Assembly (NCBI GenBank): GCA_014763715.1
Contig: JACXUV010000006.1
Location: forward strand, 1 to 64,000
Source of the DNA: Rhodobacterales bacterium
GTDB lineage: Bacteria; Pseudomonadota; Alphaproteobacteria; Caulobacterales; Hyphomonadaceae
Direction: 5' to 3'
DNA: 64,000 nt
The notes below the pieces were generated by a model, which was not told where the DNA came from, did not search any database, and worked only from the letters and a program-made list of their open reading frames with translations. This document shows positions 1 through 64,000 of this stretch, in pieces; position 1 is the stretch's first letter; each line of letters opens with the position of its first letter. The position numbers and the translations under genes were made by a program.

Positions 1-302
1 GGGTGGCCGATATCATGCGCCAGAGCGAGAGCTTCTGCGAGATCCTCGTCCAGCCCCAGCGTCCGCGAGATACTGCGCGCGATCTGCGCCACTTCCAGGG
101 AATGGGTCAGACGCGTGCGGAAATGATCACCCTCATGGGCCACGAAAACCTGTGTTTTCTGCTTCAGCCGCCGGAAGGCCGTCGAGTGAATGATCCGGTC
201 CCGGTCACGCTGGAACGGCGTGCGCGTGGCTGATGGAGCCTCGTCATAATACCGCCCCCGGCTATCTTCGTGACGCGTGGCATACACGGCTCTCTTTTCC
301 AT
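1..302 (-). CDS. dgt: deoxyguanosinetriphosphate triphosphohydrolase-like protein (N-terminal part, truncated by window edge)
   Basis: Reverse-strand translation [100 protein letters not shown]: dGTPase HD-domain hallmark. Not in the ORF list because it is open at the left edge. Confidence 0.9.
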
Positions 303-329
303 CGGTCCAAACGTCCCTATCTATTGGCC

Positions 330-671
330 ATGAGCACAACAACTGCCCCTGATGTGACCCTTACGGCCTCGGCTGCCAAGCGCATTAATGCGATTCTGGC
401 CAAACAGGACGGTGCAGACTATCTGCGCGTGTCTGTTGAAGGCGGCGGCTGTTCCGGCTTCTCGTACAAATTCGATTTCGCCTCGGAGGCGAACCCTGAC
501 GACCTTCTCGTCGAGCGAGATGGTGCGAAGGTTCTGATTGATGAGATGAGCCTCGAATTCCTGCATGGCTCGGAGATTGACTTCTCGACCGAGCTGATCG
601 GCGCAGCGTTCAAGATCAACAATCCGAACGCCACAGCGGCCTGCGGCTGCGGAACCAGCTTTTCGATCTGA
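330..671 (+). CDS. erpA: iron-sulfur cluster insertion protein, ErpA/IscA family
   Basis: LRVSVEGGGCSGFSYKFDF and C-terminal CGCGTSF A-type carrier cysteines; start chosen at MSTTTAPDV. Confidence 0.9.
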   Translation: MSTTTAPDVTLTASAAKRINAILAKQDGADYLRVSVEGGGCSGFSYKFDFASEANPDDLLVERDGAKVLIDEMSLEFLHGSEIDFSTELIGAAFKINNPNATAACGCGTSFSI

Positions 672-735
672 CGCCGGGTCACCGCTCGCCCCCGCACGGC
701 CTTCGCGTTAGGGTTTGCCCTGCAGGAGGACCGTC

Positions 736-1905
736 ATGAGCCACGCACGCCCTTTTACCGTCTCCATCCCGGACGCAAAACTCGCCGCAATCCGGGAACG
801 GATTGCCGCTTACAGATGGTTTCCGGCCCCGGAAAACGAACAGGGCTTTGCCTATGGCATGTCCACGCCGGTACTACAGGACCTCTGCAAATACTGGCTG
901 AGCGATTATGACTGGCGTGCTCAGGAAGACCTGCTCAACAAGCATCCGAACTTCAAGGCAGATGTCGCGGGCATGGAAATCCATTTCATCCATGTTGTGG
1001 GCGAAGCCGAGGCTAAGCGCCCACTCCTCCTGACTCATGGCTGGCCGGGCTCCTATTTCGAGTTCTGGGATGCCATCGAACCGCTCGCGTTCCCATCGCG
1101 CCATGGCGGTGATCCCGCCGATGCGTTTGACCTCGTTATTCCAAGCCTGCCGGGCTACGCCTTTTCTCAAAAGCCTACGTCACCTATGGGTCAACGCGCC
1201 ACGGCCGCCTTGTGGGACGAATTGATGCGGGAGGTTCTCGGATACAAGACCTATCTTGCCCAAGGGGGCGACTGGGGCAGCCTTGTGACATCATGGCTCG
1301 GCCTCAATCATGGCGCGCATGACAAGAAAGGCGGCTGCCTGGGGATACACCTCAACATGATAGGCTTTCGGCCAACACCACCTGCTCCGAACACGGAAGA
1401 AGAAGTCCAATGGCTCGCACACATGCAAGGCGCCATGCAGACAGAAGGCGCCTACTTCATGGAACAGGCAACCAAGCCGCAGACACTCGCCATGGCCCTG
1501 ATGGACTCGCCGGTCGGAACAGCAGCATGGATCCTCGAAAAGTTCCACGGATGGTCAGACCTGCGGGACGGAGACCTTTATTCCGTCTACACACGAGACC
1601 AGCTGCTGACGAACGTGATGCTCTACCTTGTCAATGACGCCATCGCCACCAGTGTCTGGTACTATAATGCCCTGTTCCAGGAAGGGGGCGTTCAACTGCC
1701 CGAAGGGGTCCGCTGCGAAACACCAACCGGCTTTGCGAATTTCCCCGGCGAGAAAGTCTATACGGCGCCCCCAAGAAGCTGGGTCGAGCGAGCATATAAC
1801 CTCACGCATTGGCGAGACATGCCAAAGGGCGGTCACTTCGCTGCGATGGAAAAGCCGTCCCTGTTTGTCGATGAAGTCAGGACGTGGGCGCGCACGCTTG
1901 CTTAG
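736..1905 (+). CDS. epoxide hydrolase family protein (EHN N-terminal domain, alpha/beta hydrolase)
   Basis: RPLLLTHGWPGSYFEFWDAIEPL and QGGDWGSLVTSWLG motifs typical of microsomal-type epoxide hydrolases. Confidence 0.85.
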   Translation: MSHARPFTVSIPDAKLAAIRERIAAYRWFPAPENEQGFAYGMSTPVLQDLCKYWLSDYDWRAQEDLLNKHPNFKADVAGMEIHFIHVVGEAEAKRPLLLTHGWPGSYFEFWDAIEPLAFPSRHGGDPADAFDLVIPSLPGYAFSQKPTSPMGQRATAALWDELMREVLGYKTYLAQGGDWGSLVTSWLGLNHGAHDKKGGCLGIHLNMIGFRPTPPAPNTEEEVQWLAHMQGAMQTEGAYFMEQATKPQTLAMALMDSPVGTAAWILEKFHGWSDLRDGDLYSVYTRDQLLTNVMLYLVNDAIATSVWYYNALFQEGGVQLPEGVRCETPTGFANFPGEKVYTAPPRSWVERAYNLTHWRDMPKGGHFAAMEKPSLFVDEVRTWARTLA

Positions 1906-2408
1906 GGGCGCAGGTCACGTCCGACATTGTCCAGCACGGCATTGGCGAATTTCGCCTCCGACTCCTCGAAGAAGTCATGCGCAAGCGAGACATATTCATC
2001 CATGATCACGGCATGGGAGAGGTGCTGGTGAACGATGAATTCACCTGCACCCGCACGCAACAGGGCGCGCATGGTTGCATCGAGGCGGGTCAGCTTCCAG
2101 CCAGAAGCAAGGCGTTTCAGGATTGCTTTGTCGATTTCCGCCTGATTGTTCACCACACCATTGACAATGGATTTGAAGAGATCCGGATCTGCCTCTTCCA
2201 CCGGCTCCTCGTCTGGACCGATGCCGAGTTTGTCTTCCATGAAGGCACGAATGGTCTCGCGCGCTGACTTGCCGGTCTGCTCCATAGCATAGAGCGCCTG
2301 CACAGCGGCAAGACGCGCGCCTGCCCGGCGCGCGCGTGTCACTTCAAACGGAAACTTCTGGTCGCTCAACGAATGAGTTCCTTGCGGAATTTGATCATGG
2401 AGAGGCAA
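1902..2408 (-). CDS. nusB: transcription antitermination factor NusB
   Basis: ARLAAVQALYAMEQTG...LDATMRALLRAGAGEF...VIMDEYVSLAHDFF: NusB signature, downstream of ribH. Exact start uncertain. Confidence 0.9.
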   Translation of the reverse strand: MPLHDQIPQGTHSLSDQKFPFEVTRARRAGARLAAVQALYAMEQTGKSARETIRAFMEDKLGIGPDEEPVEEADPDLFKSIVNGVVNNQAEIDKAILKRLASGWKLTRLDATMRALLRAGAGEFIVHQHLSHAVIMDEYVSLAHDFFEESEAKFANAVLDNVGRDLRP

Positions 2409-2794
2409 GCATTGGCCGCATCCGCACCCTTGTTGCCACGTTTGCGGTCAGCACGAGCCAGCGCCTGGGCTTCGTTCTCGACAGTCAGGATACCATAACC
2501 GATCGCCTGACGGCGATTGACAATCAGATCCATCAGGCCGCGAGCGCTTTCGCCACAGACATAATCATAGTGGGTGGTCTCGCCGCGGATCACGCAGCCA
2601 AGCGCAACCGCACCGTCGAAACGGCCGGAATCCGCCGCCATGGCGATCAGGCCCGGCAGCTCGAATGCGCCCGGCACTTCCATGATGGTGACTTTCGCGT
2701 CAGCCGTCTCCAGCACTTCCACAGCGCCAGCCAGCAGCTCTTCCGAAATATGTTTGTAGTAATGCGAAACCGCAATCAGAACCCGGTCAGCCAT
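2366..2794 (-). CDS. ribH: 6,7-dimethyl-8-ribityllumazine synthase
   Basis: VPGAFELPGLI, GAVALGCVIRGETTHYDYVCGESARGLMDL. Confidence 0.95.
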   Translation of the reverse strand: MADRVLIAVSHYYKHISEELLAGAVEVLETADAKVTIMEVPGAFELPGLIAMAADSGRFDGAVALGCVIRGETTHYDYVCGESARGLMDLIVNRRQAIGYGILTVENEAQALARADRKRGNKGADAANACLSMIKFRKELIR

Positions 2795-3921
2795 CAGTTT
2801 GTCTCCTCGTTGAGGCGGCGCCACCCCTCTATTGTCATGCCGTATCCGTCAAGCCCTGCAACGCGGGTCGGCTGCGTATCGGATAGATAGATCATCTTGC
2901 GGACGCCCAGTTCCCGCAGGATCTGCGCCCCGATACCGTATTCACGCAAAGGCGCTGTCGGATCCTTCGGGCTGGAGGTTTTGAGGCCCAGCCGCTCGGC
3001 GATGGAATCCGGCTGCATCGTATTCACGAACACGACGACGCCCGGCTCTTCTGCCTCTGCAATGATGCGCATGGCCCGCTCGACCAGCCCCTGCCGCGGC
3101 CCACGCTCGCCCAGGATATCCGCCAGCACATCTGTGCGGTGGACACGTACAAGCGTGGTCGAGTCCGGCTTGATGGTGCCGTGAACGATGGCGATATGCT
3201 CGGAATTGTCGAGGACATTGCGGAAACAGACCGTCTTGAACCCGTCGCCATAGGCAGACTCCAGCGGCGCCTCGACCCGGCGCTCCAAGAAGCGGTCATT
3301 CTGACGGCGCCATGCGATCAGATCGGCAATCGTACCGATTTTCAGATTGTGAAGCTGCGCAAAAGAGACGAGGTCCGGCAGGCGCGCCATGGAGCCGTCT
3401 TCGTTCATGATCTCGCAGATCACGCCGGCCGGGTAAAGGCCGGCCATACGCGAAATATCGACCGCCGCTTCCGTATGCCCGGCGCGGACCAGCGTGCCGC
3501 CATCCCTGGCGACCAGCGGGAAAACGTGCCCCGGCGAGACGATGTCGTCATAGTCCTTGGTCGGGTCGATCGCGACAGCGATGGTCTTCGCGCGGTCATG
3601 CGCAGAGATACCGGTCGTGACGCCCTCTTTTGCCTCGATGGACACGGTAAAGGCGGTGCCCATGCTTTCCCGGTTGTTACGGGTCATCATGTCGAGGTTC
3701 AGCGTATGCGCACGCTCCTGCGTCATGGCGAGGCAGATCAGCCCCCGGCCGTGCCGCGCCATGAAGTTTACCTGCTCTGGCGTCGCAAAATTCGCCGGGA
3801 TGATGAGGTCACCCTCATTCTCGCGGTCTTCGGCATCGACCAAAATGAACATCCGCCCATTCCGGGCATCCTCGATGATCTCGTCGATCGAGGAGATCGC
3901 GTGCTTGAACTCGTCTGACAT
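2794..3921 (-). CDS. ribB: 3,4-dihydroxy-2-butanone 4-phosphate synthase with C-terminal GTP-cyclohydrolase-II-like (degenerate) domain
   Basis: DHBP synthase: MFILVDAEDRENEGDLIIPA, HGRGLICLAMT, TGISAHDRAKTI. C-terminal domain related to GCHII (YGIGAQILRELGVRKMIYL) but without the Zn-binding cysteines. Confidence 0.92.
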   Translation of the reverse strand: MSDEFKHAISSIDEIIEDARNGRMFILVDAEDRENEGDLIIPANFATPEQVNFMARHGRGLICLAMTQERAHTLNLDMMTRNNRESMGTAFTVSIEAKEGVTTGISAHDRAKTIAVAIDPTKDYDDIVSPGHVFPLVARDGGTLVRAGHTEAAVDISRMAGLYPAGVICEIMNEDGSMARLPDLVSFAQLHNLKIGTIADLIAWRRQNDRFLERRVEAPLESAYGDGFKTVCFRNVLDNSEHIAIVHGTIKPDSTTLVRVHRTDVLADILGERGPRQGLVERAMRIIAEAEEPGVVVFVNTMQPDSIAERLGLKTSSPKDPTAPLREYGIGAQILRELGVRKMIYLSDTQPTRVAGLDGYGMTIEGWRRLNEETN

Positions 3922-3925
3922 TGTT

Positions 3926-4546
3926 TCACTGCCCTTCCGGTGCGTCTGCACCGATCATGCGGGCCACGTAACGTGCCAGCATATCGATCTCAAGGTTTAC
4001 ACGGCTGCCCGGCTGCAGTTCGGACAGTGTGGTCACTTCCCAAGTGTGTGGAATGACGGCGACCTGGAAGTCACCGTTCGGCAAGGCATCTGCCACGGTT
4101 AGCGAAACGCCATTCACCGCTGCGGACCCCTTGGTCGCAAAATACTTCGCAAGCGCCACTGGCGGACGGATCGTGATCCGGCGGCTCTGGCCTTCCGGTT
4201 CGATGGAGACAATCTCGCCCACGCCATCGACATGACCGAAAACGAAATGGCCGCCCAGCTCATCGCCCAATTTCAGGCTTTGCTCCAGGTTCACCCGTGC
4301 ACCTTCGTTCCAGTCACCGAGAACTGTCTTTGCAAGGGTCTCCGGTACAGCCTCTACAGCGAACCAGGCGCCGCGTTCGCCCTGCCCCATATCGACGACT
4401 GTCAAACACACGCCGGAATGCATGATCGACGCACCCATGGCGATGTCTTCCAGTGCGAACCCGCTTTCGACCTCGAACCGCGTCAGGCCGTTGCGATGTT
4501 CCGCCTTACGGACAGTGCCGACGTCAGTAACGAGACCTGTAAACAT
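3926..4546 (-). CDS. ribE: riboflavin synthase (alpha subunit)
   Basis: MFTGLVTDVGTV start, two lumazine-binding repeats, VNGVSLTVAD. Confidence 0.95.
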   Translation of the reverse strand: MFTGLVTDVGTVRKAEHRNGLTRFEVESGFALEDIAMGASIMHSGVCLTVVDMGQGERGAWFAVEAVPETLAKTVLGDWNEGARVNLEQSLKLGDELGGHFVFGHVDGVGEIVSIEPEGQSRRITIRPPVALAKYFATKGSAAVNGVSLTVADALPNGDFQVAVIPHTWEVTTLSELQPGSRVNLEIDMLARYVARMIGADAPEGQ

Positions 4547-4572
4547 GGGAAAACGACCTTCGGAGACTTTTG

Positions 4573-5220
4573 CTAAGAACGAACATAAGTGTTCAGAACG
4601 TCATCCCCAATGCGTTCCGTCGCGACAGGTTTCCACCGTGTCGCATCCGACAGGGTCTGAAGGCCAAGACCGCCAAGTGCTGGCAGGCCATCACCACCAA
4701 TCAGGATCGGCGCAACGAACCAGGCGATTTCATCGACCAAGCCCGCACGCACAAAGCTCGCAGCAAGCGTACCGCCGCCCTCTATGAGCAGAGAAGAAAT
4801 TCCCTCTGCCGCAGCCCGGCGGAGCATGTCTTTCACATCCATGCGTACGCCATTGCCGCAACGCCAGACCTCTACGCCGCTACGCGCCAGGAAATCCTGC
4901 GGCTGGCCGTTCGTCGCTACGACAACCCGGCCGCTTGAGACTGACTGGACAAGACGCGAGCTCAGCGGAGTGCGGCCATTGGAGTCCGCCACGATCCGCA
5001 CAGGCTGGGTCTTTGGCATGGGCACAGTACGAGCCGTCAAGAGCGGGTCATCGGCCAGAACCGTGCCGATACCGACAAGAATGGCATCGTGTGATGCACG
5101 CAGTTCATGCCCACGGGCCCGGGACTCACTGGACGTGATCCACTGGCTCGTTCCGTCGGCAAGCGCGATGCGCGCATCCAGCGACGTGGCGAGCTTCAGC
5201 GTGACGCGCACGCTGCTCAT
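4573..5220 (-). CDS. ribD: RibD C-terminal reductase domain protein (no deaminase domain)
   Basis: [59 protein letters not shown]; only 215 aa and no HAE...PCxxxGRTPPC deaminase motif. Confidence 0.88.
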
Positions 5221-5693
5221 TCGTCCGCGAAGTCCTCTTCGTCCTCGAGCGATGCCTTTTCGATGAACTGGGCAAAATCACTCGGATCACGGAAGTCTTT
5301 GTAGACGCTGGCAAACCTCACATAGCCGACCGGGTCGACCATACGCAGTGCTTCCATCGCCAGTTCGCCAACGTCGTTTGAAGCGACTTCAGGCTCACCA
5401 GCGCTTTCCAGCTTGCGGACGATGCCGGAAACCATCTGATCAATCTGCTCCCGGTCCACCGGCCGTTTTCGCAGCGCGATCGTGATGGAGCGCGCGAGGC
5501 GTTCCCGATCAAAAGGCACGCGTTTGCCATCGCGCTTCACCACTGTGATCTCACGCAGCTGTACGCGTTCGAAGGTGGTGAAACGGGCGCCGCAACTCTC
5601 GCAGACCCTGCGGCGGCGCACAGCGGTATCGTCTTCAGCCGAGCGGCTGTCTTTTACCGATGTGTTCTCAGACCCGCAGAATGGACAGCGCAA
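5217..5693 (-). CDS. nrdR: transcriptional regulator NrdR
   Basis: [17 protein letters not shown]...[18 protein letters not shown]: zinc ribbon plus ATP-cone. Confidence 0.97.
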
Positions 5694-5699
5694 ACCCGA

Positions 5700-7007
5700 T
5701 CAGCCTCCCAGACCGCCATAAATTGGAAACTGCGCCGTCAGCGCCTTCACCTCTTCGCGGATGCGATCTTCAGTAGACGCACTGTCTCCGCTGGAGACGG
5801 CGTCGACGATCTCGCCAATCCAGTTACCGATCTGCGTGAATTCTTTAGAGCCGAAGCCGCGCGTCGTGCCTGCCGGGGAACCGACACGGATACCGCTGGT
5901 GACAGTCGGCTTCTCCGGGTCGAACGGTACACCATTCTTGTTGCAGGTGATGTAGGCGCGGCCAAGAGCAGCCTCGGCATCCTTGCCGGTCACTTTTTTG
6001 GGGCGCAGGTCAATCAGTGCAAGGTGCGTATCAGTACCGCCGGAAACAACATCAAGACCGCTCGCCTTTGCTGCGGCGGCCATCGCGCGGGCATTGGTGA
6101 CGATCTGTGCCGCATACTGCTTGAACGAGGGCTGCAGCGCCTCGCCGAATGCCACGGCCTTGGCAGCGATAACGTGCATCAGCGGGCCACCCTGAATGCC
6201 GGGGAAGATGGCCGAGTTGATCTTCTTGGCCAGTTTCTCGTCATTGGTCAGGATCATGCCGCCACGCGGGCCACGAAGTGTCTTGTGCGTCGTTGTCGTT
6301 GCAACGTCAGCATAGTCCAGCGGGTTCGGGTGCGCGCCGCCGGCAACGAGCCCGGCAAAGTGAGCCATGTCGACCATGAAAACAGCGCCGACTTCATCCG
6401 CGATGGCGCGGAAGCGAGCAAAATCGATTTCCCGCGGATACGCTGAGCCGCCGGCGATGATCAGTTGCGGGCGGTGAGCCTTGGCAAGTCGCTCGACCTG
6501 TTCGAAATCGATCCGGTCATCCTCGCGGCGAACACCATATTGCACGGCGTTGAACCATTTGCCCGACTGGTTCGGCGGTGCGCCGTGGGTCAGGTGGCCA
6601 CCCGCATCGAGGCTCATGCCGAGAATGGTGTCACCGGGTTTCAGGACAGCCTGGAACACGCCCTGGTTGGCCTGGCTGCCCGAATTCGGCTGCACGTTTG
6701 CGAAACCGCAATTGAATAATTGCTTTGCGCGGTCAATCGCGAGGTTCTCAGCGATATCGACGAACTCACAACCACCATAGTAACGACGCCCCGGATACCC
6801 TTCGGCGTACTTGTTGGTCAGGACAGACCCCTGGGCCTCCAGCACAGCTTTGGAGACAATGTTCTCCGAAGCGATCAGCTCGACTTCGTGCTGCTGGCGC
6901 CCCTGCTCCTTGCCGATCGCGGCGAACACTTCCGGATCGCTGGTCTCAAGACCGGTCGTAAAGAAACCGCTGGTATCAAACCGTTGGGAGGGTGCGGTGT
7001 CTGCCAT
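5700..7007 (-). CDS. glyA: serine hydroxymethyltransferase
   Basis: [63 protein letters not shown]-lysine motif. Confidence 0.98.
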
Positions 7008-7220
7008 GGGAATCTCCTGCTTTCCGAGCGCTGTTTACGCTTTGAGGCGCGCTGTCGCAACTGGACAATCCTGCACAACTCGCAGCAGATTTTCTCAATC
7101 TTGTTTGATGTATTTCGGGTAATCGCTCGCAAATACTTTAGAAAAACTGGTGCTGTGGCTTGCTTCGTGAGAATATGTCTTCAATTACCGTAGCATTATA
7201 AAAATAACGGTGGTGGCAAG

Positions 7221-7622
7221 ATGGGCGAACCTAAACAGGTTGACGTGCTGGGGATGACGACGGGCATCGTCTCGTCTTTCGTTTCAAATAATACAGTTTC
7301 AGCTGCGGATCTTCCGGGCCTGATCCGGTCGGTCCATGAGGCAATTTCAAACCTCTCATCAGGTGAAACATCGGATACCGAGGCACTCTCGCCAGCCGTG
7401 CCGGTGTCCAAATCGATCACGCCCGACTTCCTGATTTGCCTGGAAGATGGCCGGAAGCTGAAAATGCTGCGCCGGTATCTGCGGTCGCGCTACTCCATGA
7501 CACCGGAAGAATACCGGGAGCGCTGGAACCTGCCGGCAGACTACCCCATGGTGGCGCCAAACTATGCCAAGCTGCGCTCCAAGCACGCCAAGAACATAGG
7601 CCTCGGCAAGAAAAAGAAATAG
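7221..7622 (+). CDS. MucR/Ros family transcriptional regulator
   Basis: ITPDFLICLEDGRKLKMLRRYLRSRYSMTPEEYRERWNLPADYPMVAPNYAKLRSKHAKNIGLG: MucR-family core. Confidence 0.92.
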   Translation: MGEPKQVDVLGMTTGIVSSFVSNNTVSAADLPGLIRSVHEAISNLSSGETSDTEALSPAVPVSKSITPDFLICLEDGRKLKMLRRYLRSRYSMTPEEYRERWNLPADYPMVAPNYAKLRSKHAKNIGLGKKKK

Positions 7623-7672
7623 GCGCCCTGAAGCGCCTATCTCGTCAATAAATTCTCGTACGGGCAGCGCCG

Positions 7673-8890
7673 TCAGGCGGCCTTTTCCAGTCCCAGCTGC
7701 TTCCAGACGGCCAGGATCGCCTCGACCAGTTCATCCATCATGGCCGCGTCATGCACCGGGCTCGGCGTGAAACGCAGACGCTCTGTGCCGCGCGGCACAG
7801 TCGGATAGTTGATCGGCTGAACATAGATGCCGAAGTCGAACAGCAGCGTATCGGACAGGGCCTTGCAGCGCTCCGGATCACCTACCAGCAGCGGCACAAT
7901 GTGCGAAGGCGAATCCATCACAGGCAAGCCTGCGTCGCGGAACTTCTGCTTCAGTTCTGCAGCCTTGGCCTGATGAATAGCGCGCAGCTTGCGGCCATCA
8001 TCGGTGCGCAGTTTCTGGATGCTGGCCAGAGCACCAGCCGCCATGACCGGGCAAGTCGACGTACTGAAAATGAAACCGGACGCCATGGAACGGATCGCGT
8101 CGATGACGGTCGCCTTCGAAGCGATATAACCGCCCATCACGCCGAAAGCCTTGCCCAGCGTCCCTTCGATAATATCGATCCGGTCAGCCAGACCGAGCAT
8201 CTGGGCGACGCCTGCTCCTTCATGACCGTACATGCCGACGGCGTGTACCTCATCCAGATAGGTCAGCGCAATGAACTCGTCTGCCAGATCGCAGATTTCC
8301 TTCATCCGACCGAAATCGCCGTCCATGGAGTAAACACTTTCGAACGCGATCACTTTCGGACGGTTCGGATCATCATTCTCCAACAGGGAGCGCAGGTGAT
8401 CGACGTCATTGTGGCGGAAGACACGGTAGTCTGCCCCGGAGCGCCGAATCCCTTCGATCATGGAAGCATGGTTGAGCTGATCGGAATAGATGATCAGGTC
8501 CTTCATGATCTTGCCGAGGGTCGACAGGGTCGCATCGTTCGACACATAGCCGGACGTAAACAGGAGCGCGGCTTCCTTTTCGTGCAAGCTGGCCAGCTCA
8601 CGCTCCAGATCGACGTGGTAACGCGTCGTGCCCGAAATGTTGCGCGTCCCGCCAGACCCGGCGCCGAAGCTGTCGATCGCTTCGTGCATGGACTGGATGA
8701 CATCGTCATCCTGCCCCATGCCGAGATAGTCATTGGAACACCAGATCGTCACTTCGCGCTCGCCATCCTCGAAGCGCGCGGTGGCCTTCGGAAAGCGGCC
8801 CTTGTGACGCTGAAGGTCAATAAAGACCCGATAACGTCCCTCGGAATGAATGGCGCCGAGGGCGTCTTCAAAGGCCTTCAGGTGTTTCAT
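7673..8890 (-). CDS. hemA: 5-aminolevulinate synthase
   Basis: [62 protein letters not shown]. Confidence 0.97.
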
Positions 8891-8996
8891 CTGCTTATCC
8901 CTTGTACGCTTTGCGTAGATCTACTTAGTCGGTTCCGATGCGACATTTAATGGGCTGATAGCGCTTTCGCCGTTTTTGTCGCATCCGGGAGACTAC

Positions 8997-9788
8997 TTAG
9001 GAGTCGTAGCCTGGATATTCGCGGTCCAGCTTGCGCAGCAGGGCTGGCCAGACCAGCTTCTGGGTCAGCATGGACATGCCAGTGCTATGCTCGGTCATGC
9101 CACCCTGTCCGGCCACCTTGCCCTGTAGAGGCTCATCACACTCGAGAACGCCATCGCGGCCTGCCGAAAGGGCCATGATCTGCATCTTGCAGGCACGCTC
9201 CAGGAAGAACATCCGCGTGAAGGTCAGCGCCGCGCTGTCACCGCAGGTCAGCGTACCGTGATTGCGCAGGATCATGGAATGCTTCTTGGGGCCCAGATCG
9301 GCCACAAGGCGCTCACGTTCATCCAGGTCCAGCGCGATGCCTTCATAGTCGTGATAGGCCACATCTTCCCGGATCGCCATTGCAGTCTGGCTAAGCGGAA
9401 GAAGCCCCTCTTTCTGGGCAGAAACAGCCACGCCCTGATCGGTATGAACGTGCATCACGCAAAGTGCATCTTCACGCGCGGCATGGATTGCGGAGTGAAT
9501 GGTGAAGCCAGCCGGATTAATCATCGAGTCCGTTTCCTGGACGACATTTCCGTCCAGATCGACCTTCACCAGCGAAGAAGCTGTGATCTCCTCAAAGAAA
9601 TAGCCATAAGGGTTAATCAGGAAGTGATGCTCCGGGCCGGGGACGCGATGAGAGATGTGGGTGAAGATCATGTCGTCCCACCCATACATGGCCGTCAGGC
9701 GGTAAAGTGCGGCCAGATCGACCCGCGCCTGCCACTCTTCTGCGCTCACTGAATTGCGAATATCGACACTCTGATTTCCGTCGGCCAT
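8997..9788 (-). CDS. class II aldolase/adducin family protein
   Basis: [48 protein letters not shown]. Confidence 0.9.
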
Positions 9789-9946
9789 GCCTCTGTCTCC
9801 CTGCATTTTGTGGCGTACCGTATCCGAAAAGCGCATGCTTCGCCACAACAAAGCTGACGCCGGCGTCACACTTTGCAAATCACTTGCAACTCCACGCCCA
9901 ACTCCATGCCTTGACGTCCCTGCGGAACCTCAACCACATGGGCGCG

Positions 9947-10714
9947 ATGAGTACGCTACGTTTTGCCTTTTTCGCCTCAAAGCGCCCTGAAGCACAGGCC
10001 GCATTGCCTACGCTCGTCCATCGTTATGGACAGTACAGCGAGGAAGAAGCGGATGTCGTGATCGCTTTGGGCGGCGACGGCGCGATGCTCGACTCGCTAC
10101 GCCGCCGGTTTGGGGACTCAAAACCAGTTTACGGCATGCACCGCGGCACAATCGGCTTCCTGATGAATGAGTACCGCGAAGATGACCTCGTCGAACGCGT
10201 GAACGCTGCCGAACGCGCAACAATCGTTCCGCTCAGCATGGTCGCGACCGACATTCACGGGCAGGAACACACAGCGCTGGCCATCAATGAGGTCTCCCTC
10301 TTCCGCGAAACCGCCCAGACCGCGCGCCTTCGCATCACCGTCGATGGCAAGGTGCGCATGGAGGAACTCTCCTGCGATGGCGTCATGGTGGCTACGCCCG
10401 CCGGCTCCACTGCGTACAACCTCTCTGCTCATGGCCCGATCCTGCCGATCGGCGCGAACCTGCTTGCACTGACCCCGGTCAGCGCCTTCCGCCCCCGCCG
10501 GTGGCGCGGCGCGCTGCTGCGCCACGATGCGAAAGTCACGATTGAAGTGATTGCACCGGACCGCCGGCCCGTCGCTGCCGCTGCCGACAACCAGGAAGTA
10601 CGTGACATCGCCACCGTCCGGGTAGAGGCAGACCGCAAGCAGCGCCTGACCATGCTTTTCGATCCCGGCCACGCCCTCGACGAACGCATTCTCCGGGAAC
10701 AGTTTGGTTTCTGA
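9947..10714 (+). CDS. nadK: NAD kinase
   Basis: [60 protein letters not shown]. Alternative start at 9938. Confidence 0.95.
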
Positions 10715-10769
10715 TTTCCTAGGATATTTTTAAGGCTTGGACGCTTTATTGGACGCTCAGGAGTGATCC

Positions 10770-11345
10770 ATGTTCAAGAATCTGCTGTCCACCCTTCCGA
10801 ACAAACGTCAGTTGTCGAAATCTGACTCCCCTCAAGTTGCCATCGACATCAGCCGAGTGATCAAGCCGGCAGAGCCTGTACATGTCCCGTCGCCACCTGC
10901 CGTAGAGTCTCCTGCCCCCGCACAATCGGATATCTTCACGTCGGAAACGCTGGGCAGCCTCGCCGAGGAGGCGGTCGATTCCCTCTCAGGACAATTCGAA
11001 GCGTGGATGCGCTCCGATCTCGATGAGCTGGTCAGCGCATGGGGCGTCGCAAAGGAAGCTCAAGCGACGGCAGAAAACTATCGCGCCGTCTTCACCGCGG
11101 CTCACAACATCAAGGGCGCCGCCAATTCCTACGGCTATCCGGCGATCGCCAGACTGTGCGGCTCTCTCAGCCGCCTGCTTCAAGATACGCGCCCCGGTGA
11201 GAACGCCGCCCTGATCAATCTGCATGTGGAAGCCTGCCGCGCAGCCTTCAATTCCATCGGACAAGGCAGCGACGGCCAGTCAATCGCTGACGCCGTGTGC
11301 GAAGCACTCGAAGAACGCGTGGCGATGAAGGTCGCAAAAGCCTGA
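10770..11345 (+). CDS. Hpt (histidine phosphotransfer) domain-containing protein
   Basis: FTAAHNIKGAANSYGYPAIARLCGSLSRLL: AHxxKG phosphotransfer motif in a four-helix-like C-terminal half. Confidence 0.8.
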   Translation: MFKNLLSTLPNKRQLSKSDSPQVAIDISRVIKPAEPVHVPSPPAVESPAPAQSDIFTSETLGSLAEEAVDSLSGQFEAWMRSDLDELVSAWGVAKEAQATAENYRAVFTAAHNIKGAANSYGYPAIARLCGSLSRLLQDTRPGENAALINLHVEACRAAFNSIGQGSDGQSIADAVCEALEERVAMKVAKA

Positions 11346-11348
11346 CAG

Positions 11349-12221
11349 CTACGCAGCCACAGCGGATGCTTGTTCCGCTTCGTCCAGGAAATCCCGGATA
11401 ACCGCCGCTGTTTCCGCAGCGCGGGTAACCAGGAACAGGTGACCGCCGCCCTCGACGACATGCAAACGCGCATCCGGCAGACCAAGGCGCAGGATATGCC
11501 CATTGGCCAGCGGCACGATCGTATCCGCATCACCCATGATCACCAGAGATGGCATCTTCAGGAAACGGATGAATGGCAGGCTGGACCAGCCGATGAAGGC
11601 CAGCAACTGATAGAAATATCCGCGCGGGTCTGGCGGAAGAAGATTGTCGATATGACGCCCAACCTCTCCGTCTACCGCATCTCCATACAGTGTACTGAAG
11701 CTCTCGCGCATGAAGTCCGGATCTGTATAGCGGCGCGCATCCACCATTTTCGATAGCGACTTGGGCCGCCCCGGAACCATCGTCATACCTGCGGTCGTCG
11801 CGCACAGGACAAGCTTTCCGACACGGTTACGATACTGAAACGCGAATTGCTGCGCGAGTGCCCCGCCCCAGGATACGCCCATTACATCGACTGCATCGAT
11901 ATGGAACTGGTCCAGCAACTTACGCGCCCAGCGGGCCAGCATCCATGGCCGGTAAGGCCATTGCGTCACCGGGCTCTTCCCCACACCCGGCGCATCGAAA
12001 GTGATGATGTCCCGGTCCGGGAACATGTCACCCAGGCCTTGCGTCAGCTCCAGATTGGCGCCGATGCCGTTGAAGAACAGCAATGGCAGATTGTCGTTCT
12101 TCTGCTTCGCAGGCCAGAATGCCGTGCGCAGCATGACGCCATCGACATCCTGCATGGTGATCTGTGGGCGTTGTTCGGGCATGCCAGAACCTTCCAGAGT
12201 ATGCTTGGGGGCCTTACTCAT
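11349..12221 (-). CDS. phaZ: poly(3-hydroxyalkanoate) depolymerase (alpha/beta hydrolase)
   Basis: PLLFFNGIGANLELTQ, DAPGVGKSPVTQWPYRPWMLARWARKLLD, VMGVSWGGALAQQFAFQY; overlaps the end of phaC. Confidence 0.9.
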   Translation of the reverse strand: MSKAPKHTLEGSGMPEQRPQITMQDVDGVMLRTAFWPAKQKNDNLPLLFFNGIGANLELTQGLGDMFPDRDIITFDAPGVGKSPVTQWPYRPWMLARWARKLLDQFHIDAVDVMGVSWGGALAQQFAFQYRNRVGKLVLCATTAGMTMVPGRPKSLSKMVDARRYTDPDFMRESFSTLYGDAVDGEVGRHIDNLLPPDPRGYFYQLLAFIGWSSLPFIRFLKMPSLVIMGDADTIVPLANGHILRLGLPDARLHVVEGGGHLFLVTRAAETAAVIRDFLDEAEQASAVAA

Positions 12222-13899
12222 CGAAGACGTACCGGCCCGGTGCCGGATAGAGAGGCTGGAAAGCCTCATTCCCGCAAGCTTTTGGTGCAGCTTTTAGTGC
12301 ACCTGACCGCCCCTTCAGCCATTCACTCCATACAGGCCACCAACTGCCGGCCTCCTCTGTTGCATCAGCTGCCCACGCGTCTGCCGTTGGCGCAATGCTC
12401 TGATTACGGAACATTTTCGCCTTCGGGTTGCCCGGCGGATTCAAAAGGGACTGGATGTGTCCGCTGGACGAAAGGATAAATTCGACATTCTCCGAGCCGA
12501 GCAGACCCGCTGTGCGATAGCAAGCCTTCCAGGGCGTGATGTGATCCGTCAGGCCCGCAACAATGAAGGCATCAGCCGTCACCTTCGACATGTCGAGCAT
12601 ATGGCCCGCGACCTCGAACTCACCCGGATGATCGAATGGCTGGTTGAGACCAAGATCCAGATAATCCGAGTGCAGTTGCGCCGGCAAATTTGTGGAATCA
12701 TTATTCCAGTAAAGTACGTCGAACGGTGCCGGGTCCTCGCCCATAAGATAGTTGTTGACGACGTAATTCCAGATCAGGTCGTTCGGGCGCATCCATGCGA
12801 ACATACGTGCCAGGTCATCCCCCTTCAGGATGCCCTTTCGTTTCGAATAGGCCCGCGCAACCTCAAGACTACCATCAGAGACGATCTGCCCAAGCTCGCT
12901 GTCTTCCTTCTGGGGATTAAGCACACAGACCATAAACGTAATGGAATTGATGCGGTCATCGCCTGCTGCAGCAAACAGGCTGGCCAGCGTTGCGGTCGTG
13001 ATGCCGCCAGAGCATGCCCCGGAGACATTGATCTTCTTCGATTTGGTAACCTGCCTGACAACCTCGCTCGCTTGAACCAGACTGTCGATATAAGCCTCAA
13101 GCCCCCAATCACGATGCTCTTTGGTGGGATTGCGCCATGACACCACAAAAGGCTGCAGCCCCATGGCCAGAAGGAACTGGACCATGGACGTCATCGGCGA
13201 AAGGTCCATCGCATAGTATTTGTTGATCTGTGGAGGGATGATCAGGATTGGCGTCCGATGAACCTTCTCGGTCTTCGGGGCGTACTGGATCAGCTCCAGC
13301 ATCTCATTCTTCCAGATGACCTGTCCTTCTGACACGGCCAGATTCTCGCCCACTTTGAAAGACCGCTTGTCGACCTGGCTGGGCATGCCACCATTCTTCG
13401 TCAGGTCCACATAGGCGTTTTTCAATCCCTTGAGCAGGGAAAGACCACCGGAATCCACCACGCGCTTGGTTGCGGCCGGGTTGCCAAGCAACGTATTTGT
13501 TGGCGCCAGTGCATCCGTGATCATGCCCATGACGAATTTGGCCCGGGCGTGTTCCAGTTCCGTCATATTCAGATCGGACACCCATTCGTTCAGGTGCTCC
13601 TGCGTCGCGAGATAGGCCTGCATGCCGCGCCGGTAAAACGGGTTATGTTCCCAGGCTGCATCCCGGAAGCGGCGATCCTTCGGATCTGCCTTGCGAGCGG
13701 ATTTACCCAGCAGGATTTCGGTATTTTCCCTGGCGATCTTTGTCGCCGCCTTTGCCGAAGTCAGCGGATTGGTCATGGTGGATCGCAACATCATGGCGAC
13801 CGCGCCCAGCAACTCTTCTCGATTGATCCCGCCCATCAGCGGGTTCATGGCCAGCGTGGTTTCGGCCGCACTTCTGGCGATTTCATCCTTCGGCGTCAT
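12214..13899 (-). CDS. phaC: class II polyhydroxyalkanoate synthase
   Basis: VPPQINK-like IIPPQINKYYAMDLSP, SWRNPTKEHRDWGLEAYI, catalytic GACSGG, MFAWMRPNDLIWNYVVNNYLMG, SSSGHIQSLLNPPGNPKA. Confidence 0.95.
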   Translation of the reverse strand: MTPKDEIARSAAETTLAMNPLMGGINREELLGAVAMMLRSTMTNPLTSAKAATKIARENTEILLGKSARKADPKDRRFRDAAWEHNPFYRRGMQAYLATQEHLNEWVSDLNMTELEHARAKFVMGMITDALAPTNTLLGNPAATKRVVDSGGLSLLKGLKNAYVDLTKNGGMPSQVDKRSFKVGENLAVSEGQVIWKNEMLELIQYAPKTEKVHRTPILIIPPQINKYYAMDLSPMTSMVQFLLAMGLQPFVVSWRNPTKEHRDWGLEAYIDSLVQASEVVRQVTKSKKINVSGACSGGITTATLASLFAAAGDDRINSITFMVCVLNPQKEDSELGQIVSDGSLEVARAYSKRKGILKGDDLARMFAWMRPNDLIWNYVVNNYLMGEDPAPFDVLYWNNDSTNLPAQLHSDYLDLGLNQPFDHPGEFEVAGHMLDMSKVTADAFIVAGLTDHITPWKACYRTAGLLGSENVEFILSSSGHIQSLLNPPGNPKAKMFRNQSIAPTADAWAADATEEAGSWWPVWSEWLKGRSGALKAAPKACGNEAFQPLYPAPGRYVFDE

Positions 13900-13985
13900 T
13901 CTGCGTGTCCCTCCCAGAGACCGCCGGAGAGGCATGTATTCCGCCTCCCAGCTTTATGTTTATCTTTTTTCTCTTTCATTCGAGG

Positions 13986-14006
13986 AAAGAGTTACTTGTA
14001 AACTTT
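13986..14006. promoter_or_regulatory. imperfect palindrome, candidate TetR-family operator
   Basis: AAAGAGTTACTTGTAAACTTT in the divergent phaC/tetR intergenic region. Confidence 0.4.
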
Positions 14007-14061
14007 GAGAGAAAATTCGTTTCATAGTCAGAATTGCGTGTCAAACTCAGTCTTCAAGCCG

Positions 14062-14694
14062 ATGAAGACACGCGACCGCATCCTCCATGTCAGCCTGCTT
14101 CTCTTCAACGAAGAGGGGGAAGCCCAGCAGACGGCTGTCGATATCTCGAATGCGCTGGGGATAAGCCCTGGCAATCTGTATTATCATTTCAAGGGCAAGG
14201 ACGCGATCATCCGCGCCCTTTTCGCCAGTTTCGAAGAGGAGATGCGGGTGATCCTGCGCGGCTCCCGAGGGCGGGTAACCTCCATCGAGGACAACTGGGT
14301 CTATCTCTATATCATCCTCGAAGAGATCTATGATTTCCGTTTCTTCTACCGGAACCTTGGCGTGCTCCTGGATCGCTATCCGGACCTCGCCAGCCGCTTC
14401 CGCACCCTTGTTGCCGAACAGCGCACAACAATCCGGTACGTGCTGGAGGACCTTGGCAAAGCCGAGGTGATCACGCTCGATCCCCGGCTTTCCGAAGCCC
14501 TCACGGATCAGATCATGATGGCACTGACCTTCTGGCTGGAAGCCGACACCATGAACCGCAGCAATCTGAGCGGCACGGCCCTGATCCACAAGACCGTGTT
14601 CCAGGTCATGAGCCTGATCGTACCCTATATGGGCGAGAACGGCTTCGACGCGCTATCTCGAATGATTGCGCACTATGAAGCAAGCAAGGCATAG
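14062..14694 (+). CDS. TetR/AcrR family transcriptional regulator (PhaD-like)
   Basis: MKTRDRILHVSLLLFNEEGEAQQTAVDISNALGISPGNLYYHFKGKDAIIRALF HTH; divergent from phaC. Confidence 0.9.
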   Translation: MKTRDRILHVSLLLFNEEGEAQQTAVDISNALGISPGNLYYHFKGKDAIIRALFASFEEEMRVILRGSRGRVTSIEDNWVYLYIILEEIYDFRFFYRNLGVLLDRYPDLASRFRTLVAEQRTTIRYVLEDLGKAEVITLDPRLSEALTDQIMMALTFWLEADTMNRSNLSGTALIHKTVFQVMSLIVPYMGENGFDALSRMIAHYEASKA

Positions 14695-14735
14695 CGGCGG
14701 GCGGCCGTCGCAGCCGCCCGCCTGCCCTTTGCCCC

Positions 14736-15569
14736 TTATTTCTTCGCGAGCGCCTTGGCCTGCTTGACCCAGCCGTCGCGGGTCACGCGGCCACGAGCAC
14801 CGATCTTCGCATCGAGCGCTTCGGCATCGGCCTTCTTCATCGCAGCCAGCTGAGAGAAGCTGTAGACGCCCGCGTCATTCAGCTTTTTCACCATGGCCGG
14901 GCCGACACCGGTGATCTGCGAAAGGTCGTCAGAGGCTTCCGGCAAAGCGACAGCCGCTTTCACAGCTTTCGACGTCTTGCCTGCAGCCTTCTTCGCCGTC
15001 TTCGCGATATCAGCACCGGTTTCACCGGCAACCGCTTCGATTTCAGCCGACAGGCGGGCAATGCGCGCCTTGAGGTCGACCTTGCTCATGCGATCCTTGG
15101 TATTGGCGACCGTTTCCGCCACATCGTCTTCCAACTTGTCGAGCTTGGAAGCGAGTTTCGAGGTACGTTCGCTGAGCTGCTTCACGCCCAGCAGGTCACG
15201 CATGCGTTCCATACGGGCTTCAAAGCGGTCATAGGCTTCTGCCTGATACTTGCGGGCCGCAGCATTGGCTTTCGCCACCGTTTCCGTCGCCTTGGTGACG
15301 CGCTCATCGGCCGCGAAACGGGCTTTCACGTCGGATTCGATCTCTTCGCCGCGCTTTACGAGGTCTTCGAACAGTTCGGTCGACTGCTTGTTGAAGGTCG
15401 CAGCATTGGCGAGCGCCTTGTCATAGGCTTTGCCATACGCACCAACGCCAGCAAGCCAGATCTTGTGAGCCATTTCAGCCGACTGCGCCTCAATCGCCTT
15501 GCCGATCTGTTCGGCCTTCGCGCGGGCTTCGGATTTCTTGGCTTTCTTTGCTTTTTTGTCTTTTGCCAT
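14736..15569 (-). CDS. PHA granule-associated (phasin-like) protein with C-terminal helix-hairpin-helix-like domain
   Basis: N-term Lys-rich; AHKIWLAGVGAYGKAYDKA...FEDLVKRGEEIES resembles PhaF/PhaI phasins; C-term DDLSQITGVGPAMVKKLNDAGVYSFSQLAAMKKADAEALDAKIGARGRVTRDGWVKQAKALAKK resembles HhH fingers. Confidence 0.82.
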   Translation of the reverse strand: MAKDKKAKKAKKSEARAKAEQIGKAIEAQSAEMAHKIWLAGVGAYGKAYDKALANAATFNKQSTELFEDLVKRGEEIESDVKARFAADERVTKATETVAKANAAARKYQAEAYDRFEARMERMRDLLGVKQLSERTSKLASKLDKLEDDVAETVANTKDRMSKVDLKARIARLSAEIEAVAGETGADIAKTAKKAAGKTSKAVKAAVALPEASDDLSQITGVGPAMVKKLNDAGVYSFSQLAAMKKADAEALDAKIGARGRVTRDGWVKQAKALAKK

Positions 15570-15708
15570 GGGAGTTACTCCTTCACGGATTGTCCATGAC
15601 ACCAGAGATAAGGGAAAAGTCTAGAATCCGCATACTAATCGCCATTTCCCTTGATTGGCCTAGCGCTGCCTCTCTATGAAAGCCTCATCAGAAAGAGAGG
15701 ACTTCAAC

Positions 15709-16413
15709 ATGAGCGCAGTCGACTACACCGTGGATGGCCAGACCTATGAGGGCTACTTCCTCGCTCCGGAAGGCAAGACCAACCTGCCCGTCGTCGTGAT
15801 CGCACACGCCTGGGGCGGCTTGAGCGCCAATGAGATCCAGAAAGCCGGCCGGGTCGCGAACGAACTCGGCTATGCAGCTTTCGCCATGGATGTTTACGGC
15901 AAGGGCAAGCGCGGCGAAACGGTCGAGGAGTGCCAGGCCCTTATGAACCCGCTGGTGGGTGACCGCGCCGAGCTCCAGAAACGCCTCGCAGGCGGTCTCG
16001 CGGCGGCCAAGACCCAACTGGGCGTCGACGCCTCAAAAGCCGCTGCAATCGGCTTCTGCTTTGGTGGCCTGTGCGTGCTGGACATGGCACGCGCCGGCAT
16101 GGACGTTGCTGGCGTCGCATCCTTCCACGCCCTGTTCAACCCGGCCGACAACATCCCCAGCCCGAAGATCAGCGCCAAAGTCCTGATCGAGCATGGCTGG
16201 CTGGACCCGATGGCACCGCCGGCAGACGTGCTGGCCATTGCCAAGGAGATGGGTGACGCGGGCGCAGACTGGCAGCTGCATGCACACGGCCAGTCCTACC
16301 ACGCCTTTACCACGCTCGGCGCGAACAACATGGACATGGGCACGGTTTACAATGCCGATGCAGACCGGCGCAGCTTCGCCAGCCTCAAGCTCTTCCTGGA
16401 AGAACTCTTCTAG
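15709..16413 (+). CDS. dienelactone hydrolase family protein
   Basis: VVVIAHAWGGLSANEIQKAGRVANELGYAAFAMDVYG, AIGFCFGGLCVLDMAR (GFCFGG nucleophile motif). Confidence 0.9.
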   Translation: MSAVDYTVDGQTYEGYFLAPEGKTNLPVVVIAHAWGGLSANEIQKAGRVANELGYAAFAMDVYGKGKRGETVEECQALMNPLVGDRAELQKRLAGGLAAAKTQLGVDASKAAAIGFCFGGLCVLDMARAGMDVAGVASFHALFNPADNIPSPKISAKVLIEHGWLDPMAPPADVLAIAKEMGDAGADWQLHAHGQSYHAFTTLGANNMDMGTVYNADADRRSFASLKLFLEELF

Positions 16414-17096
16414 TCGCCGCGCAGCGCATACCCGGCAGAGCGGACGGTACGGATCGGATCGTCCCCCCCGCTTTGCCGGAGCGCCTTGCGCAAGCGCCCG
16501 ACATGCACGTCCACCGTGCGCAGCTCAACATAGACATCCGAGCCCCACACCGTGTCGAGCAGCTGCTCACGCGAGAAGACCCGCCCCGGGTGCTGCATGA
16601 AATAGTCGAGCAGGCGGAACTCCGTCGGCCCGAGATGAATGTCTTCCCCGTTACGGGTCACCCGGTGCTCCACCCGGTCGATCTCGATGTCGCCGACAAC
16701 CACCTTGTCATCCCGCAGACCCGGCCGGATACGCCGCAGCACAGCACGCACCCGCGCCATCAGTTCGGTCGTCGAGAACGGCTTGGTGACATAGTCATCC
16801 GCACCCGTATCAAGCCCGCGAATACGGTCGCTCTCTTCCCCGCGCGCCGTCAACATGATGATCGGCAGGTTCGGGTTGACCCCGCCGCTCCGCACACGGC
16901 GGCAGACCTCGATACCGCTGACTTTCGGCAGCATCCAGTCGAGCAACAAAAGATCCGGCGCCCGCTCATCGATCATCAGAAGGGCCTCCTCACCATCATT
17001 GGCAATGGCCACCTCATAGTCTTCGCGCTTCAGATTGTATTGAAGCAGTTCCGAGACGGCGCTCTCGTCTTCTGCGATCAGCACATAAGGTTTCAT
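16410..17096 (-). CDS. phoB: phosphate regulon response regulator PhoB
   Basis: Receiver domain (VLIAEDESAVSELL, LLLDWMLPKVSG) plus winged-helix output; adjacent to phoU/pstB. Confidence 0.93.
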   Translation of the reverse strand: MKPYVLIAEDESAVSELLQYNLKREDYEVAIANDGEEALLMIDERAPDLLLLDWMLPKVSGIEVCRRVRSGGVNPNLPIIMLTARGEESDRIRGLDTGADDYVTKPFSTTELMARVRAVLRRIRPGLRDDKVVVGDIEIDRVEHRVTRNGEDIHLGPTEFRLLDYFMQHPGRVFSREQLLDTVWGSDVYVELRTVDVHVGRLRKALRQSGGDDPIRTVRSAGYALRGD

Positions 17097-17127
17097 GTCA
17101 TACTCCTGGCAAGCACCATTCGGGCAC

Positions 17128-17805
17128 TCAAAGCTTCGGGCGATCCTGCTGCATCAGGTTTTCACCGGTGATCTGGAAAAATACGAATTCAGCGATGTTG
17201 GTACAGTGGTCGCCGATCCGCTCAAGGTTTTTCGCCATGAACAGCATATGTGCCCCATCACTGATCGAACGCGGATCTTCAATCATGTAGGTCAACATCT
17301 CGCGGAACAGGGCATTGTAGTGCTGGTCTATTTCATCATCGCTTTCCCAAACCGCTTTAGCTTCTGCGGCATTGCCCGAAGCGTATGCGTTCAGAACCTG
17401 GTGCAATTGCCGCGACACAGGCCCGGCCATACGGGCAACTCCGCTGCGCATCGCGGGAAAGACCGCGGTATCAAGGTTCAGCGCACGCTTGCCGATATTC
17501 TTGGATAGGTCGCCGATACGCTCGAGCTCGCCTGACACTTTCAAGGCAGAAAAAACAGACCGCAGGTCGTGCGCCATGGGCTGGCGGCGTGCGATCAGGC
17601 TGACAATCTGGCGCTCTACATCCGCCTCCATCCTGTCGACCTGAGGGTCCCGCTCGATCACCTCTGCAGCAAGCTCCAGATCATTGTGAAGTACGGCGCG
17701 GCAGGAATCGACGATCATTTCTTCGACGATACCGCCCATGCGGAGAATGTCTGCAGACAGACGCTCCAGTTCTTCCGTGAAAGCAGAAACAATATGTTCC
17801 GACAT
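17128..17805 (-). CDS. phoU: phosphate signaling complex protein PhoU
   Basis: MRSVFSALKVSGELERIGDLSKNIGKRA; LERIGDHCTNIAEFVFF. Confidence 0.95.
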   Translation of the reverse strand: MSEHIVSAFTEELERLSADILRMGGIVEEMIVDSCRAVLHNDLELAAEVIERDPQVDRMEADVERQIVSLIARRQPMAHDLRSVFSALKVSGELERIGDLSKNIGKRALNLDTAVFPAMRSGVARMAGPVSRQLHQVLNAYASGNAAEAKAVWESDDEIDQHYNALFREMLTYMIEDPRSISDGAHMLFMAKNLERIGDHCTNIAEFVFFQITGENLMQQDRPKL

Positions 17806-17811
17806 GATCCC

Positions 17812-18639
17812 TTACCCAAAACGTCCCGTAATGTAGTCTTCCGTCCGCCGGTCACGGGGACTGGTGAAAATCTGATCCGTCTCGCCCATCTCAACCAGAG
17901 AGCCAAGATGGAAGAAGGCCGTACGCTGAGAAACCCGCGCAGCCTGCTGCATGGAGTGCGTCACGATCACGATGCAGTAGCGCTTGCGAAGATCGTCGAT
18001 CAGCTCCTCGATCCTTGCCGTGGCAATCGGGTCAAGCGCCGAACACGGCTCGTCCATCAGGATGACTTCCGGACGCACAGCAATGGCGCGGGCGATACAA
18101 AGACGCTGCTGCTGACCGCCAGAAAGGCTGGTGCCCGCAACATTGAGGCGATCCTTCACCTCTTCCCACAAGCCCGCCCGGCGCAGGCTTTTCTCGACGA
18201 TCTCGTCCAGGTCTTCCCGCCCCTGGGCAAGCCCGTGAATGCGCGGCCCGTAGGCGATGTTCTCATAAATCGACTTCGGAAACGGGTTCGGTTTCTGGAA
18301 CACCATGCCGACACGGGAGCGGAGAAGAACCGGGTCGATACTGGGAGAGTTGATGTTCTCCCCTTCCATCAGGATCTCTCCCTCCACACGGCAGCCTTCG
18401 ATCGTATCGTTCATGCGGTTCAGGCAGCGGAGGAAGGTGGACTTGCCACACCCAGAAGGCCCGATCAGGGCCGTGACAGAGCGATCAGCGATCTGCAGTG
18501 ACACATCATAAATGGCCTGCTTCTCACCATAGTAGACATTGATGTTGCGGCAGGACATGCGCGCAGCGACTTCCGGCGCATCCGGAAGGACGCCCTTATC
18601 GGGCGCGGTCTTTTCTCCGAGTGTACCGTCCATCACCAT
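17812..18639 (-). CDS. pstB: phosphate ABC transporter ATP-binding protein PstB
   Basis: [54 protein letters not shown]. Confidence 0.97.
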
Positions 18640-20198
18640 CTCCGCTCGAATTTCCGGCGCAGGAATACGACCACGCCGTTCATCGCTATCAGGAAGGCGA
18701 GCAAGATCAAAATGACCGCACCCGTCATCGGTTCCCAGGCGCGTTCGGCTTGCGTCGCCCAGGAATAGATCAGCACCGGCAAGGCAGTTGCCTCATCCGT
18801 CGGTCCGCGCGGCACTTCCGCCACGAAGGCGACCATCCCAATCAGCAGCAGAGGCGCCGTCTCACCCAGCGCACGCGCCATGCCCAGAATGGCGCCTGTC
18901 AGCATGCCCGGCGCTGCCAGCGGCAGGACATGATGGAAAACGGTCTGCATCCGCGATGCTCCGATCGCGAGCGCCGCGTCGCGGATCGACTGCGGCACGG
19001 CCTTAAGCGCCGTGCGTGACGCAATGATCACCACAGGCAGGATCAAAAGCGCCAGGACAAGCCCCCCAACCACAGGGGCGGACCGCGGCAGACCGAACGC
19101 TCCCAGGAACACAGCCGCCCCCAACAGGCCGAACACGATGGACGGTACCGCCGCCAGATTGTTGATGTTCACCTCAATCAGACCCGTCACCCGGTTCTGT
19201 GGTGCAAATTCTTCCAGATAGATCGACGCGAGAATCCCCACGGGGATGGCAAGAGCAGCGGTGATCAGGAGGGTCAGCAGGGACCCGACAATCGCCGCCA
19301 GCGCCCCGGCCAGTTCCGGCTGGGTACTGTCCGTATGGGTCAGCAGGCTCCAGTGCGGAACACGCGCAACCCGCCCGTCAGCCTTAAGCGCCAGAAGCCA
19401 GGCGATCTGCCGGTCGCTGATCGTGCGTTCGGATTCCGGCGCAGGAATAAGGCGCGCCCGCACCGGGTGGGCGCGGAAGTCATCGATGCTGCCCGTCAGC
19501 AGATTACCGGTCGCTTCGGAAGTGGTCAGACGGGTCAGCTCCAGACTCGAAGCGCCCGCCGTCATCAGGATGGACCCCGCCCCCGGTGAGCCCAGCTCCG
19601 GCATGGCTTCCAGCGACGCCACCGCGATCACGTGCTCGAACGCCCCTGCCCCCGTCAATGTAACGGCAGGCAGCTCATCTTCATCCACCTCGACCCGCCC
19701 GACCGGCACGGTCAGGTGCCGCGCCGTGGCGCCTTTCAGGAAGAGGTCCAGATCGTCCGATAGAGGCAACGCCGCCCGGCGCACCGTTCCGATGTCCCTC
19801 GGCTTCCGCACAATCTCGCGCGCCACCGGCAGAACCGCCAGGCGTGTAACCAGCCCCATCAGTTCATGCCGCAAGGCCGGATCCGTATCCGCCTCTGGAA
19901 ACCGCTCCAGCAGATCGGACCGCACAAGGCCATACACCTTGTCGACCGGCGGCGGATCATCCGGCCTCGTTGTACCGAACGTCTTTTTGTCCAGGTTCAG
20001 ATCAAAAGCGACAACATGATAGCTCGCCGACGAAACAGCCTGCGTCGCGATGGAGGCCAGCAACAGCGCAAGCGCGGCCAGCGCAAAGCCGATGGCCAAG
20101 CGCCCATACCATTTGAAGCGCCGGTCGGCCGCGCGCCGACGGCGGAGCCGCTTAAGCGCCCTTTCACTGGCGAAGGGGGAGGCGACCGGATCACTCAT
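18633..20198 (-). CDS. pstA: phosphate ABC transporter permease PstA (long N-terminal extension)
   Basis: C-term permease [54 protein letters not shown]; extended N-terminal periplasmic region (DUF3333-like). Confidence 0.92.
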
Positions 20199-21621
20199 AC
20201 TTTTCCCGGAACCGCTTTACGACGTTGATGGCGACCAGATTGAACAAAAGCGTGATGACGAACAGTACAAGTCCCAGCGCGAAGGCCGATAGTGTCTTCG
20301 GGCTGTCGAACTCGGATTCCCCGGTCAGCAGCGACACGATCTGAACGGTGATCGTCGTGAGGTCCGATGTCGGGTCGGGCGAGATCCGGGCACGCTGGCC
20401 CGCCGCCATGACCACGATCATGGTTTCACCGATGGCACGCGACACGGCCAGCAGCAACGCCGCGATAATGCCCGGCAGGGCTGCCGGCACGACGACCTGG
20501 CGCACAGCCTCGGACTTTGTGGCGCCCATGGCATAGGCCCCATCCCGTAAGGATTGCGGCACCGCGCGGATGACATCGTCTGACAGGGACGACACGAACG
20601 GAATCACCATGATGCCCATCACGATCCCCGCCGCCAGCGCGCTGGTCGGCTGCGCGGCCAGAACGGCACCATCGGCCAAGCCCCAGGCAATCAGCAACTG
20701 GTTGATCCACAGTGCGACGCTCCGCACGGCAGGCGCAACCACCAAGAGGGCAAAGAAGCCATAAACGACCGTCGGAATCCCCGCGAGGATCTCCAGCACG
20801 GGCTTGATGATCGCCCGCACCTGTCTACTCGCATATTCCGAAAGATAGATTGCCGCGAACAGGCCGACCGGCGCGGCCACCATCATGGCGAAGAAAGAGA
20901 TCATGAATGTGCCGAAGAACAGCGGCAGCGCCCCAAACTCGGCACTGGTCTGCGCGTTCCAGCGCGTGCCAAGCAGGAAATCCCAGACCGGAACTTCAGA
21001 GAAGAATCGCAAGCTCTCAAACACAAGCGAGGCGACGATGCCGACCGTGGTCGCGATGGCCAGCGCCGCGCAGAGGAACAGGAACCACTCGATCCCGCTT
21101 TCGACATGCTGTCTCGCCCGGAATTCCGGCGACAGACAGCGCCGCGCCAGCACCATGCCGCTGAGAGACAGCGCACCCGCTATGCACAATGTGATCAGGT
21201 TGATCGTCCCACGGATCTCGCCATAGCGTTCGGTCACTGTGTCGAAGACGCGTTCCCCGCTGAGAAAGCCCGGCATGCGGGCCGCGCGGGCCACCGTGTC
21301 CAGATAGGTCGTCAGTTCGCCCGGCGTCAGGATCGAAAACCCGTCGGGCAATTCACTACGCAGGACCGCCCGGGAAGCGCCCTCGCCGAAAATGATATAA
21401 CCGAGCCCCACCAGCACAACAGGCACCAGGCTCCACATCAGAACGAAATAGCCATGAGCATTCGGGCGGGAGTTCGGATGGATGTCGCCGGAGAATGAAA
21501 ACTGCTCCGCCCGAAGGCGCCCTGCAATGAATCCAAAGGATGCAAGAGTCACCGCCGCCGCGAGAAGCAGGAAGTCCATTGGCAGGTGGCCCAATTCAGA
21601 GAGCATCCAGTCCCCGTTCAA
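20191..21621 (-). CDS. pstC: phosphate ABC transporter permease PstC
   Basis: EILAGIPTVVYGFFALLVVAP; GIVMGIMVIPFVSSLSDDVIRAVPQSLRDGAYAMGATKSEAVRQVVVPAALPGI. Start could be 21606. Confidence 0.92.
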   Translation of the reverse strand: MNGDWMLSELGHLPMDFLLLAAAVTLASFGFIAGRLRAEQFSFSGDIHPNSRPNAHGYFVLMWSLVPVVLVGLGYIIFGEGASRAVLRSELPDGFSILTPGELTTYLDTVARAARMPGFLSGERVFDTVTERYGEIRGTINLITLCIAGALSLSGMVLARRCLSPEFRARQHVESGIEWFLFLCAALAIATTVGIVASLVFESLRFFSEVPVWDFLLGTRWNAQTSAEFGALPLFFGTFMISFFAMMVAAPVGLFAAIYLSEYASRQVRAIIKPVLEILAGIPTVVYGFFALLVVAPAVRSVALWINQLLIAWGLADGAVLAAQPTSALAAGIVMGIMVIPFVSSLSDDVIRAVPQSLRDGAYAMGATKSEAVRQVVVPAALPGIIAALLLAVSRAIGETMIVVMAAGQRARISPDPTSDLTTITVQIVSLLTGESEFDSPKTLSAFALGLVLFVITLLFNLVAINVVKRFREKYE

Positions 21622-21652
21622 CCGTCAGCTGTGCACCCCTTACTGGAGTGCC

Positions 21653-21670
21653 GCGACACTTATGTGACAA
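21653..21670 (-). promoter_or_regulatory. candidate Pho box upstream of pstC
   Basis: Minus-strand TTGTCAC-ATAA-GTGTCGC; two TGTC cores 11 bp apart, compared with consensus CTGTCAT-AWAW-CTGTCAY. Confidence 0.5.
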
Positions 21671-21736
21671 AACGTGCCGACATTGCGGTCCAGCCGACTC
21701 CTTGCACCAGACGGCCTTAGCGTCCACATCTCCGGC

Positions 21737-22297
21737 ATGACTGGCGCATCCAATTCCACTTCCCCCGGCTGGCATGGCACGACCATCCTGGCCGTTCGCA
21801 AGAACCATAAACTTGTCATGCTGTCAGACGGTCAGGTCTCGATGGGCCAGACTGTCATGAAAGGCAATGCCCGCAAGGTCCGCCGCCTGGCTGACGGGGC
21901 AATCCTTGCCGGCTTTGCCGGAGCCACGGCAGACGCATTCACCCTGTTCGAACGGCTGGAGACCAAGCTGGAGCGCCACAATGGCCAGCTCTCACGCGCC
22001 GCCGTCGAACTGGCGAAAGACTGGCGCACCGAGAAGTACCTCCAGAAGCTGGAAGCCCTGCTGATCGTGGCGGACAAGGAAGTCACCCTCGTCCTCACCG
22101 GTGCCGGGGACGTGCTGGAGCCGGAATACAACGTCGTCGCAGTCGGCTCCGGCGGCAATTACGCCCTCTCCGCTGCCCGCGCGCTCTACGACTACGAAGA
22201 AGACGCCGAAACCATCGGCCGCAAGGCGATGCAGATCGCCGCGGACATTTGTGTCTACACCAATGCGAACTTCACGGTCGAAACCCTCGACATCTGA
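21737..22297 (+). CDS. hslV: ATP-dependent protease subunit HslV
   Basis: [40 protein letters not shown]. Confidence 0.97.
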
Positions 22298-22314
22298 CCG
22301 GACCTCTACACGAC

Positions 22315-23619
22315 ATGACCGAACTTACACCCCGCGAAATCGTCGCTGAACTCGATCGCCACATTGTCGGCCAGACCGGCGCCAAGCGCGCCGTCGCCAT
22401 TGCCCTGCGCAATCGCTGGCGCCGCAAGCAGGCCCCGGAACACCTGCAGGGGGAGATCACGCCGAAGAACATCCTGATGATCGGGCCCACCGGCGTCGGC
22501 AAGACGGAAGTCTCCCGTCGCCTCGCCCGCCTCGCCAATGCGCCCTTCCTGAAAGTCGAGGCCACCAAGTTCACCGAGGTCGGTTATGTCGGCCGTGATG
22601 TGGAGCAGATCGTACGCGACCTGGTCGAGGCCGCCGTCGGCATGATCCGCGAACAAAAGCGCGCCGGCGTGCAACAGAAAGCGCAGGACGCCGCCGAGGA
22701 GCGCCTCCTGGATGCCCTTGTCGGCGAGGAAGCCCAGTCCTCCACCCGCGAAGTCTTCCGCCGCAAGCTGCGTGATGGCGAACTGGACGAGAAGGAAGTT
22801 GACATCGACATGCCGGAAACCGGCGGTCCGATGCAGATGTTCGACCTGCCCGGACAAGGCGGTTCCATGGGCATGATCAACCTGTCGGACATGCTGGGCA
22901 AGGCCATGGGCGGGCGCACCAAGCGCGTGCGCACCACAGTGAAAGACGCCTACAAGCCCCTGCTCGACGAAGAAGCCGACAAGATGCTGGACGAGGAAGC
23001 CATCGTCCGCGAAGCCATCAACGCGGTGGAGCAGGATGGCATCGTCTTCCTCGACGAGATCGACAAGATCGCGGCCAAGTCAGAGCGCGGCGGCGCCGAC
23101 GTCAGCCGCGAGGGCGTGCAGCGCGACCTGCTGCCCCTGATCGAAGGCACTACCGTTTCCACCAAGCGCGGCGCCGTGAAGACAGACCACATCCTGTTCA
23201 TTGCCTCCGGTGCCTTCCACGTCTCCAAGCCGTCTGACCTGCTGCCGGAACTGCAAGGCCGCCTGCCCATCCGCGTGGAACTGGAAGCCCTGACCCGCGA
23301 CGACCTGCGCCGCATCCTGGTCGAACCGGAAGCCAGTCTTATCCGCCAGTATGAGGCCCTGCTGGCCGCCGAGGGCGTGACGCTTGTGTTCGAGGATTCC
23401 GCCATCGACAGGCTAGCTGATCTCGCCGAAGCGGTGAACAACAGCGTCGAGAATATTGGCGCCCGCCGCCTGCAAACCGTTCTGGAACGCCTGCTCGACG
23501 AGATCAGTTTCGAAGCCCCCGAGAAAAAGGGGGAAACGATCACCATCACGGCGGACTATGTGAACGAGCGTGTCAGCGGCCTCGCCGCAAACGCAGACCT
23601 GTCGAAGTTCATCCTTTAA
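22315..23619 (+). CDS. hslU: ATP-dependent protease ATPase subunit HslU
   Basis: [61 protein letters not shown]. Confidence 0.98.
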
Positions 23620-23628
23620 CGGACAAGC

Positions 23629-24435
23629 TCAGACCTTGACGTTGGAGAGCAGCTCTACCGTCTGGCCATAGCCTTCGACGTCCGGAATGAACAGGCAGGT
23701 CTCGCCTGCCTCGTTCTTGCCGGGCTTGGGCAGGACAGTCGGCACATCCATTGAGCCGAAACGCACCAGCGCATCGGTCATGGAGGTCGCCAGCGTCAGG
23801 CGCTTCAGGTTCATCCGTGTCGGGAAGATGATGGTCGCGCGACCATCGGCCTCCTGCGCCAGCGCTTCTTCAGCGCTCAACCAGACAGCATCCGTCGTCT
23901 CGCGTCCGTCATGCGCCGCGATCTGGTTTGCCGGGGCTGGCGCCACATAGAAATGCGTGTCGAAGCGCTTAGACATCATGATCGGCGTGATCCAGTGGCC
24001 AAAGTGAACAAGACTGTCGAGTGCCAGAACAAGGTCATGCTCACGGATCAGGTCGAGAAAGCTCATCTCGCCCCGGTCCACCGCGTGGCGGTGCGGCGCC
24101 AGTTTGTCGGCAACGTCCGCGCCGACAAGCGCCGCGCCGGTGCCGCGTGCCGAGGCCGGGCGGGCCAGCAGCAGGCCGCTTTCTTCATACGCCTCGCGGA
24201 CGGCCGCAATACGCGCATCCTGCTGCACAGGGCCATAGTCGCCATCGGTGTAGGCATCCCACTCCGCGCGTGAGTCGTCAGCGCTGGCCTTGCCGCCAGG
24301 GAACACCAGCGCACCAGCCGCAAAGTCGATCTCGTAATGGCGCTTGACCATCAGCACTTCCGGCGGGCCTGGAAGCGCGTCGCGCAGCATCAGAATTGTT
24401 GCCGAAAGCCTTGGTTCAGCGGGCGTCTTTTCCAT
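23629..24435 (-). CDS. NUDIX hydrolase (NUDT19-like architecture)
   Basis: VFPGGKASADD...ARIAAVREAYEESGLLL: Nudix box with an insertion between GG and REAYEESG. Confidence 0.85.
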   Translation of the reverse strand: MEKTPAEPRLSATILMLRDALPGPPEVLMVKRHYEIDFAAGALVFPGGKASADDSRAEWDAYTDGDYGPVQQDARIAAVREAYEESGLLLARPASARGTGAALVGADVADKLAPHRHAVDRGEMSFLDLIREHDLVLALDSLVHFGHWITPIMMSKRFDTHFYVAPAPANQIAAHDGRETTDAVWLSAEEALAQEADGRATIIFPTRMNLKRLTLATSMTDALVRFGSMDVPTVLPKPGKNEAGETCLFIPDVEGYGQTVELLSNVKV

Positions 24436-24546
24436 GATGGTTCCCCCTATCGGGCAAATTTTATCGAAATGTGCCTCTGTTCTTACGCGTGATCTTCAGC
24501 CTCAGCCCCTAGGGAAAGCAAGACCAACGAGACACAAGAGCGGGAC

Positions 24547-25224
24547 ATGATGAAACAGACCTGGGCAAACACTTCCGTCCAAACCCTTCCGGCACCGGCG
24601 GTTCGCTTCGATCCGGTCCTGGACCTGGCCACGGGCGATGCGCTCGGCATGGCGGCGGAACTGCCCTTCTGTTTTGAAGATGGCCCGTCCTTCGGCCCGG
24701 CCCGCACCCGTCGCAGCGAATCCAACTCCGCCAAGTGGGTCGCAGACCGGATTGGCGAGGTCGCCAGCGTCGCCCACCAGTTCCGCCACGATCACCGCCC
24801 GATCATCGTCCCTGCGCCGGTCGCCGCGCTCGCCAACCCGGATACGGCCCTGGCCTGCGACGCCCGTGTGCGACGCAGCGTCTTCTGCCAGCAGGAATTC
24901 TGCATTGAATTCACCGACACGGCGTTCGCCGGTGACGCCGCAGACTGCACCAGCCGCGTGGCACATTTCCGCCGTCACGGCTTCCGCGTTTCAGTCGATA
25001 TGCGCAAATCCTGGCAGACACCGCTGGCTGAAGGCATGCGCCTTCTGATCGACACGCTGCGCGTCGATGCCCGCAACCTCGACTGCGACCTTCTCATGGA
25101 AACATGCGAAGCCGCTGCGGGCGCCGGCATCCTGGTGATCGCAGAAAATGCCAACTGGCGAGATGCAGACGAGCTTGCCCGCCTCGGCATCTCGGCCGGG
25201 ACGCGCCTGCGTACCGACGCCTAA
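24547..25224 (+). CDS. degenerate EAL-like domain protein
   Basis: VRFDPVLDLATGDALGMAAEL (EAL position lost), FCIEFTDTAF, VAHFRRHGFRVSVDM, LLIDTLRVDARNLD, GILVIAENANWRDADELARLGIS align by eye to successive EAL-domain blocks. Confidence 0.65.
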   Translation: MMKQTWANTSVQTLPAPAVRFDPVLDLATGDALGMAAELPFCFEDGPSFGPARTRRSESNSAKWVADRIGEVASVAHQFRHDHRPIIVPAPVAALANPDTALACDARVRRSVFCQQEFCIEFTDTAFAGDAADCTSRVAHFRRHGFRVSVDMRKSWQTPLAEGMRLLIDTLRVDARNLDCDLLMETCEAAAGAGILVIAENANWRDADELARLGISAGTRLRTDA

Positions 25225-26384
25225 GCCGCGTCGGTATCGGCCCCGTCTGCCTCTTCGGCAGCAGCCATTTCCGAATAATAGTCCAGCTTGTCGAGCAGGT
25301 AGTCCAGATCGTCCTTCGGGATGGCCTGGAACTGGGTCAGCACGCGCTCGATCATGCGGGCGCGGAAACGGGCGCGGTCATTCGGCCCGCCATCATATTC
25401 CGTCTCATGGAACACGTTCACTGCCGCCTTGAAGGCTGGCAGCATCTTGCGCGGCAGGCCTGCCCGATCGAACACGGCCTGCAGACCCAGCGGACCGGCA
25501 TCATGAATCATCAGCCACACGCGCTGGTGCGCCACGCCGGACAGTTCCGCCAGCGCATGCTCCACAAACGGCATCTGGCCGCAGCAGAGCGCACGCATGA
25601 TCAGGGAATGGCTGAGACGGCCATTGAGGTTCAGCTGCGCCACGAAGCGCGTCAGGTCGTTTGAGCGCCCGGCCTGTTCCACCAGGTCGATCGTCGCCCG
25701 CTCACGCGCGCCCGCCGCCAGGTCGATCGCCATCTGCGCCGGCAGCTCATGCCGGTTCACTAGCATGTCAAACAGCTGGCCGGAAACCAGCGAAACCATC
25801 TTCTCCGCGATATGAGTCGGGATGAACTCCCGCCGGATCAGGCCCTTCTGAACGATCTCGTCGCGGCCGAAACGGCGCAGCGTGTCGTCATAGGCCCGGT
25901 CGGTATATTCGGCGCTGGAATTGGACGCGAGCGCCCGCACGGCCTCCAAAGCGCCATGCTCCGAAATCACTTCGGTCAGCGTGACAGAGATATTGTCCCG
26001 CGCGGCAATCGCCGCCTGCTTCGCCGCCGTGACCGACAGGACCAGCTCGATCAGGTCTTCCTCGGTGAACACCGGAGAATCCTGCAGAACCGGAATGGCA
26101 ACGGCCTCGATGTCCTGCGCCAGCTTCAACGCGATCTCACGCGGCAGGATCGGCGAATTGCGCAGCGTGACGGACAGCGTACGGCGCACGAGGTCCGCCG
26201 CGTCATCCGCCAGGATCGCCATGATCTCTTCAGCGTACTTGCGCTCATCGTCGCTCAGCACATCCAGCGCGATACGGCGGCATAGACGGTGAGCCACCGA
26301 CGCGCGCTGTTCGGGCGTTTCGCCCTTCATCAGGCGGTGGATATCCTGCTCTGTCAGCTGCGGCCGGATCGCTTGCACGCTCAT
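25221..26384 (-). CDS. DUF2336 domain-containing protein
   Basis: HEAT-like helical repeats, LRRFGRDEIVQKGLIRREFIPTHIAEKMVSLVSGQLFDMLVNRHELP; typical alphaproteobacterial DUF2336. Confidence 0.8.
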   Translation of the reverse strand: MSVQAIRPQLTEQDIHRLMKGETPEQRASVAHRLCRRIALDVLSDDERKYAEEIMAILADDAADLVRRTLSVTLRNSPILPREIALKLAQDIEAVAIPVLQDSPVFTEEDLIELVLSVTAAKQAAIAARDNISVTLTEVISEHGALEAVRALASNSSAEYTDRAYDDTLRRFGRDEIVQKGLIRREFIPTHIAEKMVSLVSGQLFDMLVNRHELPAQMAIDLAAGARERATIDLVEQAGRSNDLTRFVAQLNLNGRLSHSLIMRALCCGQMPFVEHALAELSGVAHQRVWLMIHDAGPLGLQAVFDRAGLPRKMLPAFKAAVNVFHETEYDGGPNDRARFRARMIERVLTQFQAIPKDDLDYLLDKLDYYSEMAAAEEADGADTDAA

Positions 26385-26479
26385 GAGAACCGAAACCCCT
26401 TATTAACGATTCGAGGCACCTTCGCCCGGCTCGGTTAATAGGCGGTTTACCAACTGGCTCACACCGGCTCTGAACAGCA

Positions 26480-26510
26480 AAACGCCGGGCTTTGGGGCCC
26501 GGCGTCGTTA
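26480..26510 (-). terminator. rho-independent terminator downstream of tig
   Basis: Minus strand CGCCGGGC-CCCAAA-GCCCGGCG followed by TTTTGC. Confidence 0.75.
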
Positions 26511-26534
26511 AATTTATGTGAGGTGGGAAGAGCC

Positions 26535-27884
26535 TTACTCTTCGTCTTCCTTGAACAGCTCTTCGCGGGAGACCGGCTTGTCGGTCACTTCCGCTTCGCC
26601 AAGGATGAAGTCGACGACTTTGTCCTCATAGATCGGAGCGCGGAGCTGGGCCATTGCGTTCGGGTTCTTCTGGAAGAACTCGATGACTTGACGCTCCTGG
26701 CCCGGATACTGGCGGGCTTCGCGGATCAGGGCCTGCTGGACTTCCTGCTCGGTGATCTTCACGTCATTGACGCGGCCGATCTCCGCCAGGACGAGGCCGA
26801 GGCGCACGCGGCGCTCTGCGATCTCGCGGTACTCTTTCTTGAGGTCGTCTTCCGACTTGTTCTTGTCTTCGTCTTCGACGCGGCCGGCATCCATTTCACG
26901 CTGAAGCTGGTCCCAGATCTGGCCGAATTCGGCTTCCACCATGTTCGGCGGCAGGTCGAAGCTGTGTGCTTCGTCCAGACGGTCCAGCAGATCGCGCTTG
27001 GCTTTGCTGCGCGATGCCTGGTCCAGTTCACCTTTCAGCTGGTCGCTGATCAGGCCTTTCAGCTGTTCCAGCGACTCAAGGCCGAGGCCCTTGGCGAATT
27101 CGTCGTCGATCTCGGCTTCCTTCGGTGCGCGCACTTCGTGCACCTTGGTTTCGAATACGGCGGCTTTGCCAGCCAGGTCTTTCGACGGGTAGTCTTCCGG
27201 GAAGGTCACTTCCAGGTTCTTCTCTTCGCCCGTCTTCACGCCGACGAGTTGCTCTTCGAAACCCGGGATGAAGCGGCCGGAGCCGAGTACGACGGTCTGC
27301 TGCTCGGCAGCGCCGCCATCAAAGGGTTCGCCGTCGATCTTGCCAACGAAGTCGATCACGACTGCGTCGCCGTCTTTCGCCTTGGCGGTCTTGCCGCGCG
27401 GCTCATACTGCTTGTTCTGCTCAGCGAGGTTCTTCAGCGCTTCGTCGATCTGCTCGTCAGCCACTTCGGCGACCGGGCGGGTGACTTTCAGCGTCTTCAC
27501 GTCCACCGGCTCGAACTCCGGCATGATGTCGACATGCATGTGATAGGCAAGGTCAGCCTCGCCTTTCACCACGTCTTCGATGTCGCCTTCCAGATGCACA
27601 TCCGGCTGGCCTGCCGGGCGCAGTTCTGCGTCCTCGATGGCTTTCTGGTTGGTCTCGTTGACGGTCTTGTCGATGATTTCGCCCATCAGGTCGCGGCCGA
27701 ACATCTTGCGCACGTGCGCAGCCGGAACCTTACCCGGGCGGAAGCCCTTCAGGTTCATGGTCGGGCGGATTTCTTCAATCCGGGCGTCGAGTTTGGCCTG
27801 CAGTTCGCTTGCCGGCACCTTGACGGCGAAGGTGCGGCTGAGACCTTCTGCCTTCGTCTGGGTCACTTCCATCGGTTCATTCAT
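26535..27884 (-). CDS. tig: trigger factor
   Basis: FAVKVPASELQAKLDARIEEIRPTMNLKGFRPGKVPAAHVRKMFG; FKBP-type DAVVIDFVGKIDGEPFDGG. Confidence 0.97.
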   Translation of the reverse strand: MNEPMEVTQTKAEGLSRTFAVKVPASELQAKLDARIEEIRPTMNLKGFRPGKVPAAHVRKMFGRDLMGEIIDKTVNETNQKAIEDAELRPAGQPDVHLEGDIEDVVKGEADLAYHMHVDIMPEFEPVDVKTLKVTRPVAEVADEQIDEALKNLAEQNKQYEPRGKTAKAKDGDAVVIDFVGKIDGEPFDGGAAEQQTVVLGSGRFIPGFEEQLVGVKTGEEKNLEVTFPEDYPSKDLAGKAAVFETKVHEVRAPKEAEIDDEFAKGLGLESLEQLKGLISDQLKGELDQASRSKAKRDLLDRLDEAHSFDLPPNMVEAEFGQIWDQLQREMDAGRVEDEDKNKSEDDLKKEYREIAERRVRLGLVLAEIGRVNDVKITEQEVQQALIREARQYPGQERQVIEFFQKNPNAMAQLRAPIYEDKVVDFILGEAEVTDKPVSREELFKEDEE

Positions 27885-28172
27885 CCGTTCTGGCGATCAG
27901 GCCCGGTCATGCCCTTCCGGCAGCCATCTGATCTGTGTCTGAAGGGGCGGCTTATGTCACACGGAAAACGCCCTGTCCACGCGGGTTCTGCGGGTTTCTC
28001 AGCGGCGGATTTTGGTGGGGTGGCCCCGGGATCTGCGCTCAAAATCCCGGCCCTGCCGCCCGCCCTATGACGCAACCACGGGAGAAGACGGGAAATTCAC
28101 CCGGATCGGCCTGAAATCCCTTTCGCTACGGCACATGCGACAGCAGGCTCCGTTTCAGATGGAGACCCCGAC

Positions 28173-28901
28173 ATGAAGCTTCCCGCCCTTTTCCGCATCC
28201 TGCTCGCCACTTCCGCCCTGTCTCTGGCAGGCCCTTCCACCCTGCAGGCTGCCGCACAAACCGCCCCGCCCACCGCTACGGCGAAGGAAAAGACCAAGAC
28301 GCTCGCCATCGTCCTCTTTCCCCGCTTCGAGACGCTGGACGTGTTCGGCCCGGTCGAAATGTGGGGGCGCCTCGAGGACTACAGGATCGTCACCGTGTCG
28401 GAACATGGCGGGACGATCACCTCTGCACAGGGCATCGACACCGTCACCGACTACTCCTTTGAAGACGCGCCACAGTTCGACATCATCATGATCCCCGGCG
28501 GCATGGGCACGCGGACAGAGGTGAACAATCCCGTCATGCTGGATTTCCTGCGCAAGCAGGACGAGGGCACCGAATACACGACCTCAGTCTGCACCGGCTC
28601 TGCTGTGCTCGCCAAGGCCGGCATCCTCGACGGGCGCAAGGCGACCTCCAACAAGATGGCCTGGGCCTTCGTCACCAGCCAGGACGGCGACGTCCTCTGG
28701 CAGCCGAGCGCCCGCTGGGTCGAGGACGGGAAATACGTCACCTCTTCGGGCATCTCGGCCGGCATCGACATGGCCCTCGCCCTCATCGAAGACCTGGAAG
28801 GCCGGGAGAAAGCAGAGAATATCGCCAGGGTGGCGGAGTATATCTGGAACGACGATCCGTCAGATGATCCGTTTGCGGTGCAGATGGCGGGGGCGAATTA
28901 A
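28173..28901 (+). CDS. DJ-1/PfpI family protein with N-terminal signal peptide
   Basis: MKLPALFRILLATSALSLAGPSTLQAAAQ signal; TLAIVLFPRFETLDVFGPVEMWG, TSVCTGSAVLAKAGILDGRKATSN (nucleophile Cys). Confidence 0.9.
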   Translation: MKLPALFRILLATSALSLAGPSTLQAAAQTAPPTATAKEKTKTLAIVLFPRFETLDVFGPVEMWGRLEDYRIVTVSEHGGTITSAQGIDTVTDYSFEDAPQFDIIMIPGGMGTRTEVNNPVMLDFLRKQDEGTEYTTSVCTGSAVLAKAGILDGRKATSNKMAWAFVTSQDGDVLWQPSARWVEDGKYVTSSGISAGIDMALALIEDLEGREKAENIARVAEYIWNDDPSDDPFAVQMAGAN

Positions 28902-28921
28902 CCCGTCCGGATGAGGGCTGA

Positions 28922-29833
28922 TCAGCGCGCTAACGCGTAATCCAACGCGGCGCACACGGCCGCCAACTGCGCCCGGTTGCAGTTTTCAGACGTGACGCGC
29001 GGACTGTCAGGATAGACTTCGGTCGTCGTCTTGAAGCGCGCATTCGTGATCGACGCGCACAGCGCCAGCTGCGCCAGCGGATACTCGATCACGCCCCGCG
29101 CAATAACGGGCGATCCGATGATCTCCCCCTTCTCATCTGCCGGGGCGATATGGGTCACCTGCTCGACAGCCGCGATGATGGCCTCCTGGAATTCCAGCTG
29201 CGGATCCTCGCTGTCGGCCACCAGATAGAACCCGTCAGGAATGGTGCCCGCTTTGAAATCCACGCCATCCCGCGCACTCAGGGCGAGCCGGAACTCGGTT
29301 TCATCAGTGTCCGTCGTCTCGTGCAGGTCGATATGGAGAAGGTAGTCGCTTGAGGCGGACCGCACCCATTCCATCAGGGCCGTCGCCTCGCGCGCAGGCC
29401 CATCGATCCGGAAATTGCGGTTCGGATCGACGGCATCGTAATTCCAGCGGTTGATACGCTCATACGCCCACGGGCTGACACATGGCGCCACAAGCAGGTT
29501 GACCCTTCCGGCATAGGCGGCGGCAGCTTCCTCCAGAAACGCCAGGGCACCCATGACACCGCTGGTCTCGTATCCATGCACACCGCCGGTCACGAGCGCC
29601 GTCGGCAGCGCAGGGTCCATCTCGCCGCAGCGAAAGGCATAGAGGTCGTAGGCGTCGCTGCCATATTCGATCCGGCCATATGTGACGCGCTCAAAACGAT
29701 CAGCCAGCCCGTCGATTCGAGAGACCACGTCCTTGACGTAGCTACGCTGCGGACTTTGCAGGGATCGCCACTGGCGGCGCTCCTCCTCGCCCCAGGGTTT
29801 GCCGGGAACGCCGATCGACGGGTCGAATGCCAT
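28922..29833 (-). CDS. M14-type (succinylglutamate desuccinylase/zinc carboxypeptidase-like) metallopeptidase
   Basis: ALVTGGVHGYETSGVMGALAFLEE (HGYE zinc motif), DPNRNFRIDG, LLHIDLHETTDTDE. Confidence 0.85.
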   Translation of the reverse strand: MAFDPSIGVPGKPWGEEERRQWRSLQSPQRSYVKDVVSRIDGLADRFERVTYGRIEYGSDAYDLYAFRCGEMDPALPTALVTGGVHGYETSGVMGALAFLEEAAAAYAGRVNLLVAPCVSPWAYERINRWNYDAVDPNRNFRIDGPAREATALMEWVRSASSDYLLHIDLHETTDTDETEFRLALSARDGVDFKAGTIPDGFYLVADSEDPQLEFQEAIIAAVEQVTHIAPADEKGEIIGSPVIARGVIEYPLAQLALCASITNARFKTTTEVYPDSPRVTSENCNRAQLAAVCAALDYALAR

Positions 29834-29953
29834 GCGACTTGTTTCCTTTGCATCTGAAGACGGATCGCGCTGGCTCTCGCTTGCGCTTCGAGCATTCAAT
29901 TCCCGAAATCGATCCTTGATCAATTTCTGGCGCGCAGCGTCACCGGAATTGAA

Positions 29954-30038
29954 TGGTGCGGATGAGAGGACTCGAACCTCCACGCCTTGCGGCGCTGGAA
30001 CCTAAATCCAGTGCGTCTACCAATTCCGCCACATCCGC
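29954..30038 (-). tRNA. tRNA-Leu (anticodon TAG), CCA encoded
   Basis: GCGGATGTGGCGGAATTGGTAGACGCACTGGATTTAGGTTCCAGCGCCGCAAGGCGTGGAGGTTCGAGTCCTCTCATCCGCACCA folds as a class II tRNA; loop TT-TAG-GT. Confidence 0.95.
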
Positions 30039-30103
30039 GTTCCGGCCGCACACTTAAGCGAGCACGCCCGTGCACACAACGGGTCACTGCACAGGCGCCC
30101 CGG

Positions 30104-30148
30104 TATCCGGTGTGTATCCGGTGTGTTTCCGGTGAGTTATCCGGTGTG
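30104..30148. repeat. 11-bp short tandem repeat (4 units)
   Basis: TATCCGGTGTG x2, TTTCCGGTGAG, T, TATCCGGTGTG. Confidence 0.85.
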
Positions 30149-30187
30149 TCCCTCGCGCCAGACGAGCGAATCTATCCACCACCCGGC

Positions 30188-31630
30188 TCAGCCGATCTCT
30201 CCATGCAGCGCGCTCAGAATATCGGGCACCTGACGCTCCAGGTCTTCCGAAATCAGGCCCGCCCCGACGCGCCGCCCAGCCTCACCATGGATCCATACCG
30301 CCATGCTGGCCGCGACCAGCGTGTCAGCGCCCTGCGCCATCAGCCCGCCTGCGAAACCTGCCAGAACGTCGCCTGAGCCTGCTGTGGCAAGCCAGCGCGT
30401 GGCGTGAATATTGACGACGGCAGCGCCATCCGGCTGCGCGATCACAGTGTCCGGCCCTTTCAGGAGAACAGTGCATCCGGCTCTGGCGGCAGCCTGCCGG
30501 ACGGCCTCAACCTTGTTGGTGGCTGTGTCCAGAAGGTCTCCGAAGAGGCGCTTGAATTCGCCGATATGCGGGGTCAGCAGGTCAGCCGGGCGCAGGCGTT
30601 TAAACAGTTGATCCTGCTGTGTTTCAAACACAGTCAGCGCATCCGCGTCGAGCACGGCCCGCCCTGGTCCCTTGAGGATCGCCTCCACATTGGCGCGCGT
30701 CGCCGGCGTGATGCCTGCGCCCGGTCCGGCGATCACGACCGAAGCCGTCTGGATCGCTTCGGAAAGCTCCTCAGCCCCGTCGACGGCTTTCACCATCACG
30801 GCCGTCAGCTGGCCGGCATTGACCATCAGCGCCGATGGTGGCGTCAACAGCGTCGCCAGCCCCGCCCCGATGCGTAGCCCTGCCCGCACCGACAGCCGCG
30901 CTGCCCCCGTGGACGAGACTCCTCCGCTCAGCACTTTCAGATGCCCACGGCTGTGCTTGTGGTCCGCCATGCCCGGCTGGGGCAGCAGGCGCAGCCACAA
31001 TACCGGGCTGTTCTCCATCAGCCGCGTCTGAACCGGCACACCAATGTCCGCCACAAAAACGCTTCCGCAATACGCCGACGCGGGCCTCAATACATGCGCC
31101 GGCCGGAGGGCTGCAAACGTGATTGTGCCTTCCGCCAGGAAGCAAGGCCCCAGCGGTTTCGCGCGCAGGCCGCAGATGCCAGAAGGCACATCAATCGAGA
31201 TGATACGCCCTCCACGCTGGGCCAGCTGCGCTGCAGTCCCTTCCAGCGCACGTGACAGTCCACCCCCGAAAAGCGCATCCAGAACAAGGTCATGTGGCGC
31301 CTCAACGGCCTCCTCCAGCGTGCCGACAGGCCCCTCCCAGAGCGCCGCCGCCTTCGCTACATCGCCCTTCAGCTCCGAAACCGGAACCATGCAGTAGACC
31401 TTCACGTCCCGCCAAAGCTTCGACAGCTTGGTCGCCGCGACAAAGCCATCGCCGCCATTGCCGCCCGGACCGCACAGAACCTGGATCGAGCCTTCCGGCC
31501 AGTTGGCATGCACGAACTCGGCAACGGCATCGCCGGCACGTTGCATCAGCTCGAAACTGTCGAGTCCCTGCGCAATCACCGCCTGTTCGGCGGCCTGCAT
31601 TTCCTGCGGTGTAAGTATCGGTCTGCCCAT
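30188..31630 (-). CDS. nnrD: bifunctional ADP-dependent NAD(P)H-hydrate dehydratase/NAD(P)H-hydrate epimerase
   Basis: Epimerase VLCGPGGNGGDGFVAATKL; dehydratase HKHSRGHLKVLSGG, VLDADAL, LTPHIGEFKRLFG, WLATAGSGDVLAGFAGGLMAQG. Confidence 0.95.
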   Translation of the reverse strand: MGRPILTPQEMQAAEQAVIAQGLDSFELMQRAGDAVAEFVHANWPEGSIQVLCGPGGNGGDGFVAATKLSKLWRDVKVYCMVPVSELKGDVAKAAALWEGPVGTLEEAVEAPHDLVLDALFGGGLSRALEGTAAQLAQRGGRIISIDVPSGICGLRAKPLGPCFLAEGTITFAALRPAHVLRPASAYCGSVFVADIGVPVQTRLMENSPVLWLRLLPQPGMADHKHSRGHLKVLSGGVSSTGAARLSVRAGLRIGAGLATLLTPPSALMVNAGQLTAVMVKAVDGAEELSEAIQTASVVIAGPGAGITPATRANVEAILKGPGRAVLDADALTVFETQQDQLFKRLRPADLLTPHIGEFKRLFGDLLDTATNKVEAVRQAAARAGCTVLLKGPDTVIAQPDGAAVVNIHATRWLATAGSGDVLAGFAGGLMAQGADTLVAASMAVWIHGEAGRRVGAGLISEDLERQVPDILSALHGEIG

Positions 31631-31637
31631 GACGGGC

Positions 31638-32177
31638 TCATAGCACGCGAGTCGCGGCCTGGCTTCCGTATTCGATGACGCGCGGCACAGCGCCACTGAA
31701 ATCCACTTTCGTGATCGAGCAATGCCCCGGCTTGAACACGGTCGTGCGGGTATCCTGGTCTATCAGGCTGACCACGGCATTGATCGCAACGAAGTGGGAA
31801 AACACGGCCGTATTATCGGGAAGCAGCGCCAGAACCTCAGCGATCTTCTTCCGCCAGGCATCATGATCTGCGCCTTCCTTATCCCAGGTTCCTGCCATGT
31901 AGGCCCGCAGCCATTCAACCCGATCGCTCACGCTATCCGGCGTTTCGATTTCCGAAACGACCGGCTCAACCGCAGCACTGACCCCAGCCAGGCGCTCAAA
32001 CGCCGCTGCCGTTTCCCGGCAACGTTGCATCGGGCTACACACAGCGCTCCGCGCCCCAAGGCCGACCAACGCGGTCGCAGCGGCTTCGGCCTGTTTATGC
32101 CCCAGTTCACTCAGGCCGGGATTGGGGTGGTTCCCCCAACTCGCGGCCGCCTCTCCATGGCGGACGAGATAGATCAT
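31638..32177 (-). CDS. histidine phosphatase family protein
   Basis: MIYLVRHGEAAASWGNHPNPGLSELGHKQAEAAA RHG motif. Confidence 0.92.
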   Translation of the reverse strand: MIYLVRHGEAAASWGNHPNPGLSELGHKQAEAAATALVGLGARSAVCSPMQRCRETAAAFERLAGVSAAVEPVVSEIETPDSVSDRVEWLRAYMAGTWDKEGADHDAWRKKIAEVLALLPDNTAVFSHFVAINAVVSLIDQDTRTTVFKPGHCSITKVDFSGAVPRVIEYGSQAATRVL

Positions 32178-32592
32178 GCTGCTCCCTTGTATCATTTATT
32201 CAGTTCAGCTCCGGCCGGGTGATGACCAGCTTTCTGTCGGCATGGTGATAAGGCCCCGAGCCAGCGATGTTAAGCCGCTGAAAAGTCCCGGTAGCCACGA
32301 CAGCCGATTCGAGATGCTGCCCATATTGCCGATCACCGCCCCGAACGGCTTCAGAGATGCCCGACTTTGGGGCAGCACCATTCGCATCCGTGTCCAGTCC
32401 GGTAACATCTGCACACGCCTTAAGCGGTCTATGGCTGGTTGCGCCCCCAAGCAGATATGGATGAATGCCAGCCACGGCAGGCGCTGGATATCCCCCTGTT
32501 TCCGGCGCAACCAATTACTAACACAGGTCATTTTCAGTTTGAGCTTCACACGAACGCCGTAAGTTCGCCGAAAGCAATCGCACACACTTTGA

Positions 32593-33072
<480 letters not shown>

Positions 33073-33126
33073 TCCGGCGCAGCACCTAACAAGATTCAGC
33101 GAATTTACAGATGGAGGGCATTTCCA

Positions 33127-34530
33127 ATGGCTGAAAACCTCATGAAAATCATGAAGGAAGAAGACGTCCAGTACGTGGACCTTCGCTTCACCGACCCGCG
33201 CGGCAAGATGCAGCACGTTTCTTTCCACAAGGACATGGTGGACGCCGATTTCTTTATCGACGGCCAGATGTTTGACGGCTCCTCGGTTGCCGGCTGGAAG
33301 GCGATCAACGAGTCCGACATGCTGCTCATGCCGGACACCAAGTCTGCCATCATCGATCCGTTCTTCCAGCAGACCACGCTTGCCGTGATGTGCGACGTTC
33401 TGGATCCGATCAGCGGCCAGCCTTACAACCGCGACCCGCGCACGACCGCCAAGAAGGCCGAAGCCTATGTGAAGGCTTCGGGCGTTGGCGACACGGTGTT
33501 TTTCGGTCCGGAAGCCGAGTTCTTCGTCTTCGACGACGTTCGTTGGAGCGTTGAGCCGCACAACACCGGCTACTCCTTCGACTCGACGGAACTGCCGATC
33601 AACACGGGCAAGGAATACCCGATGGGCAACATGGGTCACCGCCCTGGCCCGAAGGGTGGTTATTTCCCGGTTCCGCCGATCGATTCCGAGCAGGATATGC
33701 GTTCGGAAATGCTGTCCATAATGGCGGACATCGGCCTTGACCCGGAAAAGCACCACCACGAAGTGGCGCCTGCCCAGCACGAACTCGGCCTCAAATTCTC
33801 GACGCTGACTGTGATGGCTGACCGCCTGCAGCTCTACAAGTACGTCATCCAGAACGTTGCCCATTCGTACGGCAAGACGGCGACCTTTATGCCGAAGCCG
33901 ATGTACAAGGACAACGGCTCGGGCATGCACGTCCACCAGTCGATCTGGAGCGGCGGTAAGCCGCTGTTCGCCGGCAATCAGTATGCAGACCTCTCCGAGA
34001 CCTGCCTCTACTATATCGGCGGCATCATCAAGCACGCCAAGGCCCTCAACGCGATCACCAACCCGTCGACCAACAGCTACAAGCGTCTGGTCCCGGGCTA
34101 TGAAGCGCCGGTCATGCTGGCTTACTCCGCACGGAACCGTTCGGCCTCGATCCGTATTCCTTTCGGCAACAGCCCGAAAGCGAAGCGTATCGAAACCCGC
34201 TTCCCGGACCCGATGGCCAACCCGTACCTCGCCTTCGCAGCCCTGCTGATGGCCGGTCTCGACGGCATCGAGAACAAGATCCATCCGGGCGATGCCATGG
34301 ACAAGGACCTCTACGACCTGCCTCCGGAAGAAGCCAAAGCCATTCCGCAAGTCTGCGGCTCGCTGCGTGAGGCTCTTGCTGCCCTCGATGCTGACCGTGA
34401 CTTCCTCAAGAAGGGCGGCGTCTTCGACGACGACCAGATCGATGCCTACATCGACCTGAAGATGGAAGAGAACATGAAATATGAACTCCACCCGCACCCG
34501 GTCGAGTTCGACATGTACTACAAATACTGA
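33127..34530 (+). CDS. glnA: type I glutamine synthetase
   Basis: [46 protein letters not shown], adenylylation-site region [13 protein letters not shown]-like. Confidence 0.98.
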
Positions 34531-34570
34531 TCGCACAGACGATCAGATACCCGATACACGGGGGAAGGAA

Positions 34571-34603
34571 GGGCCGGCGCTGCGAAGCGCCGGCCCTTTA
34601 AAA
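34571..34603 (+). terminator. rho-independent terminator downstream of glnA
   Basis: GGGCCGGCGC-TGCGAA-GCGCCGGCCC followed by TTTAAAATT. Confidence 0.8.
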
Positions 34604-34658
34604 TTCCAGGAACAGGTGCCCTGCCCGCTGTTGCTTGTTCGGGGCACGGTTCCGGACA

Positions 34659-34695
34659 CAAAAGAAAACGCCCCGGCCTTTTCAGGATCGGGGCG
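34659..34695 (-). terminator. candidate terminator downstream of clpX
   Basis: Minus strand CGCCCCG-loop-CGGGGCG followed by TTTTCTTTTG. Confidence 0.65.
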
Positions 34696-34722
34696 CTTGA
34701 TGTCTTGGCTCTGGCAGAGAGA

Positions 34723-35985
34723 TCAGCCGGCTTCTGGCTGGCTCTTCTTGGCGTGGACGTAGAGCGGCTCGGCTTTACCATCCACAACTTCGCCGCTGAT
34801 CACGACTTCTTCGACACCGCGCAGGTTCGGCAGTTCGAACATCGTATCAAGCAGGATGCCTTCCATGATGGAGCGCAGGCCACGCGCACCGGTCTTCCGC
34901 GTGATGGCGCGGCGAGCAACAGCCGTCAGGGCATCCGGCGCGAAGGTCAGCTGGACGTTCTCCATGTCGAAGAGGCGCTGGTACTGTTTCAGCAGAGCAT
35001 TCTTCGGCTCGGTCAGGATCTGGATCAGGGCCTTCTCGTCGAGATCTTCCAAGGTCGCGATGACCGGCAGACGGCCGATGAATTCCGGGATGAGGCCGAA
35101 ACGCTGAAGGTCTTCCGGCTCCACCTCGCGCAGGATCTCCCCAACGCCGCGGCCTTCCGGATCCTTCACAGGGGCAGCAAAACCGATCGAAGCGCCTTCA
35201 CCGCGCGCTGAGATGATCTTGTCGAGCCCAGCAAAGGCACCGCCACAGATGAACAGGATGTTCGTCGTGTCGACCTGCAGGAATTCCTGCTGTGGATGTT
35301 TCCGGCCACCTTGCGGCGGAACGGCCGCTACAGTGCCTTCCATGATCTTCAGAAGAGCCTGCTGAACGCCCTCACCCGATACGTCTCGCGTGATGGAGGG
35401 GTTGTCGGACTTCCGCGAAATCTTGTCGATCTCGTCGATGTAGACGATGCCGCGCTGTGCCCGCTCGACATTGTAGTCAGCGGCCTGCAGCAGCTTCAGA
35501 ACGATATTTTCGACATCCTCACCCACATAACCGGCTTCCGTCAGGGTTGTGGCGTCAGCCATCGTGAAGGGCACATCCAGGATACGCGCCAGCGTTTGCG
35601 CGAGCAGCGTCTTGCCGCAGCCCGTCGGACCGACCAGAAGGATGTTGGACTTGGAAAGTTCGACGCCATCCGTCTTCCCGGCATGGGAAAGGCGTTTGTA
35701 GTGGTTGTGCACAGCGACCGACAGAATGCGCTTCGCATAGACCTGCCCGATAACGTAGTCGTCCAGCACATCGCAGATTTCTTGCGGTGTGGGGACGCCT
35801 TCGCGCGAACGGACTAGCGAGGTTTTGTTTTCCTCGCGAATGATGTCCATGCAGAGTTCAACGCATTCATCACAGATGAACACAGTCGGACCAGCAATGA
35901 GTTTTTTTACCTCATGCTGGCTTTTGCCGCAGAACGAGCAGTAAAGCGTGTTCTTCGAGTCGCCTGAGCCGTTTTGTTTGGTCAT
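34723..35985 (-). CDS. clpX: ATP-dependent Clp protease ATP-binding subunit ClpX
   Basis: [32 protein letters not shown] zinc finger, [24 protein letters not shown]. Confidence 0.98.
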
Positions 35986-36009
35986 GCCGTCCTCAATGCC
36001 GGTTAAGGC

Positions 36010-36024
36010 TTAACGTGGTTTTAA
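36010..36024. promoter_or_regulatory. CtrA-type full site TTAA-N7-TTAA upstream of clpX
   Basis: TTAA CGTGGTT TTAA, 25 bp from the clpX start; extra TTAA tetramers at 36003-36006 and nearby. Confidence 0.5.
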
Positions 36025-36110
36025 ACGCCCATGCCCAGTTCCTTAACAGGACAATATGGGCATCAGCCTGCACTGCAAGTGGCAGGCCGCAATTCATGGA
36101 GAGGCGCGAT

Positions 36111-36734
36111 CTATTTATCATCCTCTGCAGCCCGACGCTCGAACACCTTGTCTACGATGCCGAACTCCTGAGCTTCCTCAGCTGTGAGGAAAGTATCCCG
36201 GTCCAGTTTCCGCTCGATGACGTCGTACTCCTGACCGGTATGCTTGACGTAAATGTTGTTCAGACGCCGTTTAAGATCAATGATTTCCTCGGCGTGGCGT
36301 TCAATATCGGTTGCAACGCCGGAATAGCCGCCGGAGGGCTGGTGCAGCATCACACGGGCGTTCGGGAGCGCAAAGCGGACGCCCGGCTCACCGGCCGCGA
36401 GCAGCAGCGACCCCATCGAGGCCGCCTGACCGATGCAGACCGTCGACACCGGGCAGCGGATGAACTGCATTGTGTCATAAATCGCCAGGCCGGAGGACAC
36501 ATATCCGCCGGGGCTGTTGATATACATAGCGATTTCTTTTTTCGGATTTTCCGATTCGAGGAACAGCAGCTGGGACGTGATCAGCGCTGCCATGCCATCA
36601 TCAATCCCGCCGGTGACGAAGATGATCCGCTCCTTCAGGAGGCGCGAGAAGATGTCGAAGGCCCGCTCGCCGCGGCTGGTCTGCTCCACCACCATGGGGA
36701 CAAGGTTGAGGGCAGTCTGATACGGATTTGACAT
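36111..36734 (-). CDS. clpP: ATP-dependent Clp protease proteolytic subunit ClpP
   Basis: [63 protein letters not shown]. Confidence 0.98.
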
Positions 36735-36847
36735 AAGTCGGGCCTCGGGCGTCGAAAAAAGGAATCTCTACTTTGCCAGAACTGGCAGAACGGCTGATAT
36801 TTGTCCACGCAGGCAGTGCTGCAAGAGGCGATGCGCTGTGGAATGCG

Positions 36848-37825
36848 TTAGCGAAACGGCCATTCGACGGCCTGACTGGGCAGTTGGCTGGCCGGATCCA
36901 GCATAAAGGCCAGATAATCATCATGCACGGTGCCCGCCTGAATGTCCCGCATTAGCATGTGATAGCCTTTTTCGTAATAGACCGTGCGAACATGCGGCGG
37001 CAGAACTTTCGCCGTGCGTTTCACTCCCTCAACAGGCACAACATAGTCATTGGCGCCATACGACATGAGCGTCGGCACACTTTCCGGCAGCCTTGGCACG
37101 CGATCATGGGCCCGCTCCATCAGGGAGACGAGGCCATAGACCTGGTCGATCCTGTTGGTCGGCATCATCAGAGGGTCAGACCATGTCCGCTGCAGCATTT
37201 CGACATTGTCGGACGGCTCGATGCGGACGAACCGCCGTGGCGGCTGCACGATCCAGCTGGGCCGGATATGCGCCGACAGCCACAGGCTGGTCCGGTAAGC
37301 CATGTTCATGGCTCCCCACCCTCGCAAACCAGGCCCAGAGGCAATGAACTGGTCGGCCGCCGGGGGATTGTCAGACCCAAAAGCAGAAATAGCGACAGCC
37401 GCCCCCATGGAGATCCCGACGACCGTGATCGTCGCGTCCGGGTGGCACTGCCGTGCAAGCGCCACGGCGGTCCGCAGATCCTCCCGCATCAGTTCTTCTT
37501 CAGGCCAAATTCCCCTCTCAGGCGAACGCCCGAAACCCCGCTGGTCATAGGCATAGACTGTAACGCCCTGTGACGCCCAATAAGGCGCCGCCATGTGGAA
37601 GGCATTCGCGTAATCGTTCATGCCGTGCAGGCCGACGACAACATGCCCCAATGCGGGACCATCTGCCTGTCCCTCCCAAGCCGTCAGGCCGAGCCTTGCT
37701 CCATCGAACGAAACAAATACGTTCTGCTCAACCTGAAACTCAGGTGTCACGGTTTGCGTCATTGAGTGCGGTTCCTGAACCTTGGGCGTTGCACAGGCAC
37801 TGACTGCCAGCATTGAGACCACCAT
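36848..37825 (-). CDS. alpha/beta hydrolase (monoacylglycerol lipase/lysophospholipase-like), putative lipoprotein
   Basis: MVVSMLAVSAC lipobox; HVVVGLHGMNDYANAFHMAAPYWASQGVTVYAYDQRGFGRSPERG; VVGISMGAAVAISAF. Confidence 0.85.
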   Translation of the reverse strand: MVVSMLAVSACATPKVQEPHSMTQTVTPEFQVEQNVFVSFDGARLGLTAWEGQADGPALGHVVVGLHGMNDYANAFHMAAPYWASQGVTVYAYDQRGFGRSPERGIWPEEELMREDLRTAVALARQCHPDATITVVGISMGAAVAISAFGSDNPPAADQFIASGPGLRGWGAMNMAYRTSLWLSAHIRPSWIVQPPRRFVRIEPSDNVEMLQRTWSDPLMMPTNRIDQVYGLVSLMERAHDRVPRLPESVPTLMSYGANDYVVPVEGVKRTAKVLPPHVRTVYYEKGYHMLMRDIQAGTVHDDYLAFMLDPASQLPSQAVEWPFR

Positions 37826-38421
37826 CAACTTTCGGAAAGAGCCGCACGGATTGCGCCCCTCAACTCGGGCAGAACGTCTGCCTCGAACCATGGATTGCGC
37901 TTCAGCCATGCGGTGTTCCTCCAGCTTGGATGCGGCAATGTGAACATACGATCACTGGTAAAGGATTTCCAGTTCGCAACTGTCTCTGTCAGGGTTTTTC
38001 CAACGCGCTGCCCAAGATGCCAGCGCTGCGCGTATCCGCCGACCAGAAGAACAACCTCCATTCGTGGCATCAGGTCCAGTGCCCTTTGCCGCCAGACTTC
38101 CGCGCAACGCTTCATCGGAGGAAGATCGCCGCCCTTCGCGTCATATCCGGGAAAACACAGGCCCATGGGCAGGATTGCCACTTTCGTGGCATCGTAGAAT
38201 TCTTCCCGGCTCACCCCCATCCAGTCACGCAAACGGTCTCCTGACGGATCATTGAATGGCGCACCCGTAGTATCGGCCAAATTTCCCGGCGCCTGCCCCG
38301 CCACCAAGATGCGGGCCGTATCAGACAACTGAAAGACCGGATTAGGCGCGCGCTCCATCTCGGCCTCGCACAGGCGGCACTGATGCATATCCGCGATCAG
38401 GGACTGGAGATCATCGCTCAT
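37825..38421 (-). CDS. uracil-DNA glycosylase family protein (Fe-S type)
   Basis: CRLCEAEM...ILVAGQAPGNLADTTGAPFNDPSGDRLRDWMG; CFPGYDAKGGDLPPMKRC; LPHPSWRN. Confidence 0.88.
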   Translation of the reverse strand: MSDDLQSLIADMHQCRLCEAEMERAPNPVFQLSDTARILVAGQAPGNLADTTGAPFNDPSGDRLRDWMGVSREEFYDATKVAILPMGLCFPGYDAKGGDLPPMKRCAEVWRQRALDLMPRMEVVLLVGGYAQRWHLGQRVGKTLTETVANWKSFTSDRMFTLPHPSWRNTAWLKRNPWFEADVLPELRGAIRAALSES

Positions 38422-38468
38422 AAGGTCATATTTGATGCGGAATACGGCGGCGAAAAGGAGTCATCGGC

Positions 38469-39365
38469 ATGAGCGATCAGATCTCGCGGAAAATTGAACC
38501 ACGTGCACGCGACTTGGGTGGCGGGTTCCGTGTGCGCCGGGTGCTCCCATTTTATGCGCAACGCATGGTTGGCCCCTTCGTCTTTTTCGACCATTTCGGT
38601 CCGGTCGACTATCCACCGGGAGAGGGATTTGACGTGCGTCCGCACCCCCACATCGGCCTATCGACCGTAACGTACCTCTTTGAAGGCGCTATCGAGCACA
38701 GAGACTCCCTCGGCACAGACATCGTGATCCGTCCTGGCGCCGTGAACTGGATGACGGCAGGCCATGGCATCGTTCACTCCGAACGCACACCGGCGCCGGA
38801 ACGGGAAGAAGGCCAGCGTATGCATGGACTACAAACCTGGGTCGCACTCCCCAGGACGCATGAGGACATGCCGCCCGCATTCGATCACCATCCGGCAGAT
38901 ACGCTCCCGGAATTTGACTACCATGGCGCACGGATGCGCATACTCGCAGGAGAGGCCTTCGGACAGACTTCGCCAGTGCATTTCCCCTGGCCCATCCTCT
39001 ATCTGGCATTCGAAGCCGATGATGGCGCAAACCTCATCCTGCCTCATTCCCTCGCTGAAGAGCGGGCCATCTATCTCGTCAGCGGCAAGGCCATGATCGA
39101 GGGAGAAAGCTTTGATGAAGGTCAGATGCTGGTACTGGCAGATGGGGCCGATGTCGCCATTCGTCTGGAACCGGGCACAAAAGGCGTTATCTGTGGCGGG
39201 GCGGCAATGGATGCTCCCCGCAAGATCGAGTGGAACTTCGTCGCCAGCGACCAATCCCTGATCGATCAAGCCAAAACGGACTGGACAGAGTCGACCCGTA
39301 CGGGTGGATCTGAACGATTTCCAACAGTTCCTGGCGACACAGAGGAATGGATTCCGTTGCCCTGA
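38469..39365 (+). CDS. pirin family protein
   Basis: FDHFGPVDYPPGEGFDVRPHPHIGLSTVTYLFEGAIEHRDSLG, MTAGHGIVHSER. Confidence 0.95.
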   Translation: MSDQISRKIEPRARDLGGGFRVRRVLPFYAQRMVGPFVFFDHFGPVDYPPGEGFDVRPHPHIGLSTVTYLFEGAIEHRDSLGTDIVIRPGAVNWMTAGHGIVHSERTPAPEREEGQRMHGLQTWVALPRTHEDMPPAFDHHPADTLPEFDYHGARMRILAGEAFGQTSPVHFPWPILYLAFEADDGANLILPHSLAEERAIYLVSGKAMIEGESFDEGQMLVLADGADVAIRLEPGTKGVICGGAAMDAPRKIEWNFVASDQSLIDQAKTDWTESTRTGGSERFPTVPGDTEEWIPLP

Positions 39366-39433
39366 GAGCGATGCTTGCCCCTCGACCGAGCCCGTGCAAA
39401 ACCCATCCCAACAGAAGTGTTACGGAGAATCCC

Positions 39434-41182
39434 ATGAAGAAGCTGTTCCTGGCAGCCTCTCTGCTCGCATTGACTGCGTGTGGCGAGAAGACTGCCAAGG
39501 TGGACACCACCCCAGAAGCGACACCGACTGAAGTTGCCGCTGCGCCTGAACTGCTGCTGCCCCTGCCGGACAACACTGTTCCGGAAATCAGGGCGGAAGA
39601 CCTGGCAATCCGCGTAAAGACGCTGGCAGATGACACTTTCGAAGGCCGTGGCCCCGGCACACCGACCGGGGAAGCAGCTGCAGACTGGATCGCCGCTGAA
39701 ATGGCCCGCATCGGCCTTGAACCGGCTGGCGACAACGGCTCCTATCTTCAGGAAGTGAAGATGGTGAACCAGACCATCGACCCGGCTGCATCCTTCCTTA
39801 CCTTCACCACCGAAGACGGAACTGAGATCCCGACCAAACTGAAAGAAGATGCAGTCATCTGGAGCAAGCACCAAGACGCGACAGAACTGACCGTCGATCC
39901 GAGCGACGTCGTCTTTGTTGGCTATGGCGCAGTCGCCCCTGAATATGACTGGAACGACTACGCTGATCAGGATTTCACCGGCAAGACCGTGATCATTCTC
40001 GTCAACGATCCCGGCTTTGCAACGCAGGATCCGGACCTCTTCAAAGGCAAGGCCATGACCTACTATGGCCGCTGGACCTACAAATATGAAGAAGCCGCAC
40101 GTCAACATGCAGCTGCTGCAATTGTCGTGCACGAAACGGCCCCGGCCGCCTATGGCTGGGATGTCGTGGCAAACTCCTGGTCCGGTGCGCAATCGGATCT
40201 GGTACGTGCCAACGGCGGCGAAGATCGCGCCACGATGGAAGCCTGGATCACCCGCGACAAGGCGGAAGAACTCTTCAAGGCTGCTGGACTGGACTATGAG
40301 ACGCTGAAGAACGCAGCCAAGGAACCGGGCTTCAAGCCTGTTCCGCTGACAGGCCTGAAAGCGAAAGGCGAGATCACCCAGACGATCGAACCACTGACCA
40401 GCCATAACGTCATCGGCGTTCTTCCTGGCCAGACCACTCCGGATGAGTATGTTCTCTACACGGCTCACTGGGATCACCTCGGCAAGAAATCCCGCGAGAA
40501 AACTGGTGCCCCAGGCGAGGACTTCTACCAGGACCAGATCTTCAATGGTGCCGTAGACAACGCAACCGGCGCAGCAGCCCTGCTTGAAATCGCTGAAGCC
40601 ATGGCAGCACAGCCGGTTGATCGTTCGGTCATGTTCCTGTCGATCACATTGGAAGAATCCGGCCTGCTGGGCTCTGAATTCTTCGCGCAGCACCCGACTG
40701 TACCGCTGAACAAGATCGTCGCCGGCATCAATATGGATGGTTCCCTGCCTGTCGGCCGGACACATGACATGGTCGTCGTCGGCTATGGTGCTTCGGAACT
40801 GGAAAATATGCTGACGGAATATCTTGCCACGCAAGATCGCGTCGTGAAGCCTGATCCGAGACCGGAAGCCGGTTCCTTCTATCGCTCGGACCACATCTCG
40901 CTCGCGAAACGTGGCGTGCCGATGCTCTATGCGGACGGCGGCGAAGACAAGCTGGATGGCGGCATCGCAGCCGGCAAGGCCATCGCGCAGGCATACAACG
41001 AACAGCGTTACCACAAGCCGATGGATGAATATTCCGACGATTGGGATCTCTCCGGCAATGTGGAAGACGTCACCGCGCTCTTCGAAGTCGGCAAGGCCAT
41101 TGCCCAATCCGACAAATGGCCGACTTGGTACCCGGGCAACGAATTCGAAGCCGCCCGGAAGGCCAGCCTCGGCGAAAACTGA
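39434..41182 (+). CDS. M28 family metallopeptidase, lipoprotein
   Basis: MKKLFLAASLLALTACGEK lipobox; YTAHWDHLGKK, GAVDNATGAAALLEIAEAMA, ITLEESGLLGSEFFAQH. Confidence 0.93.
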   Translation: MKKLFLAASLLALTACGEKTAKVDTTPEATPTEVAAAPELLLPLPDNTVPEIRAEDLAIRVKTLADDTFEGRGPGTPTGEAAADWIAAEMARIGLEPAGDNGSYLQEVKMVNQTIDPAASFLTFTTEDGTEIPTKLKEDAVIWSKHQDATELTVDPSDVVFVGYGAVAPEYDWNDYADQDFTGKTVIILVNDPGFATQDPDLFKGKAMTYYGRWTYKYEEAARQHAAAAIVVHETAPAAYGWDVVANSWSGAQSDLVRANGGEDRATMEAWITRDKAEELFKAAGLDYETLKNAAKEPGFKPVPLTGLKAKGEITQTIEPLTSHNVIGVLPGQTTPDEYVLYTAHWDHLGKKSREKTGAPGEDFYQDQIFNGAVDNATGAAALLEIAEAMAAQPVDRSVMFLSITLEESGLLGSEFFAQHPTVPLNKIVAGINMDGSLPVGRTHDMVVVGYGASELENMLTEYLATQDRVVKPDPRPEAGSFYRSDHISLAKRGVPMLYADGGEDKLDGGIAAGKAIAQAYNEQRYHKPMDEYSDDWDLSGNVEDVTALFEVGKAIAQSDKWPTWYPGNEFEAARKASLGEN

Positions 41183-41246
41183 TCTCTCTTGTTACCCGCC
41201 GGACCTTTTCCGGCGGGTAACACTCTTTACATGGACGATCTCGATC

Positions 41247-42029
41247 ATGCTTTCGTACCAGCACGGATTTCATGCAGGTAACCGCGCAGACGTGCTCAAG
41301 CATGCTGTTCTTCACGCCATCCTGAGTGCGGTGGCAAAAGAAACCTCAAACTGCCTCTACGTCGAAACCCACTCCGGACGTGGGCGGTATGACCTGAATG
41401 GCGCACAGGCGACCAAGGGTGGTGAGGCCGTGGATGGCGTCCTTTCCCTTCTTGACGATGGCGCCCCCAGGCCAGTTCGCCCTTGGCTGGACTTCGTGAG
41501 AGCGCGCGGGACTGGCGACTACCCCGGCTCCCCAGCCCTTGCACAACAGATCCTCCCCGCCAGCGCACGGATGGTGTTCTTTGAGAAACACCCGACCGAG
41601 CACAAGGAACTTGTCAAAGCGATGGAGAATGACCCTCGTCTGCAGCTCAAGCACACCGACGGTTATTCCGGTGCGCTCAAGCTGTCACCACGCAGCAATG
41701 AGAAAATGATCTGCTTCGTGGACCCAAGCTACGAAACCAGCCGGGATATCGATGCTCTTGCCTTGTGGACACCAAAAGCCCTCAAGCGTTGGCCCACAGG
41801 CACGCTCATCCTGTGGCTGCCCCTCTTCAAGGATGGGCGGGAAATCGAGTTTGGCGAGTATCTGACCGAGCTTGATGATTGCTTCGTCGCTGGCGCCCGC
41901 TGGCCGATGGATCCGCTGGATGAGGGCGCACTGGAAGGGTCTGCAATCGTTGCCTACCGCGCCCCGGCGGTAGCACGAGAAGCTTCCCTGAATATTGCCA
42001 GCGCCTTGCAATCATGGTGGGCACGCTGA
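41247..42029 (+). CDS. rlmJ: 23S rRNA (adenine(2030)-N(6))-methyltransferase RlmJ
   Basis: MLSYQHGFHAGNRADVLKHAVL, ETHSGRGRYDL, FVDPSYE. Confidence 0.93.
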   Translation: MLSYQHGFHAGNRADVLKHAVLHAILSAVAKETSNCLYVETHSGRGRYDLNGAQATKGGEAVDGVLSLLDDGAPRPVRPWLDFVRARGTGDYPGSPALAQQILPASARMVFFEKHPTEHKELVKAMENDPRLQLKHTDGYSGALKLSPRSNEKMICFVDPSYETSRDIDALALWTPKALKRWPTGTLILWLPLFKDGREIEFGEYLTELDDCFVAGARWPMDPLDEGALEGSAIVAYRAPAVAREASLNIASALQSWWAR

Positions 42030-43162
42030 GCGACACCCGACGCCACATTTTGCTCGCTGGTGGCGGGCATGCTCATGCCGTGGCCCTGCGCCTGTTAGCA
42101 AGCAAGCCTCCTGCCCCCCATGTCCGCCTGACACTTGCCTCTCCCTCACCATACAACCTCTATAGCGGTGCCCTGCCTGGCGTGATTGCCGGGTATTGGC
42201 CTGTTGATGCGATTGCTGTGCCGCTACAACCTTTATGTACTGCGACAGGGACGAACTTCATTCAGGACCGTGTCGAGTCGATCTCGCCTGATGCACGTAT
42301 CGCTCACCTGGCTTCCGGAAAAGAATTACGCTTTGACCTAATGAGCCTTGATGTCGGTTCGGGCATTCGCGACCTGAACATTCCCGGAGGCTCAAAAAAG
42401 ATCGTCCCAATTCGTCCTATCGCCCCGTTTCTTGAGCGGTGGGATTCTCTGTTAAGCCACCTCGAGACAGCAAAAACACGGCAAACCGTTCTTGTCATAG
42501 GAGCGGGACTGGCCGGCATCGAAGTGTCGCTCGCACTTGATCACAGGCTTAAGAGCAAGAGGGCTGCATCGCCCCAAGTCTGCCTTGTCGACACAGCCCC
42601 AACAATCGCAAGTGAGTGCGCTCACACCCTTCGCCGAAGGCTGAGCCGCGCCTTGCAGAAAGCTGGCATAGCTTGCCTCCTGCAGACACGGATCACCAAT
42701 ATTTCCGGAGACACAGTCACCCTTTCTTCGGGTGAGACCGTGCAAGCTGACTTCATCGTAAATTGTGCCGGGTCTGCGCCACACGACTGGATTGACCAAA
42801 CAGGCCTAAAAACGATCAACGGGCGCGTGGAAGTGGACGAATACCTGCGCTCAACAAGTCACCCGCACATATGGGCTGCTGGCGACACAGCCTACTTCAA
42901 GCCCAAACCATTAGCCCCTGCAGGCGTATTTGCTGTGCGCGCCGCCCCCGTTATCGCCGAGAACATTCGACGTTACTCCAAGAACAGCGAGCCATACGCC
43001 TTTCGTCCGCAATCTGACTACCTGAAACTTGTCAGCCTGGGCAGACGACGAGCCATTGCCGAAAAATTCGGGATAACCCTGGAAGGTGGATGGGTCTGGA
43101 ACCTCAAGAAATCTATAGACTTCTCATTCCTACGGCAACACAGCCTGCCCCCGGGCGACTGA
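42014..43162 (+). CDS. FAD-dependent pyridine nucleotide-disulfide oxidoreductase (NDH-2/SelD-N-terminal-like)
   Basis: HILLAGGGHAHAVALRLLASKP; VLVIGAGLAGIEVSLALDHRL; HIWAAGDTAYF. Confidence 0.85.
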   Translation: MVGTLSDTRRHILLAGGGHAHAVALRLLASKPPAPHVRLTLASPSPYNLYSGALPGVIAGYWPVDAIAVPLQPLCTATGTNFIQDRVESISPDARIAHLASGKELRFDLMSLDVGSGIRDLNIPGGSKKIVPIRPIAPFLERWDSLLSHLETAKTRQTVLVIGAGLAGIEVSLALDHRLKSKRAASPQVCLVDTAPTIASECAHTLRRRLSRALQKAGIACLLQTRITNISGDTVTLSSGETVQADFIVNCAGSAPHDWIDQTGLKTINGRVEVDEYLRSTSHPHIWAAGDTAYFKPKPLAPAGVFAVRAAPVIAENIRRYSKNSEPYAFRPQSDYLKLVSLGRRRAIAEKFGITLEGGWVWNLKKSIDFSFLRQHSLPPGD

Positions 43163-44302
43163 CAGGATCGCGTCTGCAGATATGTCCGCAGATGAGTGGC
43201 CGTCGCCCTGCATGCGAGCAAGAGCCTCGCGCTGGGCCACTTTCTGCGTCTCGAGCAGCTTCGGGTCCTCCAGCCACCCAATGGCTTTCGCGGCGATAAG
43301 TCCCGGCTTCTGTTGAGTCTGCACGAACTCCGGCACAATCTCGCGGTCATCAGATACAATATTCAGAAGCGTGATATGATGCTTCTTGTATAACAAGCCA
43401 CGCGCAAGCGCCCAGGTCAGCCATCCTGTACGGTAGGCAACAATCATGGGCGTGTCCTGCATGGCGAGTTCACTCGTCACCGTGCCGGAGCAAGCCAAGG
43501 CAAGGTCGGCCGCAGCCATAGCGTCATAACGCTCTTCTGGTGCACGCAGAACTTCTGCCCAGTGCGAAACTTCAGGAAAGGCATCATCAAACAAGTCAGC
43601 CATATTCCCGGCTGGCGAGATGATTATTCGAACGCCCTCAACGGATTGCGATATGATCCGCGCCGCTTCTATGAGAGCCGGAGCAACTTTTGCGAGTTCG
43701 CTACGGCGGCTGCCAGGCAAGACAAGACAGACCTTCTCGTCAGGGCCGATACCATGCCGAATCCGAAATTCGTCACGATCCCCCGGCGTATTGCGCGACA
43801 GGGCGGGATTCCCGATGACAGTTACAGGAAGCCCAAATGGCGCATAGTATGGCGCTTCCATATCGTGCATACACAGAAGATGATCGACAATCGCCGCGAG
43901 GGTTTTGGCCCGCCCGGGACGTGTTGCCCAGACTTGTGGCCCGATAAGCTTGATAAGCTTGATCTCCGGTGCGCGCGCTCGCACGCGCTGCGCCACCCGA
44001 AGCATGAAGCCCCAAGAATCCACCAGTACGACAGCATCTGGCTTGTACGCAATGATTGCGTCCGCCGCCGCATCGGCCAGCTTCACAACCGTGCCATAAG
44101 CCTTGATGCCCTCAGCAAACCCAAGAACAGAGAGTGGTGAAATATCAAACGGAGAGTTGATCCCGACAGACGCCAGCTCCCGCCCGCCGATGCCGGCGAA
44201 CTCCACGTCATCAGCTCTCTGACGTATTGCTTCCACAACCTCACGCGCGAGCAGGTCACCTGACGCCTCACCCGCAACCATGAAGATACGCAATGCGCTC
44301 AT
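43130..44302 (-). CDS. lpxB: lipid-A-disaccharide synthase
   Basis: IFMVAGEASGDLLAREV, VLVDSWGFMLRVAQRVR, CLVLPGSRRSE, LACSGTVTSELAMQDTPMIVAYR. Confidence 0.96.
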   Translation of the reverse strand: MSALRIFMVAGEASGDLLAREVVEAIRQRADDVEFAGIGGRELASVGINSPFDISPLSVLGFAEGIKAYGTVVKLADAAADAIIAYKPDAVVLVDSWGFMLRVAQRVRARAPEIKLIKLIGPQVWATRPGRAKTLAAIVDHLLCMHDMEAPYYAPFGLPVTVIGNPALSRNTPGDRDEFRIRHGIGPDEKVCLVLPGSRRSELAKVAPALIEAARIISQSVEGVRIIISPAGNMADLFDDAFPEVSHWAEVLRAPEERYDAMAAADLALACSGTVTSELAMQDTPMIVAYRTGWLTWALARGLLYKKHHITLLNIVSDDREIVPEFVQTQQKPGLIAAKAIGWLEDPKLLETQKVAQREALARMQGDGHSSADISADAILSVARGQAVLP

Positions 44303-45144
44303 GTGAGGTCGCCCGGCACAAATCCGAAAATGAAAACGCCCAACCTCTCAGCAGCTGCTTCCATTTCCGGGCGTTGCAACAAAAGCGCCCCACCTGCCTC
44401 AACAGCCAACCCGGCGAGCCCGGCGGCGGCGACTAGTTCCACGGTCGACACACCTGTTGTGGGAAGGTCAATACGCCGCTCCTGATCAGGTTTCGGGCGT
44501 TTTGCCAGAACACCGCGTCTTGCACCTGGCTTGCCACGAATTTCCTCCGGCAATGACGCGCACCGCTTCAGCATTTCGTCCGTGCCTTCCTGAGCCTCCA
44601 CGGCCAGAACCAGGCCATCACAAACGACGCAACCTTGCCCAATATCCAGAGCACCCGTAGCGGCGGCGACTTTGGCGGCATGCCGAATATCCGCCATGTT
44701 GTCTTCACTCGGCTGCGGCCCGGCGATCAGGCCCGATGGGGCCAGAAGCGCCTTGTTGGCCTCTTCACTGCCGATCACATTAAAGCCGTGCTTTTCAAAC
44801 TCACCAACCAGCACTTTTAGCAGGGCGTCATCGCCCTTGCGGGCTTCGGAGATGACCTTGGGGAGCAGCATTGCTCCACGCATGTCCAGCTTCAGGTCCT
44901 TGAAGTTCGGACGTTTCACAATGCCGGCAAAGACCACATCCTTGCAGCCAGCCGTTTTCAGGCGATCGATAACGCCGCCAATTTCTCCAAGCCCAACCAC
45001 GTCGCCAGGATATTCTGCAAGAGCCGGTTCCTCGAACCCCTTGAGGCGAAGGACGTACACCCCTTGCCCGCTGGCAACCGCGTTACTCGCAATGGCGACG
45101 GGAAGTTCTCCCAGCCCCGCGATCAAACCTAATGGAGCAGCCAT
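44299..45144 (-). CDS. lpxI: UDP-2,3-diacylglucosamine diphosphatase LpxI
   Basis: PLGLIAGLGELPVAIASNA; DIGQGCVVCDGLVLAVEAQEGTDEMLKRC; KRPKPDQERRIDLPTTGVSTVE. Confidence 0.95.
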   Translation of the reverse strand: MAAPLGLIAGLGELPVAIASNAVASGQGVYVLRLKGFEEPALAEYPGDVVGLGEIGGVIDRLKTAGCKDVVFAGIVKRPNFKDLKLDMRGAMLLPKVISEARKGDDALLKVLVGEFEKHGFNVIGSEEANKALLAPSGLIAGPQPSEDNMADIRHAAKVAAATGALDIGQGCVVCDGLVLAVEAQEGTDEMLKRCASLPEEIRGKPGARRGVLAKRPKPDQERRIDLPTTGVSTVELVAAAGLAGLAVEAGGALLLQRPEMEAAAERLGVFIFGFVPGDLT

Positions 45145-45147
45145 AAC

Positions 45148-45939
45148 TCAAGCCGGTTTGCAGATCGGCCGGTCCCCTCCGGCCTGGATGAAGGAAATAA
45201 GCTCCATGGCAAGCGGCTGGTCTGCGAATTCGCGTGCAGCATTTTCCAGACGATCCTTGAACAGACCATCTCCGAAGAAAACCGCCTTGTAGGCGCCGCG
45301 GATCTGCATCAATTCGGTTTTGCTGAAACCACGGCGTTTGAGGCCAACCATGTTCAAACCGGAGAGCTTGGCGTGGTTACCGACGACCGAACCAAATGGG
45401 ATGACATCCTCAACCACGATCGCTCCGCCACCAATAAAGGCATTACGGCCGATCCGGGAAAATTGGTGAACGGCTGACAATCCACCGAACCACACATTGT
45501 CGCCCACTTCGATATGGCCCGCCAATGAAACATTGTTCGCCATCACGACATGATTACCGATCCGGTTGTCATGCGCGATGTGAGCTCCGATCATGATGTA
45601 GCAATGATCGCCAACCTTTGTCAGGCCACCAAACTTCGGCATGCCGGCGTGCGCCGTCGCGTATTCCCGGAACGTACAGTTTTCCCCCACCTCAAGCCGG
45701 GATTCCGGCGAGGCCTGAAAACCGATGACCTGAGGACTACAGCCCAGTGTGGCGTGTGGGAAAAGAATACTGTTGCGGCCAAGGCTGGTATAGCCCGTCA
45801 CGACTGAGTGGGAATGCAGATTGCACCCATCCCCGATGACGGCATTGGCGCCGACATGGCAGAACGGCCCGATTGTAATATCCGCACCCAGTTGGGCCCC
45901 GTCTTCAACATACGCGGTTGGGTGGATCTGTGTTGGCAT
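45148..45939 (-). CDS. lpxA: UDP-N-acetylglucosamine acyltransferase
   Basis: IHPTAYVEDGAQLGADITIGPFCHVG hexapeptides; YIMIGAHIAHDNRIGNHVVMANNVSLAGHIEVGDNVWFGGLSAVHQF. Confidence 0.97.
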   Translation of the reverse strand: MPTQIHPTAYVEDGAQLGADITIGPFCHVGANAVIGDGCNLHSHSVVTGYTSLGRNSILFPHATLGCSPQVIGFQASPESRLEVGENCTFREYATAHAGMPKFGGLTKVGDHCYIMIGAHIAHDNRIGNHVVMANNVSLAGHIEVGDNVWFGGLSAVHQFSRIGRNAFIGGGAIVVEDVIPFGSVVGNHAKLSGLNMVGLKRRGFSKTELMQIRGAYKAVFFGDGLFKDRLENAAREFADQPLAMELISFIQAGGDRPICKPA

Positions 45940-45977
45940 GTCAATGTCTCTGCAGTCTGGCGGAATAACCGCGCCGA

Positions 45978-46994
45978 TCAGCCATTCTTCTTCGGGTTTG
46001 CCTGTTTCTGCAACCAGGCCACTTCCCGCATCCATTGACGGATCGGTTTCGCCGGTGTCCCGCCCCAGGTTTCACCATCCTCAATGTTGCGGAACAGACC
46101 AGAAGACGCCGCCAGACTGACATTTTCGCCCACCACAACATGATCAGCAATGCCGACGCGTCCCCCCAGCATGGAGTGGTTGCCTACTCGAACAGAACCG
46201 GAAATACCTCCAAATGCCGCCATGATTACCGACCGGCCGAAAACGACATTGTGTGCGATCTGGCAAAGGTTATCGATCTTGGTCCGTTCGCCAAGGATCG
46301 TGTCTTCAAACACCCCACGATCGATACAGGTGTTCGCGCCAACCGTGACGTGGTCCTGCAGGATCACACGGCCAAAATGAGGTGCGTCTCGCTGGCCATC
46401 GGGCGCAGCAAGAACACCAAAGCCAGCCTCGCCGATACGCGCGCCCGCCAGCAGCGTGACGTGGTCACCAAGGAGCGCACAAAACACGCTTGTGTTCGCC
46501 CCAATCTGGCAATGCCGCCCGATCTGCACACCGGGGCCGATCGACACGTTGGGGCCAATCCAGCTGCCCTCACCGATGACGGCCCCAGGTGCGATAACAG
46601 CCCCTGGAGAGACACGAGCCCCTTCATGCACCTGGGCGTCCGGTGAGATACGTGCCTCACCCGTCCAATCCAGATGCCGCGGTCGATACATCGCCAACGC
46701 CGCCACCGCGTGGACATAGCGCGGGAAACGCGCAACCAGCTTCGCCGCCCCCTCTGGCACAAAGCCGAGGTTCGCCTCATTGGTCACAAAGAGACGCGCA
46801 TTGGCCGAAATGTCTGGTGTGGATTTGCCGTCACCATCCAAAAATGCGAGATCGCCTACCTGCGCATTCGCCGCTGAAGCAATGCCTGTTACGGACAGGG
46901 TGTCATCCCCATCCAGCACGGCCCCGGTCATCTCCGCAATCTGCCCGAGCGTCAGAGCCCCAAGAGGCGTATAGAATCGCGGATCAACCGTCAC
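45978..46994 (-). CDS. lpxD: UDP-3-O-(3-hydroxymyristoyl)glucosamine N-acyltransferase
   Basis: [84 protein letters not shown]. Confidence 0.96.
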
Positions 46995-47005
46995 GATGGG
47001 CTCCG

Positions 47006-47602
47006 TTACTGCGGATTAGCCGGCTGGTCAGGAATCTTTTGACGGGTGACAGCCAAAGTAGGCGTCGCCACGTCCAGCTTCTGGATAACCAGCGCAGTCG
47101 CATCAATCGAGTCAGCCGAATAGATCACGGAGCTTTTGGAGACGACCAGCTGAGCATTCTTTTCCTGAATGACCTGCAGCAGAACCGGCTCAAGCGCCTT
47201 GTTGAAGGTCGCAAGGGCAACGCGCTCCGTCAGCGCAAACTCCTGCGAGTATTTCTGCGCTTTGGCACCAAAAGCATTTGCTTTGGCCTGGTAGTTGTTG
47301 AGCTCGGTCACAAGTGCCGTGTCAGCATTGACCTGATCACGAGTCTTGCCAGCCAGCTTTGCATCCAGAGCCTTGCCCTGCGTCTGTAGCGTGGTGCGCT
47401 CCGGGGTGAGCTCGGTGTTCATCTGCTTTTCGATCGTATCCAGCTTGGCAGCCATATCTTTGCCTGCCTTGCTGTCCCGAAGGATTTTCACTTCATCGAT
47501 AGCCACAACAGTGCTGCCTTGTGCAACCGCCGCAGGTGCTGTGACTGCTGCGCTGCCTATCAGTAGAGCGAACGCGAACAGGAGTTTCTTTAGTTGGGAC
47601 AT
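47006..47602 (-). CDS. OmpH/Skp family outer membrane chaperone
   Basis: Signal peptide [29 protein letters not shown] and coiled-coil OmpH-like body; located after bamA and before lpxD. Confidence 0.88.
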
Positions 47603-47629
47603 GCCAGTCTCCATTCTGGGGGCTTGCGA

Positions 47630-50191
47630 TTAGAAGCGGGTTGATGTCGAGAACCGGAACGTCTCTGTCCGGTCATAGTCCTCGCTGCGGAGGATCTGTG
47701 AGAAGTCAAAACGGATAGGTCCGAACGGCGAGTTCCAGAAAACGCTGAGACCTGTGGAAGCACGCAGCGATGCGGCCTCCTTGGTCATCTGAGCGGCGGG
47801 GAACCCTGTAATCGGATCCGTGGTGTAGAAGCTCGGCGCCTTGTCCGGCCCACGCAGGGTGCCAAGTGAGCCGGCTTCGAGGAAGAGTGCGCTCTTGATG
47901 CCGTATTCCTCTGGGAAAACATTTGGCAGGCTGAGCTCAAACGTCCCCTGATAGTAAAGGTTCCCGCCTTGTGCGTTCAGGCGCCGGGTCGCGACAAGCT
48001 CACCCGTCTCAGGATCGACAACACGGAGAATCTCACGTGGACCAAGACCTGCCACGTCAAAGCCACGGAAAGTAGACCCACCACGGAAGAAGCGATTGTT
48101 GATCCGAATGCCTTCACCGTCTTCCAGTGGGAAAACGTAGCCACCTGACAGACGCGCACTGGCCACAACACTCTTCCAAATCCCACGATAGAAGGAAGCA
48201 CGTGTCTCCGTACGCAGATAGTGAACATCACCACCGATCCCAGCGAGATCCTGGTTCAATGAGAAGTCAAACCCCCGGGTTGGTGTGATGGGGTCGTTCG
48301 TGCGATCCCAATACAACTGATACCCGATGATGCTTGAAAGGTCCGAACGCTCAGACCGGCAAATGGTCTCACGATAGAGGTAAGATGGGTCACACCGATC
48401 AAGTACAACCTCCTCCCCATCAATCACATCGTCGGGCCCAGCAAGCCTGAAGGTATCGTCCGACGTATCATCAGGTGTATCCAGGCCACCGACCTGAATG
48501 ACGCGGGAAGAACGCCGTCCGGTTTCGAGATCAATCAGGTACGGAATATCCGTAACATTTATATCATCATACTGCAGACGATAGCTGAGCCCCAGCTGCA
48601 GCCGTTCCGTCAGCGGAAAGCCAACCCGCACACCGGCACCATAGGTATCGCTGGTGAAGTAGGAAATGTCCGCGAAGTCCTGGCGGGTCGCGAAGACATC
48701 AACCCCCGCCGAAAGGTTCCGGTCGAGGAAACGCGGCTCTGTAAAGCGCAAGTCTACAACTTGCTGCCGGCTTGAAGAGGATACGCGAGCGACAACGGTC
48801 TGACCGCGGCCACGCAAGTTACGTTGGCTCGCCGAAAGGTCGATCAGGTAGGAGTCAACAGAGGAGAAACCTGCAGCGAACGAAAGCTCACCGGTCGGCT
48901 GCTCCTGCACCTTCACGTTCACGACAGTCCGGTCCGGCTCATCTGTCGGAACTTCTTCGATGTCGACTTCCTTGAAGTAACCGAGCGCACGCACACGGTT
49001 TTTCGAACGATCGAGAAGGATCCGGTTGAAGGCGTCGCCTTCCGAAATCCGAAGCTCGCGGCGGATCACGCGATCCAAAGTCTGTGTATTGCCGACAATA
49101 TTGATCCGGTCGATGTAAACGCGCGGACCTTCATCCACGACGAAAGTCACATCAATACGACCCGTCTCCGGGTTCACATCCAACTGGGGCCGAATATCGA
49201 CAAAGGCATAACCCGCAATACCGGCAGCATAAGTCAGGGAGTCGATCGTCGTCTCGATCAGGTCCCCTCTGAACAGGGCTCCTTCCTGAATCGGGACAGC
49301 GGCCCGCAGCGCATCCGCATTGAGTTTCTCAAGCGCCGTCTCGACCTTCACTTCACCGAAGTCATACTGGCGGCCCTCATCGACCGTCATGGTGATGTAG
49401 AAGTCCTTCTGGTCCGGTGTCAGTTCTGCGACTGCGGACGTCACGCGGAAATCATAATAGCCATTGTTCTGGTAGAACTGGCGCAGCTGATCCCGGTCAT
49501 ATTCGAGACGCCCCGGATCATAGTTGTCATTGGAGCTGAAGAACCGCCAAAAACGGGACTGCTTGGTGACGATTTCACTGCGCAGACGGGAGTCTGAATA
49601 AGCCTCGTTCCCGATGAAGTTGATCGAGCGCACGCCCGTCACCGGACCTTCCGTGATCTGGAAAATCAGATCGACCCGGTTTTGCTCCAGCGGCTTGTAT
49701 TGCGGCTCCACCTTGGCAGCGAACCGGCCGGACTGGCGATAAAGCTCAAGAATCCGCTGGACATCGCTTTGCACACGCGCCGCGGTGAAGATGCCACGCG
49801 GTTCAGCCTGGATCTCTTCCTTGAGCTTGTCTTCCTTGAGCGCCTTGTTGCCCTCGAAGATCACACGGTTGATGATCGGGTTTTCGACAACCCGGACGAC
49901 AAGATCATCCCCGCGCCTGTCAATCGAGACGTCCGCAAACAAATTGGTTGCAAACAAGGTCTTCAGGGACAGGTCGATCCGGTTCGGATCGAAGGAATCG
50001 CCAGGCTCCAGAAGCAAATAGGATTGAACGGTACGCGCTTCGATACGCTTGTTACCTTCAACGACAATCGAACGGATCGTGCCACCGTACCGATTGTCTT
50101 CCTGCGCCTGTGCCGATCCGGCGTCACCCACCACACCCGAAAGCGCGAAGACGCTGGTCGCCATGAAGGTCGCTGCAAGAAACTTACGCAT
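47630..50191 (-). CDS. bamA: outer membrane protein assembly factor BamA
   Basis: POTRA repeats (IRSIVVEGNKRIEARTVQSYLLLEPGDSFDPNRIDLSLKTLFATNLFADVSI), C-terminal barrel ending RFSTSTRF. Confidence 0.97.
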   Translation of the reverse strand: MRKFLAATFMATSVFALSGVVGDAGSAQAQEDNRYGGTIRSIVVEGNKRIEARTVQSYLLLEPGDSFDPNRIDLSLKTLFATNLFADVSIDRRGDDLVVRVVENPIINRVIFEGNKALKEDKLKEEIQAEPRGIFTAARVQSDVQRILELYRQSGRFAAKVEPQYKPLEQNRVDLIFQITEGPVTGVRSINFIGNEAYSDSRLRSEIVTKQSRFWRFFSSNDNYDPGRLEYDRDQLRQFYQNNGYYDFRVTSAVAELTPDQKDFYITMTVDEGRQYDFGEVKVETALEKLNADALRAAVPIQEGALFRGDLIETTIDSLTYAAGIAGYAFVDIRPQLDVNPETGRIDVTFVVDEGPRVYIDRINIVGNTQTLDRVIRRELRISEGDAFNRILLDRSKNRVRALGYFKEVDIEEVPTDEPDRTVVNVKVQEQPTGELSFAAGFSSVDSYLIDLSASQRNLRGRGQTVVARVSSSSRQQVVDLRFTEPRFLDRNLSAGVDVFATRQDFADISYFTSDTYGAGVRVGFPLTERLQLGLSYRLQYDDINVTDIPYLIDLETGRRSSRVIQVGGLDTPDDTSDDTFRLAGPDDVIDGEEVVLDRCDPSYLYRETICRSERSDLSSIIGYQLYWDRTNDPITPTRGFDFSLNQDLAGIGGDVHYLRTETRASFYRGIWKSVVASARLSGGYVFPLEDGEGIRINNRFFRGGSTFRGFDVAGLGPREILRVVDPETGELVATRRLNAQGGNLYYQGTFELSLPNVFPEEYGIKSALFLEAGSLGTLRGPDKAPSFYTTDPITGFPAAQMTKEAASLRASTGLSVFWNSPFGPIRFDFSQILRSEDYDRTETFRFSTSTRF

Positions 50192-50231
50192 CGTCGAATA
50201 AACTCTCTGATTAGTCCCTGATCCGGCCGGC

Positions 50232-51425
50232 TTAACCGCCCCCGCTGCCAAATAGGCCGGTTTCAATGATGTCGCCCCAAGTGATAACGACCACCATCCC
50301 CAATAACAGGATCAGCCCGAATGTCAGGCTCACTTCCTGTACTTTTTCCGGTAACTGGCGCCCGGTCAGGAACTCGTATGCATTAAATACCAGATGCCCG
50401 CCATCCAGGACGGGCAGCGGCAACAGGTTGAAAAAGCCAACTCCGACTGAAATCGAAGCGCACATACTGAGCAGCATCCAGAATAGCCTGGAAAGGCGCG
50501 TCCCCACAGGAACGTCCTGTTGTTGCCAGACCTTGTTGACCACTCGCCGGGAAACATCGCCGATGCCGACCGGACCTGACATGGTGTGGATGGACATCCG
50601 CCCTGTTACGATGCGCGTCAGCATCGTGACGGTTTGCTGCATCGTTGCACCGGTCTGCAGCACGCCCTGCCCAAGCGCCTCAACAGGGTTGTACCGGGTT
50701 GGCGGAAGAACACTGACATTGTCGAGCGCGACGCCAATCGTGGCCTGGGGCACGACCTGGCCGAACTCGTTTTCCCGCAAGCTTTCCTTCGGAGTCACCG
50801 AAAGCGCTGTCTCGGCCTGATCCCGGCGGACAACAAACGTTACAGGTGTATTCGGATTGAGGATCACTTCCAGCTGGACGTCCCAGGGACTTTTGATCGG
50901 TTTGCCGTTCGCCGAAACAAAAACATCGCCAGCCTCCAGGCCGCCAATCTCTGCAGGCGAGCCCGCATCTACAGACACCAGACCGACCTCAAGGTTCGGG
51001 CGGCCAAACATGCCGAGGAAAAGCGCGAAGATCAGACTGGCCAGAACGAAATTGGCAAAGGGGCCAGCAAGGCTTACGATAGAGCGCTGCCCGACACCGA
51101 GGTCCGGATAAGCGCGTCCGACCAAGCCGCCTTCGACCTTGCCGACATCCCCGGCAAGCTGGCTCTCGCCTGCAAACTTTACGAAGCCGCCCAGTGGAAT
51201 CCAGTTGATCCGCCACCGAGTTCCGCGCTTGTCCTTGCGCTCGTACAGCGGCTTGCCAAACCCGATGGAGAAGGATTCAACCGCCGCACCGAAGGCGCGG
51301 CCGGCAAGGTAGTGGCCAAACTCGTGAACAATAACCACGATGCCCATCATGAAGATGAGGCAAGCCAGAAACAAAGGACCTTGGCTCAGCAACTCACCCA
51401 AGCGTTCTACCCTCCGCCCCACCAC
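50232..51425 (-). CDS. rseP: RIP metalloprotease RseP
   Basis: VVIVHEFGHYLAGRAFG HExxH; PDZ (AGDVFVSANGKPIKSPWDV); NLLPLPVLDGGHLVF. Confidence 0.96.
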   Translation of the reverse strand: MVGRRVERLGELLSQGPLFLACLIFMMGIVVIVHEFGHYLAGRAFGAAVESFSIGFGKPLYERKDKRGTRWRINWIPLGGFVKFAGESQLAGDVGKVEGGLVGRAYPDLGVGQRSIVSLAGPFANFVLASLIFALFLGMFGRPNLEVGLVSVDAGSPAEIGGLEAGDVFVSANGKPIKSPWDVQLEVILNPNTPVTFVVRRDQAETALSVTPKESLRENEFGQVVPQATIGVALDNVSVLPPTRYNPVEALGQGVLQTGATMQQTVTMLTRIVTGRMSIHTMSGPVGIGDVSRRVVNKVWQQQDVPVGTRLSRLFWMLLSMCASISVGVGFFNLLPLPVLDGGHLVFNAYEFLTGRQLPEKVQEVSLTFGLILLLGMVVVITWGDIIETGLFGSGGG

Positions 51426-52605
51426 CCGGGGCCCGCTTCAAGACATCTTCCGCTGCAGTCCGCGCGTATCGGTCCAGATAGCCGATCTCTTCTAGCGAAC
51501 CACAAGCCACTCCGGCCATATTGCCGGAAAGGAAGCGACTCAACACTTCCTTTACCACCCAGCTTATGTCCAGAAACCCGCATTGGCCCGCAATAAATGC
51601 AGAAACCGCTGATTCATTAGCACAATTTAATACCGTGGTTGCACCGGGACCGGCAGCGATTGCCTCACGCGCCAATTGAATTGCCGGGAACCTGCCTGCA
51701 TCCACTGGCTCAAAATCGAGTTTTCCGAGGCTGGCAAGGTCCAGGCGTTCCACCTGTGTCGGCACCCTCTCCGGCCAGCCAAGGGCATAGGAAATCGGTG
51801 TGCGCATGTCCGGCGACCCGAGCTGTGCAATGACAGACCCGTCCGTAAAATGGGCCATGCCGTGGATAATTGACTGCCTGTGAATGATCACATCGATCAT
51901 TTCCGCCGGGACATCGAACAGATACGCCGCTTCAATGAACTCAAGGGCTTTGTTCATGAGGGTCGCACTGTCGATGGAATTCTTGATACCCATGGCCCAG
52001 TTCGGGTGAGCCGCTGCTTCCGCCGGGCTCACCAGGCGCATCTCATCAAGCGTTGCAGTCCGAAAAGGCCCACCCGACGCCGTAATCGTCAGCCGCTCCA
52101 GCTCACGGCCGTCCCCCAGGCATTGATGTATCGCGCTGTGCTCGGAATCGACAGGCAGCACATTCACGCCCACGCGCTTCGCCTCTTCCAGGATCAGCCG
52201 ACCGCCGCAGACGACGCTTTCCTTGTTGGCAATCGCAACATCGTTTCCGGCCTGGACCGCCGCCAGTGTGGATTCCAGCCCGGCCGCACCGACAATGGCC
52301 GCCAGGACCCGTGCCGAGCGGGTTGCAGCCTCAACCACAGCAGCGTTGCCGCCGGCCACTTCGATGCCGCTTCCGTGGAGCTTCGTCTTTAGGACCGGCA
52401 ACTGGCTTTCATCCGCGATCACGGCGATTTGCGGCCTGAACTCCAACGCCTGCTCAGCCAGCATGTCCGCATTGCTGCCAGCGGTGAGCGCGACGACGTC
52501 AAAACCGCCTTCGCCATCCCTGTTAGCATGCCGGATGACATCAAGCGCATTGCAGCCGATGGATCCTGTGGATCCCATTACAGATACAGAACGCCGGTCA
52601 CTCAT
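51394..52605 (-). CDS. dxr: 1-deoxy-D-xylulose-5-phosphate reductoisomerase
   Basis: VSVMGSTGSIGCNALDVI, IANKESVVCGGRLI, LPVDSEHSAIHQCL, SGGPFR, MGIKNSIDSATLMNKALEFIEAAYLF. Confidence 0.97.
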   Translation of the reverse strand: MSDRRSVSVMGSTGSIGCNALDVIRHANRDGEGGFDVVALTAGSNADMLAEQALEFRPQIAVIADESQLPVLKTKLHGSGIEVAGGNAAVVEAATRSARVLAAIVGAAGLESTLAAVQAGNDVAIANKESVVCGGRLILEEAKRVGVNVLPVDSEHSAIHQCLGDGRELERLTITASGGPFRTATLDEMRLVSPAEAAAHPNWAMGIKNSIDSATLMNKALEFIEAAYLFDVPAEMIDVIIHRQSIIHGMAHFTDGSVIAQLGSPDMRTPISYALGWPERVPTQVERLDLASLGKLDFEPVDAGRFPAIQLAREAIAAGPGATTVLNCANESAVSAFIAGQCGFLDISWVVKEVLSRFLSGNMAGVACGSLEEIGYLDRYARTAAEDVLKRAPGGGAEGRTLG

Positions 52606-53426
52606 GACTGGAGCCCAAGCACATCCGGCAGATTCGGTGCAATGTGGAATGCCAGTACGGAGATGAATGCGACAGCTCCAAGCCCGTCGACACGGTCCAT
52701 GACCCCGCCATGCCCAGGAAGAATTGTACCGGAATCCTTCACTCGGAACCGGCGCTTCAGACCGCTCTCGAACAGGTCCCCAACCTGCGCAACAACAGAG
52801 ATGGCAATGCCGGCAAGGATCCAGCCGATAAATGGCACTCGCTGAATGTCCGCAGCGGCAGTCCCGCAAACGATACAGGCGAAAACAGCCCCGATCGCAC
52901 CGCTCCAGGTCTTGTTCGGGCTCTCCTTCGGCAGAAGCCGCGGGCCACCCAGGCCCCTTCCGGTAAAGTAGGCTGCTGCATCAGACGCCCAGACAAAAGA
53001 CATGAAGTAGAGTGCCGCTGAACGGCCATCCCAGGGCCCTTCCCGAAGAAGCCAAAGCGAAGCCGGGAGAGCCGTCACGTACAGAAGGCCGAATATGGCG
53101 CTGCCCCGATGGTTCCACGCGCCCTTCGCAACAAGTGCGGCGAATATCGCGCCCGCGATGAGGACGCCAATCGAGACGGCAGGCATTCCGAGCGGCAGGG
53201 AGAGACATGTCAACGCAGCAAACACGACCAAAAGGAAAGGCCGCGTAAAGCCGCTGATATGCCCCCATTCCCAAGCCATGACACCCGCTGTCAAAGCGCA
53301 GGCAACAGCAAGCCCCCAACCACCTGACCAGACAGCTGCCAGGCCGAGCGGAATCAGGATGGCTGAGGATATCAGCCGCAGCCCCAGATTGGAAAACCTG
53401 AGCTCCCGGGGTGTCCAGTCACCCAT
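52602..53426 (-). CDS. cdsA: phosphatidate cytidylyltransferase
   Basis: Polytopic; WASDAAAYFTGRGLGGPRLLPKESPNKTWSGAIGAV; KDSGTILPGHGGVMDRVDGL. Confidence 0.95.
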   Translation of the reverse strand: MGDWTPRELRFSNLGLRLISSAILIPLGLAAVWSGGWGLAVACALTAGVMAWEWGHISGFTRPFLLVVFAALTCLSLPLGMPAVSIGVLIAGAIFAALVAKGAWNHRGSAIFGLLYVTALPASLWLLREGPWDGRSAALYFMSFVWASDAAAYFTGRGLGGPRLLPKESPNKTWSGAIGAVFACIVCGTAAADIQRVPFIGWILAGIAISVVAQVGDLFESGLKRRFRVKDSGTILPGHGGVMDRVDGLGAVAFISVLAFHIAPNLPDVLGLQS

Positions 53427-54187
53427 CAGTTTGCCTCCGGCGACACCGCGCCAAACCGTCGTTCACGGCTCCTGAACTCAGCGATCGACTGCTCCAGCGT
53501 CGACTTGTCAAAGTCCGGCCACAGCACATCCGTGAAGACCAATTCAGCATAAGCAGCCTGCCAGAGCAGAAAATTGGACAGACGGTATTCGCCGCTCGTA
53601 CGGATCAGCAGATCGGGATCAGGAATACCGTCCGTATCGAGGAACCCGGCAAACGCCTTTTCATCCAGATTTTCGACCGCAAGCTCACCGTGCTGGATCG
53701 CGTCACAGGCCTTCCGGGCCGCACGGAGGATCTCTTCCCGGCCGCCATAATTGAAAGCAATGTTGAGATAGAAATCCGAATTGGCCTCCGTCTCACGTTC
53801 AGCCTTGTCCACGAGCTCGGCAATATCGGCCGGTAAGCCCTCGCGCTTTCCCATTACCCGGATGCGGACGCCTTCGCGTTTGAGGCGGGAGAGGTCTCGC
53901 TGCACATAAGCTTTCAGCAAGCCGAACAGCGCGCTGACCTCAGCGGCAGGCCTACGCCAGTTCTCGGTCGAAAACGAGAAGACGGTCAGATAACGAATGC
54001 CGAGTTCCGGCGCAGCTTCCACGGTCCTGCGCAGGGCCTCAACCCCGCGCTCATGCCCCACTGCCCGCGGCAGCCCCCTGGCATTTGCCCAGCGCCCATT
54101 GCCGTCCATGATGATGGCAACGTGCTGCGGCCCCGGAAGCCGCTCTGCCCCGGCGCCCTCTGAAGCGGGGGCGGGTTCGCGGGACAT
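53426..54187 (-). CDS. uppS: isoprenyl transferase (undecaprenyl diphosphate synthase)
   Basis: [46 protein letters not shown]. Confidence 0.97.
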
Positions 54188-54741
54188 CAGACCTGCATGA
54201 TCTCCGCTTCCTTGGCCTTCAGGGCATCATCTACCTTTGCGACGTAAGCATCCGTCAGCTTCTGGACTTCCTCGGAAAGGGCGCGGTGCCGATCTTCACT
54301 GATCTCACCGTCTTTCTCCATGGCTTTCAGCGTATCCATGCCGTCCCGGCGGATATTGCGGATCGCGACGCGAGCAGATTCGGCATATTTGCCCGCAACC
54401 TTCTGAAGCTCCTTGCGGCGCTCTTCATTCAGGGGGGGAATCGGGAGGCGAAGGTTCTGCCCGTCCATAACCGGGTTCAGGCCAAGCCCGGAATCGCGAA
54501 TGGCGCGATCCGCGGCGCCCACAACAGCCTTGTCCCAGACGTTGACCGAAAGCATCCGCGTGTCCGTCACCGTCACCGAAGCGACCTGGTTCAACGGCAC
54601 GGTCGAGCCATAGGCAGGCACCATGATCGAATCGAGCAGATTGACCGAAGCGCGGCCAGTACGCAGGCCACTGAATTCCGTAGCGAGCGAAGCCAGTGCG
54701 CCTTCCATACGGCGCTCAAGGTCTTTCTTGTCATAGCTCAT
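54187..54741 (-). CDS. frr: ribosome recycling factor
   Basis: [48 protein letters not shown]. Confidence 0.98.
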
Positions 54742-55499
54742 TTGGGTGACGCTCCCTTGTTCGTAATCGTTGTCGAGGTGCCCTGCCCGTGCAGCACTTT
54801 CAGCAGGGAACCTTCTTCCTTAAGCGAGAACACCACGATCGGTATGTTGTTGTCACGCATCAGGCTCACAGCCGAGGAATCCATCACGCGGAGGTCCTTC
54901 ACCAGCAGCTCCTGATAGGACACGTCTTCATAGCGCGTCGCTGTCGCGTCCAGCTTCGGATCGGCGGTGTAAACGCCATCCACCTGCGTCCCCTTCAGCA
55001 GGGCATCGCAATTCATTTCGATCGCACGCAGGGCGGCGCCGGTATCGGTCGTGAAGAACGGGTTGCCGATGCCGGCCGCGAAAATCACGATCCGGCCCTT
55101 TTCCATATGACGCTGGGCGCGCCGGCGGATGTAGGGCTCACAGATCGCATCCATGTGGATGGCGGACAGGACGCGTGTCGGCACGTCCATGTTCTCAAGC
55201 ACGCTCTGCATGGCGAGCGCGTTCATGACGGTGGCCAGCATGCCCATGGAGTCCGCCTGGGCGCGCTCCATGCCCTTTGCGGCCCCGGCAACACCGCGGA
55301 AGATGTTACCGCCGCCAATCACAAGGCAGATCTCGGCGCCGGCATCGCGGGCACCCTTGATTGCCTTGGCAAATTTCTCGCAGGTCGGGATATCGATTCC
55401 GAACTGGCCGGGGCCCATGAGGGCCTCTCCCGACAGCTTCAGCAGTACGCGCTTGTACTTGAGTTGGCTTGTCTCGGGATCCCCGCTCGGCATCGTCAA
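54738..55499 (-). CDS. pyrH: UMP kinase
   Basis: [49 protein letters not shown]. Confidence 0.98.
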
Positions 55500-55530
55500 T
55501 TTCCCTTCGCTGAAGACCTTACGGCCTCCT

Positions 55531-55565
55531 AAAAGATTCCCGGCCGCCTGTCATGGGCGGCCGGG
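55531..55565 (-). terminator. candidate intrinsic terminator/attenuator between tsf and pyrH
   Basis: Minus strand CCCGGCCGCC-(loop)-GGCGGCCGGG followed by AATCTTTT. Confidence 0.65.
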
Positions 55566-55603
55566 ATGTTCAAAGCCCCTTGCGGGCGGAAAGGCAAGCC
55601 TGA

Positions 55604-56509
55604 TCAGGCGCCTTTTGTCATGGATGCAACTTCGTCTGCGAAGTTGTCCTCTTCCTTCTCGATGCCTTCACCGAGTTTGAAGTGGACAAAGCCGTTCAGC
55701 GTAGCGCCTTCGCCTTTCAGGAACTCGCCGACCGTCTGGTCAGGGTTCATGACGAAAGGCTGCTCGACCAGCACGACTTCCTTGTAGAACTTCTGCATGC
55801 GGCCAACGATCATCTTCTCAATGACGCTGTCCGGCTTACCGCTTTCGCGAGCCTGCTCGGTCAGAACACGCTTTTCAGCTTCGACGATGGCCGGGTCCAG
55901 CTCGTCCGTCGTTGCAGCGGCCGGCGAAGTTGCCGCGATGTGCATCGCAACCTTGCGGCCGATTTCGTCCAGATCGCCAGCGCCGTCGAGCGCAACCAGA
56001 ACGCCCACTTTGCCCATGCCAGCGGCTTCGGCGTTGTGGATGTAGGAAGCGACTTTGCCGCCAGCAGTGACCTTGGCCGAACGGCGAAGCGTCATGTTCT
56101 CGCCGATCGTGGCGATCAGGCGTTTGATCAGGTCATCAACCGAACCTTCGCCATCCGGCGACGGTGCTGCAGCCAGAGCCTCGACGGAACCGTCGGTGCC
56201 CAGGGCAGCCTTGGCGATACCAGCCAGAGCGGACTGGAACTTTTCGTTACGGGCAACAAAGTCCGTTTCGGCGTTCAGCTCGACGATTGCGCCGGTCTTG
56301 CCGTCTTCGGACACCTGCACAGCCACCAGGCCGTCAGCCGCGGTGCGGCCCGACTTCTTGGCAGCCTTGGACAGGCCTTTTGCGCGCAGCCACTCAACGG
56401 CTGCGGCTTCGTCACCATTGTTTTCGACGAGCGCTTTTTTCGCGTCCATCATGCCGGCGCCCGTTTTCTCACGGAGCGCCTTCACAAGCGCAGCTGTAAT
56501 CTCAGCCAT
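55604..56509 (-). CDS. tsf: translation elongation factor Ts
   Basis: [43 protein letters not shown]. Confidence 0.98.
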
Positions 56510-56546
56510 AGCTGTATTCCCTCAGTCTCGATTGTACCGGCGCGGC

Positions 56547-57341
56547 TTATGCGCCGGCTTCGTCAGCCGTTTCGTCCGCTGCAGCAACATCTGCCTCAGC
56601 CATAGCCGCAACGTCTTCGAGTTCACCCAGGTCCACACCGAAGCCGGCGCTGGACTCGGCGAGGCCATCCAGGATGGCATCGGCGAACAGGTTGCAGTAG
56701 AGCGAGATGGCGCGTGCAGCGTCGTCGTTGCCCGGGAAGCCGTAGTCGGCATCCGCCGGGTCACAGTTCGTATCCAGGACGGCCACAACCGGGATACCCA
56801 GCTTGCGGGCTTCCTGGACAGCGATGGCTTCCTTGTTGGTGTCGATCACGATCATGGCAGACGGCAGGCCGCCCATGTCGGCGATACCACCCAGAGATTT
56901 CTGGAGTTTCTCGCGGCGACGTTCCAGGTCGAGAAGTTCTTTCTTGGTCAGGCCAGCGCCGCCGCCCGTTTCAAACATCGCGTTCAGTTCGCGCAGTTGC
57001 TTGATCGAGTTGGACACGGTGGACCAGTTGGTCAGCGTGCCGCCGAGCCAGCGGTGGTTCATGTAGTACTGGGCGCAGCGCTGTGCAGCCTCAGCAACCG
57101 GATCCTGGGCCTGGCGCTTCGTGCCGACGAACAGAACGCGGCCGCCCTTGGCAACCGTATCGCGCACGAACAGCAGTGCCTGGTGCAGAGCCGGCACGGT
57201 CTTCGAAAGGTCCATGATGTGGATGCCGGAGCGCTCGCCGTAGATGTACGGCTTCATGCGCGGGTTCCAGCGGTGGGTCTGGTGACCGAAGTGAACGCCA
57301 GCTTCGAGCAGCTGACGCATGGTGAAGTCAGGAAGGGCCAT
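56547..57341 (-). CDS. rpsB: 30S ribosomal protein S2
   Basis: [41 protein letters not shown]. Confidence 0.98.
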
Positions 57342-57433
57342 CGATTGTCTCCATCCGGTTGGCCGTCACGGGTGGAACTTTGGACCCCAATGGCCCGCGG
57401 CACCGGATGCACCCGTGAACTGGTTTAAGATGA
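57342..57433 (-). promoter_or_regulatory. structured rpsB mRNA leader with predicted pseudoknot
   Basis: TCACGGGTG (57410-57418) pairs with CACCCGTGA (57366-57374) and CATCCGGT (57402-57409) pairs with ACCGGATG (57352-57359). The two helices cross; the second abuts GGAG and the rpsB ATG. Confidence 0.6.
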
Positions 57434-57439
57434 GGCGGG

Positions 57440-57467
57440 CTTATACAGATATTCCCCTGTCGGGCAA
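57440..57467 (-). promoter_or_regulatory. candidate sigma70-type promoter for rpsB
   Basis: Minus strand TTGCCC, 16-bp spacer, TATAAG. Confidence 0.5.
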
Positions 57468-57558
57468 GCGGTCTGAGGCCTGTTTTGGCAGGACTTCAGG
57501 TGACCATTCCATGACTATAGCGGACTATGGCATGACCAGACATGACCTGGCCGGATCA

Positions 57559-60500
57559 TCAGGCGGCCTTCAGGGGCTCCACCCGCTCCACCCCCGGCAC
57601 ATCCTTCAATGCCCGCTGGGCTTTCAGGCTGATCGTGTAGGTCGACGGCAGTTTGAGGATCACCAGCCGCCCATCGTCCAGCGGCACCTCGACCAGGATG
57701 TTGCCGCGCTCGGCATCCGGCAGCTTGGCGAGGTGCTGGACCACGCCGGCGATCTCCCCCGGATTCGCGCCAACGGCGAGTCGCACCTTCAGCGCGCCCA
57801 TGCCCGTGCTGAGGCGAGCCGATTCCAGCGGCAGGACCCGCTCCGCATTGAGGCGGATCTCCTCCCCGTTCCGCTTCACCCCGACCGTCACCGCCACGGC
57901 ATTGCCGACCTGGAGCAGGTCGTAATTCTGGGAGAGGGTCTCCGGGAAGACCATCATCTCCACCTCCCCCGTCGGGTCGGACAGGGTGAGGAAGGCGAAC
58001 TTGCCGCCATTCCGCGCCGGCTTGTCGGAGCGCAGGCGCACGATACCGATCATTTCGAGAGGTTTCCCGTCCGCCGCGCGCTCCTCGATCTCCATGGCGA
58101 GCGTCACACGCTCCCGGTCGAGGCCGGTGAGGACATCATCCAGCGGGTGGCCTGAGAAGTAGAAACCGATGGAGCGGAACTCCTCGTCCAGTTTCTGCTG
58201 GCCATTCCAGGCCTTCACGACCGGCATCGCAGGGCGCAGCGCGGGTTCGGCATCGCCAAACAGGCCGCCCTGCCCGCCCATCCGGTCTTCCGCCGCGCTC
58301 GCCGCCATCTGCGCCAGCATCGGCGCCCCGGCCAGCACCCGCGCCCGGTTCTTGTCGAAACAGTCGAACGCCCCGGCCTTGGCGAGGGATTCGAACGCCT
58401 TCTTGTTCACATGCTTCGGGTCGACCCGTTCGGCGAAATCGTAGATGTCCTTGAAAGGGCCGTCCTGTTCTCGGATCGCCACGACGTGCTTCATGGCTTC
58501 GAGGCCGACGCCCTTCAGGGCGCCCAGCGCGTAAACAATCGAGCCATCGCGCACATCGAAATCAGCCGTCGAGCTGTTCACATCCGGCGGAATGACCGGG
58601 ATCTTCAGCCGCTTGGCTTCCTGGAAGAAGGCGGCCAGCTTGTCGGTGTTACCAAGATCGAGGCTCATCGAAGCGGCCAGGAACTCCACCGTGAAGTGAC
58701 GCTTCAGATAGCCGGTATGGTAGCCGATCAGCGCATAGGCCGCCGCGTGAGACTTGTTGAAGCCGTAGCCCGCGAACTTCTCCATCGTGTCGAAGATTTC
58801 GTTGGCGAGCGGGGCTTCCATGCCCTTGTTCTTTGCCGCACCTTCGACGAAGCGCTGGCGCTGGGCGATCATCTCTTCCAGCTTCTTTTTACCCATGGCG
58901 CGGCGCAACAGGTCAGCATCGCCGAGCGAGTAGCCGGCGATTTCCTGCGCCATCCGCATCACCTGCTCCTGATAGACCGGCACGCCATAGGTGGCTTCCA
59001 GAACAGGCTTCAGGTCAGGGTGAGCGTACTGGACGCTCTCGGGATTTTCCTTGCCCTCGATATAGACAGGGATGTTCTCCATCGGGCCTGGACGATAGAG
59101 CGAGATGATGGCGATCACGTCTTCCAGACTGTGCGGGCGCACCTTCTTCAGCGTGTCGCGCATGCCCGCGCCTTCCAGCTGGAAGACGCCCAGCGTGTCA
59201 CCGCCGCCCATCATGTCGTACGTAGCCTGATCATCCAGGCTTTGCCATTCGGGGCCGACATCCTTGCCGTCACGGCGGATGAACTTCAAGGCGCGGTCAA
59301 TCACCGTCAGGGTCTTCAGGCCGAGGAAGTCGAACTTCACAAGGCCTGCCTGCTCGGCATATTTCATATTGAACTGGGTTGCCGGAAGGTCCGCACGCGG
59401 ATCGTTATATAGCGGAACCAGTTCCACCAGCGGGCGGTCGCCAATCACGACACCGGCGGCGTGCGTCCCGGCGTTCCGGTATTTGCCTTCCAGCTTCAGC
59501 GCGATCTTGAGGAGTTCGCCGACGCGTTCGTCCGCGTCCATCTCCTCATAGAATTTCGGTTCGTCGTCGATCGCTTCCTGAAGCTTGGGCGGGTTGGCCG
59601 GGTTGAACGGGATCAGCTTCGCCAGACGGTCCACCTGGCCGTAAGGCATCTGCATCACCCGGCCGACATCGCGCACCACAGCCTTCGCCTGCAGCGTACC
59701 GAAAGTGATGATCATGGCCACAGAGTCCGCACCATACTTGTCGCGGACATAGCGGATCACTTCGCCCCGCCGTTCCTGACAGAAGTCGACGTCGAAGTCT
59801 GGCATGGAAACACGTTCGGGGTTCAGGAAGCGTTCGAACAGAAGATCGAAGCGTAGCGGATCAAGGTCCGTGATCAGCAGGACCCACGCCACGAGCGAAC
59901 CGGCACCAGACCCCCGGCCCGGCCCCACCGGAATGCCGTGTTCCTTGGCCCATTTGATAAAGTCCGAAACGATCAGGAAGTAACCGGGGAACCCCATGCG
60001 CTCGATGATGCCGAGCTCATAATCCAGACGCTCGAAATATGTTTCCCGGTCGGCATAGAGCTTGTCGGCCTGCCCCAGGCGGATTTCGAGCCCTTCCACG
60101 GCCTGCTTGCGAAGCTCTTCCGCCTCGGAGCGGCCTTCATTGGAGAAGTTCGGCAGGATCGGCTTGTGCGTCTCGGCCTTCACCGAGCAGCGGCGCGCAA
60201 TCTCCACCGTGTTCTCGATGGCTTCCGGCAGGTCCGCAAACAGCAGCCGCATCTCCGAAGGCGTTTTCAGGTATTGCTGCGGGCTGACCTGCTTGCGATC
60301 CGGCTGGCCAAGATATTCGCCATTGGAGATACACATCATGGCGTCATGCGCCTGTGCGTCTTCCGGCTTCATGAAGCGCGCATCATGCGTGGCGACAAGC
60401 GGCAGCTCCAGCTCATAGGCAAGCTCGATCAGGCCTTCCTCGACCGCCCGTTCCTCCGGCGTGCCATGGCGCGTGATCTCGACATAGCAACGGCCCGGAT

Positions 60501-60981
60501 AGGCACTCGCCAGCGTGGACAGTTCCGTCCGCGCATCCGCCATGCGGCCCTTCAGGAGGTGTTTGGCAACTTCCCCTTCCGCCCCGCCTGTCAGCACGAT
60601 CAGGCCGTCGGTCTTCTCCATCACCAGGGAGCGCGACAGCTTCGGCACGCCATCGGCCGCGTCCAGATAGGCGCGCGAGGACAGGAACATGAGGCGGCGA
60701 TAGCCGGTCTCGTTCTGGGCATAGAGTGTCAGGCGCGACGGCTCTGCCCGCGGAACATCCTCCACGACATCGAAACAGCAGGCCATGATCGGCTGGATGC
60801 CCGCGCCCGACATGGTCTGCGAGATTTCCAGCGCGCCGAACAGATTGTTCCGGTCGGTAATCGCCACGGCCGGCACCAGATGCTCCAGGCACCAGGCCTT
60901 CACATCCTTGGGCGAAATCATGCTTTCCAGCAGCGAATAGCTGGACCGGACGGCAAGATGGATGAAGGGCGACTCGGACAA
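57559..60981 (-). CDS. dnaE: DNA polymerase III subunit alpha
   Basis: [25 protein letters not shown] start; [53 protein letters not shown]. Confidence 0.98.
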
Positions 60982-61059
60982 GGCGATCTCTCCTCAGAGC
61001 AGGATAAACTGCCCGGCCCGGCCCCGCCAGACCAGACCGCAATGCCCGGTTTTCACAGC

Positions 61060-61749
61060 TTATTCCGGTTCGTAAGGAACCAGCTTTCCGGCTTCCAGCG
61101 TCAGGACGCGGTCCATATGGGCCGTCAGCGCGTGATTGTGGGTGGCCACCAGAACGGCGGCGCCCTCTTCACGGGCCATCTTGATGAAGGTGGCAAAGAC
61201 ACGTTCCGTCGTGGCCGGGTCGAGGTTGCCGGTCGGCTCGTCGGCGATGACGAGGCGCGGATTGTTGGCCAGCGCGCGGGCGATGGCGACACGCTGCTGC
61301 TCGCCGCCGGACATCTGACCCGGCTGGTGGTCCGCCCGGTGGTCGAGCCCCATCTCGGCCAGAAGCTCGGCGGCCTTGGCACGGGCCTCCTTGCGGCTGA
61401 CCCCGGCGATCATCAGCGGCATGGCCACATTGTCCGCCGCGTTGAACTCCGGCAGCAGGTGGTGGAACTGGTAGACGAAACCGATTTTGGCGCGGCGGAG
61501 CGCGGTGCGCCCCTTGTCATCCAGCTTCAGGCACTCGACACCATCGAGGCGGACACTGCCCGCTTCCGGCTTTTCGAGGAGGCCAGCCGTATGCAGCAGG
61601 GTCGACTTGCCGGAACCGGACGGGCCAACCAGGCCGACCAGTTCGCCGGCTTGCAGCGCCAGGTTGGCATCCGACAGCACGTTCAGCTCGCCCGCCGCGG
61701 TGCGGTAGACGCGCTGGATACCGGTCAGTTCGAGCACAGGGGCCGCCAT
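61060..61749 (-). CDS. lolD: lipoprotein-releasing ABC transporter ATP-binding protein
   Basis: GLVGPSGSGKSTLLHTAGLLEKPEAGSV; MSGGEQQRVAIARALANNPRLVIADEPTGNLD. Confidence 0.95.
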   Translation of the reverse strand: MAAPVLELTGIQRVYRTAAGELNVLSDANLALQAGELVGLVGPSGSGKSTLLHTAGLLEKPEAGSVRLDGVECLKLDDKGRTALRRAKIGFVYQFHHLLPEFNAADNVAMPLMIAGVSRKEARAKAAELLAEMGLDHRADHQPGQMSGGEQQRVAIARALANNPRLVIADEPTGNLDPATTERVFATFIKMAREEGAAVLVATHNHALTAHMDRVLTLEAGKLVPYEPE

Positions 61750-63035
61750 CACTCGAACCTCAGCGCGCTGACCGGATCCTGGCGGGAAGCCCACCAGGCC
61801 GGAATGAGGGAGACACCCGCCGACATGGCGAGCGCGTAGAGGCCCGTGCTGAACACGTCACCCCAATCGAGGATCGCCGGCAGGTGGGCAAGACCGTAGG
61901 TCTCCGCGTCAAACACCTTTCCGCCATCCATGAACAGGTTGATGAAGGCCTCGATGGCGCCGATGTTCAGGATGAACAGGACACCGACCGTCATGCCGAG
62001 CGCCGCGCCCAGCGTGCCGAGCACGGTGCCGACCATCAGGAACACGCGCAGCACGCCGCCCCGGCCGAGACCGATCGTGCGCAGGATCGCGATATCGCGG
62101 GTCTTGTTCTTCACCAGCATCACGACCCCAACGATGATGTTCAGCGTGGCGATGCCCATGATCACCATGACCAGCAGGCGCACCATGGTCCGCTCAACCT
62201 TGAGCGCATTCAGATAGGCCGCGCGCTGGCTCTTCCAGTCATACATGTAGACGGCATTGCCTGTGGCTTCGGCGATGGCCCGCATGGCTTCCTGCGTCTT
62301 GTCCGGGTCCTTCAGCCGGATGTCCAGCATCTGGTAGTGATCCTTGGACTGGAACAGGATCTGCGCCTGGTCCATCGGCATGAAGATATAGGCCATGTCG
62401 AGTTCGACGCTGCCCGTGGAGAAGATCTCGCCCACAGTGTAGGCCTTGGAGCGCGGCGTTGCGCCCATGACGCTGGCATTGGTGCCGGTGGTGATGATCT
62501 CCACCTTGTCGCCCGGAATGACGCCCAGCCCTTCCCGGCCCGCCGCCAGGAAAGAGCCCATCATGATCGTGTTGCCGCCATTCTTGCCAACGCCGAAACC
62601 GGCATCGATCGCGGCCTGGCCATGGTCCTTCAGGAAGGGCAGCGTTGACAGGTCTTCGTTCCGTAGAGCACGCACGACGGCGCCCGTCTTGCGGCCATTG
62701 GCCGTGACGAGGACATATTCCTCGATATAGGGCGAGGCACTCGTGATGCCGGGGATGTCGCGGATCGTGTCGGCCAGCGCCTCGGCCTCGGCCTCTGTGT
62801 ACTGATTGACCACGGCATAGACGTGCGGCTGGCCACCCAGCAGCGCGTCCAGCAGCGTCGCGCGGAAGCCGCTCATGATCGACATGGTGATGATCAGCGC
62901 CGCCACGGCAAAGAAGATGCCGACGAAGGAGATGATCGAGATCAGGCTTGCGCCACCATGCTCGCGCTTGGCGCGCAGATACCGCCAGGCCAGTGTTCGT
63001 TCGAGACGTCCGAATGGCGCAGCGGCCTGACTCAT
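61749..63035 (-). CDS. lipoprotein-releasing ABC transporter permease (LolC/LolE family, single permease gene)
   Basis: [76 protein letters not shown]. Confidence 0.93.
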
Positions 63036-64000
63036 GCGGGCGTAACCTTTGCAACAACCTCAGCGAAGGGCAGCTCGACCTTTTCGCCCGTCTTGCGGTT
63101 CTTGACTTCAACTACGCCCTTTTCAAGGCCTTTCGGGCCGATCACCAGCTGCCACGGCAGGCCGATCAGGTCCATCCGGGCAAACTTCGCGCCGGCGCGG
63201 TCGTCGGTGTCGTCATACAGCGTATCAATGCCGGCCGCTTCAAGCTGGGCATAGAGATCGTCGCAAGCCTTGTCGCATGCCTCATCGCCGACGCGCATAT
63301 TGATCAGGCCGACATGGAACGGTGCCACCGATTCCGGCCATACGATGCCATTCTCGTCGTGGCAGGCCTCGATGATGCCACCGACCAGACGCGAGACGCC
63401 GATGCCGTAGCTGCCCATCTGGACCGGCACCATCTGCCCATCCGGTCCCTGCACCACAGCGTTCATCGGCTTCGAATACTTGGTGCCGAAATTGAAGATG
63501 TGGCCGACTTCGATGCCCCGCGCAGAAACACGGCGGTCTTCCGGCACCTCGTTGAAGGCGGCCTCGTCATGCATTTCCTCGGTCGCCGCATAGTATTGCG
63601 TACGCTTTTCGACTTCGGCGGTGAGGTCCGCATCGAAATCGAGGTCCAGCCCCGGCGCCGGCATGTCCAGCAGCGCCTTGTCGCAGAAGACGGCGCTTTC
63701 GCCCGTATCGGCGAGGATGATGAATTCGTGGCTGAGATCGCCGCCGATCGGTCCGGTATCCGCACGCATCGGTACAGCAGTCAGGCCGAGCCGGTCGAAC
63801 GTGTTCAGATAGGCGCAGAACATCTTGCGATAGGCGATCCGCGCGCCCTCTTCCGTCAAGTCGAAGGAATAGGCGTCCTTCATGAGGAACTCACGGCCGC
63901 GCATCACGCCGAACCGCGGGCGGATCTCGTCACGGAACTTCCACTGCTGGTGATACAGGTTCAGCGGAAGCTGCTTGTAGCTTTTCACATAGGTGCGGAA
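63032..64000 (-). CDS. proS: proline--tRNA ligase (C-terminal part; continues beyond right window edge)
   Basis: [67 protein letters not shown]; open at window edge ([25 protein letters not shown]). Confidence 0.96.

Follow-up and report, generated by a model that had tools for sequence, protein, structure and literature searches.

A P2-less variant of the known rpsB motif, with a conserved pseudoknot abutting the Shine-Dalgarno sequence, in the rpsB leader of Hyphomonas

The rpsB motif (RF01815) was described in 2009 upstream of rpsB in most Alphaproteobacteria and elsewhere (Meyer et al., PMC2704228). It is composed of P1, a junction carrying P2 and P3, and a pseudoknot formed by J2-3 with the extension 3' of P1; P2 and P3 are of variable length or absent, and P2 is missing in some representatives (PMC2704228). 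In Magnetospirillum, a transcription start was mapped 6-7 nt upstream of an RF01815 match (PMC9549626), so that at least one alphaproteobacterium transcribes this leader. In E. coli, rpsB-tsf is repressed by S2 via the leader, with S1 as partner; a 2024 review locates the ribosome-binding site outside the S2 operator and terms the mechanism of S2 repression unclear (PMC10931766). The leaders controlled by S4 (alpha operon) and S15 (rpsO) are a further term of comparison: they too are pseudoknots in mRNAs for ribosomal proteins, lie on or close to the ribosome-binding site and serve feedback, but they involve other proteins, sequences and structures and no homology with them is claimed here.

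The window, that is, the whole stretch of 64,000 nucleotides analysed, carries dnaE, the rpsB leader, rpsB and tsf on the same strand, the identities of DnaE, S2 and EF-Ts being assigned with NCBIfam models (Table 1). Its S2 shares 96% identity with the S2 of Hyphomonas sp. CY54-11-8, and on this basis the window was assigned to Hyphomonas. As in Pelagibacter, dnaE is the upstream neighbour of the rpsB leader; the dnaE-rpsB order was tabulated for SAR11 by Meyer et al. 2009 (PMC2704228).

Table 1. Coordinates of the rpsB leader elements and of the neighbouring genes in the window, in the order of the minus strand
Feature	Coordinates	Strand	Basis
dnaE, upstream of the rpsB leader, same strand	57559..60981	-	NF004226
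Putative -35, TTGCCC	57462..57467	-	Sequence; CTTG-like box kept in relatives (by eye)
Putative -10, TATAAG	57440..57445	-	Sequence; TATA kept in Hyphomonas leaders (by eye)
A, 5' arm of P1, TCACGGGTG	57410..57418	-	Sequence; genus pairing
B, pseudoknot 5' arm, corresponding to J2-3 of the rpsB motif, CATCCGGT	57402..57409	-	Genus-invariant; class-level compensation
P3 hairpin, GGGCC-ATTGG-GGTCC, 5 bp	57382..57396	-	Two-sided changes at 3/5 pairs in the genus
A', 3' arm of P1, CACCCGTGA	57366..57374	-	Sequence; genus pairing
A'-B' linker, CGGCCA, conserved as GGCNA	57360..57365	-	Alignments A1, A2
B', pseudoknot 3' arm, ACCGGATG	57352..57359	-	Sequence; genus invariance; class-level compensation
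Shine-Dalgarno, GGAG, first G also in B'	57349..57352	-	Sequence
rpsB, ribosomal protein S2 (264 aa)	56547..57341	-	TIGR01011, 323.7 bits
tsf, elongation factor Ts, second gene of the operon	55604..56509	-	TIGR00116, 291.2 bits

An earlier note on this DNA had described two crossing helices in front of rpsB, and its four arms, their coordinates, complementarity and crossing topology proved exact to the letter: on the minus strand, A pairs with A' over 9 bp and B with B' over 8 bp, in a leader of 67 nt from A to B'. Specifically, P1 (A/A') encloses a domain with P3, B sits between P1 and P3, and the A'-B' linker lies where RF01815 has its 3' extension. P2 is missing, the junction between A and B being 0 nt. 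Together with the 6-nt linker between A' and B', this implies that the full helices would probably need a sharp bend to exist together, and the two helices at full length may be incompletely formed at once. B' had also been said to run into GGAG with the ATG about 10 nt further on; it does so, with an overlap of one G and exactly 10 nt between its 3' end (57352) and the rpsB ATG (57341-57339). As for the promoter that had been proposed, the sequence TTGCCC-N16-TATAAG is present and fell below the threshold of a sigma-70 scan; by eye, CTTG...TATA is kept among related leaders.

A search with RF01815 gave no match to the window at E<=5. The model is blind to the window leader, unlike the related leaders that it does match, and its consensus has UCCGGU and AACCGGU at the places of B and B'. 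In a sample of 120 genomes of the order, RF01815 matched 22 at E<=0.01, with 0 matches in Hyphomonadaceae genomes; 9 exceeded the gathering cut-off of 40 bits, which is a detection criterion and not a biological feature. Since only 9 of the 120 genomes exceed the cut-off, the miss of the window reflects the reach of the model. The best RF01815 match elsewhere in the same genome (16.9 bits) is at chance level, and so are the matches of MEG3_2 and CDKN2B-AS_2 in the window, two lncRNA models scoring far under the cut-off.

When an alignment of 14 non-Hyphomonas leaders (A2) was analysed with RNAalifold, the B/B' helix was chosen unaided and no other helix was found. For this reason P1 was put by hand into R1, a covariance model of 14 leaders with Hyphomonas excluded, and its register is approximate for some rows. 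Run against the 3.55-Mb genome of the window, R1 ranked the window leader at the top (30 bits, E 6.5e-5; runner-up 15.3 bits), and it matched 79 of the 120 genomes of the order, including 13 of the 13 sampled Hyphomonas. A second R1 match in one genome (G083) was rejected as chance: it lies antisense inside a coding region reading like a histidine kinase, away from the only S2 gene of that genome.

The window leader thus shares with the rpsB motif its position before rpsB, the dnaE-rpsB neighbourhood, a covarying P1, the J2-3 pseudoknot with the UCCGGU/AACCGG core and P3, and its homology to the leaders of relatives is supported by the independent model R1. It lacks P2, which is not obligatory, and a score above the Rfam cut-off. 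In addition, it differs in that P1 directly abuts the pseudoknot arm and in the length of the pseudoknot (8 bp, against the 5 described for the rpsB motif). By homology and architecture, the window leader belongs to the rpsB motif as a member without P2; an Rfam scan, as advised in the earlier note, fails to recover it.

Covariation in related rpsB leaders had been named as a check on the structure, and compensation was found at the genus level for P1 and P3 and across the class for the pseudoknot. Among 35 Hyphomonas leaders (26 distinct), 98.3% of the P1 cells are paired and B/B' is identical in all 35. One P1 pair carries a two-sided change (A-U in 11 leaders, G-C in 14), G-C/G-U changes also occur in P1, and P3 shows two-sided changes at 3 of its 5 pairs. 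In the same leaders, the pairing amounted to 95.8%, compared with 31-52% in all slid-helix controls. All together, these alignments back P1 and P3 by compensatory changes in Hyphomonas. For the pseudoknot, the invariance of B/B' in the genus counts neither way, and support from compensation comes only via other genera.

In leaders from the wider class (Henriciella, Ponticaulis, Parvularcula, Brevundimonas, Rhodobacterales and others), the order P1, B, P1', short linker, B', Shine-Dalgarno is mostly kept, while the sequence of P1 is varied among relatives. B/B' reads UCCGGU/ACCGGA in most of them, UUCGGU/ACCGAA and UCCGGC/GCCGGA in 5 leaders each, UCAGU/ACUGA in 2 and UCUGGC/GCCAGA in 1, and the differing compensated forms belong to separate lineages. 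An unconstrained helix search often picked other helices in relatives with long P2/P3, which led to the use of spacing constraints and later of anchors blind to pairing. The paired fraction obtained with the first B/B' anchors is circular, as those anchors require pairing; in the fair version, B and B' were anchored by sequence similarity alone. With these pairing-blind anchors, the observed pairing or the count of two-sided changes was matched in 0 of 1000 partner shuffles, a figure that is not a probability, relatedness being still present in the control. In conclusion, the comparison of sequences backs the pseudoknot by compensatory changes across the class.

Two further observations concern single lineages. 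In the P2-less leaders L047, L087, L104 and L036, from Parvularcula and relatives, the pseudoknot reads CCUUCGGU/ACCGAAGG or longer, so that its 3' arm covers most of the AAGGAG Shine-Dalgarno. In the leaders of Ponticaulis and a relative (L074-L076), GTGCATCCGGTGC equals the Hyphomonas sequence around B; GTGC there forms the 3' side of a short P2 hairpin, GTG is part of P1 in Hyphomonas, and this difference of role is a possible trace of P2 loss.

Dinucleotide shuffling of the 100 nt upstream of the start codon produced a crossing helix pair of equal strength and equal proximity to the start codon in 2 of 2000 cases, and in 1 of 1000 when the spacing limits of the relatives were imposed. The nested minimum-energy fold of the leader (-34.7 kcal/mol) is not better than that of shuffles (z +0.71) and does not contain the pseudoknot. 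Single-sequence nested folding cannot represent pseudoknots and is uninformative on them; the structural case consequently rests on comparison, not on energy. In the nested fold the rpsB start codon is sequestered by GGGCCAU (57396-57390), whose complement is the rpsB start AUGGCCC (57341-57335); by eye, GCCAU is found in 2 of the 3 Hyphomonas leader types and is missing from the third.

The S2 autoregulation of E. coli rpsB-tsf through its 5' leader, mentioned in the earlier note, is established (PMC10931766). Of the alphaproteobacterial counterpart proposed there, the pseudoknot is conserved and covarying, and S2 control of the Hyphomonas leader is inferred by homology; no binding or expression data on Hyphomonas leaders were found in the literature searched. 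The E. coli rpsB leader, or t44 (RF00127), is alike in being an S2-repressed rpsB-tsf leader, and in our own reading of its sequence GGGGU/ACCCC can pair at the equivalent places. Beyond the conserved core the two sequences are unlike, and in E. coli 11 nt separate the pseudoknot arm from AGAGG, whereas in Hyphomonas this arm overlaps the Shine-Dalgarno by one base.

In the mechanism that we propose, S2 in excess of the assembling 30S subunits, a protein that has S1 as its helper in E. coli, would bind and stabilise the folded leader. The pseudoknot beside the Shine-Dalgarno would then block the 30S from the start site, leading to less S2 and, via transcription-translation coupling, to less EF-Ts. 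S2, with S1, stabilising the pseudoknot against 30S binding is the most likely arrangement, and the geometry makes occlusion of the ribosome-binding site by the pseudoknot plausible; as the E. coli ribosome-binding site is reported to lie outside the S2 operator, occlusion may not be the mechanism. Taken as a whole, the explanation by a P2-less rpsB motif whose S2-stabilised pseudoknot excludes the 30S is, in our judgement, probable.

Some readings question the element itself or its link with S2. Inverted repeats that arose by chance, or an operator acting at the DNA level, would agree with the GC-rich sequence and with the unremarkable nested fold; this reading is disfavoured as very improbable, given the compensatory changes that preserve pairing, the G-U pairs, the P3 in the loop and the model matches at rpsB across the order. 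The leader could otherwise be a translational enhancer or a standby structure with no relation to S2 feedback, and it is true that an S2 response in an alphaproteobacterium was not found in the literature searched. Against this, the position before rpsB is kept class-wide and the homologous E. coli leader is S2-repressed, which renders such a role unlikely.

Other readings accept the element and concern the way in which it works. A/A' and B/B' might be mutually exclusive and form a two-state switch, open with P1 only or closed. The tight A-B and A'-B' connections in Hyphomonas and the similar energies of the two states (P1 with P3, -20.2 kcal/mol; pseudoknot with P3, -18.2 kcal/mol) point in this direction, but relatives with P2 between A and B hold both helices without an obvious steric clash, and the published consensus shows P1 and the pseudoknot together (PMC2704228). 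We regard a switch of this kind as rather doubtful. A stronger claim, to which we give appreciable weight while not favouring it, is that of a genuine S2-responsive rpsB motif in which an S2-S1-mRNA complex traps or misplaces the 30S instead of occluding its site. This is suggested by the ribosome-binding site outside the E. coli operator and the requirement for S1, by pseudoknots being high-affinity S1 targets, and by the entrapment known for S4 and S15 at E. coli pseudoknots (PMC10931766). The placement of the 3' arm speaks for occlusion instead: B' occupies the first G of the Shine-Dalgarno in Hyphomonas, and its 3' end lies within a few nt of the Shine-Dalgarno in most other alphaproteobacterial leaders examined, against the 11 nt of E. 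coli.

Both the element and the pseudoknot within it were already described in 2009, and the window leader is a real, conserved lineage variant of this known element. Three points are added here: Hyphomonas and Henriciella have a form without P2, this form escapes Rfam, and the pseudoknot is placed on the Shine-Dalgarno. The comparison between 22 genomes of the order matched by RF01815 and 79 matched by a simple 14-sequence model shows that the RF01815 seed is too narrow, and a known ribosomal-protein leader is extended to the Hyphomonadaceae, a family in which the Rfam model fails to see it. It is conceivable, and we advance it tentatively, that Hyphomonas and alphaproteobacteria generally would exert S2 feedback via a pseudoknot on or abutting the Shine-Dalgarno, unlike E. 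coli, with Hyphomonas holding a minimal, P2-less S2-binding RNA. The Hyphomonas leader offers the presumed S2-binding RNA in a compact natural form, and its small size, together with a pseudoknot touching the Shine-Dalgarno, would make it a convenient test case for S2 self-repression.
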